This document shows positions 1 to 64,000 of a stretch of 64,000 nucleotides of DNA, piece after piece. Positions within the stretch are counted from its first letter, which is position 1. Each line of letters begins with the position of its first letter. This stretch comes from Pedobacter psychrotolerans (GTDB lineage Bacteria > Bacteroidota > Bacteroidia > Sphingobacteriales > Sphingobacteriaceae): the NCBI RefSeq assembly GCF_004340665.1, contig NZ_SLWO01000001.1, forward strand, positions 62,001 to 126,000, given 5' to 3'. Under the pieces are notes generated by a model. That model was not told where the DNA came from. It was given only the letters and a program-made list of their open reading frames with translations, and searched no databases. The translations under genes and the position numbers were made by a program.

Positions 1-1850
1 AAATTATTCAGACTGATATCTGCCTTATAGCTTTCCCTTCCTTTTGCTCCCTTCATTCCTGCAATTACAATGGCACCACCCATATCCGTTTGGATATTCA
101 TATTGGTATTGAAGTCAGTCATTGATCCGGTAAACTTTCCTTTGGCATTGATTACATTCGGAAGTTCAATAGATGGTGGAAGTGATTTTTTAGGTACAGC
201 CACCAGGATATCACTTTTTGTAACATGAAGTTTTTTAATATTCAGATCGAGAAAGGTTTTATTCACGTCAGGTAAGCCTTTAGCTGTTCCGCTAATGTCA
301 ATCTGTGTATTTTTTAATCCGCTGATTTGTAAAAGTGGAATGTTCAGGTTATTGAGATAGCCATTAACACTTGCATTCAGTTTGATTTTTTCATTGCGGT
401 AATTCGCCGGAATGGCATCGCTAAAATAGCCTGCATCCTTTAAGCCTATAACAGTATTTTTAAAATTTAGCGCCAGTTTCACTCTTTCAGGATGTTTGGT
501 TAAGTCATCCATTGAAGTAAAGTTAAGTTCCGTCGCATTTTCAATGGTGGTGTTTGGCGTTTTTAAAATGAAGTTGCTTAACTTAATCTGCTTGTCATTG
601 TATATCGCATTTCCTTTTAACTCTGTTAATGCAAATCCACTCTTTTCTTTTAACGATCCATTTTTAACATTCGCTTTAATCCCATCTGCACTATAGCTTA
701 CATCTCCTGCGCCGAAGGTTAGACCGCTAATTTTAAGGTGATTGAAATCCATGCCTTTAGGAGCAGCTTTTGCACCCAGGTTGTCAAATTGAAAATTATT
801 ATCCGCTAGGCTGATATTTTTAATCATCAAGCCCAAAGGTGATTTTTCTGGAACAACAGTGTCTTTAACCTTTTTTAATTCATTGCTTGGCGCAGGTTTA
901 AAGGCAAAAAGGATATTTGATTTATTTAATTTAGCATCCTCTACAGAATATTTACTATTCGTTAGATCTACCTTTAAATTTACTAAGCCTAATTCATTTA
1001 CATCGGCAATGGCTTTGGTTGTGGAGATCTGATCATCATAATTTACCTTAACATTGTTAAAGGCAAAATTCTCCACTTCAATTAAAGGCAGTTTGCCTGT
1101 TTCTTTCTGGCTGCTATCTACGCTGTTGGTAATGTGCTGTACCAATTGCGTTAAAGGTTTTTGCTGAAGGTATTTAAGAGAAGTATTATTTAAGTTAAGA
1201 TCTTTAATTATATAATGCTGGTTGGCTAAATCAAATGTTTTTAATTTAGTTTTCAATGCACCTAAATAAAGCTTCACGTCATTTCCGGCCACATCATCTC
1301 GATAGGTAATGCCAATATCTTCGAAAGAAACTTTATCTACAGAGAATTTAAGTGTGGAAGTTGTATCCTGATCAACTTTTTGTTCAGGTTTTTTCTGATC
1401 GCTCATAAAAGCGTCAACCAAAAAGGAAAAGTTAAAAGTGGTATCGGGATTAATGCGCTTTACATTCGCACGAATATTTTTTAACTCAATATTATTAATT
1501 TCAACCGTATTTTTTAGTAATTTAAATAGGCTGATGTCTACTGCTAATTTTTCAGCGTATAATAGCGTATCGCCCTTCCGGTCTTCAATGTAAAATTTGT
1601 TTAATACCACATCCTTTGGCAAGGCAATCTTGATGCTTTCTAAACTAACTTCGGTTTTAGTTTTGGTTTTAAGGTAGTTAATGGCCTTTCCTTTTACAAA
1701 ATTTTGTACGGCAGGAATGTTTAATGAGAGGGCTATACCTACAACCAGGATGATTATTGAAGCAATAACCCAAAGTAAAATTTTTAGACTTTTACGTACG
1801 TATTTATTCAAAGCAGATAGTGTTTGATGGTTTTTAAATGCTAAAAGCAT
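1..1850 (-). CDS. TamB/AsmA-like envelope protein, N-terminal part (runs off left edge)
   Basis: An uninterrupted minus-strand frame begins at the ATG at 1850 and runs through the left edge, giving over 610 residues. It starts with a short cytoplasmic segment and one hydrophobic anchor (about residues 22-42). A long periplasmic region follows, with repeating beta-rich segments such as 'LNIPAVQNFVKGKAINYL', 'NIELKNIRANVKRINPD' and 'LPLIEVENFAFNNVKVNYD'. This is the usual look of Bacteroidota TamB/AsmA-like proteins, large inner-membrane-anchored proteins linked to lipid or outer-membrane protein transport across the periplasm. It is divergent from cdd, 108 bases away. The C-terminal domain that would separate TamB from other AsmA-like proteins lies outside the window, so the subfamily is inferred. 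Confidence 0.8.
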   Translation of the reverse strand, partial: MLLAFKNHQTLSALNKYVRKSLKILLWVIASIIILVVGIALSLNIPAVQNFVKGKAINYLKTKTKTEVSLESIKIALPKDVVLNKFYIEDRKGDTLLYAEKLAVDISLFKLLKNTVEINNIELKNIRANVKRINPDTTFNFSFLVDAFMSDQKKPEQKVDQDTTSTLKFSVDKVSFEDIGITYRDDVAGNDVKLYLGALKTKLKTFDLANQHYIIKDLNLNNTSLKYLQQKPLTQLVQHITNSVDSSQKETGKLPLIEVENFAFNNVKVNYDDQISTTKAIADVNELGLVNLKVDLTNSKYSVEDAKLNKSNILFAFKPAPSNELKKVKDTVVPEKSPLGLMIKNISLADNNFQFDNLGAKAAPKGMDFNHLKISGLTFGAGDVSYSADGIKANVKNGSLKEKSGFALTELKGNAIYNDKQIKLSNFILKTPNTTIENATELNFTSMDDLTKHPERVKLALNFKNTVIGLKDAGYFSDAIPANYRNEKIKLNASVNGYLNNLNIPLLQISGLKNTQIDISGTAKGLPDVNKTFLDLNIKKLHVTKSDILVAVPKKSLPPSIELPNVINAKGKFTGSMTDFNTNMNIQTDMGGAIVIAGMKGAKGRESYKADISLNN

Positions 1851-1958
1851 ACCAATAAAATTAATTTTAATGGCATATTTATAAATAATACAAAAAATAA
1901 ACTAAATTGTTCACCCGCTACAAAAATTTAACATTAGCGGATTGATAATCAATTATAA

Positions 1959-2447
1959 ATGAAATTATTAAATCTGAATATTAGTTTTGAGCAATATACA
2001 GGCATTGGTGAATTAGGTGAACAGGATCAGTCACTTTGTAAAAAAGCAGAACAGGCCTTAGAAAGTTCATACTCACCTTACTCAAAATTTAGAGTAGGTA
2101 CGGCAATCCGTTTAGCATCAGGCGAAACTATTCTTGGTAGCAACCAGGAAAATTTGGCGTATCCATCAGGATTGTGTGCAGAACGTGTTGCACTATTTTC
2201 TATCGGATCCAATCAACCCAATGCCATTATTGAAAGTATGGCCATCACTGCCCAAACTGATAACTTCAATATCACAAAACCCATTACCTCATGTGGTGGT
2301 TGTTTGCAGGTAATGGCAGAATTTGAACGTAAACAAGCAACGCCAATTGAAGTGATTTTTTATTGTCTCAACGGCGAGATTTTAAAAGTGCCAAGCGTAA
2401 AAAGTTTGCTGCCTTTTTCTTTTGTAGAAGATAGGTTGGAAAGATAG
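1959..2447 (+). CDS. cdd: Cytidine deaminase
   Basis: A 162-residue zinc-dependent cytidine deaminase, which hydrolyses cytidine or deoxycytidine to the uridine form in pyrimidine salvage. The zinc and catalytic motif C73-A-E75 lies in 'YPSGLCAERVALF', and the second zinc pair is C112-G-G-C115. The substrate-binding block 'YSPYSKFRVGTAI' is at about residues 39-50. The length fits the homotetrameric class with a short N-terminal extension. The arginine often found after the second zinc cysteine (CRQ) is leucine here. It is monocistronic, divergent from the TamB-like gene, with parC 171 bases downstream on the same strand. Confidence 0.95.
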   Translation: MKLLNLNISFEQYTGIGELGEQDQSLCKKAEQALESSYSPYSKFRVGTAIRLASGETILGSNQENLAYPSGLCAERVALFSIGSNQPNAIIESMAITAQTDNFNITKPITSCGGCLQVMAEFERKQATPIEVIFYCLNGEILKVPSVKSLLPFSFVEDRLER

Positions 2448-2618
2448 CACTTTATCGAAGCTAAAAAACTAGCATCATAAAAAATAACCGCTGCATCAAA
2501 ACTGCCAAACTTAATTTTTTATATCATTCCATAAAAGGTGCACATTGAATGTGCATAACCTCTGTTCATTCGGTGAGATCATTTTTATTATATTTACGGC
2601 TGCCAATTTTGTAAATAG

Positions 2619-5582
2619 ATGAGTGAAGAATTAGACCAAAACATAAACGAAGAACACAAGCATACCGTAACGCCAATTAATGGTTTATACGAAAATTGGT
2701 TTCTGGATTATGCGTCTTATGTGATCCTGGATCGTGCCGTTCCGCATATCCATGATGGTTTAAAACCTGTACAACGGCGGATTATGCATTCATTGAAAGA
2801 GATGGATGACGGGCGTTTTAATAAGGCGGCTAACGTAATCGGAAATACCATGAAGTATCACCCACATGGTGATGCCTCCATTGGTGATGCGATGGTGCAA
2901 ATTGGTCAGAAAGATTTACTCATAGACATGCAGGGTAACTGGGGCGATCCCATTACCGGCGACAGCGCTGCGGCTCCACGTTACATCGAAGCCCGTTTGT
3001 CGAAATTTGCAAATGAGGTAGTTTTCAATCCGGATACTACCGAATGGCAATTAAGTTACGATGGACGGAATAACGAACCAATCACTTTACCTGTTAAATT
3101 TCCCTTGTTATTGGCGCAAGGAGCAGAAGGTATTGCCGTAGGTTTGGCTACGAAGGTAATGCCGCATAATTTCAATGAATTGCTGGATGCCTCCATTGAG
3201 GTATTAAAAGATATTCGACCAAATATTGTACCCGATTTCTTCACCGGGGGGATGGCTGATTTCTCGAATTATAATGAAGGACAACGGGGTGGAAAAATCA
3301 GGGTTAGGGCGAAAATTACAGAGAAGGATAAGAAAACGCTGGTAATTACTGAAGTTCCTTACAGTACCACAACCAGTTCGGTAATCGACAGTATTTTGGC
3401 AGCCAATGATAAAGGCAAAATCAAAATCAAAAAAATTGAAGACAGTACCGCAGCACATGTAGAAATTATCGTGCATCTGGCTCCGGGAATTTCGCCTGAT
3501 GTAACCATTGATGCATTATATGCCTTTACCGCCTGTGAAGTGTCCATTTCTCCAAATACCTGTATTATTCAGGGAGATAAGCCACACTTTTTAAGTGTGA
3601 ACGATATTCTGATTGAAAATACAAAACACACTAAACGTTTATTAAAAAGAGAACTTGAGATTCGTCTGCATGAATTGCAGGAGAAAATTTTCTTCAGTTC
3701 CTTACTTAAAATATTTATTCAGGAGGGGATGTATAAAAATCCTGAATATGAAAACTCTACTAATTTTGATACCGTAGTGGAGGTTTTACACCGCTTGTTC
3801 GAACCTTTCAAGCCCTCGCTTTACCGCGAAATTTTGCCAGAAGATTTTAAAAAGCTGATCGATAAACCGATGAGTAGCATCACCCGTTTTGATGTGAAAA
3901 AAGCCGATGAGCAAATGAAAAATCTGGAAGATGAGATTAAGGTGGTTAAAAATCATTTGAAACACCTTACAGATTATACCATAGCCTGGTTCCAGAAATT
4001 AAAAGATAAATATGGAAAAGGAAGAGAGCGCAGAACTGAAATCCGCTTGTTTGATCGGGTGGAAGCCTCAAAAGTAGCTTTAGCAAATGTAAAATTATAT
4101 GTCAACCGTGAAGATGGTTTTATCGGCACAGGCTTGCGTAAGGATGAGTTTATTGCAGATTGCTCTGATATAGATGAAGTAATCGTTTTCCGTGAGGATG
4201 GGAAATGCATGATTACCAAAGTTGCGGATAAAACCTTCGTTGGGAAGGGGATTATCCACGCCCAGGTTTTTAAGAAAAACGACGAACGAACCATCTATAA
4301 TATGATTTATAAAGATGGTGGCACAGGAGTAGCTTACATTAAACGTTTTGCAGTGGTTGGCGTAACAAGAGATAAAGAATACGATTTAACCAAAGGATCA
4401 AAAGGTTCGAAAGTTTTATATTTTACGGCCAATCCGAATGGTGAAGCAGAAATTATAAATGTGGCTCTGAAACCGCATTCTAAATTACGTAAACTTCAGT
4501 TTGATCAGGATTTTGCGGAAGTGGCCATTAAAGGTCGTGGATCGCAAGGGAATATTATTTCTAAATATCCGGTTAAAAAAATTACCTTAAAAAGTAAAGG
4601 CGTTTCCACGCTGTCAGGGTTAAAAATCTGGTATGATGATTTATTAAAGCGTTTAAATGTAGATGGCAGAGGGAAATATCTTGGTGAGTTTGATGGCGAT
4701 GACAGAATTTTGCAGGTGCATAAGGATGGTTATTATGAATTGAGCTCATTTGAATTGAGCAATCATTTTGATGACGGCTTAATTCTGATTGAGAAATTTG
4801 ATCCTGAAAAGATCTTTGCTGCAGTTCATTTTGAAGGCAAAGCACAGAATTATTTCATTAAGCGTTTTGTTTTTGAGTTACAGTCTATTGGTAGGAAAAC
4901 AATTTTTATCAGCGAAGAGCAGAAATCGAAGTTATTGTTTTTAACGGCTCATCCGGCAGCGAAGGTAGTTGTTGATGTGCTTAAAGGTAAAACACAAATT
5001 CCAGAGACACTAGATTTAATGCTTGCAGAGTTAATTGATGTAAAAGGTTTGAAAGCCAATGGCAATCGTTTGTCTCCACATGATGTACAAAAGGTAGTGC
5101 TGTTAGAGCCTGAAATTGAGGTAGAAGAATCGGATGAAAATGAACCTGGAGGAGAAGATAAAGATCTAAATGAGACGGAAACTGCTGAAGAAGTTATTAC
5201 TGAATCTGTAACAATTGAGGAAGCTGAACCTGAAGAAATTGAAAAGGTTGCAGAAACGCCAGTGGTGGAACAACCGAAACCGAAGTTTGAACGCAAGATA
5301 GCGCCTACTGTTGAAGAGAAAATGGTGGTGGAAGAAAAGCCGATAGTCAAGCAACCAGCTCCGGAACCAATAGAAATTATAGAGAAAGAAACCAAGACAG
5401 AAGAAAAAACTATTGAAAAAGAGGGAATAGAAAAACCAAAACCTGCGGCTGCAAAAGAAGAGAAAACTAAACTTAAAGAGAAACCAAAGGCAGAAGAAAA
5501 ACCAGCTAAAAAAGTTGATTTTGAAATCACCAATCCTAATGATATAGAGATTGATGACAAAGGGCAATTAGGGTTGTTTTAG
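2619..5582 (+). CDS. parC: DNA topoisomerase IV subunit A
   Basis: A 987-residue type IIA topoisomerase A subunit, which breaks and rejoins DNA to decatenate chromosomes together with ParE (not in the window). The N-terminal part carries 'DGLKPVQRRIMHSL', the helix 'HPHGDASIGDAM' (residues 81-92) and the catalytic tyrosine Y122 in 'APRYIEARLS'. A coiled-coil region is near residues 430-460 and a beta-pinwheel-like C-terminal domain follows. From about residue 830 there is a low-complexity tail of roughly 140 residues rich in Glu, Lys and Pro, closing with 'IEIDDKGQLGLF'. The position matching the quinolone-contact serine of E. coli ParC is alanine (A86). A -7-like box TATATTTA lies at 2589-2596. 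The large size fits Bacteroidota ParC rather than GyrA. Confidence 0.93.
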   Translation: MSEELDQNINEEHKHTVTPINGLYENWFLDYASYVILDRAVPHIHDGLKPVQRRIMHSLKEMDDGRFNKAANVIGNTMKYHPHGDASIGDAMVQIGQKDLLIDMQGNWGDPITGDSAAAPRYIEARLSKFANEVVFNPDTTEWQLSYDGRNNEPITLPVKFPLLLAQGAEGIAVGLATKVMPHNFNELLDASIEVLKDIRPNIVPDFFTGGMADFSNYNEGQRGGKIRVRAKITEKDKKTLVITEVPYSTTTSSVIDSILAANDKGKIKIKKIEDSTAAHVEIIVHLAPGISPDVTIDALYAFTACEVSISPNTCIIQGDKPHFLSVNDILIENTKHTKRLLKRELEIRLHELQEKIFFSSLLKIFIQEGMYKNPEYENSTNFDTVVEVLHRLFEPFKPSLYREILPEDFKKLIDKPMSSITRFDVKKADEQMKNLEDEIKVVKNHLKHLTDYTIAWFQKLKDKYGKGRERRTEIRLFDRVEASKVALANVKLYVNREDGFIGTGLRKDEFIADCSDIDEVIVFREDGKCMITKVADKTFVGKGIIHAQVFKKNDERTIYNMIYKDGGTGVAYIKRFAVVGVTRDKEYDLTKGSKGSKVLYFTANPNGEAEIINVALKPHSKLRKLQFDQDFAEVAIKGRGSQGNIISKYPVKKITLKSKGVSTLSGLKIWYDDLLKRLNVDGRGKYLGEFDGDDRILQVHKDGYYELSSFELSNHFDDGLILIEKFDPEKIFAAVHFEGKAQNYFIKRFVFELQSIGRKTIFISEEQKSKLLFLTAHPAAKVVVDVLKGKTQIPETLDLMLAELIDVKGLKANGNRLSPHDVQKVVLLEPEIEVEESDENEPGGEDKDLNETETAEEVITESVTIEEAEPEEIEKVAETPVVEQPKPKFERKIAPTVEEKMVVEEKPIVKQPAPEPIEIIEKETKTEEKTIEKEGIEKPKPAAAKEEKTKLKEKPKAEEKPAKKVDFEITNPNDIEIDDKGQLGLF

Positions 5583-5913
5583 TATAGGTCGTTAATGCGA
5601 GGGATAATTCACAACTATTTAGGTAAGATCCTGAATCAAGTTCAGGAGGGCGATTCGTTGCAAAGTGATTTCCTCGAGGCATTATCGCGATAAAACATAG
5701 GTAGGTTGGTGAGACACCAACCTGTAGAATCTTGTTATTTAGAATGCCGAACAATAACGGTCGTCATTGCGAGGCACGAAGCAATCTTAACACGACCGCT
5801 ATCTTCAACAACCTATCGGTCTGGTGTCTCACCAACCGAAACACAATATCAGTCGCCTGATGAAGGTGGAAATGTAAATTCCATATAGAACCAAAACCTA
5901 TCAATTTAAAAAC
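5583..5913. other. Gene-free gap between parC and the pnuT promoter, filled with degraded repeats
   Basis: No supported gene. The stretch holds short palindromic repeats: GGTTGGTG-AGA-CACCAACC at 5704-5722, an inverted copy of its first 15 bases at 5823-5837, and between them one half-unit of the GTCATTGCGAGG repeat family (5763-5786). A 60-codon plus-strand frame at 5706-5888 is made almost wholly of repeat sequence and is not treated as a gene. Confidence 0.8.
5700..5840. repeat. Composite inverted repeat (GGTTGGTGAGACACC arms around a GTCATTGC half-unit)
   Basis: The outer arms GGTTGGTGAGACACC (5704-5718) and GGTGTCTCACCAACC (5823-5837) are exact reverse complements. The left arm is itself part of a perfect hairpin, 5704-5722. 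Inside lies GTCATTGC ... GCAATC (5763-5786), one half of a repeat seen at several other places in the window. Confidence 0.8.
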
Positions 5914-5921
5914 TATATTTG
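5914..5921 (+). promoter_or_regulatory. Bacteroidota-type -7 promoter box for the TPP riboswitch/pnuT transcript
   Basis: TATATTTG matches TAnnTTTG exactly. Transcription would start around 5927, at the 5' edge of the TPP aptamer, which supports the assignment. No clear -33 TTG is visible. Confidence 0.65.
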
Positions 5922-5927
5922 CCTTAC

Positions 5928-6104
5928 TCAAAGGGGTGCTAGTGACATTGCGATTTCTATTGCAACCATTGGCTGAGATTACACCCAAAAGAGGTAGAAG
6001 GTGTAAGATCTAAAGGTAGATGGTTTCCAAACCCTCCGCTTTTAAATCCTCCATCCCTCTGCCTTACACTACCTGATTCGGATAATGCCGACGTAGGGAA
6101 GAGG
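5928..6104 (+). promoter_or_regulatory. TPP (thiamine pyrophosphate) riboswitch
   Basis: The conserved THI-box parts are present in order: GGGGTGC at 5933-5939, GGCTGAGATTACACCC at 5971-5986, and ACCTGATTCGGATAATGCC from 6071 followed by GACGTAGGGAAG at 6090-6101. About 84 bases separate the CUGAGA half from ACCTGAT, so the optional P3 extension is long. GTGTAAG (6001-6007) can pair with CTTACAC (6063-6069), and GTAGATGG with CCATC further in. It sits 77 bases before the thiamine-transporter-like pnuT gene. Repression of pnuT by TPP is inferred from the family. Confidence 0.95.
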
Positions 6105-6180
6105 TTAAATTCAAAATACTGTTTCGCCCTGAAAGCAGTTTCAATTATTTTTTATTAGTCGCAAGACAAAATTATTGTAA

Positions 6181-6801
6181 ATGAATTTTCAAGAGTGGTT
6201 CAGGCTTTTTCAACAACAAATTCTACATACTTCAATCATAGAATGGCTCGCCGTTGGCTTCGGTGTTTCTGAGGTTTTACTTGCCAAAAAAAATAATATC
6301 TGGTTATATCCTACTGGAATTATTTCCATTCTTTTATCCATGTTTCTTTTGCTTAATGTGAAGCTATACGCAGAAATGTTGCTCAGTATTTATTATTTGG
6401 TGATGAGTGTTTATGGCTGGATGATTTGGAAAAAGCGCAAGATTGAAGGCGAGAACCAAGTATCATGGAGTACAAACCAAGAGTTGTTAATCGCCATATT
6501 GATTTCCACTGTAGGTTTCTTCATTTTGTATTTTGTATTACGAAATCACACAGACTCTGATGTACCGCTTCTTGATGCCTTTGTTTCATCAACTGCATGG
6601 GCAGGAATGTGGCTGCTGGCAAAACGTAAAATTGAGAACTGGATTTTCCTTAATATCTCCAATATCGTTGCTATTCCCTTATTATTTCATAAAAAGCTAC
6701 CACTGATGGCCTGCTTAACTACTTTTCTTTTTGTGGTAGCGATACTCGGTTTTATAGAATGGAAGAAAATTATTGGCAAAAGAAACCTTAGAATGGCCTA
6801 G
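6181..6801 (+). CDS. pnuT: PnuC-family transporter, probably thiamine-specific (PnuT)
   Basis: A 206-residue integral membrane protein with about seven hydrophobic segments and the PnuC-family signature 'YLVMSVYGWMIWKKR' near residues 74-88, plus 'WLLAKRKIENWIFLNISN' in the second half. PnuC relatives are facilitators that take up unphosphorylated vitamins, which a cytoplasmic kinase then traps. The TPP riboswitch immediately upstream is the reason to call thiamine rather than nicotinamide riboside, as established for PnuT in Bacteroidota. No thiamine kinase gene is adjacent. Specificity rests on the riboswitch, not on residues seen in the protein. Confidence 0.88.
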   Translation: MNFQEWFRLFQQQILHTSIIEWLAVGFGVSEVLLAKKNNIWLYPTGIISILLSMFLLLNVKLYAEMLLSIYYLVMSVYGWMIWKKRKIEGENQVSWSTNQELLIAILISTVGFFILYFVLRNHTDSDVPLLDAFVSSTAWAGMWLLAKRKIENWIFLNISNIVAIPLLFHKKLPLMACLTTFLFVVAILGFIEWKKIIGKRNLRMA

Positions 6802-6868
6802 TTTTTCACAATCAAAGTTGTTTTCTACGAATTCAACATTACCGTGGAAATAAATAAACAGAAAAAAT

Positions 6869-7960
6869 ATGCGAAATACATTAACACAAACCTGGCAGGA
6901 AAAAGTAAAAGAATTTGCAGCGCAATCTGAAGAAATGGGTGAGCTATATCCGGCAATTCTGGAACTTGCTTATCAGGGAAACTGGTTTAAGCTTTTTGTG
7001 CCAGAAGTTTATGGAGGAGCGGGGAAAAAACTTCCTGAAATTTTAAGGTTGGAAGAGGAACTGGCAGAGGCTGACGGAAGTTTAGGATGGACAGTTACAC
7101 TTTGTGCGGGCGCAGCCTGGTTTGCAGGTTTTTTAGATCAGGGATTAGCGAAAGAAATCTTTGCCGAAAGGGAAGTTTGTTTTGCAGGTAGTGGTGCTGT
7201 TGGAGGAACAGCCATTAGAACTGAAAATGGTTACCTGATAAATGGTCATTGGAAATATGCCAGTGGTGCTTTGCACGCAACTATTTTTACAGCAAACTGT
7301 ACTATAAAGGAAATGGATGGTACTGATCTTTTAGATGAAGATGGAAATCCTGAAGTCATGTCTTTTATCCTTAAAAAAGAAGAAGTGGAAATTCTATCTG
7401 GCTGGTCATATTTTGGCTTGATTGCAACAGGAAGCCATGCATTCGAAGTAAAAGATTTGATTGTACCGTTAAATAGAACCTTTAAGATAAATGATGATAT
7501 TAAAGTGGCCGATCAAGGCTTTGATTACCCTTTTTTACAACTGGCAGAAACTACGCTGGCTGTAAATAGTCTTGGCATGGGGCAGCACTTTATTCAGTTG
7601 GTTGAAAGTTCTTTTTTGTCACGTACTGGTTTGCGCAGATACAATGAAGATCAAATAGCCTTCTTCAACATGGAATTAAATAAATGCAAAACAGAAGTTG
7701 AAACTTTAAAGATTCAATTTTATCAAGCTTTTGATGAGTCTTGGAATCAGCTAATTAACGTAGGAGTGATCGATCATCAGCAGCTGGAAACTGTAAGTAA
7801 GGTAAGTAGAAAACTTACTCATGCTTGCAGAAGAGCTACAGATACACTTTTTCCTTATTGCGGACTGGAAGCTGCGAAAAAGGAATCTGAAATTAACCGG
7901 GTTTGGCGAGATATTCATACGGCAAGCCAGCATGCATTGTTAACTTTTGAAAATTTATAG
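6869..7960 (+). CDS. Acyl-CoA dehydrogenase-fold flavoprotein
   Basis: A 363-residue protein of the acyl-CoA dehydrogenase superfamily. Its N-terminal helical part ends in 'FKLFVPEVYGGAGKKLPEIL', a middle beta domain includes 'GYLINGHWKYASGALHAT' and 'WSYFGLIATGSHAFEV', and a C-terminal helical bundle follows. The 'GHWKYASG' block resembles the FAD/FMN-dependent monooxygenase-like members (HsaA/DszC type) more than classical fatty-acyl-CoA dehydrogenases. No catalytic glutamate was assigned. It starts 67 bases after pnuT on the same strand and could share its transcript. A strong terminator follows at 8013-8043. The substrate is unknown. Confidence 0.8.
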   Translation: MRNTLTQTWQEKVKEFAAQSEEMGELYPAILELAYQGNWFKLFVPEVYGGAGKKLPEILRLEEELAEADGSLGWTVTLCAGAAWFAGFLDQGLAKEIFAEREVCFAGSGAVGGTAIRTENGYLINGHWKYASGALHATIFTANCTIKEMDGTDLLDEDGNPEVMSFILKKEEVEILSGWSYFGLIATGSHAFEVKDLIVPLNRTFKINDDIKVADQGFDYPFLQLAETTLAVNSLGMGQHFIQLVESSFLSRTGLRRYNEDQIAFFNMELNKCKTEVETLKIQFYQAFDESWNQLINVGVIDHQQLETVSKVSRKLTHACRRATDTLFPYCGLEAAKKESEINRVWRDIHTASQHALLTFENL

Positions 7961-8012
7961 TAAACATAATTTCGAGTCGTTTTCGACCTTAAAATCTTTG
8001 AATAATAAAAAA

Positions 8013-8043
8013 GCCCCCAATAAGTGTTTAACTTTTTGGGGGC
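8013..8043. terminator. Bidirectional intrinsic terminator
   Basis: GCCCCCAATAAG and CTTTTTGGGGGC form a GC-rich stem with a seven-base loop, flanked by A- and T-rich sequence. It separates the plus-strand flavoprotein gene from the convergent lipoprotein gene and can serve both. Confidence 0.85.
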
Positions 8044-8065
8044 GGTGCAATCTAGGGATTTTTTA

Positions 8066-9112
8066 TTATTGATACTGAATGTAGATCGGTTTCGGTGTAA
8101 GTTTTAATAACTCTTCCGGAGTCATTAATCGTTTAGGTTCTTTTTTCAAATCATTTTTATAGAAGAGTTTGAAACCTGTGAACTGTACGGGTTCGCCATA
8201 AACGAAATGGCGATAAGTACCTTTCTTCAACTCGGGTTCACCCCATCCATCCATGTGTATAACCACTTGTACTTCCGGACGTAATTTAATGTTTGCGGAG
8301 TTGGTTACCATTTTCTTAGTAAAGCGGTGTAAAACAAATACTTTCGGAGGCAAGTTATATTTTTTAACCATGTCAGCAAGGTATCCTGTTACATAGTTGA
8401 TATCAGCAGCATCATAAGTTCCGATTTTTTTACCAGGAAGAGAACCATCTTTCATCGAAAACTCCGGATCTATTCCTAAGTGTACATTTGGCATTTGAAG
8501 GTATTTTTCAATATGTGGAAGTTCGGCTTTGATGGTACTTAGTGCAACTTGCAAATCAAGAAATACAATGGTATTTGGCTGCATTTGAGCGATCTTCAAA
8601 ACAGAATCAATCTGTTTATTTCCCATTCTGTTGATGTATTTTTTATCCTTTCCCGGTGTTCCGCTTGCTACTGCAGCGATATAATGCAAACCAGCTTGTA
8701 CCGGTGTGGATGGATCAGCCTTTTCCCAACGTTTGATTTCTGCATTTAAACGTTGCCACATTTCTTTTGGTGCATATTCACCTAAAGCACCCATTTTTTT
8801 AGAGTGTAGGTTTCCATAATAAACAACGATTCTTTTAAATGGCAAAATTGCGCCGGCCAGTGGAACAGGTTGGTTTTTAACTGGCCACTTTCCTGTTGTA
8901 TCACCATTTGCCAGTTTTTTAACCAGCGAATCATATAATTTTGGATCAACAGGCTTCATCACGTTTGCTGTTGAATCTGCTTTCTTTTTAGTAGTATCAG
9001 ATGCATTCTTGCCAGTGCCATTGCTGCTTTTGCCATCTGAATTGCAGTTTGCAAATAAACTTATCGCAGCGAAACCGAGAATAATGGTGCCTGCTAATTT
9101 GGGAAATTTCAT
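8066..9112 (-). CDS. Uncharacterised lipoprotein
   Basis: A 348-residue secreted protein with a signal peptide and lipobox 'LFANC' (lipid-modified C23). A Ser/Thr/Lys/Asp-rich linker runs to about residue 55. The rest is a soluble domain of about 280 residues with alternating beta strands and helices, including 'FKRIVVYYGN', 'NTIVFLDLQVA', 'VHLGIDPEFSM', 'VFVLHRF' and 'VQVVIHMDGWGEP'. That pattern, with acidic residues at strand ends, suggests a TIM-barrel enzyme, perhaps a glycoside hydrolase-like fold. This is inference and I do not recognise the family. It has its own terminator downstream and lies 94 bases beyond the methyltransferase gene's stop. Confidence 0.75.
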   Translation of the reverse strand: MKFPKLAGTIILGFAAISLFANCNSDGKSSNGTGKNASDTTKKKADSTANVMKPVDPKLYDSLVKKLANGDTTGKWPVKNQPVPLAGAILPFKRIVVYYGNLHSKKMGALGEYAPKEMWQRLNAEIKRWEKADPSTPVQAGLHYIAAVASGTPGKDKKYINRMGNKQIDSVLKIAQMQPNTIVFLDLQVALSTIKAELPHIEKYLQMPNVHLGIDPEFSMKDGSLPGKKIGTYDAADINYVTGYLADMVKKYNLPPKVFVLHRFTKKMVTNSANIKLRPEVQVVIHMDGWGEPELKKGTYRHFVYGEPVQFTGFKLFYKNDLKKEPKRLMTPEELLKLTPKPIYIQYQ

Positions 9113-9206
9113 AGATAATATAATAGTTTGTTAAAGTATTACAGTTTTTTAAAACTGGCTTTTAAGCGGAAAAGATATGGAAATTTGGTGAATTAAAACA
9201 ATTAAA

Positions 9207-10088
9207 TTATATGTTACAGAATTTACCAAAAACACCTAAAGGTAGTTTAATACCTGCAGTAGCTTGTAAATATAATTCACCGGTTTCTAAGTTTTGAACA
9301 CTTGGATAAGAGGTACGGATTAAATTTTCTACAATCACAGAAGAGAATCCTAATGAATAGGTATTTAAAATTAAGAAATGCTCCTGTTCATCTAAAAGCT
9401 GAACTACATCCTGCATCATTTCCTGAATATGATCTTCCAGTTTCCATTTTTCGCCATTTGGACCATGTCCGTAAGCTGGTGGATCTAAAATAATGCCGTT
9501 ATATTTTTTACCTCTCTTTAGTTCTTTCTTAACAAACTTCAATGCATCCTCCACCATCCAACGGGTATTTTTTAATCCAGAAAGTTCCTGGTTTTCATTG
9601 GCCCAGGTTACTACTTGTTTAATGGAATCAACGTGAGTAGTTTCAGCTCCGGCTGCGTTTGCAATTAATGAGGCAGCACCTGTGTAGGCAAATAAATTTA
9701 AAACCTTAGGTTGGGGAGTTTTAAATTTTTTAATAGATGAAGAAATGTAATCCCAATTAACAGCTTGTTCAGGGAACACACCAACGTGTTTAAAAGAGGT
9801 TAAGCCTAAGCGAAGTTTAATAGCAACTTCGTTATTTTTATATTCCACATGCCAGCGATCTGATATGGATTGATTTTTTTTAACCCACTCTCCCGAAGTT
9901 GCTGACCGACCTCTGAATGTAATATTAGCTGTTTTTTTCCATTCTGATTCTGATAATGTTTTTTTCCATACAGCCTGTGGTTCAGGACGGATTAAAATCA
10001 CATTTCCAAAACGTTCTAATTTTTCAAAATCCCCGCAGTCAATAAGTTCATAATCTTTCCAGTGCGTTGGGGCCAATAATTGTATCAT
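9207..10088 (-). CDS. Class I SAM-dependent methyltransferase, RlmI-like
   Basis: A 293-residue protein. 'VLNLFAYTGAASLIANAAGA' is motif I of a Rossmann methyltransferase, 'THVDSIKQVVTWANEN' carries the acidic residue that binds the SAM ribose, and 'YNGIILDPPAYGHGPNG' is motif IV (DPPAY). This set marks the COG1092/RlmI-like group, whose characterised members methylate cytosine in 23S rRNA. The N-terminal PUA domain of E. coli RlmI is missing and the protein is about 100 residues shorter, so the exact target is not settled. Its ATG overlaps the stop of the PIN toxin gene by four bases (ATGA), so translation is probably coupled. Confidence 0.82.
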   Translation of the reverse strand: MIQLLAPTHWKDYELIDCGDFEKLERFGNVILIRPEPQAVWKKTLSESEWKKTANITFRGRSATSGEWVKKNQSISDRWHVEYKNNEVAIKLRLGLTSFKHVGVFPEQAVNWDYISSSIKKFKTPQPKVLNLFAYTGAASLIANAAGAETTHVDSIKQVVTWANENQELSGLKNTRWMVEDALKFVKKELKRGKKYNGIILDPPAYGHGPNGEKWKLEDHIQEMMQDVVQLLDEQEHFLILNTYSLGFSSVIVENLIRTSYPSVQNLETGELYLQATAGIKLPLGVFGKFCNI

Positions 10089-10474
10089 GTATTAAGTAAC
10101 TTTAAATTTGGATAATTTCTGATGTGTTGATCATCGGTTATTGACGTCAGTTTATCTGCCAGTGCTTGAGCAACAATCAATCTATCGAAAGGATCTCGAT
10201 GAATTAGGGGTAGAGACAAATAACTGTCAAGATGGTGTTTTTGTATATTGAGAACTGATATATTGAAATCACCTATTACGCTATACATTTCTTCAAGGTC
10301 TCTGGTAACCGTAAGTTTACCTATATTAGTTTTTATGACAATTTCCCATAAACTGGCAATACTTAAAAATTTATCATTTTTGGGATCTTCGATATTGCTT
10401 ATGATTGATTTTTCAAGACGATGATCTTCATTAATTAAAGAGATAAAAATATGCGTATCAATTAAAATATGCAT
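10085..10474 (-). CDS. PIN-domain toxin (VapC-like)
   Basis: A 129-residue PIN-domain ribonuclease. The acidic cluster expected for metal-dependent RNA cleavage is visible: D6 in 'MHILIDTHIF', E44 in 'SLWEIVIKT', D94 and D97 in 'HRDPFDRLIVAQA', and D114/D115 in 'SITDDQHI'. The 'RDPFDRLIVAQA' block is typical of one PIN toxin group. The start overlaps the antitoxin stop (TAATG), and the stop overlaps the methyltransferase start. Family members cleave tRNA or 23S rRNA; the target here cannot be told. Confidence 0.9.
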   Translation of the reverse strand: MHILIDTHIFISLINEDHRLEKSIISNIEDPKNDKFLSIASLWEIVIKTNIGKLTVTRDLEEMYSVIGDFNISVLNIQKHHLDSYLSLPLIHRDPFDRLIVAQALADKLTSITDDQHIRNYPNLKLLNT

Positions 10475-10716
10475 TACATATATTCTTTTAAATCCTCCAT
10501 AGGATCATTAAAATCATCAGGAACAATAAATAATCCCTTTGCAGCACCATACAAGCTTTTTGGCTCCTCAACAACTTGACTCTGATCAATACCTTTTTTA
10601 TAAATGCCCTTCGAATGTTTAGCTTTTAAAAAATCAATAAAATCTTCTACCTCGTTTACCATGCTTTCTGGTAAGGTTTCTAATTTGTGAATGATGTTTT
10701 TTGTAGCCGTAGTCAT
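10474..10716 (-). CDS. DUF2281-type antitoxin
   Basis: An 80-residue partner of the PIN toxin. The N-terminal 'IIHKLETLPESMVNEVEDFIDFLKAK' is characteristic of DUF2281 antitoxins. The C-terminal part, with 'SLYGAAKGLFIVPDDFNDPMEDLKEYM', ends in an acidic segment of the kind that wraps the toxin. Its stop overlaps the toxin start. A perfect -7 promoter box ends only five bases before the ATG, implying a very short or absent leader. Confidence 0.85.
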   Translation of the reverse strand: MTTATKNIIHKLETLPESMVNEVEDFIDFLKAKHSKGIYKKGIDQSQVVEEPKSLYGAAKGLFIVPDDFNDPMEDLKEYM

Positions 10717-10720
10717 TAAA

Positions 10721-10728
10721 CAAATATA
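10721..10728 (-). promoter_or_regulatory. -7 promoter box of the PIN toxin-antitoxin operon
   Basis: TATATTTG on the minus strand matches TAnnTTTG exactly. Its last base is five bases before the antitoxin ATG, so the transcript would start at or beside the start codon. The short palindrome AAGAATTTTCTT next to it (10728-10739) could be an operator. The box lies in the 21-base gap between the antitoxin start and the mlaF stop. Confidence 0.6.
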
Positions 10729-10737
10729 AGAATTTTC

Positions 10738-11490
10738 TTAAAACTTATCTTTAGCAGCTTTCATAAAGCTACTTGCAAATACAAAGTCGTTCAATTCTTT
10801 GATATCCGTATGCGCTATTTCTTTATTACTGCCTTCCCAGAATTTCTTTCCTTCATGTAGAAATAAAATATAATCTCCAATACCCATTACAGAGTTCATA
10901 TCATGCGTAACCACAATGGTGGTGGTTTTAAATTCTTCCGTTAATTCCTGAATTAATTCATCAATAACGATTGAAGTTTTTGGATCCAATCCAGAGTTAG
11001 GCTCATCACAGAATAAATATTTAGGATTCATTGAGATGGCACGTGCTATACCCACTCGTTTCTTCATCCCGCCTGAAAGCTCTGCCGGAAATAATGCGTT
11101 TTTTCCAGCCAGATTAACCCGTTCCAGGCAAAAATTTACCCGTTCCAGCTTTTCTTTCCTAGTTTGATTGGTAAACATATTGAGAGGAAACATAATGTTA
11201 TCCTCTACCGTCATACTATCAAATAGGGCAGAACCCTGAAAAAGCATTCCGATTTCTTTACGAACTTCGATTCTTTGTTCGTAAGTCATTGGTGTAAAAT
11301 CGCGTCCATCATATAAAACGGAACCAGAATCTGGCTGGTGTAAACCTACCATACATTTCAGCAAAGTGGTTTTTCCGGAGCCGGAGCCGCCTATAATCAA
11401 GTTGGTAACACCCTCTTCAAACTTTCCAGAAATGCCTTTTAAAACGTCATTACCTGAAAATGATTTGTATATATCTTTAACTTCGATCAT
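10738..11490 (-). CDS. mlaF: MlaF-type lipid-transport ABC ATPase
   Basis: A 250-residue ATP-binding subunit. Walker A is 'GGSGSGKTT' (residues 34-42), the signature is 'ELSGGMKKRVGIARAI' and Walker B is 'KYLFCDEPNSGLDP'. The SGGM(K/R)KR form of the signature is typical of MlaF. The start at 11490 ('MIEVKDIYKSF') is preferred over an upstream one because it overlaps the permease stop as TAATG. Together with MlaE it would move phospholipids between the membranes. The substrate-binding MCE (MlaD) gene usually found next door is absent. Confidence 0.88.
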   Translation of the reverse strand: MIEVKDIYKSFSGNDVLKGISGKFEEGVTNLIIGGSGSGKTTLLKCMVGLHQPDSGSVLYDGRDFTPMTYEQRIEVRKEIGMLFQGSALFDSMTVEDNIMFPLNMFTNQTRKEKLERVNFCLERVNLAGKNALFPAELSGGMKKRVGIARAISMNPKYLFCDEPNSGLDPKTSIVIDELIQELTEEFKTTTIVVTHDMNSVMGIGDYILFLHEGKKFWEGSNKEIAHTDIKELNDFVFASSFMKAAKDKF

Positions 11491-12224
11491 TACAATAACA
11501 ATTGAGTAACTAAATAATCGCAAACAAGAATAGAGATACAGCTAATTACAACTGCTCTGGTACTCGCTTGTGAAACCTCTAAAGCCCCGCCACGAACATA
11601 AAAACCTTCATATGCAGGAACGGATGTAATAATGAAACCAAAAACAAAAGCCTTTACTAAAGCAACTACAATAGTGTAAGGGTTAAAGTCTGTTGTAATC
11701 CCCTGAAGATATTCTGATGGAGTAACTGCACCTGATAGTGAACCACCCAAATAACCACCAGAGATACTTAAAAACATAGAAATGATAACCAACATAGGTA
11801 CCATAGTAATGCCTGAGATGATTTTTGGAAGAATTAAATAACCTGGAGCATTAATTCCCATAATTTCAAGGGCATCAATTTGTTCAGTTACCCGCATGGA
11901 GCCAATCTCTGAAGAAATAGCAGAGCCGATTTTTCCTGCCAAAACAATAGCACTGATGGTTGGACTTAATTCCAGAATACTCGAATCTCTGTTTACCGAA
12001 CCTATAATGGTTTTTGGTATAAAGTCACTCACCAGCTGGAAAGCAATCTGAAGCGTCATTACTGCACCAATAAATGTAGAAATGATGGCAATAAGCCCAA
12101 GAGAGCCCACACCTACATAATCCATTTGCTTGGCAATTTCCTTCAAATATATTTTAAGTTTTTCCGGCCTTCTGAATACAGATTTGAGTAGCAGGATGTA
12201 TCTCCCGAAATTGGTAAAATTCAT
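11490..12224 (-). CDS. mlaE: MlaE-family lipid ABC permease
   Basis: A 244-residue membrane protein with the MlaE signature region 'LAGKIGSAISSEIGSMRVTE' followed by 'QIDALEIMGINAPGYLILPK' near residues 95-135. About five hydrophobic segments and 'VKAFVFGFIITSVPAYEGF' near the end complete the family pattern. It is the first gene of a two-gene unit with mlaF and overlaps it by one base. In Gram-negatives MlaE dimerises and works with an MCE protein to maintain outer-membrane lipid asymmetry. Confidence 0.88.
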   Translation of the reverse strand: MNFTNFGRYILLLKSVFRRPEKLKIYLKEIAKQMDYVGVGSLGLIAIISTFIGAVMTLQIAFQLVSDFIPKTIIGSVNRDSSILELSPTISAIVLAGKIGSAISSEIGSMRVTEQIDALEIMGINAPGYLILPKIISGITMVPMLVIISMFLSISGGYLGGSLSGAVTPSEYLQGITTDFNPYTIVVALVKAFVFGFIITSVPAYEGFYVRGGALEVSQASTRAVVISCISILVCDYLVTQLLL

Positions 12225-12368
12225 TCCGTATGTATTGCTTAATTTAAATGATTATTATATTACTACAAAGAAACGATAAAAAAGTTGTCGGTCTTTGATA
12301 ATTCAAAAAATATTCGTGGTTTTGATTATTAATATGGTTTTTTGTTAACAAAAATTAAACCATAAGAA

Positions 12369-13058
12369 ATGAGAGCAGTAATCACGGGCGCAACAAAAGG
12401 TATTGGAAGGGCAATAGCTATTAAACTCCAGGCAGCAGGGTACGATTTAGCATTGGTAGCCAGAAGTTCGCATGATTTAGATGAACTGCAGGAAGAACTT
12501 TCACTGCCAGATCGAATGATTAAAACTTATCAGGTAGATTGTTCTGTTAAAGAAGAAGTGTATCAATTTCTTCATCAGGTAAGAAATGAATTTGGTGATA
12601 TAGATGTTCTCGTTAATAATGTAGGTATTTATCTGCCTGGAAGTTTGTTAGATGAATCTGATGAAGTTTTCGAAGAGCAGCAAGCGCTAAACGTAAATGC
12701 AGCTTATTATATCAGTAAATTTTTTGGGAAAGAAATGCGTTCAAGGCGCTCTGGACATATTTTCAACATCTGTTCGGTAGCGAGCAAAACTCCTGTAGAA
12801 AATGGTGGTAGTTATAGTGTAACAAAAGCAGCGATGCTAAGTCTTAATCATGTATTGCGGCAAGAGTTAGCACCACACCATGTTAAAGTAACAGCCTTTT
12901 TGCCGGGTTCAACAAAAACAGCTTCTTGGGAAGGAACAACTATACCTGATGAGAAATTTGTACAGCCCGTTGATATTGCAGAAACACTTTATACCATTTT
13001 AACGCTGAGTAAAGGGGTTAATGTTGATGAGGTTTTAATCACTCCGCTGGATTTTTAA
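12369..13058 (+). CDS. Short-chain dehydrogenase/reductase
   Basis: A 229-residue classical SDR. The nucleotide-binding motif 'TGATKGIG' spans residues 6-13, 'NNVG' is at 83-86, and the catalytic set is N110, S136, Y149 and K153 ('SYSVTKAAM'). 'PGSTKTASW' replaces the usual PG-x-V/I-x-T loop after strand beta-6. The substrate cannot be inferred. It stands first in a plus-strand run, 19 bases before the PspC gene. Confidence 0.9.
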   Translation: MRAVITGATKGIGRAIAIKLQAAGYDLALVARSSHDLDELQEELSLPDRMIKTYQVDCSVKEEVYQFLHQVRNEFGDIDVLVNNVGIYLPGSLLDESDEVFEEQQALNVNAAYYISKFFGKEMRSRRSGHIFNICSVASKTPVENGGSYSVTKAAMLSLNHVLRQELAPHHVKVTAFLPGSTKTASWEGTTIPDEKFVQPVDIAETLYTILTLSKGVNVDEVLITPLDF

Positions 13059-13077
13059 ACATAAAATAAACAGCATT

Positions 13078-13779
13078 ATGGAAAAGAAGCTTTTTAGAAA
13101 CGAACACGATAAGATGATTGCCGGGGTAGCTTCAGGACTTGCAGACTACATGCAGGTAGAGGTTACCATAATCAGATTATTATTTGTATTGTCTACCATT
13201 TTTATGGCCGGGGCTGGCTTGATCGCTTATATCATCATGTGGGCAATTGTTCCGGTTAACAATGATCCCGCTTTTAGATTTTCAAAGTTTAATGATTATT
13301 TTAACAAGAACAATCCAAATAATGCACCATTTGGTAATCCTCCTCCATTTACCGGACCTGTAGGCAATGGAAATGCGAATTGGACACAACCTGTAAATGA
13401 AGGTGCTCAAAAAACTGCTTTTGAAACCCAACCAGATTTTAGCAAGTTTAATAAACCTAATGATACCGGGCGGACAGTTGCCGGTTTAGTTATGCTCGTG
13501 ATTGGCTGCTTCTTTTTAATGCGGGAAATGGATTTTATTCCGGATTGGTTTACCATTAGAAACTTATTCAAGTTTATGTGGCCGTTAATTTTTATTGCAT
13601 TAGGAATCAGCATTATTGCTAAATCAAAAAGAAAAAACGATTGGCAAGCTTTTCAGCAACAACAAAAAGCTGCTGAAGAAGATAAAAAGGCAGACTTTTC
13701 AGAAACTGTTGTAACACATGAAGAATCAACGCCTCAAGAGTCTAAAGATAATATAACAACTAACCCTCCTCAATTATAA
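13078..13779 (+). CDS. PspC-domain membrane protein
   Basis: A 233-residue protein that opens with a PspC domain: 'KLFRNEHDKMIAGVASGLADYMQVEVTIIRLLFVLSTIF', then a transmembrane hairpin to about residue 60. A Pro/Asn-rich linker leads to a second membrane region (about 128-180: 'VAGLVMLVIGCFFLMREM' and 'MWPLIFIALGISII'). The C-terminal tail is charged and rich in Glu, Lys and Gln. PspC proteins take part in membrane-stress sensing. The next gene starts five bases after its stop and has a matching membrane module, so the two probably act together. Confidence 0.85.
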   Translation: MEKKLFRNEHDKMIAGVASGLADYMQVEVTIIRLLFVLSTIFMAGAGLIAYIIMWAIVPVNNDPAFRFSKFNDYFNKNNPNNAPFGNPPPFTGPVGNGNANWTQPVNEGAQKTAFETQPDFSKFNKPNDTGRTVAGLVMLVIGCFFLMREMDFIPDWFTIRNLFKFMWPLIFIALGISIIAKSKRKNDWQAFQQQQKAAEEDKKADFSETVVTHEESTPQESKDNITTNPPQL

Positions 13780-13784
13780 ATTTT

Positions 13785-14762
13785 ATGAAATTAGATAGAT
13801 TAATTTGGGGTATTTTACTGCTTTTTATAGGTGGTGTACTTCTACTCGAAAACTTTGGGATTATCAATTTTTATTGGCGTAATGTATGGGGCTTTTGGCC
13901 AATATTCCTAATCATTGGTGGACTGAATATTTTATTCAATAGAAATAGTTCTCAAACAGGCAGTATTATATCCATTGCTGTATTGGTAGTGGCCTTGTCA
14001 TTTCTCTTTATCCGAGGACAACAAGTTCCTGAGCATAGTTCATGGTGGGGCAGACACTTAAAAAATGGTGTAGATATTGATATCGACAACAATGATGAAG
14101 ATGACGACGATAATAATGGAGATACGTCCGTTAGAGAATTTAAACTTTCCGAACCTTTTGTATCTACAGATAATGCAAAGAAAACTATCTTAAACATTTC
14201 AGGTGGCGGAATCTCCTTTAATTTAAACGGAGAAACTTCTGAATTGATTGATGCAAATGTTAAAGGGAAAAATGGTAATTTTTCATTAAAAAAAGTAGTG
14301 ACAGATAGTGCTACAGTTCTTACTTTTCAGCTGGATGATAAAAGAAAAAAATGGAACTTTAATAACGGCTCTGACAATGTTGACTTTAATTTAAATAAAG
14401 CTGCAAATTGGGATATTTTAATGAAACTAGGAGCGGGCGAGGCTGATCTTGATTTCAGGGACTATAAAGTACGTACATTCCGTTTCGATGGTGGGGCTGC
14501 GGCTCTGGATATTCAATTTGGCGAATTACTGCCAATTACGGATGTGATTGTAAAATCAGGGGTGGCAGATGTTAAGATTAAAGTTCCCGTTAATTCAGGT
14601 TGCAGAATAAAAACGCAAACCGGCTTATCTGCAAAAGATTTTGAAGGATTTGAAAAAATCAGTGATGGTCTTTATGAAACTTCGAATTATAAAACATCTA
14701 CTCACAAAATTTTCATCAATTTAGATGGAGGATTAAGTAACTTTGAAGTGAGTAGATACTAA
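13785..14762 (+). CDS. LiaF/toast-rack-like membrane protein
   Basis: A 325-residue protein. Two to three N-terminal membrane segments (about residues 6-80) include 'LIWGILLLFIGGVLLLENFGI' split by polar turns, the LiaI/LiaF-type transmembrane region. An acidic Asp/Asn-rich linker (about 98-115) follows. The C-terminal part is repetitive beta sheet ('KKTILNISGGGISFNLNGE', 'MKLGAGEADLDFRDYKV', 'GVADVKIKVPVNSG'), matching the toast-rack/LiaF C-terminal fold. Family members modulate envelope-stress signalling. The gene is almost certainly co-transcribed with the PspC gene. Confidence 0.82.
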   Translation: MKLDRLIWGILLLFIGGVLLLENFGIINFYWRNVWGFWPIFLIIGGLNILFNRNSSQTGSIISIAVLVVALSFLFIRGQQVPEHSSWWGRHLKNGVDIDIDNNDEDDDDNNGDTSVREFKLSEPFVSTDNAKKTILNISGGGISFNLNGETSELIDANVKGKNGNFSLKKVVTDSATVLTFQLDDKRKKWNFNNGSDNVDFNLNKAANWDILMKLGAGEADLDFRDYKVRTFRFDGGAAALDIQFGELLPITDVIVKSGVADVKIKVPVNSGCRIKTQTGLSAKDFEGFEKISDGLYETSNYKTSTHKIFINLDGGLSNFEVSRY

Positions 14763-14847
14763 AAAGGTTGAAGGTTTGAGTGCGGAATGTTTAAGGCTAT
14801 ACATGGTCTGGCCTTTAAAAACTTTGATCCTAAAATCTCCAAATCCA

Positions 14848-15462
14848 ATGAATCCTGATAAAGAATATACAGTTGTAATTAATGGTAAGCCGCAAGGCCC
14901 GTATGGTTTATCTGATCTTCAAAATTTAAATATTACTCCTAATACCTTCATTCGGAAACCCGGAATGGACGATTATAAAGAAGCTCATGCAATTCCCGAA
15001 TTGCGTGAGCTTCTTGGCTTTAAATATCAAAAAACAGCGCCGCAATATTTTGCCGCGTTTGACCAGCGCTTATTGGCCTCAGTGATCGATCATTTTATTA
15101 TTTTTGGTATTTACACCGTTATCATTCTCATCAGTTATATTTTTATTCAGGGGAAAGATGAAAGGATTATGGCTTTTCTAGTGCCTTTCCCTGTTGTTTT
15201 TATCGTTAAATTAATTTATGGTGTATTTGCGGAATCATCATTAAAGCAAGCCACTATTGGTAAAAGGATACTCAATATCAAAGTGACAGATTTAGAAGGC
15301 AGCAGGATAACTATAAGTCGCTCCATAGCACGCAATTTTTCTAAAATCTTGTCCGTAACTCCAGTTTTTTTTGGTTATCTGTATAGCTTTCTTAATAAAA
15401 AAAATCAGTGCTGGCATGACATTACTGCCGAGACTTTAGTGATTAAAGATAGATTGATATAG
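14848..15462 (+). CDS. GYF_2-RDD membrane protein
   Basis: A 204-residue protein with two parts. Residues 1-55 form a GYF_2-like domain ('YTVVINGKPQGPYGLSDLQ' through 'FIRKPGMDDYKEAHAIPEL'). Residues about 65-200 are an RDD membrane domain ('FAAFDQRLLASVIDHFIIF', later 'QATIGKRILNIKVTD'). The frame is open further upstream from a TTG at 14776, but the ATG at 14848 sits exactly where the GYF domain begins and is chosen. The RDD function is not well defined (some act as ion or proton antiporters). It is 85 bases from the LiaF-like gene. Confidence 0.8.
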   Translation: MNPDKEYTVVINGKPQGPYGLSDLQNLNITPNTFIRKPGMDDYKEAHAIPELRELLGFKYQKTAPQYFAAFDQRLLASVIDHFIIFGIYTVIILISYIFIQGKDERIMAFLVPFPVVFIVKLIYGVFAESSLKQATIGKRILNIKVTDLEGSRITISRSIARNFSKILSVTPVFFGYLYSFLNKKNQCWHDITAETLVIKDRLI

Positions 15463-15594
15463 GAAAAACTCACCTAAATTGGTATAAATTGATAGAAAAA
15501 TATGCACGAAATTGCTTCGAATTTATAGCAAAACCAACTTATGCTGTTTGAAATATTTTAACAATCCATCAATTTAACAATTAAACATTTAGCT

Positions 15595-15602
15595 TATCTT
15601 TG
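15595..15602 (+). promoter_or_regulatory. -7 promoter box of ispG
   Basis: TATCTTTG matches TAnnTTTG exactly and ends seven bases before the ispG ATG, implying a very short leader. Confidence 0.65.
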
Positions 15603-15609
15603 CCGTAGC

Positions 15610-17586
15610 ATGGAAAATTTATCGGTAAAGCATGAGTTAGGTGGAGGGTATTGCAACAGTTTAACGCAGTATTCCAGGTTTTTAACCCGCGAAGTTAAGA
15701 TTGGAGATATTGCATTGGGTGGTCATAATCCCATTCGTATCCAATCGATGACAACAACCGATACCATGGATACCATTGGAACGGTTGAACAAACCATTCG
15801 TATGGTAGAATCTGGATGTGAATATGTTCGTATTACAGCACCAAGCATAAAAGAAGCTGAAAATTTAGCCAATATTAAAAAGGAATTACGTTTCCGGGGC
15901 TATGATGTTCCACTGATAGCAGATATTCATTTTACCCCTAATGCGGCTGAAATGGCGGCAAGAATTGTAGAAAAGGTAAGGGTAAATCCCGGCAACTATG
16001 CCGATAAGAAGAAATTCGAAAACCTGGAATATACGCAAGATGCCTATACAGCTGAACTAGAAAGAATCAATAAAAAATTTATTCCACTTATAAAAATCTG
16101 TAAAGAATACGGTACGGCCATGCGTATCGGAACCAACCATGGTTCGCTTTCTGATCGGATTATGAGTCATTATGGCGATACACCAAGAGGAATGGTGGAA
16201 TCGGCTATGGAATTTATCCGCATGTGCGAGGCTGAAAATTATTATAACCTGGTCATCTCTATGAAAGCCAGTAATACACAGGTAATGGTTCAGGCTTATC
16301 GTTTGTTGGTTGAAACCATGGTGAAAGAAGGCATGAATTACCCTTTGCATCTGGGCGTAACAGAGGCAGGAGATGGCGAAGATGGACGAATTAAATCTGC
16401 AGTAGGAATTGGTACTTTGTTAGAAGATGGTTTGGGTGATACTATTCGTGTTTCCTTAACCGAAGATCCTGAATTTGAAGCACCAGTAGCAAAAGCTTTG
16501 GCTGATCGGTATGTGAAAAGGAGTTTGGAGTTTGAAGCTCGAAGTTCGGAGTCGTCGATTATACTCCCAACTCTTAACACTCAACTTCCAACTTATTCTC
16601 CATATGCCTATTCCAGAAGAATTACACAATCTGTTCAGCACATTGGTGATCATCATCATCCTTTAGTAATGATAGATGTTTCAAAGGAAAACCTAAAAGA
16701 TCCTTATTTTTTGAGTTCGGTTGGCTATAATTATAGTGCGGGTTTAGATAAATATAACCTGGCCGATCAGGCATGTGACCTGGTTTTTTTAGGGGATAAC
16801 TTACCTTCATTTTCTTTCCCTGGAAATTTAAAACAGATTTATAATTATAATACATGGCTAAATCTTAGTGATAAAAACAATTGTCACCCTCTATTTTCTT
16901 TGGAAGAATTTAGCAGGGCTGAAGTAAAGGATGAGTTTTTGAATTTCGTCAGGATTGATGCGAGCCAACAGACCAGTTTAACAACTACACCACTAAATAA
17001 TGTTGTGCTCATTCTTGAAACCTCTGCTCAGCATGGAATGGCAGAACAAAGAGCATTTTTTGTTGCCTTGCAAAACAGAAACATTCAAATTCCGGTAATC
17101 ATTAGAAGAAGTTATGAAAATTTAGATGCAGATACACTAATGCTTTATGCTGCAACAGATTTTGGTGCACTATTTACTGATGGTTTTGGTGATGGAATCT
17201 GGATGGATGCACAAGGTCAGGACTTAGTACTCATTAATTCAACAAGCTTTGGTATTTTGCAAGCCACTCGTACGCGCATCAGTAAAACAGAGTATATTTC
17301 TTGTCCGAGTTGTGGCAGAACCCTTTTCGATTTACAGGAAACAACGCAACTGATCCGTTCCAGAACCGATCATTTGAAGGGACTTAAAATTGGTATCATG
17401 GGATGCATTGTGAACGGTCCTGGAGAAATGGCCGATGCTGATTATGGTTATGTAGGCACTGGTCCTGATAAAATTACGCTATATCGTGGTCAGGAAGTGG
17501 TTAAGAAAAATGTAACTACTGCATTTGCTTTAGATGAACTAATTGAAATCATTAAAAATGATGGCAACTGGGTAGAGAAGGTTTAA
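15610..17586 (+). CDS. ispG: 4-hydroxy-3-methylbut-2-enyl diphosphate synthase, long form
   Basis: A 658-residue IspG (GcpE), the [4Fe-4S] enzyme that reduces MEcPP to HMBPP in the MEP isoprenoid pathway. The N-terminal TIM barrel runs to about residue 300 ('GGHNPIRIQSMTTTDTMDT', 'VPLIADIHFTPNAAEMAA', 'LHLGVTEAGDGEDGRIKSA'). The C-terminal domain holds the cluster ligands C565 and C568 ('SCPSCGRTLF') and C599 ('GIMGCIVNGPGEMADADYG', with E606). Between them is the large insert domain found in Bacteroidota, Chlamydia and plant IspG. An imperfect palindrome encodes about residues 304-329, at the junction between barrel and insert. Confidence 0.95.
   Translation: MENLSVKHELGGGYCNSLTQYSRFLTREVKIGDIALGGHNPIRIQSMTTTDTMDTIGTVEQTIRMVESGCEYVRITAPSIKEAENLANIKKELRFRGYDVPLIADIHFTPNAAEMAARIVEKVRVNPGNYADKKKFENLEYTQDAYTAELERINKKFIPLIKICKEYGTAMRIGTNHGSLSDRIMSHYGDTPRGMVESAMEFIRMCEAENYYNLVISMKASNTQVMVQAYRLLVETMVKEGMNYPLHLGVTEAGDGEDGRIKSAVGIGTLLEDGLGDTIRVSLTEDPEFEAPVAKALADRYVKRSLEFEARSSESSIILPTLNTQLPTYSPYAYSRRITQSVQHIGDHHHPLVMIDVSKENLKDPYFLSSVGYNYSAGLDKYNLADQACDLVFLGDNLPSFSFPGNLKQIYNYNTWLNLSDKNNCHPLFSLEEFSRAEVKDEFLNFVRIDASQQTSLTTTPLNNVVLILETSAQHGMAEQRAFFVALQNRNIQIPVIIRRSYENLDADTLMLYAATDFGALFTDGFGDGIWMDAQGQDLVLINSTSFGILQATRTRISKTEYISCPSCGRTLFDLQETTQLIRSRTDHLKGLKIGIMGCIVNGPGEMADADYGYVGTGPDKITLYRGQEVVKKNVTTAFALDELIEIIKNDGNWVEKV
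16521..16598 (+). repeat. Imperfect palindromic repeat inside the ispG frame
   Basis: GAGTTTGGAGTTTGAAG ... AAGTTCGGAGT is followed by ACTCCCAACTCTTAACAC and TCAACTTCCAACTT, an imperfect inverted repeat around a short centre (about 16553-16562). Its GAGTT/AACTC word pattern is unlike the flanking coding sequence and resembles intergenic palindromes. It stays in frame with ispG. Confidence 0.7.
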
Positions 17587-17636
17587 TCACTTCCTTAAGT
17601 CATTTAACTTTCCAAGAATAAACCTAAATTGCGCTC

Positions 17637-18911
17637 ATGAACCTATTCGAGTTTGAATCCATTTTTAATGAATTAAGAAAACTCTTAATCGAACATGGAT
17701 TAACCGGTAGCGTATTAATTTACAGCTATTTCCTCATCGGATCAGTAAGCGTTACGTTGTTTTTGTTCATCACAATTTTTGTAACCAGGCAAGTTTTTAT
17801 TGGCGTAGTAAAAAGTGCAAAAACAAAATCAGACTGGCAACAGGCCCTATATGAATTTCGGGTTTTCAGGGCTTTTGCATTGATCTTCGGTGCCTATATT
17901 ATCTACAATGCCGTTCCTTATGTTTTTATTGATTTTAAAAACTGGTTTTTCTACGCCCTTATTTTTTCTAAGATCTATGTAGTATTAGCCACTATGTTCG
18001 CCATTAACGCTTTTTTAAATGCGTTGGTTTCCATTATGGAAACATCACGAAAATATGCTGATAAACCCATTAGAAGCTACAAGCAGGTAGCCAAAATCAT
18101 TATCTACATTTTTGGTTTTGTACTGATTTTATCCATCATACTTAACCAGTCGCTTTTATATATTTTTGGAGGTTTTGGTGCGGTAACTGCTGTTTTCATT
18201 TTAGTGTTCCGTGATCCTATTTTAGGTTTTGTAGCTTCAGTGCAAATGAGTGCAATCGATCTGGTTCGTGTTGGCGATTGGATTACCGTAGAAAAATATG
18301 GTGCTGATGGTGAAGTAACAGAGATCAATTTAACCACCATTAAAGTGAGGAATTGGGATAAAACCGTTACTATAGTACCAAGTTATGCTATTGTTAGTGA
18401 GTCTTTTAAAAACTGGCGGGCTATGGAAGAAAGCGAGGGGAGGAGAATCAAACGCCACATTAATATTAAAATATCCAGCATAAAATTTTGTGATGATGAT
18501 TTGATCAGCCGTTTACAGAGCATCGATTTTTTAAAAGATTACCTCAAAGAAACGCAATTACAGATCGAGCAATTTAATGCTGAACATACGGTAAACCCCA
18601 ATAATTTGGTGAACGGACGTCACATGACGAATATTGGAACTTTTAGGGTTTATGCTGAAAAATATTTAGAAAGTAATCCATCAATTAATACCGATTTAAC
18701 TTTTATGGTTCGCCAGTTACAGGCTACAGAAAATGGTCTGCCTATTGAAATTTACGTTTTTTCAAAAGAAAAAGGCTTAAAGAAATTTGAAGAAGTTGCT
18801 GCTGATATTTTCGATCACCTTTTGGCTGCGGTACCCTACTTTGATTTAGAAATTTTCCAAAGCCCTAGCGGGAGTGATATGCGTGGGTTTGTTGGAAGAG
18901 GGAACGATTAA
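17637..18911 (+). CDS. MscS-family mechanosensitive channel
   Basis: A 424-residue membrane protein. Four to five hydrophobic segments lie in the first 190 residues. The pore-lining helix and start of the beta domain are recognisable in 'IFGGFGAVTAVFILVFRDP' and 'ILGFVASVQMSAIDLVRVGD', then 'VTEINLTTIKVRNWDKTVTI' in the MscS beta domain. The C-terminal part is a cytoplasmic alpha-beta domain ending near 'AAVPYFDLEIFQSPSGSD'. Family members release solutes on hypo-osmotic shock. It is longer than E. coli MscS (286 residues) because of extra membrane helices. It starts 50 bases after ispG. Confidence 0.88.
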   Translation: MNLFEFESIFNELRKLLIEHGLTGSVLIYSYFLIGSVSVTLFLFITIFVTRQVFIGVVKSAKTKSDWQQALYEFRVFRAFALIFGAYIIYNAVPYVFIDFKNWFFYALIFSKIYVVLATMFAINAFLNALVSIMETSRKYADKPIRSYKQVAKIIIYIFGFVLILSIILNQSLLYIFGGFGAVTAVFILVFRDPILGFVASVQMSAIDLVRVGDWITVEKYGADGEVTEINLTTIKVRNWDKTVTIVPSYAIVSESFKNWRAMEESEGRRIKRHINIKISSIKFCDDDLISRLQSIDFLKDYLKETQLQIEQFNAEHTVNPNNLVNGRHMTNIGTFRVYAEKYLESNPSINTDLTFMVRQLQATENGLPIEIYVFSKEKGLKKFEEVAADIFDHLLAAVPYFDLEIFQSPSGSDMRGFVGRGND

Positions 18912-18935
18912 GCATACATTCCCCCTCACTGATCT

Positions 18936-19763
18936 TTACTCTTTTAGAAAAGTTAAACACCGTTCGCAAACCTTAAATAAAAGCGGCGGTAGGGTTTCGT
19001 TTTCATAAGGATGTGATGCGCCATACACGTGATTCTCGCCTTCAATTTTCACCAGTATGCTGTTCGGATTGGCATCAGCTAATCGCTGTGCATGCTCAAA
19101 AGGAACATTGATATCGTCATCACCCTGAACAATTAACCACGGAATATTGATCCGTTTCGCTGCATCCAGAATATTAAACGTTTGGGCGTTTTCTTCAAAA
19201 TCTTCTAACAGCGTAACATTTAAAGGCATTTGTTCTTTCGTTCTTGCATTAGTGACAAAGATTTTACCTGTTTCTTTCCACTCCGCTTCCTGTTCTTTCT
19301 TCCAAAGGCTATTGAAGCTGGAAATCGCGCTCCATGTGATGAGCTTATTAATTCGTAAATCATGAGAAGCCTCAATAATGGCTAATCCACCTCCGCGACT
19401 ATGGCCGATTAAATTGACTTCGGTTTCGCTTCCATAAGCTTTTATTATAAAATCGAGTACTGCATTTACATCAAAAAGTTCTTTAGAAATGGTGTTGTTG
19501 GCAAAGGTTTCCATATCGCTAACATCCACCGGATGATCTGCTGGTACGCCACTATGCGATAAATTGAACTTAATATATCTATATCCATTGCTGGCAAAAT
19601 ATCGGGCAACCAGATTGTGCGTGCCCCAATCTTTGAACCCTTTAAAGCCATGAACAAAAAGTACGATCGGCGTATTTGGATTTTTATCATCAAAAGTAAT
19701 ATCTCCGATAATTAGTTTTCCGTCTGAACCACTTAAGCTAAAATCATTTTGTATAATCATCAT
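18936..19763 (-). CDS. Alpha/beta hydrolase
   Basis: A 275-residue alpha/beta-hydrolase. The oxyanion region is 'LFVHGFKGFKDWG', the nucleophile elbow is 'GHSRGGG' with S122, an acid follows near 'IVQGDDDINVPFEHA', and the histidine lies in 'GENHVYGASHP'. This combination resembles the dienelactone-hydrolase/acylaminopeptidase-like esterases. No signal peptide is seen, so it is cytoplasmic. The substrate is unknown. It faces the MscS gene tail to tail across 24 bases. Confidence 0.85.
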   Translation of the reverse strand: MMIIQNDFSLSGSDGKLIIGDITFDDKNPNTPIVLFVHGFKGFKDWGTHNLVARYFASNGYRYIKFNLSHSGVPADHPVDVSDMETFANNTISKELFDVNAVLDFIIKAYGSETEVNLIGHSRGGGLAIIEASHDLRINKLITWSAISSFNSLWKKEQEAEWKETGKIFVTNARTKEQMPLNVTLLEDFEENAQTFNILDAAKRINIPWLIVQGDDDINVPFEHAQRLADANPNSILVKIEGENHVYGASHPYENETLPPLLFKVCERCLTFLKE

Positions 19764-19886
19764 TTAAGGAATTGGTGTACAAGATAAACTTATGAAATCT
19801 GATTTTGTTGTGAAGTTTTGTTCTGTTATCATTGCCCTTTAATGGTTTTATAAGAAATTATAGCTGCTAAATTGCTGTCATTTACC

Positions 19887-20279
19887 CTAATTTCGATAAT
19901 AATACCAGGCCCAAGCAATCAATAATACTTGAAATGGCAATCTCACCCAAGCCATAAACGGCGTAATTAAAATTTTGCCAAGGAGAAAAGGAGCGATCTG
20001 AATCATGTATATATGTGCAGGAATGAATGCAATTAACATCAAAATAATGAATAAGGCCGCCAGTTTTTTCGTTCTAGAAAAAAGCAGCATTATTCCTAAA
20101 ATAACTTCCAGCACACCAGATAGATAAATTAAAAACCCATGAGCGGGTAACCATTTTGGCATAATGATATGATAGCTGGGTGTTGCTATAAAATGATTAA
20201 TCCCTGCCAGGATATACAAAAGGCTATATATCCAGAGGAAAATTTTGAAAAGGATGTTGCGATTGTCAGTGTTTTGCAT
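19887..20279 (-). CDS. DoxX-like membrane protein
   Basis: A 130-residue protein with four hydrophobic segments. It has the DoxX/DoxD-like layout: 'LYILAGINHFIATPSYHIIM' in the first loop, 'YLSGVLEVILGIMLLF' in helix two, then 'LAALFIILMLIAFIPAHIYM'. Function is not established for this small group. It is divergent from hemA, 104 bases away. Confidence 0.75.
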   Translation of the reverse strand: MQNTDNRNILFKIFLWIYSLLYILAGINHFIATPSYHIIMPKWLPAHGFLIYLSGVLEVILGIMLLFSRTKKLAALFIILMLIAFIPAHIYMIQIAPFLLGKILITPFMAWVRLPFQVLLIAWAWYYYRN

Positions 20280-20345
20280 TTATTTAAAACCGTTCTAAAT
20301 TGACGTAAATTACAGATGAATGACGGTGACATGCATCATCCGTGC

Positions 20346-20353
20346 TACTTTTG
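20346..20353 (+). promoter_or_regulatory. -7 promoter box of hemA
   Basis: TACTTTTG matches TAnnTTTG exactly, 30 bases before the hemA start. Confidence 0.6.
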
Positions 20354-20383
20354 TGTCCCGATAATAGTTAACAACGGAAACAC

Positions 20384-21610
20384 TTGGAATATTTAAAAGT
20401 AATAGCTTTTACGCATCACCACATCGACCTGAAATCTTTAGGGAAATTAGTTATTTGTGACCAGAGTTTAGATAGCAGGTTGAAGAATATTCAAACTGAA
20501 CTTCCAGTTAGCGAAATTTTTTACATTGGAACCTGTAATCGTGTAGAGTTTGTTTTTCTCACCAAAGAGAAAACCGATAAAGAATTTGTTACCCGTTTTC
20601 TTACTGTATTGGACATGGGTTTGCCTCCAGAGTTTATGGAGCGTTTCCTTGATAATGTTACCGTTTACGAAAATGAAGAAGCTTTCAATCATCTTTTGAG
20701 AACGTCTTGTTCTTTAGAAAGTTTGGTTGTAGGCGAAAAAGAAATCCTTGCCCAGATCCGTAAAGCTTATGAAAACTGCCGTGATGCAGGTTTTACTGGC
20801 GATTATATGCGGATGATTATGGAAAGGGTAGTAAAAACAGCAAAAGAGGTTTATACGCATACAAACATTTCAAAAAATCCGGTTTCCGTGGTTTCTCTTG
20901 CTTATCGCAAGCTTAAAGAATTAAATATGTGTGGTAATTCACGTGTATTAATTATTGGAGCTGGTGAAACCAACCAGAATATTGCAAAATATCTTAACAA
21001 ACATAAGTACTCAAACTTTTCTATTTTTAACCGTACGCTGTCAAAGGCAGAATCTTTGGCCGGAGAATTAAATGGGAAAGCTTACCCTTTAGAAGCTTTA
21101 GAAAATTTTACAGAGGGTTTTGATGTCATTATCACTTGTACAGGTTCTACTGAAGCCATTATTAACGAAGCACTTTATGCCAAGTTGTTAAATGGCGATA
21201 CGGGTAAAAAGGTAATTGTTGATTTGGCTATCCCAAATGATGTTGCTTCAGCTGTTATTCACAATAATCCGGTTCACTATATTGAAGTAGAGTCTTTAAA
21301 AGAAGTCGCCCGTAAAAATATTCAGGAACGTTATAGTGAATTGGTTCACGCAGAAGAAATTATTGGGAATAACATCACTGAATTTTTTACCGTTTTAAAG
21401 CAGCGTAGGATTGAATTGGCCATGCAGGATGTTCCACGCAAGATCAAAGAAATCAAAAATACGGCTCTTAATGGTGTATTTGCTGACGAAATTAGTCAGA
21501 TGGACGAAGCATCCCGAGAAGTTTTGGAACGTGTAATGAATTACATGGAGAAAAAATGTATTAGTGTGCCAATGATTATGGCCAAGGAAATTCTGGTTAA
21601 AGAATCTTAG
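20384..21610 (+). CDS. hemA: Glutamyl-tRNA reductase
   Basis: A 408-residue HemA, which reduces glutamyl-tRNA to glutamate-1-semialdehyde, the first committed step of C5-pathway heme synthesis. The nucleophile C51 lies in 'YIGTCNRVEFVFL'. The substrate-recognition block 'LESLVVGEKEILAQIRKAYE' and the NADPH-binding 'VLIIGAGETNQNIAKYL' follow in the right order, with a C-terminal dimerisation helix. The start is taken as TTG at 20384, because the reading frame before it is closed and the HemA N-terminus ('LKVIAFTHHHIDL') begins there. It opens the heme cluster. Confidence 0.94.
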   Translation: MEYLKVIAFTHHHIDLKSLGKLVICDQSLDSRLKNIQTELPVSEIFYIGTCNRVEFVFLTKEKTDKEFVTRFLTVLDMGLPPEFMERFLDNVTVYENEEAFNHLLRTSCSLESLVVGEKEILAQIRKAYENCRDAGFTGDYMRMIMERVVKTAKEVYTHTNISKNPVSVVSLAYRKLKELNMCGNSRVLIIGAGETNQNIAKYLNKHKYSNFSIFNRTLSKAESLAGELNGKAYPLEALENFTEGFDVIITCTGSTEAIINEALYAKLLNGDTGKKVIVDLAIPNDVASAVIHNNPVHYIEVESLKEVARKNIQERYSELVHAEEIIGNNITEFFTVLKQRRIELAMQDVPRKIKEIKNTALNGVFADEISQMDEASREVLERVMNYMEKKCISVPMIMAKEILVKES

Positions 21611-21963
21611 TTTTTTCTCAATTTAACTTCTAGGTTAACCGCAAAGAATGCGAATTTTAAGCGCAAAGTGTTATAAGTTAGGCGTTATATTCTATTTTTA
21701 GTTTTAACCATACAGCATGAGTTTTAGATTCAAAGCTCACCAAGTTAAACTTGTATTTTCTTACTTTCCTTCTGTGGTTAAATTAATTCATTTCACTTTA
21801 TATCATAGCTTCTTAAGGCACATTAGAATAAGTAATAAATACTATCCAGCTATTGGCACCTCTTCCGATGATTTAAATTGTAATACTTTCATCTCAATCT
21901 CCCTTCTCTGTAACCTCACTGTCTCATTTTTAAACAATTTATAGATTCAAGCACTATTTACCT
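21611..21963. other. Gene-free gap between hemA and hemC/hemD
   Basis: About 370 bases lie between the two genes. The start holds a degenerate phrase (AACCGCAAAGAATGCGAA ... GCGCAAAG) of a kind also seen near 39330-39360 in inverse sense. A 75-codon plus-strand frame at 21717-21944 shows no family features and is not called a gene. Confidence 0.6.
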
Positions 21964-21971
21964 TAAATTTG
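21964..21971 (+). promoter_or_regulatory. -7 promoter box of hemC/hemD
   Basis: TAAATTTG matches TAnnTTTG exactly, 11 bases before the ATG at 21983, so the gene probably has its own promoter with a short leader. Confidence 0.65.
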
Positions 21972-21982
21972 CTACTCATTAA

Positions 21983-23572
21983 ATGTTTATAGTGAAGAAA
22001 TTAACCATCGGAACACGCGGTAGCGAACTCGCTTTATGGCAGGCTAATCATATTCAAAATGAGTTAGCAGCAATTGGAATAGAAGCTGATATTAAAATCA
22101 TCAAAACGCAGGGCGATAAAATCCTGAATTTGAGATTGGATAAATTGGAAGGAAAAGGTTTTTTTACCAAAGAATTGGAAGAAGAATTATTGGCAGGTAC
22201 AATCGATCTGGCTGTTCACTGCCTGAAAGATTTACCAACTAATCATCCTGCTGGCTTAACAATTGCAGCCATTCCTCCACGCGAAGAAGCCACTGAATAC
22301 CTATTGATTTTAAAAGATTGCGTGGATGTATCGCAGAAACTCTCTTTGAAAAAAGGTGCGATGGTAGGTACTTCATCAAACAGAAGAAAAGCACAGTTAT
22401 TGGGCTTAAGGTCTGATTTAGAGATTGAAGATCTACGTGGTAATGTACCTACACGTATTCAGAAATTAAGGGATGAAAACTACGATGCCATTATGCTTGC
22501 CAAAGCAGGTATTAAACGTTTAGGTTTAGATGTAAGTGAATTCCATGTAGAAGAATTAGCTCCTACAGAATTTGTACCGGCACCAGCTCAGGGTGCTTTA
22601 GCCATACAAATCAGAGAAAATGATCGTGAGCTTTTTGAAGCACTTCAAACGCTACATCATCCATTAACCGCTGAAGAAGTTGGTGTGGAACGTAAAGTTT
22701 TGAACTTGTTTGAGGGCGGTTGCCACATGCCATTAGGCTGTTACTGTAAGGAAGAAGATGGTGCCTTCGAAGTGTGGACTTCAAAAGCTGAAACTGCAGA
22801 TGATTTTCCGGAGCGCCTGTTTTTACGTGCTGCAACCACTGAAGGTTTAGCAGAAAAAATTGTTGCGAAGTTTAGTAAAGAAAGAAAGAAACCATCTAAA
22901 GTTTTTATCTCGCGTGAAATTGGTGAACATAGCTATTTTCGTAAAGCATTAGAAACCAAAGATATTGAAATTGAAGGTCGCTCGTTGATTCGTACTTTTC
23001 CTATTGTAACGGTTTTAGACCAATTCATTTTAAAAAATATCGATTGGATTTTCTTTAGCAGCCGAAATAGTGTGGAATATTTCTTCAACCTTAAACCACT
23101 TTTACCTAAGAAAACACAATTTGGTGTCGTGGGTAGAGGTTCAGAAGATGCTCTGCGTAAATTTGGTCACTTTGCCGATTTTGTTGGTGAAAGCGGTGAT
23201 ATCACAGAGGTTGCCGAAGATTTTGCAAAGCTGGTTTCAGGAAAGAATATATTATTTCCTAGGGCACAGGATTCCTTGCAATCCATTCAAAAGTCATTAC
23301 CGCCTGATGCTAAAATTATTGATTTACCCATTTACGAAACAGTAATTGAAGAAAACATCGACCAGAGTTATGCTGATGTTTTGATTTTTACCAGTCCATC
23401 CAATGTTGATGCCTATTTTGCTGATAATCTATTAGAACCCGGTCAGCAGGTGATTGCGATTGGAAACTCCACAGGTAAAAAGTTTGATGAGATGGGTGTA
23501 AAGTATGCCTTACCTTACTCACCCGATGAAATTGGATTGGCAGAGGCAGTTTTTGGAATAGAAATTAAATAG
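21983..23572 (+). CDS. hemC-hemD: Hydroxymethylbilane synthase / uroporphyrinogen-III synthase fusion
   Basis: A 529-residue fusion carrying two consecutive steps of tetrapyrrole synthesis. Residues 1 to about 300 are HemC: 'LTIGTRGSELALWQANHI', 'LAVHCLKDLPTNHPAGL', 'AMVGTSSNRRKAQLL', and C247 in 'NLFEGGCHMPLGCY', which should carry the dipyrromethane cofactor. From about residue 307 ('KPSKVFISREIGEH') to the end is a HemD domain, with 'IDWIFFSSRNSVEYFF', 'GVVGRGSEDALRKFG' and 'DVLIFTSPSNVDAYF'. HemD converts the unstable linear product of HemC to uroporphyrinogen III, so fusion would favour handing over. HemD sequences diverge widely, so the second domain is called mainly from those motifs and context. 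Confidence 0.93.
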   Translation: MFIVKKLTIGTRGSELALWQANHIQNELAAIGIEADIKIIKTQGDKILNLRLDKLEGKGFFTKELEEELLAGTIDLAVHCLKDLPTNHPAGLTIAAIPPREEATEYLLILKDCVDVSQKLSLKKGAMVGTSSNRRKAQLLGLRSDLEIEDLRGNVPTRIQKLRDENYDAIMLAKAGIKRLGLDVSEFHVEELAPTEFVPAPAQGALAIQIRENDRELFEALQTLHHPLTAEEVGVERKVLNLFEGGCHMPLGCYCKEEDGAFEVWTSKAETADDFPERLFLRAATTEGLAEKIVAKFSKERKKPSKVFISREIGEHSYFRKALETKDIEIEGRSLIRTFPIVTVLDQFILKNIDWIFFSSRNSVEYFFNLKPLLPKKTQFGVVGRGSEDALRKFGHFADFVGESGDITEVAEDFAKLVSGKNILFPRAQDSLQSIQKSLPPDAKIIDLPIYETVIEENIDQSYADVLIFTSPSNVDAYFADNLLEPGQQVIAIGNSTGKKFDEMGVKYALPYSPDEIGLAEAVFGIEIK

Positions 23573-23617
23573 AGGTAGCTTAATCCGAAAGACCAAAGCA
23601 AAAAGAAATACCAAATC

Positions 23618-23731
23618 GTCATTGCCATTTACGAAGCATCTTGATGCATCTTTTATAAACCTAGTCGTCATGCTGTATTTATTTCAGCATTTTAATGCAC
23701 AAGAGACTCTGAAATAAATTCAGAGTTACGA
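23618..23731. repeat. Degraded GTCAT-family palindromes between hemC/hemD and hemB
   Basis: GTCATTGCC ... ACGAAGCATC (23618-23640) is a degraded half-unit. GTCATGCTG ... CAGCAT (23667-23690) and GACTCTGAA ... TTCAGAGT (to about 23726) form two small hairpins in a head-to-head unit. A separate perfect inverted repeat, TATGATCAAG/CTTGATCATA, follows at 23763-23790. Confidence 0.75.
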
Positions 23732-23762
23732 GATGAAGGCAAACGGCAGTTAAAAATAATAC

Positions 23763-23790
23763 TATGATCAAGTCTCGATACTTGATCATA
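23763..23790. repeat. Perfect inverted repeat TATGATCAAG / CTTGATCATA
   Basis: Ten-base arms are separated by TCTCGATA, 19 bases before the hemB start. The GATACTTGAT word recurs at 45541-45573 and 62515-62590, so this is probably a repeat family rather than a hemB operator. Confidence 0.7.
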
Positions 23791-23809
23791 ATTACTTGAT
23801 ACAAATAAA

Positions 23810-24778
23810 ATGTTACATCGTCCGAGAAGATTAAGAAAGAACCCGTTAGTGAGAGAGATGGTAGCCGAAACCCGACTATCGAAAGATATGTTTGTGTACC
23901 CTTATTTCGTGGTGCCAGGAACGAATGTTACGCATGCAATTGATGCCATGCCTGGTGTAAACCATTATTCGGTTGATGCCTTGGTTAAAGATGTAGCGGA
24001 CGGAATGAAAAAAGGCTTGAATAAAATCATGCTTTTTGGTGTTGGAGATGAAAAGTCGGCCGATGCAAAGTCAGCTTATCATGATCATTCTTTGGTTCCT
24101 ACTGCGGTTCGTGAATTAAAGAAACAATTTGGCGATGATTTATATGTGGTTACCGATGTATGCGTTTGTTCTTATACCACTCATGGACATTGCGGAATTA
24201 TGGAGAACGATTATGTTCAAAATGATAAAACGGTTGATGTGATTGCGAAAATGGCTCTAGCGCATGCTGAAGCTGGTGCAGATATGTTCGCACCATCGGA
24301 TATGATGGATGGTAGAATTGAAGCTATGCGAAATTTACTGGATGAAAATGGTTTTGTGAATGCAGCCATTATGAGCCATGCGACAAAATTTGCATCGGCT
24401 TATTATGGTCCGTTTAGAGAGGCTGCAGATTGTGCCCCGAGCAAGGGTGATCGAAAAGCTTATCAAATGGATTTTAGAAATCCCTTAGAAGCTTTGCGTG
24501 AAGCGCAATTGGATGAACAGGAAGGTGCAGATGTGTTGATGGTGAAACCCGGATTAGCTTATCTGGACATTATCCAACGGTTAAAACAGGATACCAATTT
24601 GCCTATTGCCGTTTATAATGTTTCTGGCGAATACTCAATGGTTAAAGCAGCCGCAGAACGTGGCTGGATTGACGAACAAAAAGTGGTAATGGAAACCATG
24701 CATGCTTTTGCAAGAGCCGGTGCAAGCATTATCACCACCTATCATATCAAAGATATTTTAAATAACAACTGGATGTAA
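23810..24778 (+). CDS. hemB: Porphobilinogen synthase (delta-aminolevulinic acid dehydratase)
   Basis: A 322-residue HemB that condenses two 5-aminolevulinate molecules into porphobilinogen. The two active-site lysines are K193 ('SHATKFASAYYGPF') and K246 ('DVLMVKPGLAYLD'), the latter forming the Schiff base. The metal site is the cysteine type, C118, C120 and C128 in 'DVCVCSYTTHGHCG', pointing to a zinc-dependent enzyme rather than the magnesium/aspartate form. The length matches the family. It lies between hemC/hemD and hemL. Confidence 0.96.
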   Translation: MLHRPRRLRKNPLVREMVAETRLSKDMFVYPYFVVPGTNVTHAIDAMPGVNHYSVDALVKDVADGMKKGLNKIMLFGVGDEKSADAKSAYHDHSLVPTAVRELKKQFGDDLYVVTDVCVCSYTTHGHCGIMENDYVQNDKTVDVIAKMALAHAEAGADMFAPSDMMDGRIEAMRNLLDENGFVNAAIMSHATKFASAYYGPFREAADCAPSKGDRKAYQMDFRNPLEALREAQLDEQEGADVLMVKPGLAYLDIIQRLKQDTNLPIAVYNVSGEYSMVKAAAERGWIDEQKVVMETMHAFARAGASIITTYHIKDILNNNWM

Positions 24779-24780
24779 TT

Positions 24781-24851
24781 AAGCTAAAAGACTAAAGCAG
24801 AAAGATCAAAGCGCTGTATGGCGATTTATTCTGACTTTAGTCTTTTAGCTT
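24781..24851. repeat. Inverted repeat with perfect 17-base arms between hemB and hemL
   Basis: AAGCTAAAAGACTAAAG (24781-24797) and CTTTAGTCTTTTAGCTT (24835-24851) are exact reverse complements. Similar CTTTAGTCTTT words occur at 36725-36760 and 51066-51085, so this is a dispersed family. It keeps the frame open upstream of hemL without being part of the protein. Confidence 0.85.
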
Positions 24852-24865
24852 TTAGCTTAATAAAA

Positions 24866-26236
24866 ATGTTAGATTCATTAAAAAAAATGTTTTCTGGTAA
24901 TGAGGCCGATATTCCGGTCAATACCGGAAGTAAACCCGATATTTCGAGAGTAAAATCTGCGGAGTTATATGAGAAGTCTAAAACGTATTTTCCAGGTGGC
25001 GTAAACTCCCCGGTTAGGGCTTTTAAGTCGGTTTATGGAACACCGCTTTTTATTGAAAAGGGTGATGGCTGTTACATCTGGGATGCAGACGGTAATCAGT
25101 TTATTGATTTTTGTGGAAGTTGGGGGCCTTTAATTTTAGGACATAACCATCCAAAAATTCGTGAAAAAGTTACTGAAGTAATGCAGAACGGAATGAGCTT
25201 TGGCGCACCAACAGCTTTAGAAAATGAATTGGCGGAACTAATTATTAAAAACAATCGATTTGTAGAAAAAATTCGTTTTACCAGTTCGGGTACAGAAGCA
25301 GTGATGTCGGCTATTCGTTTGGCTAGAGGATTTACCGGTAGAGATAAAATTATCAAGTTTGAAGGTTGTTACCACGGTCATAGCGATTCATTATTAGTAA
25401 AGGCAGGCTCCGGTTTGGTTACTTTTGGTGAAACATCATCTGCTGGTGTTCCAAAATCTTTCGCTGAAGAAACCATTGTAATACCATTAAATGATAAAAA
25501 TGCTATCGAACAAGCTTTCCATCAGTTTAAGGATCAGGTAGCTGCTGTAATTATTGAAGGTATTCCGGCAAATAACGGTTTGATCATGCAGGATGAAGAG
25601 TATATCAAATTCCTTCGTAAAATTTGTACAGATAACAAGTCACTGCTAATTTTTGATGAAGTGATTACCGGTTTCCGTGTAGGGTTTGAAGGCGCTGCTG
25701 CGCATTATGGCATCATACCTGATATTGTAACTTATGGCAAAATTATAGGTGGTGGTTTACCAGTGGGTATGTATGGCGCATCTGCTGAAATCATGGGGCA
25801 TATCTCTCCTGATGGAGGCGTTTATCAGGCTGGTACTTTATCTGGCAATCCGGTTGCGATGGCTGCAGGAATTGCAACATTAACTGAACTTAACAGATCT
25901 GGTTTCTATAAAGATCTAAATACTAAAACGCAGGATTTTGTGGCCAGCATTCAACGGTTTGCAACCGCCAGAAATTATAAGTTTAAGGTTTTTACGGTAG
26001 GTTCTATTTTTTGGTTTGCCTTTACAGAGAAAGATAAAATTCAATCAGCAGATGATATTGATGCTGGTAGCATGGAAAAATTCAAAATCATGCACCGTGA
26101 GTTATTAAACCGTGGAATTTATTTAGGCCCATCGGGATATGAGGTTGGTTTCGTATCTTCAGCACACACCAAGATAGAATTAGAAAAAGCGAAAAGAGCG
26201 ATCTTTGAAGCTTTGGATTTGGTATTTAAGAAATAG
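24866..26236 (+). CDS. hemL: Glutamate-1-semialdehyde 2,1-aminomutase
   Basis: A 456-residue PLP enzyme that converts glutamate-1-semialdehyde to 5-aminolevulinate, the step after HemA. 'FPGGVNSPVRAFKSV', 'FTSSGTEAVMSAIRLARG', 'LLIFDEVITGFRVGF' and the PLP lysine K292 in 'IVTYGKIIGGGLPVGMYG' are all present. The frame stays open upstream from 24818, but that extension is encoded by the 17-base-arm palindrome, so the ATG at 24866 ('MLDSLKKMFSG') is the likely start. It completes the C5 route with hemA. A strong hairpin follows the stop. Confidence 0.95.
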   Translation: MLDSLKKMFSGNEADIPVNTGSKPDISRVKSAELYEKSKTYFPGGVNSPVRAFKSVYGTPLFIEKGDGCYIWDADGNQFIDFCGSWGPLILGHNHPKIREKVTEVMQNGMSFGAPTALENELAELIIKNNRFVEKIRFTSSGTEAVMSAIRLARGFTGRDKIIKFEGCYHGHSDSLLVKAGSGLVTFGETSSAGVPKSFAEETIVIPLNDKNAIEQAFHQFKDQVAAVIIEGIPANNGLIMQDEEYIKFLRKICTDNKSLLIFDEVITGFRVGFEGAAAHYGIIPDIVTYGKIIGGGLPVGMYGASAEIMGHISPDGGVYQAGTLSGNPVAMAAGIATLTELNRSGFYKDLNTKTQDFVASIQRFATARNYKFKVFTVGSIFWFAFTEKDKIQSADDIDAGSMEKFKIMHRELLNRGIYLGPSGYEVGFVSSAHTKIELEKAKRAIFEALDLVFKK

Positions 26237-26239
26237 TAG

Positions 26240-26273
26240 AAATCTATAAGGTTTTTGAAAACCTTATAGATTT
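26240..26273 (+). terminator. Hairpin after hemL, probable terminator
   Basis: AAATCTATAAGGTTTT and AAAACCTTATAGATTT form a nearly perfect 16-base stem around a tiny loop, three bases after the stop. Similar AAACCT(T/C)ATAGGTTT hairpins occur at 33509-33540 and 48167-48199, so this is a recurring element. The U-run is weak. Confidence 0.6.
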
Positions 26274-26327
26274 AATCGAGTAAATTTTAACCATAAAAGA
26301 CATAAGCAAATTAAGTCGGGTTGATTA

Positions 26328-26580
26328 GAAACTTTGAGGGGCAACTCCCCTCCTTATTTTCAAGGAGGGGCTGGGGGTGGTTTTTAAGTTTATTGCACCA
26401 GCCCAAGTTCTCTAAACCCGATTGAAGTGGAAATACTTTTTGTTGCAGCAACCCTTGAATATACTGTCATGCTGAGGTACGAAGCATCTGCAACCGATAA
26501 AACAAATTCTTCGTTCCTTAGAAGGACAGAAGTTGAAAAAGATTGCAACAAAAAGCGGGACTGAATTAACCAAAACGAAT
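26328..26580 (+). repeat. Composite dispersed repeat, copy A
   Basis: A stretch of about 250 bases between hemL and the histidine kinase matches, in reverse orientation, the stretch at 40715-40988. Shared blocks in order: a CTCC-rich block (CTCCTTATTTTCAAGGAGGG), TGGTTTTTAA, TCTCTAAACCCGAT (copy B: TCCTAAACCTGAT), AAATACTTTTTG, GCAACCCTTGAATAT, then the GTCATGCTGAGG palindrome (26464-26529), then a GGACTG...AACC tail. No transposase frame lies inside. The gap 26274-26647 holds nothing else that can be supported. Confidence 0.8.
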
Positions 26581-26647
26581 AGAAATTTGCTTTTCAAATA
26601 ATATAATTTATCTAAAGAAGGAATAAATTAAAAATCCTGGTAAACCA

Positions 26648-27514
26648 ATGAAGAAATCCATTATCATTTTTTATGCATTGCTGCTGTATGCATTAATTCA
26701 GCTCATTTCCTGGGGTACTTTGGTGGTGCGTTTGCAGCCTAGTCGCATGACGATGATTATGGGGGAGGGTTCTGTTTTCCTTTTCTTGCTATGCATTGGT
26801 GGCTATTTTCTGCATCAATCGCTGAAACGGGAAGACAAACTTCGGGAGCAACAGCAGAATTTTCTAATGTCGATCACTCATGAATTAAAATCGCCACTTG
26901 CCGCAATAAAACTTTCTATCCAAACCATTGTTAAAAGAGATCTGGATAAAGCCCGTCAGGTTTCTTTATTAAATAATTCATTAAAGGATATTGAGCGGTT
27001 AGATGATTTGGTTGAAAACATGCTGTTGGCTACTAAAATTGAAAACCGTTCCTATAGTTTTCCAAAGGAGGAATTCAATTTCTCTGAATTGGTTTATAAA
27101 ATTACAGACAGGTTGCAGGTTCATTCCTGCGGTAATGAGCAATTGATTAACGCTCAAATTCAGCCAAATTTGCAGATTATGGGTGACAAGTTTGCCTTAT
27201 CGTCAGTGGTAACGAATTTGATTGAAAATGCAGTTAAATATTCAAGTCCTTGCGATGAGGTAAATGTGGCTTTAGATAAAGTGGATGGACATTTGAGATT
27301 AAGTGTTACAGATAAAGGTCCGGGCATTTCAGATGCCGAAAAAATGCTGATATTTGATAAGTTTTACCGAGTTGGTAATGAGAATGTCAGGAAAGCGAAA
27401 GGAACAGGTTTAGGCTTGTTTATTGTGAAAGAGGTTTTACAATACCATGATGCAGATATTACAGTAAAAGACAATCTGCCTCGAGGAAGTATTTTTGAAG
27501 TAACATTTAGTTAA
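26648..27514 (+). CDS. Sensor histidine kinase
   Basis: A 288-residue membrane kinase. Two transmembrane helices (about residues 5-27 and 40-57) bracket a very short periplasmic loop, so it has no large extracellular sensor. The dimerisation/phosphoacceptor site is H78 in 'NFLMSITHELKSPLAAIKLS'. The ATPase domain shows N ('VVTNLIENAVKYSS'), G1 ('VTDKGPGISDAEK'), F ('IFDKFYRVGNE') and G2 ('KGTGLGLFIVKEVL') boxes. It is followed nine bases later by its cognate regulator. Its position inside a heme gene cluster suggests, but does not prove, a heme- or redox-related signal. Confidence 0.92.
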   Translation: MKKSIIIFYALLLYALIQLISWGTLVVRLQPSRMTMIMGEGSVFLFLLCIGGYFLHQSLKREDKLREQQQNFLMSITHELKSPLAAIKLSIQTIVKRDLDKARQVSLLNNSLKDIERLDDLVENMLLATKIENRSYSFPKEEFNFSELVYKITDRLQVHSCGNEQLINAQIQPNLQIMGDKFALSSVVTNLIENAVKYSSPCDEVNVALDKVDGHLRLSVTDKGPGISDAEKMLIFDKFYRVGNENVRKAKGTGLGLFIVKEVLQYHDADITVKDNLPRGSIFEVTFS

Positions 27515-27522
27515 TCTCAATT

Positions 27523-28227
27523 ATGTCACAAAAATTAAGAATTCTATTGGTAGAAGACGAGGATCACTTGTTAGATGCTATCAAATTAAACCTTGAACTG
27601 GAGGGTTATAAAGTTCATGCCGTTAAAGATGGCAAAACTGCTCTTAAAGTTTTTAAAGAAGAGCGTTTCAATCTTATTGTATTAGATGTTATGCTTCCCG
27701 AAATGGATGGTTTCCAGGTTTGTGAAACTATTCGTTTAGAAAATGCTGAAGTTCCAATTATGTTTCTAACGGCTAAAAACACTTCAGAAGACCGTGTTTT
27801 AGGTTTGAAAAAAGGAGCTGATGATTATTTAGTTAAACCATTCAACTTAGAAGAATTAATTCTTCGTGTGGGTATTTTAGTTAAACGCAGTTTAAAATCG
27901 GATGATTTAAAAGAGCTAAATTCTTATAAAATCGGCGATAAAACGATCTATTTTAATTCGTTCGAATTGAAAAATGATGATGGCACCATCACGCCATTAA
28001 CCAAAAAAGAAACGATGTTATTGAAGCTTTTAATTGAGCGTAAAAATGATGCCGTTTCCCGTGAGCAGATCTTAGAAACTGTTTGGAATTATGATGTTTA
28101 TCCTTCTACCAGAACGATTGATAACTTTATTTTAACGTTTCGTAAGTATTTCGAGCCAGATCAGAAAAATCCGGTGTATTTCCACTCGATTCGTGGGGTA
28201 GGCTACAAATTCACTGATATTCATTAA
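27523..28227 (+). CDS. OmpR-family response regulator
   Basis: A 234-residue two-domain regulator. The receiver domain has the acidic pocket 'VEDEDHL' (residues 10-16), phosphoacceptor D55 in 'LIVLDVMLPEMDGF', the switch T/S region 'MFLTAKNTSEDRV' and lysine in 'DDYLVKPFNLEEL'. The C-terminal winged helix (about 130-234) shows 'LTKKETMLLKLLIERKND', 'VWNYDVYPSTRTIDNFI' and 'YFHSIRGVGYKF'. Its stop overlaps the next gene's start (TAATG). The pair presumably forms one phosphorelay; its targets are unknown. Confidence 0.94.
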   Translation: MSQKLRILLVEDEDHLLDAIKLNLELEGYKVHAVKDGKTALKVFKEERFNLIVLDVMLPEMDGFQVCETIRLENAEVPIMFLTAKNTSEDRVLGLKKGADDYLVKPFNLEELILRVGILVKRSLKSDDLKELNSYKIGDKTIYFNSFELKNDDGTITPLTKKETMLLKLLIERKNDAVSREQILETVWNYDVYPSTRTIDNFILTFRKYFEPDQKNPVYFHSIRGVGYKFTDIH

Positions 28228-28742
28228 TGTACAATAGTCTCGGCAGGTATGTATTGATGGCTGTTTTTTTAATGGCCGCATTGGTTTGTGTTTTTTATAC
28301 TCAATACGAACTGGCTGCAGTGGCAGGATTCTTATTTCTGTTCATCATTTGGAGTCACTTTCGGCATAGTTCTGTTTTAATGGCTTCAAAATATTTCAAG
28401 GATAACGAATTTGGGAAGGCAAAGCTGATGCTTGCCGAAGTTCCAAACCCGGAAAGATTATCGAAAAACAGAAGAGGCTATTACGAGTTTATGCAGGGTA
28501 ACATTGCTTTGAAAGATGAAAACTATGATCAGGCTGAGTATCATTTTCAACTCGCCAGTCGCTTTCCTGTAGGAGGGAAAACACAAAAAGGATATGTTTT
28601 AATCCATTTGGCTAATCTAGCCTTGCGAAAAAAAGATAAGGAAAGAGCAGAAGCATATACAAAACTGGCTAAAGAACTTGCAGAGTCATCCCGTTCAAAG
28701 GATATCATTGTGAAGATAGAAAGAGAAATAGCCAAATTATAA
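28227..28742 (+). CDS. Small membrane protein with TPR-like repeats
   Basis: A 171-residue protein translationally coupled to the response regulator. Two hydrophobic segments (about residues 8-24 and 29-45) are followed by helical repeats with the TPR spacing: 'ASKYFKDNEFGKAKLMLAE', 'YYEFMQGNIALKDENYDQAE' and 'YVLIHLANLALRKKDKERAE'. No catalytic residues are evident. It is probably an accessory protein of the two-component system or of the heme cluster. The exact role is not known. Confidence 0.75.
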   Translation: MYNSLGRYVLMAVFLMAALVCVFYTQYELAAVAGFLFLFIIWSHFRHSSVLMASKYFKDNEFGKAKLMLAEVPNPERLSKNRRGYYEFMQGNIALKDENYDQAEYHFQLASRFPVGGKTQKGYVLIHLANLALRKKDKERAEAYTKLAKELAESSRSKDIIVKIEREIAKL

Positions 28743-28766
28743 TATAAGTATTGTCATTTTGAATAA

Positions 28767-28811
28767 CGAAGCACCGGTTTAGGAATAAAAAGGTACTTCG
28801 TTTTTTTTTTA
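28767..28811 (+). terminator. Intrinsic terminator after the TPR gene, built from repeat sequence
   Basis: CGAAGCACC (28767-28775) and GGTACTTCG (28792-28800) pair with one mismatch, followed directly by a run of eleven T. The left side continues from GTCATTTTGAATAACGAAG (28753 on), a degraded half-unit of the GTCAT repeat family. Confidence 0.75.
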
Positions 28812-28815
28812 TTTA

Positions 28816-28823
28816 TAGCTTTG
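28816..28823 (+). promoter_or_regulatory. -7 promoter box of hemE
   Basis: TAGCTTTG matches TAnnTTTG exactly. It lies five bases after the T-run of the preceding terminator, giving hemE its own transcript with a leader of about 110 bases. Confidence 0.6.
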
Positions 28824-28847
28824 TATCATTAAAATTTTTTATCCATA

Positions 28848-28913
28848 CGTCATCCTCAATTCAGTTCAGTATCCAACTAAAAAGGAAGATGCTGAAATAA
28901 ATTCAGCATGACG
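28848..28913. repeat. GTCAT-family palindrome in the hemE leader
   Basis: CGTCATCC ... CAGTATCC on the left and GATGCTGAA-ATAAA-TTCAGCATGACG on the right form a head-to-head unit; the right half is a perfect small hairpin. If the promoter at 28816 is right, it is transcribed as part of the hemE 5' leader and ends 25 bases before the ATG. Confidence 0.7.
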
Positions 28914-28938
28914 ATTAACGGGAGATCAACTACAAATC

Positions 28939-29964
28939 ATGAAGAATAATTTATTTTTAGACGCTGCATTTTCAAAACAAACAGAACGCCCACCAGTATG
29001 GATGATGCGTCAGGCAGGTCGTTTTATGCCACAATATTGGGAGATCAAAAACAAATACTCTTTTTTAGAGATGTGTAAAACTCCTGAAATTGCAGCAGAT
29101 GTAACCATGTTGCCTGTGGATTTATTAGGTATTGATGCCGCGATTTTATTCTGTGATATTTTAGTAACTGGTGAGGCAATGGGTGGGGATTTAAGCTTTA
29201 CTCAAGGCATAGGTCCAAAATTTGCAAACCCGGTACGTAATGCACAAGATATTGAAAACCTCAATGTAGATTGTTTAGATGAATTGCAATATGTTGCTGA
29301 CGCAATTAAGGTGATTCAACAACGGTTAGACGGAAATATTCCTTTAATTGGTTTCGCAGGTGCACCTTTTACGGTAATGAGTTACCTAATTGAAGGTGGT
29401 TCTTCTAAAGATTTTAAATTAACAAAGCTTTTTATACACAATCAGCCAGAATTAGCACACAAACTATTAGCTAAAATTGCTAAAGTAACGACTGATTATT
29501 TGAATCTTCAGATTGCGGCGGGTGTTAACGCAGTTCAGATTTTTGACAGTTGGGCACTTGCTTTATCCTGGAATGACTATCAGGAATTCTCTCACCGTTA
29601 CATTCAGGAAATTATTTCAAATTTAAACAGAAAAGATATTCCCGTAATTTCTTTCTGTAAAGGAAGTTCGGTTTTTGCACCAATTATGGCGGAAGCTAAA
29701 CCTGATGTGATTTCGGTAGACTGGAACGCAGATTTATTGAACATCAAAAATGCTTTACCCGCAGGTATTGCTGTTCAGGGAAATTTAGATCCACATATTT
29801 TATATGCAGATCAATCAGTGATTAAAGCACAAATTCATAAATTATTTGAACGCATGCGGGGTACAGAAGGATTTATCTTCAACTTAGGTCATGGTATCAT
29901 GCCAGACATTCCTTTTGATAATGTGAAATATGCGATTGAGGTAGTAAAGGAATTTAGGTATTAA
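28939..29964 (+). CDS. hemE: Uroporphyrinogen decarboxylase
   Basis: A 341-residue HemE that decarboxylates the four acetate chains of uroporphyrinogen III to give coproporphyrinogen III. The family blocks are clear: 'RPPVWMMRQAGRFMPQYW' (substrate-binding arginines), 'AAILFCDILVTGEAMG' with the catalytic aspartate, 'IPLIGFAGAPFTVMSYLIEG', 'VNAVQIFDSWALALS', and 'GFIFNLGHGIMPDIPFDNV' near the C-terminus. The length matches the family. It continues the pathway from hemC/hemD. A zeta-toxin-like pair starts 45 bases downstream on the same strand. Confidence 0.96.
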   Translation: MKNNLFLDAAFSKQTERPPVWMMRQAGRFMPQYWEIKNKYSFLEMCKTPEIAADVTMLPVDLLGIDAAILFCDILVTGEAMGGDLSFTQGIGPKFANPVRNAQDIENLNVDCLDELQYVADAIKVIQQRLDGNIPLIGFAGAPFTVMSYLIEGGSSKDFKLTKLFIHNQPELAHKLLAKIAKVTTDYLNLQIAAGVNAVQIFDSWALALSWNDYQEFSHRYIQEIISNLNRKDIPVISFCKGSSVFAPIMAEAKPDVISVDWNADLLNIKNALPAGIAVQGNLDPHILYADQSVIKAQIHKLFERMRGTEGFIFNLGHGIMPDIPFDNVKYAIEVVKEFRY

Positions 29965-30008
29965 TTGAATCATTTGATTTTTGTATATTAGCTATATAAC
30001 TCAAAAAT

Positions 30009-30242
30009 ATGACTGTTAAATCTTTAAATGATGAGGATAAGCTGCCAATTAAACAATTAATTAAAGCCGTTAATAAGAAGATGAAAGATGTTTTAAGGGT
30101 TGTTGATGCTTTAAATCTAGGTAGAACTGAAGTTAAGGCAGATGGAGTTTACAGAACATTTAATAACGGAGATTCAGTTAAGTTAGCAGAAGGTAATTTT
30201 AAAAGAAGAAGAATTACTGAAAAGAGAATTAAGATTTTTTAA
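30009..30242 (+). CDS. Small basic protein, candidate antitoxin of the zeta-like gene
   Basis: A 77-residue protein I do not recognise. It is Lys/Arg-rich with a helical central part ('DKLPIKQLIKAVNKKMKDVL') and a very basic end ('FKRRRITEKRIKIF'). Its stop overlaps the start of the zeta-like kinase gene by one base (TAATG), the arrangement typical of antitoxin followed by toxin. The antitoxin role is inferred from position, size and coupling only. It sits between hemE and hemJ. Confidence 0.65.
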   Translation: MTVKSLNDEDKLPIKQLIKAVNKKMKDVLRVVDALNLGRTEVKADGVYRTFNNGDSVKLAEGNFKRRRITEKRIKIF

Positions 30243-30985
30243 TGCCTAAACAGCCTAAATTAAGGATTTTTGCCGGACCGAATGGTTCTGGTAAAACTAC
30301 TTTGTTTGATTCTATAAAATCAAACTATTTTTCTACCCAGATTTTTATCAATGCAGACTTGTTGGAGGAAGAATTTCAGAAGAAAAATTTCCTCAACTTA
30401 TCTGATTTTGAAATTGATACAACCAATGAAGATTTTGCATCGTTTTGTTTTCAAAGTGGACTTTTTATAAAAGCTGGATTCAACACAGAAAGTTGGAATT
30501 TAGCCGTCAGAGAAAATGTTGTTGTTAAAAATATTGCACTTTCAACTATTTATAACTCCTATCATTTTGCCATCATTGCAGATTTTATTCGATATACATT
30601 AATCAGAAATAAAAAATCATTCAGCTTCGAAACTGTATTTTCACATCCTTCAAAATTAGATCTTATTGGTTTTGCTCATCAAAACAATTATAAGGTTTAC
30701 CTTTATTTTATAGGCACGGAGACGCCAAGGATGAACATAGAACGAGTAAAGGATAGAGTTTTGAAAGGAGGTCATTTGGTTGGAGCAGAAAAAATTGAGA
30801 AGCGTTACTTTTTAACAATGGATTTATTAATAAATATGCTTAAAAAGGTAGATGAAACTTACCTATGGGATAATTCGGGATTAAAACATGACTTCGTTGG
30901 AAGTATTAAAGAAGGCGTTTTAAACCTCGAAGTTCTTGATGTTCCAAATTGGGTAGATAGTTATATTTTAAGTAAAATCAAATGA
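30242..30985 (+). CDS. Zeta-toxin-family P-loop kinase
   Basis: A 247-residue P-loop protein of the zeta-toxin/AAA group. Walker A is 'GPNGSGKTT' (residues 12-20). 'FINADLLEEEF' gives the conserved acidic residue after strand two. 'SFSFETVFSHPSKLDLIGFA' and 'ERVKDRVLKGGHLVGAEKIE' are typical of chromosomal zeta-like proteins. Characterised zeta toxins phosphorylate UDP-N-acetylglucosamine and block wall synthesis; whether this chromosomal type does so is unknown. It overlaps the small upstream gene (TAATG) and hemJ downstream (ATGA), so three genes may be translated in a chain. Confidence 0.82.
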   Translation: MPKQPKLRIFAGPNGSGKTTLFDSIKSNYFSTQIFINADLLEEEFQKKNFLNLSDFEIDTTNEDFASFCFQSGLFIKAGFNTESWNLAVRENVVVKNIALSTIYNSYHFAIIADFIRYTLIRNKKSFSFETVFSHPSKLDLIGFAHQNNYKVYLYFIGTETPRMNIERVKDRVLKGGHLVGAEKIEKRYFLTMDLLINMLKKVDETYLWDNSGLKHDFVGSIKEGVLNLEVLDVPNWVDSYILSKIK

Positions 30986-31539
30986 TAGAAACCCTACAGT
31001 CCTATTATTACTACTTCGTTGCAGTACACATTGTATTTGTAATCAGCTGGATGGCCGGTTTGTTCTATATTTTAAGTCTTTTTATTTACCATACCGAGGC
31101 AAATGAAAAGCCAGAACCTGAAAAGAGTATTCTCCTCCAGCAGTTTACCAAAATGGAGGCTACGCTGTGGAAGATCATTTGCGCTCCGGCAATGATTATT
31201 TCTGTTGTGGCAGGTATCTCAATGCTAACATTACATCCAATGCTATTACAAATGTCATGGATGCATGTTAAACTCGGCTTTGTAATTGGTTTACTGATAT
31301 ACCACTTCATCTGCCAGAATATTGTTAAGCAGCTTAAAAATAATCAATTTAAAATGACCAGTTTTCAGTTGCGCTTGTGGCGGGAATTGGCAACCATTTT
31401 TATGATTGCAATTGTATTTGTGGTTATCCTTAAAAGCGCAATCAATTGGATTTATGGTTTGATTGGCATTATGGGCGTGGCGATGGCGATTATGATTGCA
31501 GTTAAGCTCTATAAAAATTATAGATTGAAAAGTAAATAA
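30982..31539 (+). CDS. hemJ: Protoporphyrinogen IX oxidase, HemJ type
   Basis: A 185-residue membrane protein with four to five helices matching HemJ (formerly CopD/UPF0093 family), which oxidises protoporphyrinogen IX to protoporphyrin IX. H16 in 'YFVAVHIVFVISWMAGLFY' and the 'SWMHVKLGFVIGLLIYHF' block with H95 and K97 are the family's conserved polar residues. Location in the heme cluster supports the call. Its ATG overlaps the zeta-like gene's stop as ATGA, and a hairpin covers its stop codon region. Confidence 0.87.
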   Translation: MIETLQSYYYYFVAVHIVFVISWMAGLFYILSLFIYHTEANEKPEPEKSILLQQFTKMEATLWKIICAPAMIISVVAGISMLTLHPMLLQMSWMHVKLGFVIGLLIYHFICQNIVKQLKNNQFKMTSFQLRLWRELATIFMIAIVFVVILKSAINWIYGLIGIMGVAMAIMIAVKLYKNYRLKSK

Positions 31540-31572
31540 ACTTTCTTCAAAATCTAAATCTGAAGAAAGTTT
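31538..31572. terminator. Terminator hairpin after hemJ
   Basis: AAACTTTCTTCA and TGAAGAAAGTTT are exact complements around an 11-base loop, starting at the hemJ stop codon. It can end both hemJ and the convergent small membrane gene. Confidence 0.75.
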
Positions 31573-31584
31573 ATTTAAAATGAA

Positions 31585-31833
31585 TTAGCTTCTTACTAAA
31601 TAGCTAACTATATTTAGTCCAATACCAATTCCAAAACCTATTAACGCCAGGTTACAAGCTGATTTCGCAGCTACTGGTTCGGTATCTTTTTTAACGAAGT
31701 AAATAATTGCACCTGCTAAAGGGATACAGAATGAAAGGATTTTCATTCCAGTGCTTAAATCTTCATTAGATTGGTTGTTAAACGGATTAAATTGTGGGTC
31801 TTTTTGAGTGTTAAATGGATCGTTTTCTGACAT
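31585..31833 (-). CDS. Small membrane protein of unknown function
   Basis: An 82-residue protein. The first 28 residues are polar and rich in Asn, Gln, Pro and Asp ('DPQFNPFNNQSNEDLS'). They are followed by two hydrophobic helices (about 29-47 and 59-80). The organisation recalls small Bacteroidota membrane proteins with a proline/asparagine-rich N-terminus and a 'SFCIPLAGAIIYFVKK' first helix. No function is known. It lies 27 bases after the DUF2085 gene and is probably co-transcribed. Confidence 0.7.
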   Translation of the reverse strand: MSENDPFNTQKDPQFNPFNNQSNEDLSTGMKILSFCIPLAGAIIYFVKKDTEPVAAKSACNLALIGFGIGIGLNIVSYLVRS

Positions 31834-31860
31834 GATGTTTTTAATTTTAGATAGAGATGA

Positions 31861-32214
31861 TTATAATAAATGATATAAAAATTTTAAGGATACAACAATA
31901 TAATAGGCGATAAAATCACTTATCCCAGCCAATCCTAAGCCGGCAAATATTCCTGTTATAAATCTAAGTATGTTATTGCTTTCCCGATTACAGTAAGCCT
32001 GAGTTAGTCCATCTATTGTGGTCGGCATAATAGCCAGTAGAGCAAAAAGAATATTTATTTTTATAAAAAAGATAATAGGTATAAAAATAGCATAGCCAAC
32101 ATATATACCGGTACATCTGGCACATAGTGGAAACTGCTTTCCCTTAAAAAAAAATGATCTTTCCGGTAGCCGATGGCAATCAACAAATTCTAACTTCGTC
32201 ATATTTTCCATCAA
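31861..32214 (-). CDS. DUF2085 membrane protein
   Basis: A 117-residue protein with the DUF2085 signature: '[20 protein letters not shown]' continuing 'RCTGIYVG', about residues 13-40, which contains three cysteines. Three hydrophobic segments follow and the conserved 'TTIDGLTQ' lies between them. The cysteines could bind metal or form a disulfide, but no function has been assigned to the family. The start could equally be the second methionine. Confidence 0.8.
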
Positions 32215-32311
32215 TGATAGAAAAAAATATTTATTATCAATAATCTAATCTGTCTAAAGTAAAATAAATTATATTAATACCTCAACTCCTTCAGCATTAC
32301 AAAAACTATCC

Positions 32312-32319
32312 TAAATTTG
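32312..32319 (+). promoter_or_regulatory. -7 promoter box of the outer-membrane protein gene
   Basis: TAAATTTG matches TAnnTTTG exactly, 19 bases before the ATG at 32339. Confidence 0.55.
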
Positions 32320-32338
32320 AGCGATAAAATCCAAGCAC

Positions 32339-33487
32339 ATGTTTACAAATACAGGTTTGAAAAGGGCCTTACTCTTCCTAACTTTTTCATTTACATCCTA
32401 TTTCGCATCAGCACAGTTTAATCAATCGGCTATTGAAAACAGAATCCGTCCTGATAGCAGTTTAACAAACGAGGTTCACTTTAACTTTTATAATTTTAAT
32501 TACGTTCGGAACTACGAATACACCAACGATTTTCATGATGGTTACACCCTCTACGGGACGCAGTTACAACCGCAGATTGTTTATTATGCACATCCTAATT
32601 TAGCCATCACGGCAGGGGCATTTATTAGAAAAGATTTTGGACGTAATGGCGTAACAGATGCAAAGCCTTTATTCAGCCTGAAATATCATAAAAGAAATTT
32701 AACCTTGGTTTTTGGAAGTTTAGAAGGAGGAATTCAGCATAAATATATAGAGCCACTTTACGATTTCGAAAGGACAATCACTACGCCAATTGAATATGGA
32801 ACACAGTTATTGGTAGAGAGAAAGAAATTTAGTTTAGATGCCTGGATTGCCTGGCAGAAAATGATTTACACCGGAGAAGCTGCAAAGGAAGAAATTATTG
32901 GTGGTTTATCTACCGAAACTTTTTTACTGAAAACCGATGATTGGAAATTGAGTATCCCAGCTCAGTTTTTAGCTTTTCACCAGGGCGGACAAATAGATGT
33001 GTTAAAGGAAATTCCTATTAGTACCGTATTTAACGGTGCAACAGGTTTAAAGCTGCATAAAGATATCAATACGAATATCAAGCAAGTTTATACGGATAAT
33101 TATATTGCAGTGTATAAGGATTTCTCACCTACTAAAAGAAGAGCTTATGAAGGTGGTTTCGGATTGTGGTTAAATGCTGGTGTAGAGAGTAAATGGGGTA
33201 GCTTAGTAGCATCTTATTGGAAAGGAAATAACTTTATTTCAATTAAGGGTATGCCTTTATATGAATCCGTTTCCAGTAACTTATATACCAACGGTTTAAA
33301 GCAAAGCGGAAGAAATATCGTTTCGTTACGTTATGCCTATCAAAAAGAATTAATTCCACATCTATATCTCGATGTTCGTTTTGAACCACACATTGATTTG
33401 GATCATACTGATAAACAGTTGCAGTTTAATCACTCATTCTTCTTAACCTACAAGCAGGATTTTAAATTGTTTAAGGTGAAGAAATAA
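32339..33487 (+). CDS. Secreted beta-rich protein, probable outer-membrane beta-barrel
   Basis: A 382-residue protein with an N-terminal signal peptide ending near 'TSYFASAQ' (cleavage about residue 25). The mature part is rich in alternating aromatic and polar strands ('VHFNFYNFNYVRNYEY', 'LQPQIVYYAHPNLAITAGAF', 'ISLRYAYQKELIPHLYLDVRF' in part) and ends with strands suited to barrel insertion. No lipobox is present. I do not recognise a named family. It is monocistronic with a promoter box and a hairpin at each end. Confidence 0.75.
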   Translation: MFTNTGLKRALLFLTFSFTSYFASAQFNQSAIENRIRPDSSLTNEVHFNFYNFNYVRNYEYTNDFHDGYTLYGTQLQPQIVYYAHPNLAITAGAFIRKDFGRNGVTDAKPLFSLKYHKRNLTLVFGSLEGGIQHKYIEPLYDFERTITTPIEYGTQLLVERKKFSLDAWIAWQKMIYTGEAAKEEIIGGLSTETFLLKTDDWKLSIPAQFLAFHQGGQIDVLKEIPISTVFNGATGLKLHKDINTNIKQVYTDNYIAVYKDFSPTKRRAYEGGFGLWLNAGVESKWGSLVASYWKGNNFISIKGMPLYESVSSNLYTNGLKQSGRNIVSLRYAYQKELIPHLYLDVRFEPHIDLDHTDKQLQFNHSFFLTYKQDFKLFKVKK

Positions 33488-33508
33488 GCTTAAAAATATT
33501 CTACTTCC

Positions 33509-33540
33509 AAACCTCATATGTTTTAAAACCTATGAGGTTT
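33509..33540 (+). terminator. Terminator hairpin
   Basis: AAACCTCATA and TATGAGGTTT are exact complements 22 bases after the stop, followed by T-rich sequence. It belongs to the recurring AAACCT-hairpin type seen at 26240 and 48167. Confidence 0.65.
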
Positions 33541-33678
33541 ATTGTTTTTATGAAAAAAATAAGGTATATCTTTCTGATAATCAGCTTCAATTATTTTAAT
33601 TTTAACTTTATTTAACTTTTTTTATTTCCCTATGCAACCAATGTGTGTCATCTATCATCTACTCTATACAAACACACA

Positions 33679-34248
33679 ATGAAATTGACGCGAAGCTATA
33701 CGATAAACGATTTGATGGAAGGCTGCAAAGCTGGCGACCGGAAGATGCAGGAGCTGCTTTATAAGCAAACAGCATCGAAAATGTTAGCCGTTTGTATGCG
33801 CTACGCCAAAGATAGAATGGAAGCTGAGGATGTATTGCAGATGGGGTACATTAAAATTTTCCAGAAGATTAAGGAGTACAGAGGCGATGGTTCTTTCGAA
33901 GGCTGGATTAGAAGGGTAATGGTAAATACCGCGATTGAAAGTTATCGTAAAAATTTACGTAGCCTTAATGTGGTAGAGATTGATGAAGCTTATGAACAAC
34001 CCTCAACCGGATTTGATTTTGGTACGCTCGGCATGCAGGATTTAATGAAAGTAATACAAAAATTAGCAGATGGCTACCGAATGGTTTTCAATATGTACGT
34101 GATTGAAGGGTATTCACATAAAGAAATTGGCGAAACGCTTGGCATCTCAGAGGGAGCCAGTAAATCTCAGTTATCGAGAGCCAGAGCAATATTAAAAGAA
34201 GAAATTATAAAAATGGAGGGATTTGGTTATGCAACCTATACAGGATAA
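33679..34248 (+). CDS. ECF-type RNA polymerase sigma factor
   Basis: A 189-residue sigma-70-family factor. Region 2 contains 'YAKDRMEAEDVLQMGYIKIF' and 'GSFEGWIRRVMVNTAIESYR'. Region 4 contains 'YRMVFNMYVIEGYSHKEIGE' and the helix-turn-helix 'TLGISEGASKSQLSRARAIL'. The ATG at 33679 is chosen over an upstream one at 33643 because the conserved region starts shortly after it. The next gene overlaps it by 20 bases and looks like an anti-sigma factor, followed by a beta-barrel gene, a common three-gene layout in Bacteroidota. Confidence 0.9.
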   Translation: MKLTRSYTINDLMEGCKAGDRKMQELLYKQTASKMLAVCMRYAKDRMEAEDVLQMGYIKIFQKIKEYRGDGSFEGWIRRVMVNTAIESYRKNLRSLNVVEIDEAYEQPSTGFDFGTLGMQDLMKVIQKLADGYRMVFNMYVIEGYSHKEIGETLGISEGASKSQLSRARAILKEEIIKMEGFGYATYTG

Positions 34249-34984
34249 GGATTTTGATCAGTTATTTAAAAATGCTTTCGAAGATGCCGAAATTACTCCA
34301 TCCCGTAATTTATGGAGTAGCATTGAAAGTGAAATAGAACCTAAGAAAAAGAGAATAGTTCCGCTTTACTGGTTATCTGCAGCCGCAGTTTTATTAATCG
34401 CTACAGTTGGACTTTTGGTTTATCAACAACAAGAAGTTAAGCCTAATCAGTTTGCAAATCATGTTGAACCTCAAAAAGCAAAGCCAATTATAGAAACATC
34501 ACCAGTAAATGACTCTTCAAAAACGATAACAACACCAGTTAGAAAGGTAGATCAAGTTTTACCTTCTACAACACAACATGTTGAGGCAATAGCAAAAACG
34601 GCAGTAAAAGAAAAGGTTCGTTCGTTGGGAAGCCAAAAACAAGTTACTGCGCCAGAAATGCAAAAGCAGGAAATTATGATTGCTAAGGTTGAAGAACCTA
34701 AAAAAGACATTAAAGCTAAAATTGATGAGGCGATTTTAAAATCCAAAGATGAAACTGTTCTAGCATCTAATGCCAATACAATTTCAATTGATGAAGTAGT
34801 GGGTGAGTCAGATCATTCCGAAAACAAAGGTATCCGTAACGTTGGCGATGTGGTTAACCTCATTATGGATAAGGTTGATAAAAGAAAAGATAAATTGATT
34901 CAGTTCAGAACTGATGATGATGATTCTTCTATTTCATCTGTAAATATCGGACCATTCAGAATAGGAAAAAAAAGCAGAAAATAG
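34229..34984 (+). CDS. Membrane-anchored protein, probable anti-sigma factor
   Basis: A 251-residue protein whose start at 34229 overlaps the end of the sigma gene. The N-terminal cytoplasmic part ('DQLFKNAFEDAEITPSRNLW') resembles short anti-sigma domains. One transmembrane helix at about residues 45-63 ('WLSAAAVLLIATVGLLVY') is followed by a long, low-complexity periplasmic region rich in Lys, Glu, Val and Thr. The overlap and topology support an anti-sigma role; no zinc-binding HxxxCxxC motif is present. Confidence in the specific role is moderate. Confidence 0.7.
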   Translation: MQPIQDKDFDQLFKNAFEDAEITPSRNLWSSIESEIEPKKKRIVPLYWLSAAAVLLIATVGLLVYQQQEVKPNQFANHVEPQKAKPIIETSPVNDSSKTITTPVRKVDQVLPSTTQHVEAIAKTAVKEKVRSLGSQKQVTAPEMQKQEIMIAKVEEPKKDIKAKIDEAILKSKDETVLASNANTISIDEVVGESDHSENKGIRNVGDVVNLIMDKVDKRKDKLIQFRTDDDDSSISSVNIGPFRIGKKSRK

Positions 34985-35079
34985 GATTGGATTAAAGGAT
35001 CATAAGATTTGAATGCTTAAACCATTCTCTTATTTGATAATTAACTTATTCAACATTGATAAAATAACACACACAAAAT

Positions 35080-35892
35080 ATGAAAAATCTAATTTTTACA
35101 ACACTTTTGGTAAGCGGGCTTGCCGGTGTTATGGCTCCAGGTGCATTTGCACAACAAGATACGGTAGTTAAAGATACTGTAATCAAAAAGAAGAATAAAT
35201 ATATGGTAAGAATCGGAGGAGGTACATTGATTTCGAAGATGGAAGATTCTACAAAAACAGTTAAAAAAGGTCGTTTTGTTGGCGGTATAACTTTTACCAG
35301 AGTAGATTTAGGTTTTTCCAGATTAATTGATAATGGTAGCTTCAACTTATCACCTACCAACGAATTTTTAGATTATAAAGGTGGAAAAACAAGTACGTTC
35401 TCTTTCGATGTTTTACAATTTGGTTATCGTTTCAATTCGAACTTTAAAGTTTATGTAGCTGGTGGTTTTGATTGGACTTTAATTCGCTTAAGGGATAACA
35501 TCACCATTCAGAAAAACCAACCTACTTTAGCATACGTAAATGAAAATATTGCTTTTTCAAAAAATCGCTTTTCAAGTAGCTATGTTCACATTCCTTTAAA
35601 CTTTGAATTGCGTACCAAAGAAAATGATAAAGGTAAAAGATTCTATTTTATTCTAGGTCCAGAGGTAAGTTTCTTGTTGAATGGGAAAATAAAACAGATT
35701 AGCGATGAACGTGGAAAAGAAAAACAATATGATAATTACCATTTCCAGTCAGTACGTTACGGCGGAACGTTTAGGTTAGGTTATGGTGGTTTTGGTTTAT
35801 TTACCAAATACTATTTCAACGATATGTTCAATACAGCTGCACAAGCAGGTTTGAAAAATATGAGTTTTGGCGTAACCTTCGGACTTAATTAA
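35080..35892 (+). CDS. Outer-membrane beta-barrel protein
   Basis: A 270-residue protein with a signal peptide ending at 'APGAFAQQD' (about residue 25). Several amphipathic strands fit a small porin-like or PorT-like barrel: 'YMVRIGGGTLISKM', 'FSFDVLQFGYRFNSNFKVYV', 'RFYFILGPEVSFLLNG', 'RYGGTFRLGYGGFGLFTKYY', and the closing strand 'MSFGVTFGLN'. It follows the sigma/anti-sigma pair by 95 bases and may be their co-regulated product. A hairpin terminator lies after the stop. Confidence 0.8.
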   Translation: MKNLIFTTLLVSGLAGVMAPGAFAQQDTVVKDTVIKKKNKYMVRIGGGTLISKMEDSTKTVKKGRFVGGITFTRVDLGFSRLIDNGSFNLSPTNEFLDYKGGKTSTFSFDVLQFGYRFNSNFKVYVAGGFDWTLIRLRDNITIQKNQPTLAYVNENIAFSKNRFSSSYVHIPLNFELRTKENDKGKRFYFILGPEVSFLLNGKIKQISDERGKEKQYDNYHFQSVRYGGTFRLGYGGFGLFTKYYFNDMFNTAAQAGLKNMSFGVTFGLN

Positions 35893-35915
35893 AATACACA
35901 ACACACAAATAAGTT

Positions 35916-35947
35916 AAATCCTGTTTCGGTTAGGCGGAACAGGATTT
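35916..35947. terminator. Bidirectional intrinsic terminator
   Basis: AAATCCTGTT and AACAGGATTT pair around a loop of about 12 bases, with a T-run after the right arm. It separates the barrel gene from the convergent PIN toxin gene. Confidence 0.8.
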
Positions 35948-35953
35948 TTTGTT

Positions 35954-36379
35954 TTATAGTGTTTCTAGGAACATGGTCGGAGTGAGCACACTAAGCTTAC
36001 TTTTTTTGTAATCTTTAATGTTTCGGGTAATAATGGCATTAATTGAGCCATTAGCATCTGCAGCAAAATTTTGCATTGCATCTTCAAAATCAGAAAATTC
36101 AGAATCAATAGCTTTTAAAATTATAGCTTTATCAACTTTAATAACATCTAAAAAGTTAAGAAGAACTTTTATACCCTGCAATATTGATTTAGGTTTATGT
36201 TCCTTTCTTAGTAAATAATATATATTGGCAATGGCTATTCCAGTGACAAATCCATTTAATTTCCCTGTTTCACACAAGGCTAAAATTTTTGAAGAATTTT
36301 CAGAGAAAGGTTGTCGATCTAAAAAATAATCGAGAATAATATCAGAGTCAATTAGTATGTTATTTATTTTCATTATCAA
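35954..36379 (-). CDS. PIN-domain toxin of a second toxin-antitoxin pair
   Basis: A 141-residue PIN-domain protein with the N-terminal acidic pair D11 and D13 in 'ILIDSDIILDYFLDRQPF' and a second acidic group in 'SEFSDFEDAMQNFAADAN' (D97, E99, D100), then 'AIITRNIKDYKKSKL'. The 'DFEDAMQ' and 'ITRNIKDY' motifs are typical of PIN toxins paired with DUF6364-like antitoxins. It overlaps the antitoxin gene by 20 bases. The start could be the third residue. It differs clearly from the PIN protein at 10085-10474. Confidence 0.87.
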   Translation of the reverse strand: MIMKINNILIDSDIILDYFLDRQPFSENSSKILALCETGKLNGFVTGIAIANIYYLLRKEHKPKSILQGIKVLLNFLDVIKVDKAIILKAIDSEFSDFEDAMQNFAADANGSINAIITRNIKDYKKSKLSVLTPTMFLETL

Positions 36380-36638
36380 GATATCTTTGATATTTTTCGT
36401 CTCTGATTTTATTCAATTCTTCTTTGTAATCAAAATCTAAAGGCATTTTGAATGCACCTTTAAATGATTTTAATATAGGAGAAAGTTCATCCTGAATGGG
36501 TTCGATTTCTTCTCTTTTAGTTACAGCTTTAAGGTAATTTTCTACCACCGCAGATAAACTCCGACCTTGCTCTTCTGCATAAGCTTTTGCCCGTTTTATA
36601 ACAGACTCATCTATTGTTAATGTTAACTTGGTATTCAT
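36360..36638 (-). CDS. DUF6364-type antitoxin
   Basis: A 92-residue protein. The N-terminus 'KLTLTIDESVIKRAKAYAEE' leading to 'QGRSLSAVVENYLKAV' is a ribbon-helix-helix DNA-binding pattern typical of DUF6364 antitoxins. The C-terminal part is charged and would bind the PIN toxin. RHH antitoxins usually repress their own promoter, and a palindromic site upstream at 36676-36689 is a good candidate operator. Confidence 0.85.
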   Translation of the reverse strand: MNTKLTLTIDESVIKRAKAYAEEQGRSLSAVVENYLKAVTKREEIEPIQDELSPILKSFKGAFKMPLDFDYKEELNKIRDEKYQRYLDNENK

Positions 36639-36657
36639 AATTTTCTAGTTATTGATA

Positions 36658-36689
36658 TAAAGATACATTGATATATTTGCACGTGCAAA
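36658..36689 (-). promoter_or_regulatory. Promoter and candidate operator of the second toxin-antitoxin operon
   Basis: On the minus strand a -7-like TATCTTTA (36658-36665) lies 19 bases before the antitoxin ATG. Upstream of it is the perfect palindrome TTTGCACGTGCAAA (36676-36689), and the related GTGCACGTG follows at 36701-36709. On the plus strand the same stretch contains TATATTTG (36672-36679), a perfect -7 box pointing to the ABC gene. Confidence 0.55.
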
Positions 36690-36766
36690 TTTTAATATAA
36701 GTGCACGTGTCATATTCTTTCTCTTTAAGCTTTAGTCTTTCTGCTTTAAGTTTTATCTTTACCTCT

Positions 36767-37759
36767 GTGAGCGATACCATCATCAGTGTAAGAAATTTAA
36801 CCAAACAATATCAGGCAGATCAGGCCGGTGGAATTAAAAACATCAGTTTCGATATCGATAGGGGCGATGTTGTAGCCATTATTGGCGAAAGCGGAAGCGG
36901 CAAGTCAACTTTGTTAAAATCAATTTATGGCTTATTAAAAACTGATCAGGGCGAAATCCTTTTTAATAATGAACGTGTTAAAGGGCCAGATGAACAACTC
37001 ATTCCCGGGCACAAGCAAATGAAAATGGTTACCCAGGATTTTTCTTTGAATATCTATGCGAAGGTTTATGATAATATTGCCTCACAATTATCAAACACTG
37101 ATCTAAAAACCAAGTCCGAAAAAACGCTGTCTATTATGGAACACCTTCGGATTCTTCCATTGCAAAACAAGAAAATTATTGAGCTCAGTGGGGGCGAGCA
37201 ACAACGCGTAGCCATTGCTAAAGCTATGGTTGCCGATACTAAAGTGCTGTTGTTGGATGAACCTTTTAGTCAGGTTGATGCTTTATTGAAGAATCAGCTG
37301 CGAGCCGATATTAAACGTGTTGCAGCTGAAACCGGTGTTACCGTCATCCTCGTTTCTCATGATCCGGCTGATGGTTTATTCCTCGCCGATCAACTGTTAA
37401 TTGTACGCGATGGTGAACTTTTGCAAACAGGTAAGCCATCAGAAATTTATCAACAACCTAAACACATTTATACAGCACAGATTTTAGGCAATGCAGTGGT
37501 GCTATCTCGTGGAGATGCAGAAAAAATCGGAATAAAAACATTTGCCGCTTCAGTGGTATTTTATCCGGAATGGGCAGAAATTTCTAGCAATTGGAGTAGT
37601 AGACGTTTTGAAGTTAAAGACGTTTATTACAAGGGCTTCTACGATGAATTATTGTTGGAACGAAACGGAGTAGCTGTGAGGGCTATACAGCTTAATAGGG
37701 GTGAATATAAAAAAAACGACCATGTTCAATTGAACATTAGTCGTTTTTTAGAGTTTTAG
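36767..37759 (+). CDS. ABC transporter ATPase without partner genes
   Basis: A 330-residue ATPase. Walker A is 'GESGSGKST' (residues 40-48), the signature is 'LSGGEQQRVAIAKAM', Walker B is 'KVLLLDEPFSQVD', the H-loop is in 'VILVSHDPADGLFLAD', and a TOBE-like tail starts near residue 230. The layout resembles PotA/UgpC-type importer ATPases. The frame is open from 36701, but those codons are repeat-derived and GTG at 36767 lies just after a -7-like box (TATCTTTA, 36756-36763), so GTG is the likely start. No permease or binding protein is adjacent. The last codons form a terminator hairpin. Confidence 0.83.
   Translation: MSDTIISVRNLTKQYQADQAGGIKNISFDIDRGDVVAIIGESGSGKSTLLKSIYGLLKTDQGEILFNNERVKGPDEQLIPGHKQMKMVTQDFSLNIYAKVYDNIASQLSNTDLKTKSEKTLSIMEHLRILPLQNKKIIELSGGEQQRVAIAKAMVADTKVLLLDEPFSQVDALLKNQLRADIKRVAAETGVTVILVSHDPADGLFLADQLLIVRDGELLQTGKPSEIYQQPKHIYTAQILGNAVVLSRGDAEKIGIKTFAASVVFYPEWAEISSNWSSRRFEVKDVYYKGFYDELLLERNGVAVRAIQLNRGEYKKNDHVQLNISRFLEF
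37711..37749. terminator. Terminator hairpin encoded in the end of the ABC ATPase gene
   Basis: AAAAAACGAC and GTCGTTTTTT enclose the perfect palindrome ATGTTCAATTGAACAT, making a long stem with A and T flanks. It lies within the last 17 codons of the ABC gene and can also terminate the convergent lipoprotein gene. Confidence 0.75.
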
Positions 37760-37766
37760 ATATTAA

Positions 37767-38177
37767 TTATAGGTCGTTACCAACCAAAACGATTTTAATT
37801 CTTACAGTCGATGTTGGTTTTCTAGGTTGTGTAGCTTGGTAATCTGAGCTTTGTACATCAATTGCAACACCTCCTTGGTATACCTCGTAACTAAAAGCAT
37901 CAGTGTTGTAAACAAAAGGAAGAGCAATATAGCTTGCTCCATTATTATAGGAGATGTAGACTAGAGTACCTTCATTATCAATATGAAATTGATCAATTTC
38001 TGGTACAGAAATTTCTGATGTAAAAGTATTTCTATCGTTACTAAGTACCCAAGCACTCGTTGGAACATCTCTAACTACTGTTAAAATTGAATTGTTGTTT
38101 TGAACAATAGTGTCTTTCTTGCACGATGCCAAACCTAGCGTGGCAATGCAAAGCATTAGGATAGTAAGTTTTTTCAT
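37767..38177 (-). CDS. Small lipoprotein of unknown function
   Basis: A 136-residue protein with a signal peptide and lipobox 'LASC' (lipidated C19) followed by 'KKD', common in Bacteroidota lipoproteins. The mature part is a single beta-rich domain ('ILTVVRDVPTSAWVLSND', 'VYISYNNGASYIALPFVY', 'STVRIKIVLVGNDL'). No family is recognised. It stands alone between a terminator and an intergenic region with the next plus-strand gene. Confidence 0.75.
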   Translation of the reverse strand: MKKLTILMLCIATLGLASCKKDTIVQNNNSILTVVRDVPTSAWVLSNDRNTFTSEISVPEIDQFHIDNEGTLVYISYNNGASYIALPFVYNTDAFSYEVYQGGVAIDVQSSDYQATQPRKPTSTVRIKIVLVGNDL

Positions 38178-38313
38178 GTTGATTAGTGTTTATTTGTGTG
38201 TGTTGATTGTCTTAATACAAAACAACTGCCAAAAATTCTGAATCACACAATGTGGATTAATAATTGTTTATCTGATATCACACAATAACGAAATTTAAAT
38301 TAATTCCTGCATC

Positions 38314-38874
38314 ATGAGAATATTTTTTAGGGTTTTACCATGGTTGATTCTGCTGGTAGCCGGCTATTTTTTTATCTCCAAAAAGTTTAGCATCAGTACT
38401 TCAGTTGAAAGTAAACATCAGCTTCTGGTAGAAAAAATAGAGGCTATAGGCAAGCTGGAGCTGGTTCGCTATCAAATTAGCGATGTACTGGAGCATAAAA
38501 ACAAAACAGATTTTTTGCCTGAAGCCAGTGTTTTACTCATTGTAAAAGCAGAAGCTGTAGGCTGTATTGATCTCACAAAAGTTACAAGAGATCATATCCA
38601 GGTCAATGCGGATACCGCTGTAGTAAATTTACCACAGCCAGAGATTTGTTATGTAAAAATTGACCACAAAAGCTCAAGGGTTTACGATACTAAAATGGCA
38701 TATTTCAGAGAAGCCAAACTGGTAGATGAGGCCTATAAAGCGGCTGAACAAAAGATAACTTCTGAAGTCAAAAAATCAGATATTTTAGCACAGACCAAAA
38801 CTAATGCAGCCAGTGTTCTAAAACCAATCATTGAAGGTTTGGGTTATAAAAATGTACGTTTGACTTTTGAATAA
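38314..38874 (+). CDS. DUF4230 protein
   Basis: A 186-residue protein with one N-terminal membrane helix (residues 5-23). The rest matches the DUF4230 pattern: 'ESKHQLLVEKIEAIGKLELV', 'LLIVKAEAVGCIDLTKV', 'VNLPQPEICYVKIDHKSSRV', and a helical end with 'TNAASVLKPIIEGLGYKNV'. Function is unknown; such proteins sit in the envelope with the domain outside the cytoplasm. Confidence 0.8.
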   Translation: MRIFFRVLPWLILLVAGYFFISKKFSISTSVESKHQLLVEKIEAIGKLELVRYQISDVLEHKNKTDFLPEASVLLIVKAEAVGCIDLTKVTRDHIQVNADTAVVNLPQPEICYVKIDHKSSRVYDTKMAYFREAKLVDEAYKAAEQKITSEVKKSDILAQTKTNAASVLKPIIEGLGYKNVRLTFE

Positions 38875-38917
38875 TTTAGTGTCAAGATTTAAGTAGCAAT
38901 TATCGAGATAAGCCAAA

Positions 38918-39286
38918 TTATAAAAAGTCCTCACGGTGTGGATTAAAAATATCAATTAATAACCCTGCTTCCAAACATACCACGCCATGGTAAACCAACG
39001 TTGGGGCAAAGAAAACATCGCCTTCGTTCAGGATTTTTATATCATCACCCATAGTTACTTCAAAACTTCCTTTTGCCACGTAACTTAATTGTAAATGCGG
39101 ATGATTGTGAATTGTACCAATTGCGCCTTTCTCAAAACTGACCTTTACCAACATCAGGTTATCATCAAAAGGCATCACTTTGCGTTTAACGCCTTCGCCT
39201 AATTCTTGCCAATCTAATTTGTTGTCTGTAATTAAGGTTCTATTAGTTAAATCTTTAAAGTTCATTCTATTTATTGTTTGCATCAC
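38918..39286 (-). CDS. Cupin-domain protein
   Basis: A 122-residue single-domain cupin. 'GTIHNHPHLQLSYVAKGSFEVTM' carries the first motif histidines (H-x-H then E) and 'LNEGDVFFAPTLVYHGVVC' the second. These residues would bind a divalent metal. The start is uncertain among methionines 1, 2 and 8. It is the last gene of the minus-strand branched-chain amino acid run, 88 bases after ilvA; a role in that pathway is not evident. Confidence 0.78.
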   Translation of the reverse strand: MMQTINRMNFKDLTNRTLITDNKLDWQELGEGVKRKVMPFDDNLMLVKVSFEKGAIGTIHNHPHLQLSYVAKGSFEVTMGDDIKILNEGDVFFAPTLVYHGVVCLEAGLLIDIFNPHREDFL

Positions 39287-39374
39287 CCTAAATTCATTTT
39301 AGGGTCTATTGGCGAAATTGTATTAGATTTCTCTCTGTGTTCTTTGCGAAAAACTCAGCGTCCTTTGAAGTTAT

Positions 39375-40625
39375 TTACACCAAATATTCAAACAAGGTTT
39401 GATCCTGGTTCAATTCAATAATCTCAAATTTAAAATCCTTCATGCGTTGCACTAAACTGGCATAATCATCTTTATTGGTAAGCTCAATACCAACTAAGGC
39501 AGGCCCATTTTCCTTATTGGTTTTCTTGATAAATTCAAAACGAGTAATATCATCATGCGGACCTAAAACCTCATTTACAAATAACTTTAACGCACCTGGT
39601 CGCTGTGGGAAACGGACAATGAAATAATGTTTCAGACCTTCAAAAAGTAAAGATTTCTCTTTAATTTCCTGCATACGCTCAATGTCGTTATTGCCACCGC
39701 TAATTACACAAACAACGTTTTTGCCTACAATTTGATCTTTTACCTGCTCTAATGCCGCAACAGACAATGCACCAGCAGGTTCTACAACAATAGCATCCTC
39801 ATTATAAAGCTTTAAAATGGTGGTACAAATTTGTCCTTCAGGAATTAAATAAGTAGAGCTGAGCAGTTCCTTACAATATTGATAAGTGATCCAACCCATT
39901 CTCTTTACTGCTGCACCATCAACAAAACGTTCGATGTTTTCAACAGTTACTGGTCCGCCATTTTTTAAAGCTTCGCTTAATGATGGAGCGCCCATTGGTT
40001 CAACACCGAAAATTTTTACAGCAGGCTTTACCGTTTGCAGATAAGCAATCACTCCGGAAGCTAAACCACCACCACCAACCGGAACAATTATGGCATCTAA
40101 TTCCGGTAAATCCTCAAAAATTTCCATCGCAACCGTAGCCTGTCCTTCAATCACTTTATCATCATCAAAGGGAGGGATAAATGTCGAGGCTTTTTCCTCA
40201 GAATAAACCAGGGCTTCTTTTAAACAATCATCAAACGTATCACCAACTAAAATAATTTCAATATTATCGCCACCAAACATATTAACCTGCTTAATCTTCT
40301 GCTTTGGCGTAATCTCAGGCATAAATATGACACCATTAATTCCTAACTTCTTGCATGAATAGGCTACGCCCTGTGCATGATTACCAGCACTGGCACAAAC
40401 CACACCATTCGTTAGGGCCTCTCGCGGTAATGAACTGATTTTATTATACGCACCACGCAACTTGTAAGAACGCACAATTTGCAAATCTTCCCTTTTCAAA
40501 TAGATATTTGCGTTGTAATGAGCAGAAAGTCCGGCGTTAAATTCCAAAGGTGTACGCTTTACCACACCTTTAAGTCGCTGCGTGGCAGAATTGAAATCCA
40601 AAGTATTTGGCGTTGTTATGTTCAT
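39375..40625 (-). CDS. ilvA: Threonine dehydratase (biosynthetic)
   Basis: A 416-residue PLP enzyme converting threonine to 2-oxobutanoate for isoleucine synthesis. PLP lysine K55 lies in 'QIVRSYKLRGAYNKI', 'CASAGNHAQGVAYSCKKLG' and the phosphate-binding 'VPVGGGGLASGV' follow. The C-terminal region from about residue 325 ('LKHYFIVRFPQRPGALKLFV') is one ACT-like regulatory domain, so feedback by isoleucine is expected. It is shorter than E. coli IlvA (two ACT-like parts). It is separated from leuA by a gap of about 380 bases holding a composite repeat. Confidence 0.94.
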   Translation of the reverse strand: MNITTPNTLDFNSATQRLKGVVKRTPLEFNAGLSAHYNANIYLKREDLQIVRSYKLRGAYNKISSLPREALTNGVVCASAGNHAQGVAYSCKKLGINGVIFMPEITPKQKIKQVNMFGGDNIEIILVGDTFDDCLKEALVYSEEKASTFIPPFDDDKVIEGQATVAMEIFEDLPELDAIIVPVGGGGLASGVIAYLQTVKPAVKIFGVEPMGAPSLSEALKNGGPVTVENIERFVDGAAVKRMGWITYQYCKELLSSTYLIPEGQICTTILKLYNEDAIVVEPAGALSVAALEQVKDQIVGKNVVCVISGGNNDIERMQEIKEKSLLFEGLKHYFIVRFPQRPGALKLFVNEVLGPHDDITRFEFIKKTNKENGPALVGIELTNKDDYASLVQRMKDFKFEIIELNQDQTLFEYLV

Positions 40626-40714
40626 ATTTTAAACCTAAACCCTTAAAGGGGGTTATTTAATATCAGGTAAGTAATTTGCGAATTTATTTCGCTTTATATT
40701 GTTTTGAAAAGCTA

Positions 40715-40988
40715 GTTCAGTGCTTTTCGGTTATGGCAGTCCTGCTATTCGTTTCAATCTTTTTTTAAAATTCTGTCATGCTGAGCTACGAAGCATCTGT
40801 TTCATCGGTTGCAGATGCTTCGTGCCTCAGCATGACAGCATATTCAGGGTTGCTGCCAAGCAAAAAGTATTTTCACTACTATCAGGTTTAGGAAACTCGG
40901 GGAAGTGCTTCGATGTTAAAAACTACCCCAAGCCCCTCCTTGAAAATAAGGAGTGGAGTTCCCCTCATAGTTCTATACTTTATGCCAA
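40715..40988 (-). repeat. Composite dispersed repeat, copy B, between leuA and ilvA
   Basis: Read on the minus strand, this stretch follows the same order of blocks as 26328-26580. Its core is a long palindrome (40773-40838) with both halves intact: CTGTCATGCTGAGCTACGAA against TTCGTGCCTCAGCATGACAG. The CTCC-rich arm (CCTCCTTGAAAATAAGGAG, 40939-40957) is present. A 93-codon plus-strand frame at 40720-41001 is made of this repeat and is not a gene. Nothing else is supported in the ilvA-leuA gap (40626-41007). Confidence 0.85.
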
Positions 40989-41007
40989 ACTTCAGCATTA
41001 GTTTTCC

Positions 41008-42168
41008 TTAAGCTAAATGTAAAGCAACCAATTGGTTTAAATCCTGGTCATTAATGCCTTGTTTGCCATCTGCTAAAACCAAAAACTGTTTGTAAACAAT
41101 ATCCAAATTGTCTTTTTCCAATCTATGGCCTAAGCGGTCCAAATGGTGTTTCAATGCATGGCGACCGCTTCTGGCCGTTAATACAATTGTAGCGTCTGGG
41201 AAACCCACATCTTCTGGTTTAATGATCTCATAGTTCTCGCGATTTTTTAAGAAACCATCCTGATGGATCCCAGAACTGTGTGAGAATGCATTTCCACCAA
41301 CAATTGCTTTGTTGGGTTGAACTGGCATATTCATCTGGTTTCTAATCATGTGGCTCATTTCGTAAAAACGAGTGGCATCAATTTGTGTGTGTAATCCCAA
41401 AATTTTATGCGTTTTTAAAATCATCACCACTTCTTCCATCGAAGTATTTCCGGCACGTTCGCCGATGCCGTTAATGGTACATTCCACCTGGCGAGCACCA
41501 TTTTGCAAACCTGCTATGGAATTAGCGGTAGCCAAGCCTAAATCATTATGGCAGTGAACCGATATGATGGCCTGATCAATATTCTTTACGTTCTCTTTTA
41601 AATAAAGAATTTTCGAACCGTATTGATCTGGAAGGCAATAGCCATTGGTATCCGGAATATTAACCACTGTTGCACCTGCTGCAATTACAGCCTCAACCAT
41701 TTTGGCTAAAAATTCTATATCGGCACGGCCGGCATCTTCAGCATAAAATTCTACATCCTCCACAAATTTTTTCGAATATTTTACGGCTTCTACGGCACGT
41801 TCTAAAATTTCTTCGCGGGTGCTGTTAAATTTATGTTTGATATGGAAATCAGAAGAACCAATTCCGGTATGAATCCGTGGTCTTTTTGCATAGCGTAAAG
41901 CATCAGCAGCTACATCAATATCGTTTTTGTTTGCACGGGTTAAAGCACAAATAATAGGATTGGTTACCGCTTTAGATAATTCAATTACGCTGTTAAAATC
42001 TCCCGGGCTGGATACCGGAAAACCTGCTTCAATTACATCTACACCTAATCGCTCAAGAGATTTTGCGATTTCTACTTTTTGATTTGTATCTAACTGGCAG
42101 CCTGGAACCTGCTCCCCATCACGTAAGGTGGTGTCGAAAATATAAACTTTATTTGGGTCGTGAATCAT
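41008..42168 (-). CDS. leuA: 2-isopropylmalate synthase (short form)
   Basis: A 386-residue LeuA condensing acetyl-CoA with 2-oxoisovalerate, the first leucine-specific step. '[18 protein letters not shown]' starts the TIM barrel, '[20 protein letters not shown]' holds the metal-binding histidines and '[15 protein letters not shown]' is present. The C-terminal LeuA dimer regulatory domain of the 500-residue form is missing; the protein ends with a short subdomain. Bacteroidota often have this short type. It lies 10 bases downstream of leuB in transcription order. Confidence 0.93.
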
Positions 42169-42178
42169 GATCTTGAGT

Positions 42179-43270
42179 TTAGGATTGATTAATTTTTTGA
42201 GATAAGAATTTTAATACCAATTTGCCCATTTCGGCAGTGCCTAAAACTTTAAATCGATTAGTACTTTGGTCGGCAATGTCATGTGTTCTGAAACCCTCTT
42301 TCAAAACTTCATCAATGGTGTCAACCAATAATTTTGCTTCTTCTTTAAGTCCGAAGCCAATTTCGAGCATTAATGCCGCCGATAGGATAGAGGCCAAAGG
42401 ATTGGCTAAATCTTTACCGGCAATATCGTGTGCCGAACCGTGGATGGGTTCGAAGAAACCTGTGCTTTCGCCAACAGATGCGGAGGCTAACATGCCCATT
42501 GAACCAGCAATTTGAGACGCTTCATCAGTTAAAATATCGCCAAATAAATTTGCGGTTAAAACCACATCAAATTTCTTCGGGTTTTTTATCAATTGCATCG
42601 CTGCATTATCAATAAACATATGTTCCGTTTCCACATCAGGATATTGTTTTGCAATCTCTTGAACGGTTTCACGCCACAAACGAGAACTTTCTAAAACATT
42701 CGCTTTATCTACCGAACATAATCTTTTGTTGCGTTGCTGCGCTGCCTGATAGGCTTTGTGTGCAATACGTTCTATTTCGTATCGGTGGTAAATCATTAAA
42801 TCGGAAGCCGTATTTCTGTCTTCTGAACGGGTTTTTTCACCGAAATAAACATCGCCCGTTAACTCGCGGAAAAATAAAATGTCTGTACCTCTTAAAATTT
42901 CTGGTTTAATGCTTGATGCCTGAAGAAGTTCATCAAATAGTAATATCGGACGGAGATTTGCAAATAAACCAAGTTCTTTACGGATTTTAAGCAAGCCTTG
43001 TTCCGGGCGTACTTTTAAGCTTGGATCGTTGTCATATTTGGCATGGCCGATAGCACCAAAGAGAATGGCATCACTTTTTCTTGCTTTTTCCAAAGTTTCG
43101 TCAGGAAGCGGGTCTCCTGTAACTTCAATCGCCGCATGTCCCATTAAAGCTTCGTCGAACAGAAATTCATGTCCGAAAATTTCTGCAATTTTCTCTAATG
43201 CTGCTTTTCCCCAAGTGGTTACTTCCGGGCCAATACCATCTCCAGGTATTACTAAAATGTTCTTCTTCAT
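42179..43270 (-). CDS. leuB: 3-isopropylmalate dehydrogenase
   Basis: A 363-residue NAD-dependent beta-decarboxylating dehydrogenase. '[20 protein letters not shown]' is the N-terminus, '[12 protein letters not shown]' and '[14 protein letters not shown]' belong to the substrate site, and '[20 protein letters not shown]' lies near the C-terminal domain with metal-binding aspartates. The ATG at 43270 ('[12 protein letters not shown]') is chosen; seven further codons upstream are in frame but unlike LeuB. It follows the tandem ABC gene by 34 bases, with repeat sequence between. Confidence 0.94.
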
Positions 43271-43283
43271 TGTATGATATATT

Positions 43284-43336
43284 GTCATCATTGCAAGGTG
43301 CTTTCTATACGAGATTGCTTTGTTCCTCGAAATGAC
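43284..43336. repeat. GTCAT-family repeat overlapping the end of the tandem ABC gene
   Basis: GTCATCATTGCAAGG (43284-43298) and the right half GATTGCTTTGTTCCTCGAAATGAC as 43312-43335, written here in two parts: GATTGCTTTG then TTCCTCGAAATGAC. The right half lies inside the last codons of the ABC gene. Confidence 0.75.
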
Positions 43337-44798
43337 GGGTTTTGGTATTTAAACTTTCGACGACTTTCACTTCGCCTTTTTCTAATAATATTCTTTTTCC
43401 CAGGCAGGTTGGTAGCTGCGATTCAAAATGGCCAACGTAAATTAAGGTCATTCCGTTACTACACAACTCATCAATCAGTTGGTTAAAATGCTGTGTTTGC
43501 TGTTGGTCTAAGCCCTGGCAGGGTTCATCCAGAATTAATAATTCAGGGTTTTTGATAATGGTTCTCGCCAATAAAACCAGTCGCTGTTTTCCCAGCGGAA
43601 GGGTGCTTAACAACTCATCTTTGCTTGCCGTTAAACCAAAATATGCTACAAGCTCATTCACCTGTTCGCTTTTTGAATAGGGCAGTTGCTGAAATAAACC
43701 TACGGTATCATAAAATCCTGAAGCGATGCTTTGCCAAACGGTTGCATTAGGATCGAAATACCAATGAAACTCTGGAGAGATTAAGCCGATGTGCTGTTTA
43801 ATATCCCAGATGCTTTCGCCACTACCACGTCTGTTACCAAATAGATAAAGTTCGTTGGCGTAAGATTGCGGGTGATCACCATTTACAAGACTTAATAAGG
43901 TTGATTTGCCTGAACCATTGTGTCCCTGTAATAACCATTTCTCGCCAGCTTTAACTTCCCAATTGATGTTTTTCAAAACCTGTTTCTCACCATAGCTGAT
44001 ATTTACATCAACCATTTTAACAATTTGCTGAGAAGAATAAACCGGAGATTCTTTTAAAAAATCAGGGATTTCTCTAAAATGTTTTTCAGCAGTTGATGGA
44101 GTTATTTCATTAGATTCAACTTCAATTAAATGGCCATTTTTGATTTCAGCAAAGCGATTGATGGAAGCAGGTAATTCTGAATCGTTACTGATTAAAATCA
44201 ATTTAACGCCTTCAGCAGAAACTTTATCCAGTAAAATGTTTAAATTTTTTCGGGATGCCGCATCTAATCCTGTATATGGCTGATCGATGATTAGCAATTG
44301 GGGTTTTAACCAAAGGGCTTTAACCAATTGCAGTTTTTTATGTTCGCCGCTAGATAATTCTATTAATTGTGAACTGGCGAACGAAGAAAAATTTAAGGAT
44401 TCTAAAATAGGTTCAACCTGATCGAAATGAAGTCCTTTTTCTTTGCCATAACTCACCAATTCTGCATGAACGGTTAACGTATCTTTTGCCTGCTGACTGG
44501 TATAGCGTTGCTGATAATAGAAGTTTGCAACACCCTCTAAGTTTTTAAACTGATACCAGCTTTCTACAAATAAAACTTCCGCAGGTAAATTACTATTATT
44601 GTTAAAATTGATTTTTATTGCACCATCAGCTTGTTGCAAGCCTGCTATTATTTTTGCTAAAGAGGTTTTACCACTGCCACTTTCACCAAACAAAATATAA
44701 TTATCGCCCTTATTGATCGTCCAATTCAGATCCCTTAACACCGATTTTTGCTGGTGTTTTAGGTTTAAATTCTGAATACTGACGAAACTTTCTTTCAT
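43305..44798 (-). CDS. Tandem ABC ATPase, ModF-like
   Basis: A 497-residue protein made of two ABC ATPase domains. The first has Walker A 'GESGSGKTS' near residue 38 and signature 'ELSSGEHKKLQLVKAL'. The second has 'GHNGSGKST' near residue 293 and 'STLPLGKQRLVLLARTI', a non-standard signature. No membrane segments are present. The pattern resembles E. coli ModF (PhrA), whose role is unclear. The last dozen residues ('TKTRHFEEQSNLV') are encoded by a dispersed repeat. It lies between leuD and leuB, an unexpected neighbour for amino acid synthesis. Confidence 0.83.
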   Translation of the reverse strand: MKESFVSIQNLNLKHQQKSVLRDLNWTINKGDNYILFGESGSGKTSLAKIIAGLQQADGAIKINFNNNSNLPAEVLFVESWYQFKNLEGVANFYYQQRYTSQQAKDTLTVHAELVSYGKEKGLHFDQVEPILESLNFSSFASSQLIELSSGEHKKLQLVKALWLKPQLLIIDQPYTGLDAASRKNLNILLDKVSAEGVKLILISNDSELPASINRFAEIKNGHLIEVESNEITPSTAEKHFREIPDFLKESPVYSSQQIVKMVDVNISYGEKQVLKNINWEVKAGEKWLLQGHNGSGKSTLLSLVNGDHPQSYANELYLFGNRRGSGESIWDIKQHIGLISPEFHWYFDPNATVWQSIASGFYDTVGLFQQLPYSKSEQVNELVAYFGLTASKDELLSTLPLGKQRLVLLARTIIKNPELLILDEPCQGLDQQQTQHFNQLIDELCSNGMTLIYVGHFESQLPTCLGKRILLEKGEVKVVESLNTKTRHFEEQSNLV

Positions 44799-44835
44799 GT
44801 TTTTTTAAATGATTATACCGATTTTTATGTGTGGT

Positions 44836-44923
44836 CGTCATTGCGAGGTACGAAGCAATCTAAATGCGATGGGTTGAAGAACCTAGCGATATTTGTAGGA
44901 TTGCTTCGTGCCTCGCAATGACG
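44836..44923. repeat. Complete GTCATTGC-type palindrome between leuD and the ABC gene
   Basis: CGTCATTGCGAGGTACGAAG then CAATC (44836-44860) faces GATTGCTTCGTGCCTCGCAA then TGACG at the right end (44899-44923). The two halves are near-perfect reverse complements, and each half contains ATTGC/GCAAT. Confidence 0.88.
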
Positions 44924-44953
44924 AATGTAACTTTAGCCTTTAAGCCTCAATTT

Positions 44954-45535
44954 TTACCTTTTCTCAAATTCTTCAATCAGGCTCTTTTGGTTCAGGATGA
45001 AATCTATATCATCATAACCGTTAATTAAGCACGATTTTTTGTAAGGATTGATCTCGAAAGATTCCTGTGCACCAGTTTCAATAATGGTTACCGTTTGGTT
45101 TTCTAAATCAACTTCTAATGGTGACTTAGCATTATGATCAACAGCTTTAAAAATCTGAGCTAAAAATTCCTCGCTTACCTGAATGGGCAATAAGCCATTA
45201 TTTAGCGCATTTCCTTTAAAAATATCAGCAAAGAAACTACTGATCACGGCATCAAAACCAGCATCCTGAATGGCCCAGGCGGCATGCTCACGGCTACTTC
45301 CGCAACCAAAGTTTTTACCGGCAACCAAAATTTTACCGTTATAGGTTGGGTCGTTTAAAACGAAATCAGCTTTTGGTTGGTTATCGTTTTCGTAACGCCA
45401 ATCGCGGAACAAGTTTTCACCGAAACCTTCACGGGTAGTCGCTTTTAAAAACCTCGCCGGAATAATCTGGTCGGTATCAATGTTTTCTATGTTTAAAGGC
45501 ACCACTGCCGATGTTAATTTTGTGAATTTTTTCAT
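44954..45535 (-). CDS. leuD: 3-isopropylmalate dehydratase small subunit
   Basis: A 193-residue LeuD that pairs with LeuC to isomerise 2- to 3-isopropylmalate. '[20 protein letters not shown]' and '[20 protein letters not shown]' are the family signatures. The length matches the enterobacterial protein. It is separated from leuC by two non-pathway genes (a methyltransferase and a monooxygenase-fold gene). Confidence 0.95.
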
Positions 45536-45540
45536 TGTAA

Positions 45541-45573
45541 TAGTATCAAGTTACGAGTATCAGGTATCAAGAC
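45541..45573. repeat. Short GTATCAAG-type repeat upstream of leuD
   Basis: TAGTATCAAGTTACGAGTAT followed by CAGGTATCAAGAC. The same words recur at 62515-62590 and in the inverted repeat at 23763-23790. Confidence 0.65.
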
Positions 45574-45597
45574 CTATATCCCGCGCTATTGTAATGT

Positions 45598-46284
45598 TTA
45601 TTTATTTGCGGCAAAAACTACAAAATTGTAATACTGATAATAGCAATTTGCATTTTGTAGTCCTGCATTTTCCAACCATTCTAATTGAGGTTTCAAAGGC
45701 GCCATGATGTCAACTTTGATTCGCTCGAAGGCACTATGTTTTTCCTCTTCTGTTAAATTCGGATTCTGTGCCACATGATTTTTCCAGTTTTCGGTATAAA
45801 TCTTTTCTGCTAAATCTGTTCCACCTAAAACCTGGTCGGCATTGATAAACCAGCCTCCAGATTTTAGCGTTTTAGCAATTTTGATAAAAAGTTGTTGCTT
45901 CAATTCATCTGGCAGATGGTGGATGGCCAATCCTGAAACAACCAAATCGTAATGGTTTTCAGGTAGATCAACCGTAGCAAAGTCTGCATTTAAAAAGTTG
46001 ATGTTCTCATTTCCTTCGAAACGTTCTTCTGCTTTTTTAAGCATGGCTGAAGAAATATCCACTAATGTTATTTTGGCCTCGGGATATTTCTCATGGAAAA
46101 AAGCACTCATCAGTCCTGTTCCTGCACCTACATCTAAAATGTTTTTTACAATGCTAACTTCTTCTGATAGGGTCAAAGCCGTTTTATAAAAATCATTGAA
46201 ACAAGGGATAAGGAACTGCCTTTGCCAGTCGTACTTTTCGGAGACCGCATTGAACTGGTTTTGTATTTCTTGTAATGTTTCCAT
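45598..46284 (-). CDS. Class I SAM-dependent methyltransferase
   Basis: A 228-residue methyltransferase. Motif I is 'ILDVGAGTGLMSAFF', the ribose-binding acid is in 'ITLVDISSAMLKKAEERF', and motif IV is 'HYDLVVSGLAIHHLPDEL'. It belongs to the broad Methyltransf_25/UbiE-like class and the substrate cannot be told. It lies in the leu gene run between the monooxygenase-fold gene and leuD, as a passenger. Confidence 0.85.
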   Translation of the reverse strand: METLQEIQNQFNAVSEKYDWQRQFLIPCFNDFYKTALTLSEEVSIVKNILDVGAGTGLMSAFFHEKYPEAKITLVDISSAMLKKAEERFEGNENINFLNADFATVDLPENHYDLVVSGLAIHHLPDELKQQLFIKIAKTLKSGGWFINADQVLGGTDLAEKIYTENWKNHVAQNPNLTEEEKHSAFERIKVDIMAPLKPQLEWLENAGLQNANCYYQYYNFVVFAANK

Positions 46285-46366
46285 TTTGTTTATCGCTTAA
46301 GTTTATTAAGTTTTTGTCCGTCAACATGACGGGTGCTGTTAGGTTTGTCGAAAATAATTTCTAACA

Positions 46367-46660
46367 TCATTTCTCAACTGCTACATAGTGCTCAACAATT
46401 GGAAAAGGCTCATAAAAATGATGTAATAATTTTTTCCAATCCTGGTATTCTGCCGAACTTCTAAAACCCTTGGTATGTGACTCTAAAGTTTCCCAATTTA
46501 CCAGCAGAATATACTTGTCAGCTTCTTCAATGCATTTCTTTAGTTGATGAGAAATGTAACCATCCATCAATGAAATGATTTTTTCAGCCTTGATAAAAGC
46601 TTTTTCAAAATCAGCTGATAACCCAGCTTTTACATTTAATATCGCAACTTCTAAAATCAT
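46367..46660 (-). CDS. Antibiotic-biosynthesis-monooxygenase (ABM) fold protein
   Basis: A 97-residue single-domain protein of the dimeric alpha-beta barrel ABM fold: 'MILEVAILNVKAGLSADFEK', 'GYISHQLKKCIEEADKYILL' and 'NWETLESHTKGFRSSAEYQD'. Members include quinol monooxygenases and heme-degrading enzymes, but many are uncharacterised. It lies between leuC and the methyltransferase. Confidence 0.82.
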   Translation of the reverse strand: MILEVAILNVKAGLSADFEKAFIKAEKIISLMDGYISHQLKKCIEEADKYILLVNWETLESHTKGFRSSAEYQDWKKLLHHFYEPFPIVEHYVAVEK

Positions 46661-46674
46661 ATATTTTGAAAGTT

Positions 46675-46737
46675 GTCATTCTGAGGAACGAAGAATCTTT
46701 TTCTTAGGTTGCAGATGCTTCCTTCATCAGCATGACA
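46675..46737. repeat. Mixed GTCAT-family palindrome upstream of the ABM gene
   Basis: The left half GTCATTCTGAGGAACGAAGA (46675 on) has ATTCT/AGAAT pairing; the right half GCAGATGCTTCC ... CAGCATGACAG has ATGCT/AGCAT pairing. The unit mixes two sequence variants of the family. Confidence 0.8.
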
Positions 46738-46744
46738 GTTATCT

Positions 46745-48151
46745 TCAAACCTTCTCCAGCAAATCCCTTACATCCGTAATCACGCCTGTTACAGCAGCAG
46801 CAGCAGCCGTAAGTGGACTGGCCAATAATGTGCGGGCATTTTGTCCTTGTCTACCTTCAAAGTTTCTGTTTGATGTAGAAACACAATACTTACCTGCCGG
46901 GATTTTGTCTTCGTTCATACCTAAACATGCACTGCAACCCGGTTCACGTAACTGAAAGCCAGCTGCTTCAAAAATCCTGTCCAAACCTTCACTCTTGGCT
47001 TGTTGCTCTACTTGTTTTGAACCTGGAACAATCCAAACGGTTACATTATCGGCTTTGCGTTTATCTTTAACGAAATCAGCCACTTCGCGTAAATCTTCAA
47101 TGCGAGAATTGGTACAACTTCCGATGAAAACATAATCAACTGGTTTACCAATTAAAGATGCATCATCATCAAAACCCATGTAATCCAGCGCCTTTTGATA
47201 CGAAAGTTTTTCTTTTTCTGGCTGAGCGTTGGTTGCCGGGATATGTTCCTGGATGCCCATTCCCATTCCTGGGTTGGTTCCATAAGTAATCATTGGGGCA
47301 ATATCTGCTGCGTTAAAAGTCAGCACGCTATCGAATTTTGCATCAGCATCACTGTACAAAGTTTTCCAGTAGGCTAATGATTTATCCCATTCTTCGCCTG
47401 CGGGAGCAAATTCTCTTCCCTTAATGTAATCGAATGTAGTTTGATCTGGTGCGATTAATCCTCCTCTGGCACCCATTTCAATACTCATGTTGCAAATCGT
47501 CATGCGGGCTTCCATACTTAAAGCCTCAATTGCCGAACCTGCGTATTCGATGAAATAACCTGTTCCACCAGCTGCAGAAATTTGAGCGATGATGTACAGA
47601 ATGATATCTTTTGCACCAACACCTTTTTCCAATTCACCATTCACCTCAATTTTCATGGTTTTTGGCTTCGATTGCAATAGACATTGTGTTGCGAAAACCT
47701 GCTCTACCTGTGAGGTCCCTATACCGAAAGCAATTGCGCCAAATGCGCCATGCGTAGAGGTATGACTATCACCGCAAACCATCGTTTTTCCGGGTAAGGT
47801 AATGCCTAACTCTGGTCCAATGACGTGAACAATGCCTTGAAACGGATGACCTAAGCCATATAATTCAATTCCAAATTCTGCACAATTTTTAGTGAGCATA
47901 TCCACCTGATAGCGGGAAAGCTCCTCTTTAATGGGTTGTAACTGGTTTAAAGTCGGTACGTTATGATCGGCAGTTGCCACCGTTTGCTGCGGACGAAAAA
48001 CAGGCAATACTCTTTTTCGTAGACCATCAAAAGCCTGTGGTGATGTTACTTCATGAATTAAGTGCGTATCAATATATAAAATATCAGGAAATCCTTCTTC
48101 GCTCTTAACGACGTGTGCATCCCAAATTTTCTCGACTAATGTTTTTGACAT
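46745..48151 (-). CDS. leuC: 3-isopropylmalate dehydratase large subunit
   Basis: A 468-residue aconitase-family [4Fe-4S] protein. Cluster ligands are in '[14 protein letters not shown]' and the CxxC of '[17 protein letters not shown]'. '[20 protein letters not shown]' and '[20 protein letters not shown]' are the other family blocks. Length is standard. It follows ilvC by 56 bases, across a hairpin. Confidence 0.96.
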
Positions 48152-48166
48152 TTTATTATGTTTTGT

Positions 48167-48199
48167 AAACCTTATAGGTTTTTAAAACCTATAAGGTTT
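48167..48199. terminator. Hairpin between ilvC and leuC
   Basis: AAACCTTATAGGTTTT and AAAACCTATAAGGTTT form an almost perfect 16-base stem. It sits inside an apparently continuous operon, so it may be a partial terminator or an RNA-stability/processing site. Same type as 26240 and 33509. Confidence 0.55.
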
Positions 48200-48207
48200 G
48201 AGTTTTA

Positions 48208-49689
48208 TTATGCAGTTTTAATGGCCTTCATCGCAGTCATTGCCTTGCGTAAAGTAGCGCCAATTTGTTCTACTTCGTGTGAGCGGATGGCCTCATTCAC
48301 ATCAATTAATTTTCTGTTATCAACAGCGCCATCTTTACCTTCGTTAAAGTTTTTACCTACTAGATCGGTATCCACTTTTTTCATGAAATCAGCCAATAAT
48401 GGTTTACAAGCCTGATCGAATAAATAACAACCGTATTCTGCGGTATCAGAAATCACTCGGTTCATTTCGAATAATTTCTTACGGGCAATGGTATTGGCAA
48501 TAAGTGGTGTTTCGTGTAACGACTCATAATAAGCAGATTCTGGTTTGATCCCTGCTTGAACCATGGTTTCGAAAGCCAATTCAACTCCTGCACGTACAAA
48601 GGATACCATTAAAGTATAGTGATCGAAATATTCCTGCTCACCGATTTTAACATCGCCAGCCGGTGTTTTTTCGAAGGCTGTTTCACCTGTTTCTGCTCTC
48701 CACTTTAATAAATTTTTATCTCCGGCAGCCCAGTCTTCCATCATGGTGCGACTAAATTCACCACTCATGATATCATCTTGGTGTTTTTGGAACAAAGGAC
48801 GCATGATGTCTTTCAGTTCTTCTGAAATTTCGAAAGCTTTGATTTTAGCTACATTGCTCAAACGGTCCATCATTGCAGTAATTCCACCTTGTTTTAATGC
48901 TTCAGTAATTACCTCAACGCCATACTGAACCAATTTAGAAGCATAACCTGCATCGATACCTTTTTCCACCATTTTATCGAAAGATAGGATGGATCCAGTT
49001 TGCAACAATCCGCAAAGGATAGTTTGCTCACCCATTAAATCTGATTTAACTTCAGCAACGAAAGATGATTTTAATACACCTGCTCTATGACCGCCTGTAC
49101 CAACGCAATATGCTTTAGCCTGTGCCAAACCTTTACCTTGCGGATCATTTTCAGGGTGTACAGCAATTAAAGTTGGTACGCCAAAACCACGAACATATTC
49201 TGCTCTCACCTCACTGCCTGGGCATTTAGGAGCAACCATGATCACGGTTAAATCTTTACGGATCTGCATGCCTTCTTCCACGATGTTGAAGCCGTGTGAG
49301 TATAACAATGTTGCGCCTTCTTTCATTAGGGGCATAATTGCATTTACGACAGCTGTATGTTGTTTATCAGGTGTAAGGTTAATTACTACATCAGCATTTG
49401 GAATTAATTCTTCGTAAGTACCAACCTTAAAGTTGTTTTCAGTTGCATTTTTCCACGAATCTCTCTTGCCTTCAATAGCTTCTTTGCGCAACGTGTAGCT
49501 TACATCTAAACCACTATCTCTTAAATTTAAACCTTGGTTTAAGCCTTGCGCACCGCAACCAACAATTACCAGTTTTTTCCCTTTTAGAGCACTAACGCCA
49601 TCTAAAAATTCGTTGCTGTCCATGAAATCGCAAACACCAAGTTGGTTTAATTTTTCTCTAAGAGGTAATGTGTTAAAATAATTTGACAT
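48208..49689 (-). CDS. ilvC: Ketol-acid reductoisomerase, long (class II) form
   Basis: A 493-residue IlvC that isomerises and reduces acetolactate or acetohydroxybutyrate. The NADPH motif '[20 protein letters not shown]' is followed by '[19 protein letters not shown]', typical of the long class also found in E. coli. '[20 protein letters not shown]' and the duplicated C-terminal knotted domain (about residues 200-490) are present. It follows the DinB-like gene by 47 bases. Confidence 0.96.
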
Positions 49690-49736
49690 CGTTTTTATTG
49701 GTTAATTTCTATTTATTATCGGTTTATGTTTTATTC

Positions 49737-50198
49737 CTATATCAGTTTTTTCAGTGCCAAAGCGTAACCGAAATGTACATTATCATGTCCAACTGTTGTG
49801 GTCAACACTTCTTCAATGCTTTTTAATTCTACACCATAAGTTGCAGTTGTAAAAGGAGTAATATTGGAGAAGCTACCATTGGAGTAATCCTCTTTTATCT
49901 TTTCAATGCTTGCTAATGCCAGCGCTTTCAGTTCTGCAACTTCATCTGCAGTTACAGTGTAAGTCGGACGGGTATCTTTTTTATAAAACTCATTAAATTT
50001 TACTGTACTCGCATCTTCCAAAATCCCTGTACGCACGTAGCAAAGCGTTTGTGTACTCACCACGATGTGGCCGAAGTTCCAAATGATGTTGTTGTTAAAT
50101 CCATCTGGAATTTTATTCAATTGTTCGATAGATAAGCTTTCTACCAACTGAATAAATGCTTTGCGTGAGTTGATTATAAAATTAAATACTTCGTTCAT
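49737..50198 (-). CDS. DinB-like protein
   Basis: A 153-residue four-helix protein of the DinB/YfiT type: 'INSRKAFIQLVESLSIEQLN', 'NIIWNFGHIVVSTQTLCYVR' with a metal-binding-type histidine, and 'EVLTTTVGHDNVHFGYALAL' with two further histidines. Members are often metal-binding, thiol-transfer or stress-induced proteins. The start at 50198 is preferred: the frame is open up to 50297, but those 33 codons are encoded by a dispersed repeat. It lies between ilvN and ilvC as a passenger. Confidence 0.8.
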   Translation of the reverse strand: MNEVFNFIINSRKAFIQLVESLSIEQLNKIPDGFNNNIIWNFGHIVVSTQTLCYVRTGILEDASTVKFNEFYKKDTRPTYTVTADEVAELKALALASIEKIKEDYSNGSFSNITPFTTATYGVELKSIEEVLTTTVGHDNVHFGYALALKKLI

Positions 50199-50212
50199 TG
50201 TTGTTTCTTTTA

Positions 50213-50302
50213 GGTCATTGCAAGTCTGGATTTGTGTGAGCCGAAGCAATCTTATTATGGTTGATCTTAAAGATTCCTTCGTCGTTCCTCCTCGCAATGA
50301 CG
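50213..50302. repeat. GTCATTGC-family palindrome upstream of the DinB-like gene
   Basis: The left half GGTCATTGCAAG ... CCGAAGCAATC is degraded by an insertion. The right half GATTCCTTCGTCG ... CTCGCAATGACG is closer to the family form. Confidence 0.75.
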
Positions 50303-50314
50303 ATTTTATTATGG

Positions 50315-50953
50315 TTACATGGTGAAAATTTTCTCTCCCTTATCAAGGAACTCATTTTCTACCAACTCTTCTCCTGGTTCAAAAGCTTCAAATTCTTTTA
50401 ACTTTTCGTGGAAGCCCGCACTGTCTTTAATAATCGCTACTCTTGCAGATCTTACAAATTCAATCAGTTCGTAAGGTTCTAAGGCTTTCACCAAAGCATC
50501 CGTTTCTTCTCTATGACCAGTAACTGCAAAAACTGTATAATCTTTACGGATTACCACAGCACTTGCACCATATTGTCTCAACAAACGCTCAACTGTAACT
50601 TTCTCTGCAATTTCATCTGTAGATACTTTGTATAGTGCCAATTCCTGCCAGATAATTTCTTCGTTGGTATTAAAATAAACCTTTAATACTTCGATTTGCT
50701 TTTCAATCTGACGGGCTAATTTTCTCACCACTTCATAACTTTCAGTAATCACAATATTAAAACGGTGAATTCCATCAATTTCTGATGGAGAAGTATTCAA
50801 ACTTTCGATATTAATTTTTCTTTTGGAGAAAATAATTGCAATCCTGTTTAATAAACCGATCCGATTTTCAGCATATACGGTGATGGTATATTCTTGCTTT
50901 CCGTCCAAGTCGGCTTTATCTATTGTATGTTGTATTGTGTTTTCAGTACTCAT
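50315..50953 (-). CDS. ilvN: Acetolactate synthase small (regulatory) subunit
   Basis: A 212-residue regulatory subunit, longer than E. coli IlvN/IlvH. An N-terminal ACT domain shows 'YTITVYAENRIGLLNRIAII' and 'NIESLNTSPSEIDGIHRFNI', the expected valine-binding region, and a second ACT-like C-terminal domain ('VVIRKDYTVFAVTGHREETD') follows. ATG at 50953 ('MSTENTIQHT') is chosen; 35 more codons upstream to 51058 are repeat-derived ('LERSETERTLNKD'). It is directly downstream of ilvB. Confidence 0.92.
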   Translation of the reverse strand: MSTENTIQHTIDKADLDGKQEYTITVYAENRIGLLNRIAIIFSKRKINIESLNTSPSEIDGIHRFNIVITESYEVVRKLARQIEKQIEVLKVYFNTNEEIIWQELALYKVSTDEIAEKVTVERLLRQYGASAVVIRKDYTVFAVTGHREETDALVKALEPYELIEFVRSARVAIIKDSAGFHEKLKEFEAFEPGEELVENEFLDKGEKIFTM

Positions 50954-50974
50954 GATAATTTCTTTATGTGTTGC

Positions 50975-51048
50975 CGTCATTTCGACCTTGTGGAGAAAGT
51001 CTTTGTTCAAAGTTCTCTCCGTTTCGCTGCGCTCCAGTCGAGATGACG
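50975..51048. repeat. GTCATTTCGA-type palindrome between ilvB and ilvN
   Basis: CGTCATTTCGACC ... GGAGAAAGTC and TTCTCTCCGTTTCGC ... GTCGAGATGACG form a head-to-head unit. In this variant the half hairpins are TTTC/GAAA and TCTC/GAGA. Confidence 0.78.
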
Positions 51049-51088
51049 ATTGCGCCAAGCTTTTTACTTTAGTCTTTTCGCTTTATTC

Positions 51089-52840
51089 TTATTTAAGTCT
51101 AATCTCACTCACACTCATTCCTTGAGGAACCATAGGAAAAACGTTATTTTCTCTTCCAACCATTACTTCTAGCAGATAAGAACCTTCGTGATTAATCATC
51201 GTTTCTAAAGCTTTTCTTAAGTTAGCACGTTCATCAACTTTATCAGCCTCAATATAATATGCTTTAGCTAATGCCACAAAATCAGGACTGGTGATGTTCA
51301 CAAATGAATAACGTTTATCGTGAAATAATTGTTGCCATTGGCGAACCATTCCTAAGAAGCGGTTGTTCAAAATCAGGATTTTTACGGCTGCTCCAAATTG
51401 CATAATGGTACCCAGTTCCTGTGGGGTCATTTGGAAGCCACCATCACCAATAATGGCAATTACCGTTTTATCCGGAGCGCCATATTTAGCACCAATTGCG
51501 GCTGGTAAACCAAAACCCATTGTGCCTAAGCCACCAGAAGTAATATTGCTACGGGTATTGTTGAATTTCGCGTAACGGCATGCCACCATCTGGTGCTGAC
51601 CAACATCAGTTACAATTACAGCATCTCCGCCACAAATCTCATTGATATTACGCAATACTTCGCCCATTGTCATTTCATCACTCGTTGGGTAAAGTTCCGG
51701 CGTGATCACCTGATCAATTTCCTGCTGGTTATAATCTTTGAATTTAGCTAACCATTCTTCGTGTTTATTTTCAGTAACCAGGTTGGTTAATAATGGTAGC
51801 GTTTCTTTGCAATCTCCCCAAACACCAACATCTGCTTTCACATTTTTATCAATTTCTGCAGGATCAATATCCAGATGGATGATCTTCGCCTGTTTTGCAT
51901 ATTTATCTAAACGACCCGTTACGCGGTCATCGAAACGCATCCCAATAGCGATTAAGACATCACATTCATTGGTTAAAACATTTGGTCCGTAATTACCATG
52001 CATTCCTAACATTCCAACATTTAACGGGTGGGAAGTTGGGATTGCACTTTCACCTAAAATCGTCCATGCAGCAGGAATGCCACTTTTCTCTATGAATGTC
52101 TTAAATTCTTTTTCTGCATTTCCTAAAACAACACCTTGCCCGAATAACACGAACGGTTTTTTAGCTGAATTAATTAATGTTGCAGCTTGCTCTATATATT
52201 CTACCCTAACTTTTGGTTTTGGGCGATAAGAGCGGATATGGTTGCACTTTACATATTCCGGAAATTCTTCAATTTGCAACTGTGCATTTTTGGTGATATC
52301 AATCAAAACAGGGCCTGGTCTGCCGCTTTTGGCAATATAAAAAGCCTTTGCTAATACCTCCTGAATTTCATTGGCATCAGTAACCTGATAATTCCATTTG
52401 GTAACTGGTGTCGTGATGTTGATTACATCCGTTTCCTGAAAAGCATCTGTTCCTAATAAATGTGCGAAAACCTGCCCAGTGATACAAACAAGAGGCGTAC
52501 TGTCAATTTGGGCATCGGCTAAACCAGTTACCAAATTAGTTGCACCCGGTCCGCTGGTTGCAAAACAAACGCCGACTTTGCCGCTTGCCCTGGCAAAACC
52601 TTGAGCTGCATGAATACCACCTTGTTCATGGCGGACTAAAATATGTTGCAATTTCTCTGCGTAATCGTAAAGTGCATCATAAATTGGCATGATTGCTCCA
52701 CCAGGATAGCCGAAAATGGTAGTTACGCCTTCTTCAATCAGTCCATTCAACAAAACCTGAGAGCCTGTTCCTTTGAATAAGGTTTTTGAGGTTTCTGCTT
52801 TTGCCTCGGGTTGTGGTATTGTATCTTGTGCAGTTTCCAT
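51089..52840 (-). CDS. ilvB: Acetolactate synthase large (catalytic) subunit
   Basis: A 583-residue ThDP- and FAD-dependent enzyme forming acetolactate or acetohydroxybutyrate. 'TIFGYPGGAIMPIYDALYD' with the catalytic glutamate in 'LVRHEQGGIHAAQGFARASG', 'GMLGMHGNYGPNVLTNECDV' and the ThDP-binding 'IIGDGGFQMTPQELGTIMQF' are all present. An N-terminal extension of about 20 residues is unlike other family members. It follows the ORF6N gene by 21 bases in transcription order and precedes ilvN. Confidence 0.96.
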   Translation of the reverse strand: METAQDTIPQPEAKAETSKTLFKGTGSQVLLNGLIEEGVTTIFGYPGGAIMPIYDALYDYAEKLQHILVRHEQGGIHAAQGFARASGKVGVCFATSGPGATNLVTGLADAQIDSTPLVCITGQVFAHLLGTDAFQETDVINITTPVTKWNYQVTDANEIQEVLAKAFYIAKSGRPGPVLIDITKNAQLQIEEFPEYVKCNHIRSYRPKPKVRVEYIEQAATLINSAKKPFVLFGQGVVLGNAEKEFKTFIEKSGIPAAWTILGESAIPTSHPLNVGMLGMHGNYGPNVLTNECDVLIAIGMRFDDRVTGRLDKYAKQAKIIHLDIDPAEIDKNVKADVGVWGDCKETLPLLTNLVTENKHEEWLAKFKDYNQQEIDQVITPELYPTSDEMTMGEVLRNINEICGGDAVIVTDVGQHQMVACRYAKFNNTRSNITSGGLGTMGFGLPAAIGAKYGAPDKTVIAIIGDGGFQMTPQELGTIMQFGAAVKILILNNRFLGMVRQWQQLFHDKRYSFVNITSPDFVALAKAYYIEADKVDERANLRKALETMINHEGSYLLEVMVGRENNVFPMVPQGMSVSEIRLK

Positions 52841-52861
52841 AATTATGTTTTTGCGGTTCTA

Positions 52862-53419
52862 TTATTCTTTAATTTTAAACCCAATTCTATTTCTGTCTTT
52901 CCACTTCAATTGGGCTATTTTTTCATCAAGCAAATTGTCCATTGCATCATAAAGCTCATTCAGTTGAACATCATGTTCCCCAATCCGTTCTTTAATTTCG
53001 ATGAGGTGTTCGTTGATGTTACTTTGTTTAAGCAAAATCCGCCTTATATCTACAAAGGCTCTCATGATCGCGATGTTCATGTTTATCGCCTTATCACTTT
53101 TCAAAGCACCACTTAGCATTGCTACGCCTTGTTCTGTGAAAGCATAAGGCATCTTTCTAGTGCCACCCCAACTTGAAGTCACAATTTGTGACTTCAAGTT
53201 GGGGCTATTTGTCGTCGCAATTTGCGACCGGATATTTTCCCATTCAAACGAAGTTAATTGAAACATAAAATCTTCAGGAAAACGATTTATATTACGTTTT
53301 ACTGCTTGATTCAATACTTTTGTTTCCACTTCATAAAGAGATGCCAGATCAAAATCTAACATTACTCTTTCATCCCTGATTGTATAAATTCTACTTTCAA
53401 TGCTCTTGATAATTTGCAT
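52862..53419 (-). CDS. ORF6N-domain DNA-binding protein
   Basis: A 185-residue protein with an N-terminal ORF6N domain: 'IESRIYTIRDERVMLDFDLA', 'LYEVETKVLNQAVKRNINRF', 'PEDFMFQLTSFEWENIRSQI', and 'MPYAFTEQGVAMLSGALKSD' at the end of the domain. A helical C-terminal part (about residues 110-185) suggests a coiled coil. ORF6N proteins occur in phages and as stand-alone genes in Bacteroidota, with unclear roles. The segment 'RSQIATTNSPNLKSQIVTSS' contains two copies of (R/K)SQI(A/V)T, each encoded at the centre of a palindrome. It sits inside the ilv gene run, between ilvD and ilvB. Confidence 0.88.
   Translation of the reverse strand: MQIIKSIESRIYTIRDERVMLDFDLASLYEVETKVLNQAVKRNINRFPEDFMFQLTSFEWENIRSQIATTNSPNLKSQIVTSSWGGTRKMPYAFTEQGVAMLSGALKSDKAINMNIAIMRAFVDIRRILLKQSNINEHLIEIKERIGEHDVQLNELYDAMDNLLDEKIAQLKWKDRNRIGFKIKE
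53166..53204. repeat. Palindrome with perfect 19-base arms inside the ORF6N gene
   Basis: CCCCAACTTGAAGTCACAA and TTGTGACTTCAAGTTGGGG are exact reverse complements separated by a single T. Ten bases further on, GTCGCAA-T-TTGCGAC (53214-53228) is a second perfect palindrome with the same centre. Confidence 0.92.
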
Positions 53420-53493
53420 GTTGTATTCATTTTAATATCAATTTTAGTCGGGATGACTATTTGTTTTTACCTTCCCATTAAAGGGTAAAGAGG

Positions 53494-55176
53494 TTAATAC
53501 TCGTCAGTTACACAGCCACTTGCCGCGTCTGAAACTGTTTTAGCATATTTATATAAAACTCCTTTTGTTACTTTCAGCTCAGGCTGAACATATTTTTTTC
53601 TTCGCTCGGCGATCACTTCTTCACTTACCTGCAAACTGATGATGTTGTTTACTGCATCAATCAAAATGCGATCTTCATCTTCAACCAGGCCAATTAAGCC
53701 TCCTTTGTAAGATTCTGGTGTGATGTGACCCACCACAAAACCGTGTGTGCCTCCAGAAAAACGTCCATCAGTAATCAATGCTACCGATTTACCTAAACCT
53801 GCTCCAATAATTGCCGATGTTGGTTTTAGCATCTCTGGCATACCTGGTGCGCCAACTGGCCCGGAGTTTTTAATTACGATAACATCTCCTGGTTGAACAC
53901 GACCACTGGAAATGCCTGCAATTAAATCATGTTCACCATCAAATACGCGTGCCGGACCTTCAAATTTTTCTCCTTCTTTGCCACTGATTTTGGCAACAGA
54001 ACCCTTTTCTGCCAGGTTTCCATAAAGAATCTGTAAATGGCCAGTCGCTTTGATTGGTTCATTTAACTTTTGAATGATTTTCTGATCATAATCCATGATT
54101 GATTTTACATCAGCCAGGTTTTCAGCCATCGTTTTGCCGGTTACCGTTAAACAGTCTCCATGAAGCAAACCTTCATTCAATAAATATTTAAGTACCGCTG
54201 GAATGCCACCATATTGATGTAAATCTTGCATTAAGTATTTTCCGCTTGGTTTAAAATCAGCTAAAACAGGTGTTACATCACTCATTTTCTGGAAATCATC
54301 CTGAGTGATTTCCACGCCGATTGCTTTACCCATTGCAATAAAATGTAATACGGCATTGGTACTTCCACCCAATATGATGATTGAACGAATGGCATTTTCA
54401 AATGCTTTTCTCGTCATGATATCAGATGGTTTGATATCTTTTTCTAATAAAATTTTAATGTACTTACCGGCATCCAAACATTCTTGTTTTTTCTCCGGAC
54501 TTATCGCCGGGTTAGAAGAGGAGTAAGGTAAACTCATACCCAAAGCTTCAATTGCTGAAGCCATCGTATTGGCAGTGTACATCCCTCCACATGCTCCTGC
54601 ACCAGGACAAGTATGTTTAATGATGCCTTGATAATCTTCTTCTGAAAGATTGCCGCAGATTTTTTGTCCTAAAGCTTCAAAAGCAGAAACAATATTTAAT
54701 TCCTCTCCTTTATAATGTCCGGGAGCAATTGTACCTCCGTAAATCATAATGGACGGGCGATCCAAACGGGCCATCGCCATAATTGCGCCAGGCATATTTT
54801 TATCACAACCGGGGATAGAAATAATGCCATCGTAATATTGTCCGCCGCAAATGGTTTCAATGCTATCTGCGATTACATCGCGACTAACCAAAGAGTAACG
54901 CATCCCATCGGTACCATTGCTCATCCCATCACTTACACCAATAGTATTGAAAACCAAGCCCACTAAATCATTTTTCCAAACTCCGGCTTTAACATCTTTT
55001 GCAAGGTCGTTAAGGTGCATGTTGCAGGTGTTACCATCGTAACCCATACTTGCAATACCAACCTGTGCTTTTGCCATATCTGCATCAGTTAAACCGATTC
55101 CGTAAAGCATGGCTTGCGCCGCAGGTTGTGTAGGGTCTTGTGTAAATGTTTTACTGTACTTATTTAATTCGCTCAT
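53494..55176 (-). CDS. ilvD: Dihydroxyacid dehydratase
   Basis: A 560-residue Fe-S dehydratase that makes 2-oxoisovalerate and 2-oxo-3-methylvalerate. Cluster ligands are in '[17 protein letters not shown]' and '[20 protein letters not shown]', a further cysteine earlier in '[15 protein letters not shown]'. '[19 protein letters not shown]' marks the C-terminal active site. Length is typical. It follows the small methyltransferase gene and precedes the ORF6N gene. Confidence 0.96.
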
Positions 55177-55227
55177 TGTTTAAAATGTATATTCTAGTTC
55201 TGTTAGTTATATTATTTTAAAGTTTTA

Positions 55228-55806
55228 TTACTTCTTTACTCCGATTACAATTCCTGTTGCCCAAACTTGTTTGGTTAAGTACAAATCTTCATGAGATTCT
55301 AATTCTTTAATTAATCTGATCGCCTTTTCGTGATGTCCTTCAGGCCAATTGGGCTGAGGCAGCATATCATCAATAATATAAAGGCCTCCTGTATTAAGCA
55401 TAGCGATAGCTTCATCTAAAAGCAAATATTTGCCATGCCAGGTATCAGCAAAAATGTAATCAAACTTTTTATCTTTATTTTTTTCGATCCATTCACCACC
55501 ATCAGTTGAAACTAAATTCAAGCGATCATCATTTCCTAAATGCTTTTCAGCAATTTTTAAAAACTTATCTTCTACATCAATCGAGGTCAATGTAGATTTT
55601 TCATCCATTCCATCCAATATCCAGGAAGTAGATAAACCCGTTCCGGTTCCTAACTCTAGAAAATTACTGGATGGTTTAGTGGCGGCAAGCGTTCTAAGCA
55701 ATGAGCAGGTTAACACATCAGATGCCATGTCAAAGCCAGATGCTTTGGTTGCACTATCTATGTTAAGATAGGCTACAGGGAATTGCTGGTTAATCTCGTT
55801 GGTCAT
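55228..55806 (-). CDS. Class I SAM-dependent O-methyltransferase-like protein
   Basis: A 192-residue methyltransferase of the catechol-OMT-like group. Motif I is 'FLELGTGTGLSTSWIL', the ribose-binding acid is in 'STLTSIDVEDKFLKIAEKHL', and motif IV is 'KFDYIFADTWHGKYLLLDEA'. 'TGGLYIIDDMLPQPNWPEGH' carries the DD pair that binds metal in related OMTs. The substrate is unknown. It lies between ilvE and ilvD, a passenger in the operon. Confidence 0.83.
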   Translation of the reverse strand: MTNEINQQFPVAYLNIDSATKASGFDMASDVLTCSLLRTLAATKPSSNFLELGTGTGLSTSWILDGMDEKSTLTSIDVEDKFLKIAEKHLGNDDRLNLVSTDGGEWIEKNKDKKFDYIFADTWHGKYLLLDEAIAMLNTGGLYIIDDMLPQPNWPEGHHEKAIRLIKELESHEDLYLTKQVWATGIVIGVKK

Positions 55807-55877
55807 TTGCTTTTACTGCTTTGGCAATTTTATTTATTCATGTCACTGTTTTCGGATTCTTGACTTTCAACTCCTGA

Positions 55878-56768
55878 CTATATAATTACTTCATAATTTA
55901 CTTTCTCAAGCACAAGATTTTTATATGCACGTTGTATGGTATACCCGATAGATTCTCTCCATGAACTACGGAACACAATATCATCAACGGAGGCAATACC
56001 TGCAACTTCAGTAGCTGTTCCACATAAGAAGGCACTGTCTGCATGTCTTAAATCCTCAACTGTCAATTTTTTTTCTATACATTCAATATCAAGCACCGTA
56101 CATAATTCTTTAACAGTTGCCCTTGTTATTCCTGGTAAAATGTTTCCTGGTGATGGTGTGTAAAGTTTTCCATCTTTTTCTAAAAAAATATTAGCACCCG
56201 ATGCTTCAGCAATAAATCCATGCATATCTAAAAGTAAAGCTTCATCATAACCTTTAATGTTTGCAGCGGTAGTGGCCAAAATGGAATTTACATAGTTTCC
56301 GCTCAATTTAGCTTCCATTGGAGTCGACTTTGGATTTGGCCTTTCGTAATCTGAAATGGTTAATTTTAATAGTTTATTTCCAGAATAAGCATCCCAATCC
56401 CAAGCACAAATTAAAATGGATACTCCACTTGGTTCATTCAGTTTCATATTCGGATGGCAAAAAACCAATGGACGGATATAGGCGTCTTTAAGTTTATTTA
56501 GGGTTAGTAACTTATAAGTTTCTTTAATGAGTTCCTGTTTATCCCATGGAAATGGAATATTAGCCAGCTGGCAAGAACGCTCTAAACGGTCAAAGTGGGC
56601 AGCTGCTTTAAAAATGCGGTTACCATTGTGGGTTTTATAGGCTCTTATACCTTCAAAAGCAGCATAGCCATAATGTAGCGACTGTCCATATAAATCAGTA
56701 CTGCTATCTACAGCTTTCTCAAACCGTCCATCAAGGTAAATAATTGTATTAGAATTGTAGTATTTCAT
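55878..56768 (-). CDS. ilvE: Branched-chain amino acid aminotransferase
   Basis: A 296-residue class IV PLP aminotransferase, performing the last step of Ile, Val and Leu synthesis. 'SLHYGYAAFEGIRAYKTHNG' and the PLP lysine K154 in 'TPMEAKLSGNYVNSILATTA' are present, followed by 'DEALLLDMHGFIAEASGANI' and the phosphate-binding 'NILPGITRATVKELC'. It is the first enzyme gene after the attenuator, starting 25 bases beyond the terminator hairpin. Confidence 0.96.
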   Translation of the reverse strand: MKYYNSNTIIYLDGRFEKAVDSSTDLYGQSLHYGYAAFEGIRAYKTHNGNRIFKAAAHFDRLERSCQLANIPFPWDKQELIKETYKLLTLNKLKDAYIRPLVFCHPNMKLNEPSGVSILICAWDWDAYSGNKLLKLTISDYERPNPKSTPMEAKLSGNYVNSILATTAANIKGYDEALLLDMHGFIAEASGANIFLEKDGKLYTPSPGNILPGITRATVKELCTVLDIECIEKKLTVEDLRHADSAFLCGTATEVAGIASVDDIVFRSSWRESIGYTIQRAYKNLVLEKVNYEVII

Positions 56769-56792
56769 AATACCATGTTTTGTTATTTAAAA

Positions 56793-56821
56793 AAAGCGTC
56801 CTGTTTGTATCAGGACGCTTT
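56793..56821 (-). terminator. Attenuator terminator of the branched-chain amino acid operon
   Basis: On the minus strand AAAGCGTCCTG pairs perfectly with CAGGACGCTTT around a seven-base loop, followed by a run of U (CTTTTTTTAAAT), the form of an intrinsic terminator. It lies between the leader peptide stop (56848) and ilvE (56768). GGACAGCTT (56860-56852), spanning the leader's last sense codons, can pair with AAGCGTCC of the 5' arm with one bulged A and would then prevent the terminator from forming. Confidence 0.85.
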
Positions 56822-56847
56822 AAGTATATTTAGTTTTTATAATCTAA

Positions 56848-56982
56848 TTAAAAGCTGTCCGTTTTCTTCGTTAGAAAAATATTTAGAAGTAGCAGGTTCA
56901 GAATAATGACAGGTAACAATACAACATTTACAGCAAAATTTGCAGTAGTGTTATGTAAAAAAGTATTGCTTTGAATTGCCAT
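56848..56982 (-). CDS. Branched-chain amino acid leader peptide
   Basis: A 44-residue peptide starting 'MAIQSNTFLHN'. Its core, 'VNVVLLPVIILNLLLLNIFL', has 15 of 20 residues that are Val, Leu or Ile. The four consecutive leucines use CTG, CTA, CTT and CTA, although TTA and TTG are the common leucine codons in the neighbouring genes. Longer starts in the same frame (from 57036) are possible, but this ATG fits the leader role. The stop is 27 bases before the terminator's 5' arm. When branched-chain aminoacyl-tRNA is scarce, ribosomes would stall on the core and leave the antiterminator segment free. The mechanism is inferred from the layout. Confidence 0.82.
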   Translation of the reverse strand: MAIQSNTFLHNTTANFAVNVVLLPVIILNLLLLNIFLTKKTDSF

Positions 56983-57005
56983 AGTTTTCTGTTTCTTTAT
57001 AAATA

Positions 57006-57036
57006 CCAATTTAGTTTTTGGTCTACTAATAAACAA
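57006..57036 (-). promoter_or_regulatory. Candidate promoter of the branched-chain amino acid operon
   Basis: On the minus strand TTG (57036-57034) is followed after 20 bases by TAAATTGG (57013-57006), one mismatch from TAnnTTTG. The spacing fits Bacteroidota promoters, and transcription would start about 20 bases before the leader ATG. Confidence 0.45.
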
Positions 57037-57325
57037 GAGAAATAGAAAAAAAATGAAATCAGAATATAATTCTATTATTTTTTGATAATATAAAATATAA
57101 TTCTTTTTAAATTGAATAATACTGATATGCTGCGGGTAGGTGTAGACTAAATATCAAAACGGTATACGGTCTGTTTGTTATGCTAGCATTGTAATTTTTG
57201 GATTTTTCTGCTTAAAAACCTTTTTACATCTTGATAATTTGAAAATGAAGTTCATCATTCAAAGATTTTCATTCCTTTCTTTGATCCTAGGAATTTAGTC
57301 TATGCATACCTTTTAACCTTGAATA

Positions 57326-58468
57326 TTATTTTTCAAAAAGAATATTAAAACCACTGGCAGTATACCATTGTAACCTTTTATAATAGGTTAAATTGATATC
57401 ATTATAATAAGGTATGTAACAAGTAATACCAGAAAAAGCTTTTATTGGCTTGCCAAGGAAATTTGGAGTTGCAGCTTGGTATAAAATAACTTTTTTCAAC
57501 TGACTATATATACTCCTCAATTCTTGCTGTTGCCAATTGTGATCTAAGAAATCACCATAATCGTAATTCGCTACAGGAAATCCTAAGGTAAAATCTAGCC
57601 GCTGAATATTGGTAGTAGTAAATTGATCACCATAAACCTTTGTTCTAATCATAAGTGATTTCATCTCACTAGCCAACTGAGGCAATTGACTTGTTTTAAT
57701 CAGTGAAACTGTTGCGGATTGGCGATCATCGGTGTAACTATTGTAATAGTCATAGTAAGCTTGTGCAACATCTTTCAACTGATCGGAGCCTTTAAAAAGA
57801 AATGGAGTAATATATTGGTAGGGAAAACTTTCTGCAATTGTTTCAGCAGGGGAGGCAATAATATAATTAGCTTTATCTTTAAATTCATAAAGCACTTCAA
57901 CACCACCCATTGAGCACGCATCAAAAATAAGAAATTCCAGATTGTTTGGTAATGCGTTTTTTAAATCGATAATATCCATTTCCTCGCCATTATCGCGTCC
58001 AAATGATTTTGTTTTAACAATAGCAGATGATGGTGGTGCCCAAGAGGTAGCATGCGACCAAAGAACCAATCCATAGGTTTCTGCAGGATATTCTTTTTGA
58101 GCATTGCTCACTACATCTTTTAGAAATTCCGGGTCGGATGTTGCACTACTTTGATAAGTTTTTACTGTATCGCTGGTTATTCTGTTTTCATCCGGATCAT
58201 ATTTTATTTTTAATAAGTATGATCGAACGCTGCTCGTTTTAATGTATACCAGTAAAATTCCATCAATATCTTTTGCTCCTTTTTCCATTCTATTAATACT
58301 GGTCAGCGCTTCGTAACGCAAGTCATTATTAGCCTCCATATAAACTAATACCATCTTCTTCACCCTTATCTTATCAGGAAGAACATCATCATTTTTCTTA
58401 CAGGAAATATTTAGGAGGGTTGCAGTAATCAGTAACGATATTAAGAGCAAGCGATTTGCGGTAATCAT
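57326..58468 (-). CDS. Clostripain-family (C11) cysteine peptidase lipoprotein
   Basis: A 380-residue lipoprotein (lipobox 'LNISC', lipidated C23) with a clostripain-like domain. 'KMVLVYMEANNDLRYEALTS' starts the fold, the catalytic dyad is H139 in 'GLVLWSHATSWAP' and C185 in 'LEFLIFDACSMGGVEVLYEF', and 'YIIASPAETIAESFPYQYIT' is the conserved block after it. Family enzymes cleave after arginine or lysine, often as surface proteases in Bacteroidota. It is monocistronic, with a gap of about 500 bases upstream. Confidence 0.87.
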   Translation of the reverse strand: MITANRLLLISLLITATLLNISCKKNDDVLPDKIRVKKMVLVYMEANNDLRYEALTSINRMEKGAKDIDGILLVYIKTSSVRSYLLKIKYDPDENRITSDTVKTYQSSATSDPEFLKDVVSNAQKEYPAETYGLVLWSHATSWAPPSSAIVKTKSFGRDNGEEMDIIDLKNALPNNLEFLIFDACSMGGVEVLYEFKDKANYIIASPAETIAESFPYQYITPFLFKGSDQLKDVAQAYYDYYNSYTDDRQSATVSLIKTSQLPQLASEMKSLMIRTKVYGDQFTTTNIQRLDFTLGFPVANYDYGDFLDHNWQQQELRSIYSQLKKVILYQAATPNFLGKPIKAFSGITCYIPYYNDINLTYYKRLQWYTASGFNILFEK

Positions 58469-58970
58469 AAGTGTTTATTATCTGCCATAAAATTAGTCAA
58501 AATTCTAAGGAGGCATTCTAATGGCTTTAGTATCCTATTTTCAGATAAAATAGACTTAATCGGATTTCTATATCATTTCAATAATCAATCTTCAAATCTG
58601 AATTAACCGATACTTGAATAAGGTAAAGAGGTAGCCTGTTGTAAATAAGCGTTTTGCATTTTCTGTTTCCTTTTCTAATGAACTATTTTTATCTGCATTT
58701 TTTGATATAAATCAATATTTCGCTTACATCATACAATGTTAACAGATCATTATTATTTACTTTTTTTAACGCTAAATGTTAACTGAAACTTCTTTTTGGC
58801 TTAACTAAAAGCCTTTTCGTAGGCCCTTTCTTTGCGAGATCATTTAAGAAACCATTTTCCAACCAGGATGTTTAACGCATCCAAATTCATTTACGCACTC
58901 CACTCTACAACACATATGTTGTAGAGACCCAGCCATAAAATAAATCAATTTTTTAACATAATTACAAATA
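58469..58970. other. Gene-free gap upstream of the fimbrillin-like pair
   Basis: About 500 AT-rich bases separate the divergent peptidase gene from the fimbrillin-like genes. No convincing gene was found. The only strong structure is the palindrome CTCTACAACA-CATA-TGTTGTAGAG at 58903-58926, 45 bases before the plus-strand start. No clear TAnnTTTG box was found for either gene. Confidence 0.7.
58903..58926. promoter_or_regulatory. Perfect palindrome, possible operator or leader hairpin
   Basis: Ten-base arms CTCTACAACA and TGTTGTAGAG are exact complements around CATA, 45 bases before the first fimbrillin-like gene. It does not match the repeat families elsewhere in the window. Confidence 0.45.
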
Positions 58971-60623
58971 ATGAGAATTAGAAATTTACAATTTGCTTCA
59001 ATCTTTGCGCTCGTACTTTTTGCAACAGCCTGTAAAAAGGACAATCCAAAAGAGCCTGATGTTGTGGTAGATAATCGTACAGCTGTTCGGTTTTCTTCCT
59101 CAATCGATGGTCAGATTAAAACTAAGGCAACCAATAATAAATGGGATGCCAATGACGTAATTGGTGTGTTTATGAAAACCGGAAATGGTTTCACCAATGT
59201 AATTTCATCAAATAAGGCATACACAACCAGTGGTGATGGTGAGTTTAAACCTTCAGCAACAGACCAGTCATTATTTTACCCTGAAAATGGTAGTGCTGTA
59301 GATTTTGTAGCTTATTATCCATTTAACCAATCGCTGGTAGGAAATGGCTATTCAGTTAATGTTGAAAATCAAAATAATCAGGCAGCCATTGATTTGATGT
59401 ATGCAAATAATGCAACGGGTTTAAGCAAAACCAGCACCAATGCCAATTTAATTTTTACCCACCAGTTATCAAAGATTGAGATTACTGTTAAAAATGGTGC
59501 AGGTGTAGCTGACTTAAATGGCCTGTCTACGAGTATCGTAGGTGTAAAATCTAAAGCAGATTTCGATTTGGCAAGTGGAATTATGGTGGCACAGGATCAA
59601 AAAACCAGCATTTTGGCCAAAACAAGCATTAAGGACATTACAACTGTGGCAGAAGCCATCTTAATTCCAACTACGGATGAGACCAATACCAAAATTGTAT
59701 TTACAATTGGTACGAAAACATTCACCTGGAATTTACCAGCTAATACCATATTTGAAAAAGGTAAAAAATACAGCTATGAAATTGAGCTTAAAGGAGAAGG
59801 AACAGGAACAACAGGTATTGCAGCTACCCTAAAAGCGATAATTACCAATTGGAATGAAGTGCCATCCGGTTCTTATAGCCTGGATCAGGAAACAACTATT
59901 AATCCACCTGCACAGTATGGATACATGGAAACGCCAATTGTAAATACTGATAACAATACACTTTACGTTGCACATGGTTTTCCAGGTAGAACTGGGGTAA
60001 GAAATTATTCTATGTTATATGATAAAAGGTATAAGTTAGCTTATTGGGTAGCCTATCCACTACATGCTTCCTATATCGGAAGTTCTGGTCGTTCTGATGC
60101 ATGGGCATTTGATCCGGCAATTTCATCAAGTGATCAGGTAAATTTAAGTAGTTCATTTGGTAATGGATACGACCGTGGTCATCAGATTCCTAGTGGTGAC
60201 CGTACCGCTACCAGAGATTTAAATGCAACAACTTTTTATTATTCTAATATGACGGCTCAGGTTTCTTCTATGAATCAGGGAATCTGGAATAATTTAGAAC
60301 AGCAAGTAAGAACCTGGACAGCACAAAGCGACACGCTTTATGTGGTTACAGGTGCTGGTATTACCACTGCTTCCGATCAAAATATTACCTATTTGAAAGG
60401 ATCAGCCATACCAAAGTATTATTACAAAGCTCTTGCAATGAAGAAAGGCGATACCTATTATACGATTGGATTTAGAATTAACAATCAGGTTATTCCATCT
60501 TCAACCAATTACAATTCTTACCGGGTAAGTGTAAGTGATATTGAGAAGGAAACCGGTTATACCTTTTTTCCTAAACTATCCAAAACCGTAAAAGAGACTA
60601 TCGATAATAATATCTGGAAATAA
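58971..60623 (+). CDS. Lipoprotein: fimbrillin-like domain plus DNA/RNA non-specific endonuclease
   Basis: A 550-residue surface lipoprotein (lipobox near 'LFATACKKD', C21). Residues about 35-300 form a fimbrillin-like (Mfa-like) domain: 'AVRFSSSIDGQIKTKATNNK', 'AVDFVAYYPFNQSLVGNGYS', 'TSTNANLIFTHQLSKIEITV', closing 'AIITNWNEVPSGSYSLDQ'. Residues about 316-545 are a NUC1-type endonuclease with the D401-R-G-H404 motif in 'GNGYDRGHQIPSGDRTATRD' and 'TTFYYSNMTAQVSSMNQGIW' carrying the metal-binding asparagine. Such nucleases cut DNA and RNA without sequence preference. The next gene is a paralogue over the first half only. Confidence 0.9.
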   Translation: MRIRNLQFASIFALVLFATACKKDNPKEPDVVVDNRTAVRFSSSIDGQIKTKATNNKWDANDVIGVFMKTGNGFTNVISSNKAYTTSGDGEFKPSATDQSLFYPENGSAVDFVAYYPFNQSLVGNGYSVNVENQNNQAAIDLMYANNATGLSKTSTNANLIFTHQLSKIEITVKNGAGVADLNGLSTSIVGVKSKADFDLASGIMVAQDQKTSILAKTSIKDITTVAEAILIPTTDETNTKIVFTIGTKTFTWNLPANTIFEKGKKYSYEIELKGEGTGTTGIAATLKAIITNWNEVPSGSYSLDQETTINPPAQYGYMETPIVNTDNNTLYVAHGFPGRTGVRNYSMLYDKRYKLAYWVAYPLHASYIGSSGRSDAWAFDPAISSSDQVNLSSSFGNGYDRGHQIPSGDRTATRDLNATTFYYSNMTAQVSSMNQGIWNNLEQQVRTWTAQSDTLYVVTGAGITTASDQNITYLKGSAIPKYYYKALAMKKGDTYYTIGFRINNQVIPSSTNYNSYRVSVSDIEKETGYTFFPKLSKTVKETIDNNIWK

Positions 60624-60644
60624 AAAATCTACTAAATAACGAAC

Positions 60645-62087
60645 ATGAAAAATCAAAACATTTTATTTGCAACAGCCATTACGCTGTTTGTAATGAGTAG
60701 TTCTTGCAAAAAGGACAACCCAACTGAACCTACAACTCCTGAAACTAGCACGGCTGTTAAATTTTCTTCAAGCATTAATGGCCAGATCAAAACCAAAGCG
60801 CTTAATGATACCTGGGAAGCCAATGACGCTATTGGTGTTTTTATGAAAACGGGTACAGGTTTATCAAATGCTATTGCTGCAAATAAAAATTACAATACAA
60901 CTGGCACTGGCGAATTCAAAGCATCATCTACTGATCAAACACTTTATTATCCTGAAAATGGAAGTACAGTTGATTTTGTTGCTTATTATCCATTTAAACA
61001 AAGTCTTGCAAATAATATTTATTCAGTTGATATCAATAACCAAAACACTCAAAGTGCTATTGATTTAATGTATTCAAATAATGCAACAGGATTAAGTAAA
61101 ACCAGTACATTGGCTAATCTGGTATTTACTCACCAATTATCTAAAATTGAATTTACAGTTAAAAATGGTACTGGCGTTACAGATTTGAATGGCCTTACGA
61201 CCACTGTTGAAGGTTTAAATACAAAAGCAGATTTCGATTTAGCTACTGGTATTTTAAGCAATCAAAGTCAGACGAATGATGTAACCGCTAAAACTGCGAT
61301 TAGAAATACTGCAGTTGTATCAGAGGTAATCGTGTTACCTGTGGCAGATGCTTCTGGCAAACAAATAACCTTTAGCTTGCCTGCCGGAAAATTCAAACTG
61401 ACTTTGCCCGCAAATACAAAATTTGAAAAGGGTAAAAAATACGCTTACGAAATAGAATTGAAAAATGGTGGAACGGCTACACCGGTAGCTGTAGCTTTGT
61501 CTGCAACCATCACCAATTGGACTAATGTGCCATCAGGATCATATACTGTTGATCAGGATGTTGTAACTCCACCAGTTGCCACAGAAACTATTGTTTATAC
61601 GGAGACTTTTGGAACAGGAACTATTCCATCTACAAAACCAAAAATTGCGACTTACACTAATTACGATAACAAAGCGCTAACATTTAGTGATACTTATGGA
61701 ATTGCAGATTTAAGAACAATTTCTAGCTATGGAGATGGTACCAATGCACATGTATGGTTACCTGCTACAAAAGATGCTTCTGTTGCTATTTCAGGTGTTA
61801 ATCTTTCTGGATATACTAAATTGAAAATTAAGTATGACTTAGCTGCTAACATTACAGGATCAACAGCTACTGGTAACCTGAATATCATTAAAGTAAAGGT
61901 AAACGGTGTTGATGTTGCGGTGAGCAGCCAGCCGATTGCAGGTACTCCGGATCAGAATAAATTTTACACCTTAGAAATTGCAGATATTGCAGCACAGGCT
62001 AATAACACCATTGAATTCTATGGTACAGCTGCTACAAATACTTACGGTATCCGTTTGGATAATGTTGTGATTATTGGCGTGAAATAA
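60645..62087 (+). CDS. Lipoprotein: fimbrillin-like domain plus a beta-sandwich C-terminal domain
   Basis: A 480-residue lipoprotein (C21 after 'FVMSSS', then 'KKDNPTEP'). Residues about 35-305 align closely with the preceding gene's fimbrillin-like domain ('KFSSSINGQIKTKALNDTWE', 'TVDFVAYYPFKQSLANNIYS', 'FTHQLSKIEFTVKNGTGVTD', 'ATITNWTNVPSGSYTVDQD'). From about residue 312 the sequence is unrelated to the nuclease: 'IVYTETFGTGTIPSTKPKIA', 'LKIKYDLAANITGSTATGNL' and 'AANTYG'-like strands ending 'IRLDNVVIIGVK', a jelly-roll/carbohydrate-binding-like beta sandwich. The two genes are 21 bases apart and share a transcript ending at 62142. Confidence 0.85.
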   Translation: MKNQNILFATAITLFVMSSSCKKDNPTEPTTPETSTAVKFSSSINGQIKTKALNDTWEANDAIGVFMKTGTGLSNAIAANKNYNTTGTGEFKASSTDQTLYYPENGSTVDFVAYYPFKQSLANNIYSVDINNQNTQSAIDLMYSNNATGLSKTSTLANLVFTHQLSKIEFTVKNGTGVTDLNGLTTTVEGLNTKADFDLATGILSNQSQTNDVTAKTAIRNTAVVSEVIVLPVADASGKQITFSLPAGKFKLTLPANTKFEKGKKYAYEIELKNGGTATPVAVALSATITNWTNVPSGSYTVDQDVVTPPVATETIVYTETFGTGTIPSTKPKIATYTNYDNKALTFSDTYGIADLRTISSYGDGTNAHVWLPATKDASVAISGVNLSGYTKLKIKYDLAANITGSTATGNLNIIKVKVNGVDVAVSSQPIAGTPDQNKFYTLEIADIAAQANNTIEFYGTAATNTYGIRLDNVVIIGVK

Positions 62088-62104
62088 TATAATTTAAAAT
62101 AAAT

Positions 62105-62142
62105 AAAGAGCCCGTTTTGCATTTGCAAAAAACGGGCTCTTT
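62105..62142 (+). terminator. Strong intrinsic terminator
   Basis: AAAGAGCCCGTTTT pairs with AAAACGGGCTCTTT, followed by TGTTTTAT, 18 bases after the stop of the second fimbrillin-like gene. Confidence 0.9.
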
Positions 62143-62212
62143 GTTTTATAATTAGTTTTGAAAGAATATGTTATTGAAATATTTATAATGATTTATGAAA
62201 ATCTTCAAATGA

Positions 62213-62240
62213 AAAAGCCCCGATATTTATCGAGGCTTTA
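62213..62240 (-). terminator. Intrinsic terminator of the atp genes
   Basis: On the minus strand AAAGCCTCGATA and TATCGGGGCTTT pair (one G-T pair), followed by a U-rich run (CTTTTTC). It lies 18 bases after the atpC stop. Confidence 0.85.
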
Positions 62241-62257
62241 AAAATTAGCTCATTATT

Positions 62258-62503
62258 TTAAGCAATACCTTCTGCCAAAACAACAATTTTATTGTGGATG
62301 GCTTCTACTACACCGCCTTTAATAAAGAAACGTTGTTCATCAGTTTTACCTGCTTTTATAATAACTTCTCCATCTTCCAAAGTTGAGATGATTGGCGCAT
62401 GATCTTTTAAAATCTGAAAAGAACCTAAAGTACCTGGAACCGTAACGGCTGTTACTTCACCTTCGAAGACTTTTTTATCTGGAGTTAATATTTCTAAATT
62501 CAT
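62258..62503 (-). CDS. atpC: F1F0 ATP synthase epsilon subunit (short form)
   Basis: An 81-residue epsilon subunit. 'MNLEILTPDKKVFEGEVTAV' and 'TVPGTLGSFQILKDHAPIIS' are the N-terminal beta-sandwich signatures. The C-terminal helical hairpin that regulates ATP hydrolysis in E. coli is absent, which is common in Bacteroidota. The ATG at 62503 is used; 14 more codons upstream to 62545 are encoded by a dispersed repeat. It follows atpD, with that repeat between. Confidence 0.93.
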   Translation of the reverse strand: MNLEILTPDKKVFEGEVTAVTVPGTLGSFQILKDHAPIISTLEDGEVIIKAGKTDEQRFFIKGGVVEAIHNKIVVLAEGIA

Positions 62504-62514
62504 TCTTATAGATT

Positions 62515-62588
62515 TGAGTAACAAGTATCTAGTATCAGGTATCAAGATAAGGTTTCAAATCTTGATACTTAATACTCAAATCTTGATA

Positions 62589-62590
<2 letters not shown>
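62515..62590. repeat. GTATCAAGAT-type palindromic repeat between atpD and atpC
   Basis: Repeated words AGTATCAGGTATCAAGAT and ATCTTGATACTTAATACT, then ATCTTGATACTAG, give an imperfect inverted repeat over about 70 bases. The family also appears at 45541-45573. Its right end reaches the atpD stop codon. Confidence 0.8.

Positions 62591-64000
<1,410 letters not shown>

Follow-up and report, generated by a model that had tools for sequence, protein, structure and literature searches.

Leader-peptide attenuation is textbook knowledge for Proteobacteria and is also known from Actinobacteria and Firmicutes. The leader peptides of the ilvGMEDA and leuABCD operons of enteric bacteria are attenuators of this type, and the locus described here resembles them in its Leu/Val/Ile control codons, a terminator before the first gene and an antiterminator that excludes this terminator, whereas it differs from them in showing no kinship in Rfam (Leu_leader, 17.6 bits), in giving no support for a protector helix and in carrying a Bacteroidota-like promoter with what would be a very short 5' UTR. 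The enteric leu leader of Salmonella likewise has CUA among its Leu control codons, and the codon logic is described in PMC1183508. A 2010 survey was aware of no case beyond Proteobacteria and Actinobacteria until it added Firmicutes examples of its own (PMC2965389). The attenuator peptide of Staphylococcus aureus ilvD is similar to the one here in being a short Ile/Leu-rich ORF (26 amino acids) followed by a terminator ahead of an ilv-leu operon, and its reporters respond to Leu; its terminator, however, lies 52 nt past the stop codon and its proposed antiterminator binds the U tract (PMC5794164), whereas here the terminator lies 17–30 nt past the stop codon and the antiterminator strand is inside the last codons. 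The ilvB uORF of Corynebacterium is another conserved short ORF ahead of an ilv operon, although in a different phylum (PMC10272879).

Within the Bacteroidota, a 2021 transcriptome study of Flavobacterium psychrophilum reported strong clues to attenuation by leader peptides ahead of amino acid operons; it concerns the same phylum, operons for amino acid biosynthesis and the same proposed mechanism, its main text does not contain the term 'ilv', and an overlap through Table S7 or the SI is possible (PMC9723704). A Bacteroides study mentions leader-peptide-like sORFs in general terms (PMC7366714), and short upstream ORFs in Bacteroidota have been counted by distance (PMC4833913). Among the paper titles and abstract openings listed, none describes an ilv leader in Pedobacter or Sphingobacteriaceae. 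An earlier note on the present DNA had called its leader peptide undescribed, which holds in part, given the clues from Flavobacterium. Comparison of the locus with that of relatives gives good support to a ribosome-mediated attenuator, a type that is well known elsewhere and has little documentation in this phylum.

The window analyzed here is a stretch of 64,000 nucleotides from Pedobacter psychrotolerans. The features of its ilvE upstream region and of two genes behind it are listed below in the direction of the minus strand.

57034..57036, minus strand: putative -33 promoter element, TTG, 20 nt ahead of the -7 box, with a function suggested by its conservation
57006..57013, minus strand: putative -7 box, TAAATTGG, compared with the Bacteroidota consensus TAnnTTTG
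56982..56848, minus strand: ORF of the leader peptide, 44 codons and a stop codon, ATG to TAA, peptide MAIQSNTFLHNTTANFAVNVVLLPVIILNLLLLNIFLTKKTDSF
56872..56931, minus strand: putative regulatory core VNVVLLPVIILNLLLLNIFL of the leader, 15 of 20 residues Val, Leu or Ile
56884..56895, minus strand: Leu run CTG CTA CTT CTA, the expected stall site upon Leu shortage
56851..56860, minus strand: candidate antiterminator strand GGACAGCTTT in the last ORF codons, with GGAC and GCTTT pairing with the terminator 5' arm and an A bulged
56811-56821, minus strand: terminator 5' arm, common to terminator and antiterminator
56793..56821, minus strand: predicted intrinsic terminator with a stem of 11 bp, AAAGCGTCCTG/CAGGACGCTTT, and a T run behind it
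55878..56768, minus strand: ilvE, branched-chain aminotransferase, first structural gene, TIGR01122 just over the cut-off (247.2 versus 245.55 bits)
53494..55176, minus strand: ilvD, TIGR00110 above the cut-off

Behind ilvE, the same strand carries in turn a methyltransferase gene, ilvD, the ORF6N gene, ilvB and more genes of the ilv and leu sets. ilvB was identified by TIGR00118, above the cut-off, Pfam was also run on the gene row, and the genes beyond ilvB were read by eye from the translations as ilvN, ilvC, leuC, leuD and leuB. The row from ilvE to the leu genes is likely to be one transcript. It holds genes for each of the three branched-chain amino acids, in keeping with a leader whose codons cover the same three. 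The IlvE of the window is 98% identical to that of Pedobacter sp. R20-19, the closest named locus.

The earlier note had pointed to a 44-codon frame upstream of ilvE, to its core with 15 of 20 residues being Val, Leu or Ile, and to the Leu run CTG CTA CTT CTA in a neighborhood that prefers TTA/TTG, and all of these observations were reproduced. The frame is the ORF at 56982..56848, and a recount of VNVVLLPVIILNLLLLNIFL gave the same 15 residues, the highest Val/Leu/Ile count among the window's 333 ATG ORFs of at least 25 codons, with 14 for the runner-up. Across 41 ORFs of the window (15,336 codons), TTA and TTG make up 66% of the Leu codons and CTA 6.7%. CTN accounts for 6 of the 9 Leu codons in the window's leader peptide, a modest excess taken from a single peptide (binomial p = 0.047). 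In the window and 46 close relatives, 182 of the 188 codons in the Leu run are CTN, with four TTA/TTG and two GCA, and the run reads CTN CTA CTC CTA in 35 of the 47 sequences, while CTN makes up 59% of the 427 Leu codons of the whole leaders; these sequences are related to each other, so that the codon counts from them are not independent.

A consensus, TAnnTTTG, and its position have been reported for Bacteroidota promoters (PMC9723704). The pattern TTG-N18-21-TA[AC]ATTGG was present in 71 of 75 regions (the window and 74 named loci). The RNA would be expected to start approximately 5 nt past the -7 box and approximately 20 nt upstream of the leader ATG, giving a 5' UTR of approximately 20 nt. 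The conserved block around ACTAAATTGGTTTTTATAAA was first read as part of a 5' hairpin or as an operator, and the spacing of TTG-N20-TAAATTGG fits a promoter better. When the genome of the window was searched with CTAAATTGGTNTTTATAAA, the only place without mismatches was this one, and up to two mismatches were found at 4 places versus 8 for a reversed control pattern. The -7 box of ilvE does not conform to TAnnTTTG. It is similar to the TAnnTTGY box (SM5), which has been reported at F. psychrophilum genes including those for amino acid scavenging (PMC9723704). Some of the leader ORFs called in relatives begin at an ATG ahead of the promoter box (by up to 21 nt), and their true start must therefore be an inner ATG.

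Downstream of the leader, the hairpin follows the stop codon after 26 nt, and the end of its stem is 24 nt away from the ATG of ilvE. The final codons of the leader, ACG GAC AGC TTT TAA, contain GGAC-A-GCUUU (56860–56851), which is complementary to AAAGCGUCC in the terminator 5' arm. This antiterminator strand, which is absent from the earlier note and was found in the present analysis, starts 22 nt past the last Leu/Val/Ile pair; a ribosome stopped in the Leu run would be at least 22 nt short of it and would leave it uncovered. With the terminator 3' arm omitted, the antiterminator fold has an energy of -10.7 kcal/mol, and the duplex alone one of -11.1 kcal/mol. As alternative foldings of the same sequence, terminator and antiterminator are mutually exclusive in the window.

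These elements suggest a mechanism in which the ribosome decides between the two foldings. When amino acids are plentiful, charged Leu-, Val- and Ile-tRNAs would allow the ribosome to reach the stop codon and to cover GGACAGCUUU, so that the 11-bp terminator would form and RNA polymerase would halt ahead of ilvE. When Leu, Val or Ile is short, the ribosome would stall within the Val/Leu/Ile core and leave GGACAGCUUU free to pair with the terminator 5' arm, and transcription would continue through ilvE and the genes behind it. Translation of the leader, stalling, termination and a response to amino acids are what we infer from this arrangement. At the sequence level, the locus has the properties expected of such an attenuator: codons for the products of the pathway are clustered in a small ORF ahead of the operon, a predicted intrinsic terminator separates this ORF from ilvE, an antiterminator excludes the terminator and, by the geometry of 79 loci, a ribosome at the stop codon would hide the antiterminator strand, whereas a stall at the control codons would expose it. 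We consider it very probable that this element controls the ilv(-leu) operon by ribosome-mediated transcription attenuation.

To compare the ilvE upstream regions of relatives, we collected 115 of them, namely the window, 74 named loci from one scan and 40 regions from further genomes. Of these 40, other genera of the family contributed 22 (35 of their genomes matched), divergent Pedobacter 2, and other families of the class 16 (17 genomes matched). The sample is limited to genomes with an IlvE similar to that of the window; 53 of 151 genomes in the order sample and 175 of 197 in the class sample have no such IlvE at E 1e-60, and the results do not extend to them. A fixed criterion was used, asking for an ATG ORF of 14–60 codons with at least 6 and at least 25% Leu/Val/Ile and a stop codon 8–45 nt ahead of a terminator-like hairpin. 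Of the 115 regions, 92 passed, and in 87 of these the antiterminator duplex was at -8 kcal/mol or below. None of 2300 dinucleotide shuffles passed. In front of the other ORFs in the named loci, not counting ilvD, 3 of 210 regions did, none of them with a -8 kcal/mol duplex. The passing regions comprised the window, 70 of 71 named loci of Pedobacter type, all 3 named loci of Chitinophagaceae type, both divergent Pedobacter, all 4 from genus g9 and 11 of 16 from other families of the class (eight family codes); the counts for genera g2, g4, g8 and g12 were 1 of 13, 0 of 2, 0 of 1 and 0 of 2. An earlier, narrower criterion had given 80 of 115 regions and 3 of 2300 shuffles. The first script, with hairpin loops of at most 12 nt, missed 12 named loci, and after these misses the loop limit, stem trimming, minimum number of G-C pairs and search length were altered and the shuffle control was rerun with the new form. 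The change dropped L121, and its gains include L124 and the doubtful L134. The gap between stop codon and hairpin is 17–30 nt in 80 loci. In a separate scan upstream of the window's ATG ORFs of at least 100 codons, which allowed any amino acid but demanded a duplex of -9 kcal/mol and a hairpin of greater strength, this leader was the single hit.

The earlier note had interpreted the frame as a leader peptide of the branched-chain operon and had proposed a comparison upstream of ilvE, naming conservation as a membrane protein or absence of a conserved core as outcomes that would speak against it. The interpretation gained support from the recurrence of core, gap and hairpin in 70 of 71 named Pedobacter-type loci and in other families. 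Conservation as a membrane protein was looked for and is not what the relatives display, as the tail switches frame and mainly the richness in Leu/Val/Ile is kept outside the close clade. The core does recur upstream of ilvE in relatives, but it is absent from the sister genus g2, whose 13 regions (L128-L139, L142) are without ilvE leader and terminator apart from one doubtful hit; this absence counts in part against the interpretation. The hit, in L134, is a 22-aa ORF with 7 Leu/Val/Ile and a 44 nt gap, its hairpin lies 298 nt ahead of ilvE, and it is probably due to chance. By eye, the g2 sequences inspected contain a promoter-like pair (TTG...TAACTTGA in L128) and neither leader nor hairpin, and ilvD is closely behind ilvE in the 7 g2 genomes searched. 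On visual inspection, L126 of genus g4 contains a Leu/Ile-rich ORF resembling a leader together with an imperfect hairpin, although it failed the criterion. L056 retains the promoter and a hairpin with a T run with no Leu/Val/Ile ORF, possibly as the result of a loss of the sensor.

We examined the pairing of the antiterminator strand with its own terminator in 25 representatives chosen by hand for differing terminators or lineages. The mean antiterminator energy was -11.7 kcal/mol for cognate and -8.2 kcal/mol for non-cognate arms, and none of 20,000 permutations in a re-pairing test reached the cognate energy sum. The cognate arm was the single best in just 5 of the 25, because the set contains related arms. 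For four representatives (L070, L073, L113 and L120), the pairing within the 35 nt examined did not exceed that of shuffles; in a longer region, L070, L073 and L120 reached -16.4, -13.6 and -15.7 kcal/mol, and L113 only -7.2 kcal/mol.

Of the 80 loci found with the first criterion, 79 had a duplex of at least -8 kcal/mol in strength, and the geometry was analyzed in these. At the median, the antiterminator strand begins 10 nt past the last Leu/Val/Ile pair, and its end is 3 nt ahead of the end of the stop codon. Relative to the end of the stop codon, it overlaps positions -15 to +12 in 78 of 79 loci and lies wholly within -24 to +12 in 74 and within -15 to +12 in 37. Its start is at least 9 nt past the last Leu/Val/Ile pair in 63 loci and less than 9 nt in the other 16, where a ribosome stalled on the final control codon would overlap part of the strand, so that only stalls further upstream would free it. 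The tail that contains the strand occurs in two frames in the 47 close sequences, 22 being like KKTDSF and 25 like KRTQFK, and both types are complementary to the terminator arm through different pairings. On a tree of the 47 species built from 3.4 kb of ilvE and neighboring DNA, the frame label changes at least 11 times, compared with 12–20 times for shuffled labels in 200 draws, and on ilvE alone it changes 12 times; this count could be inflated by tree error or by exchange of the short region. The frame differs between the well-supported sister species L021/L034, L007/L012 and L010/L011. Given that the tail changes frame while staying complementary, it appears to be kept as RNA and not as protein. 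A three-helix layout of the trp type, suggested by a CUGUC/GACAG fold in the window, was dropped: the duplex of the protector helix 1:2 was no better than shuffles in the 47 sequences (mean z of -0.08 and 0.02).

The ORF could instead encode a small membrane protein upstream of ilvE, with the hairpin doing no more than ending its transcript. The length and hydrophobicity of the core would suffice for a membrane helix, and the sole Pfam match of the peptide is a phage membrane protein family, DUF7442, below the cut-off (E 0.024, 15.0 versus 23.8 bits), while NCBIfam profiles gave no match. However, the tail went through at least 11 frame changes among 47 species with its complementarity to the terminator kept, and the composition differs from that of membrane-like segments, with a mean of 12.7 Leu/Val/Ile per 20 residues in 92 leader cores versus 9.2 in 26 membrane-like segments of the window and with Phe, Ala, Met and Trp together at 9% in 23 diverse cores versus 24% in such segments. 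Outside the clade, length and sequence vary freely and the place before ilvE is kept. We regard this explanation as very unlikely.

A terminator with an alternative helix would equally suit a T-box, a riboswitch or a protein-bound RNA, with the ORF being incidental, but such an attenuator deserves as little credence as the membrane protein. All Rfam matches at the leader region are below threshold, including Leu_leader (RF00512) with 17.6 bits against a gathering score of 50 (E 0.35), which places the element outside this family; no T-box covariance match was obtained at the gathering score in the window or up to E 5 in 56740-57140. In addition, the putative promoter leaves little space for an aptamer before the ORF, and the content of the ORF and the position of its stop codon are kept relative to the antiterminator. 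The gathering score was reached in the window just by two matches to Flavo-1 RNA, both far from the leader and barely over the score (26410-26566, plus strand, and 40734-40893, minus strand). That a hydrophobic ORF came to lie ahead of an ordinary terminator by chance has a negligible probability in our judgment: short ORFs are frequent in AT-rich intergenic DNA, but 92 of 115 ilvE regions stand against none of 2300 shuffles and 3 of 210 other ORFs, and no permutation in 20,000 equaled the cognate pairing. For ribosome-mediated attenuation, the ORF, its codon content, the terminator-like hairpin, the complementary antiterminator strand, the spacing and the conservation can all be read directly in the DNA.

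The control scan of other ORFs in the 74 named loci gave 44 hits among 284, and 41 of the 44 were located before ilvD, which points to a second leader-peptide attenuator, with mainly Ile/Val codons, upstream of ilvD in 41 of 74 named loci (e.g. L014 and L050). The ilvD leader is often MNINTNIISNLIIVISQKRGGNRCV, its terminator is GAAACCGCCTCC...GAGGCGGTTTT, and the antiterminator is mostly at -13 to -14 kcal/mol. It has a promoter-like pair of its own, TTTG or TTCG followed after 17–21 nt by TAnnTTTG, in 26 of the 41 loci by a strict pattern. The other 33 named loci have no ilvD leader by the same criterion, and the window lacks it as well, its counterpart region (55177-55227) being approximately 50 nt between the methyltransferase gene and ilvD. 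Some species would thus have ilvE and ilvD under separate sensors of differing content, and the genome of the window probably has the ilvE leader alone. In 26 genomes that mostly lack the ilvE leader, we also searched the 450 nt upstream of ilvD (25 genomes matched, with 27 loci, and the remaining one, L176, was without an ilvD signature); 4 loci had a hairpin at a distance of 316–369 nt, and a leader ORF was absent from them.

Taken together, we lean slightly toward the view that ilv operons in much of the class are controlled by a minimal two-helix attenuator, in which the antiterminator lies in the last leader codons and the stop region and is free of the reading frame, and that many Pedobacter split the pathway between two sensors, one for Leu/Val/Ile at ilvE and one mainly for Ile/Val at ilvD. 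If the two-helix reading is true, the ribosome would be needed close behind RNA polymerase, which would imply tight coupling of transcription and translation in a phylum whose translation does not depend on Shine-Dalgarno sequences. The leader would then be a ready assay for ribosomes closely trailing RNA polymerase in a group with atypical translation starts, and an ilv attenuator recurring in several families would be a concrete regulator of branched-chain amino acid synthesis in these bacteria. For a histidine leader, the genome of the window has 7 places with a run of His codons, 2 of them in an ORF and neither of these with a terminator-like hairpin within 140 nt.

Two observations concern the surroundings of the attenuator. 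In L010, L020, L021, L023, L028 and L030, the spacing from terminator to ilvE ATG is approximately 86–99 nt longer than in the window, and some of these six loci carry an inverted repeat there, e.g. CATGATTAAA...TTTAATCATG. Within the operon of the window, the ORF6N-domain gene (Pfam PF10543; 52862-53419, minus strand) sits between ilvD and ilvB and belongs to a kind known from phages.
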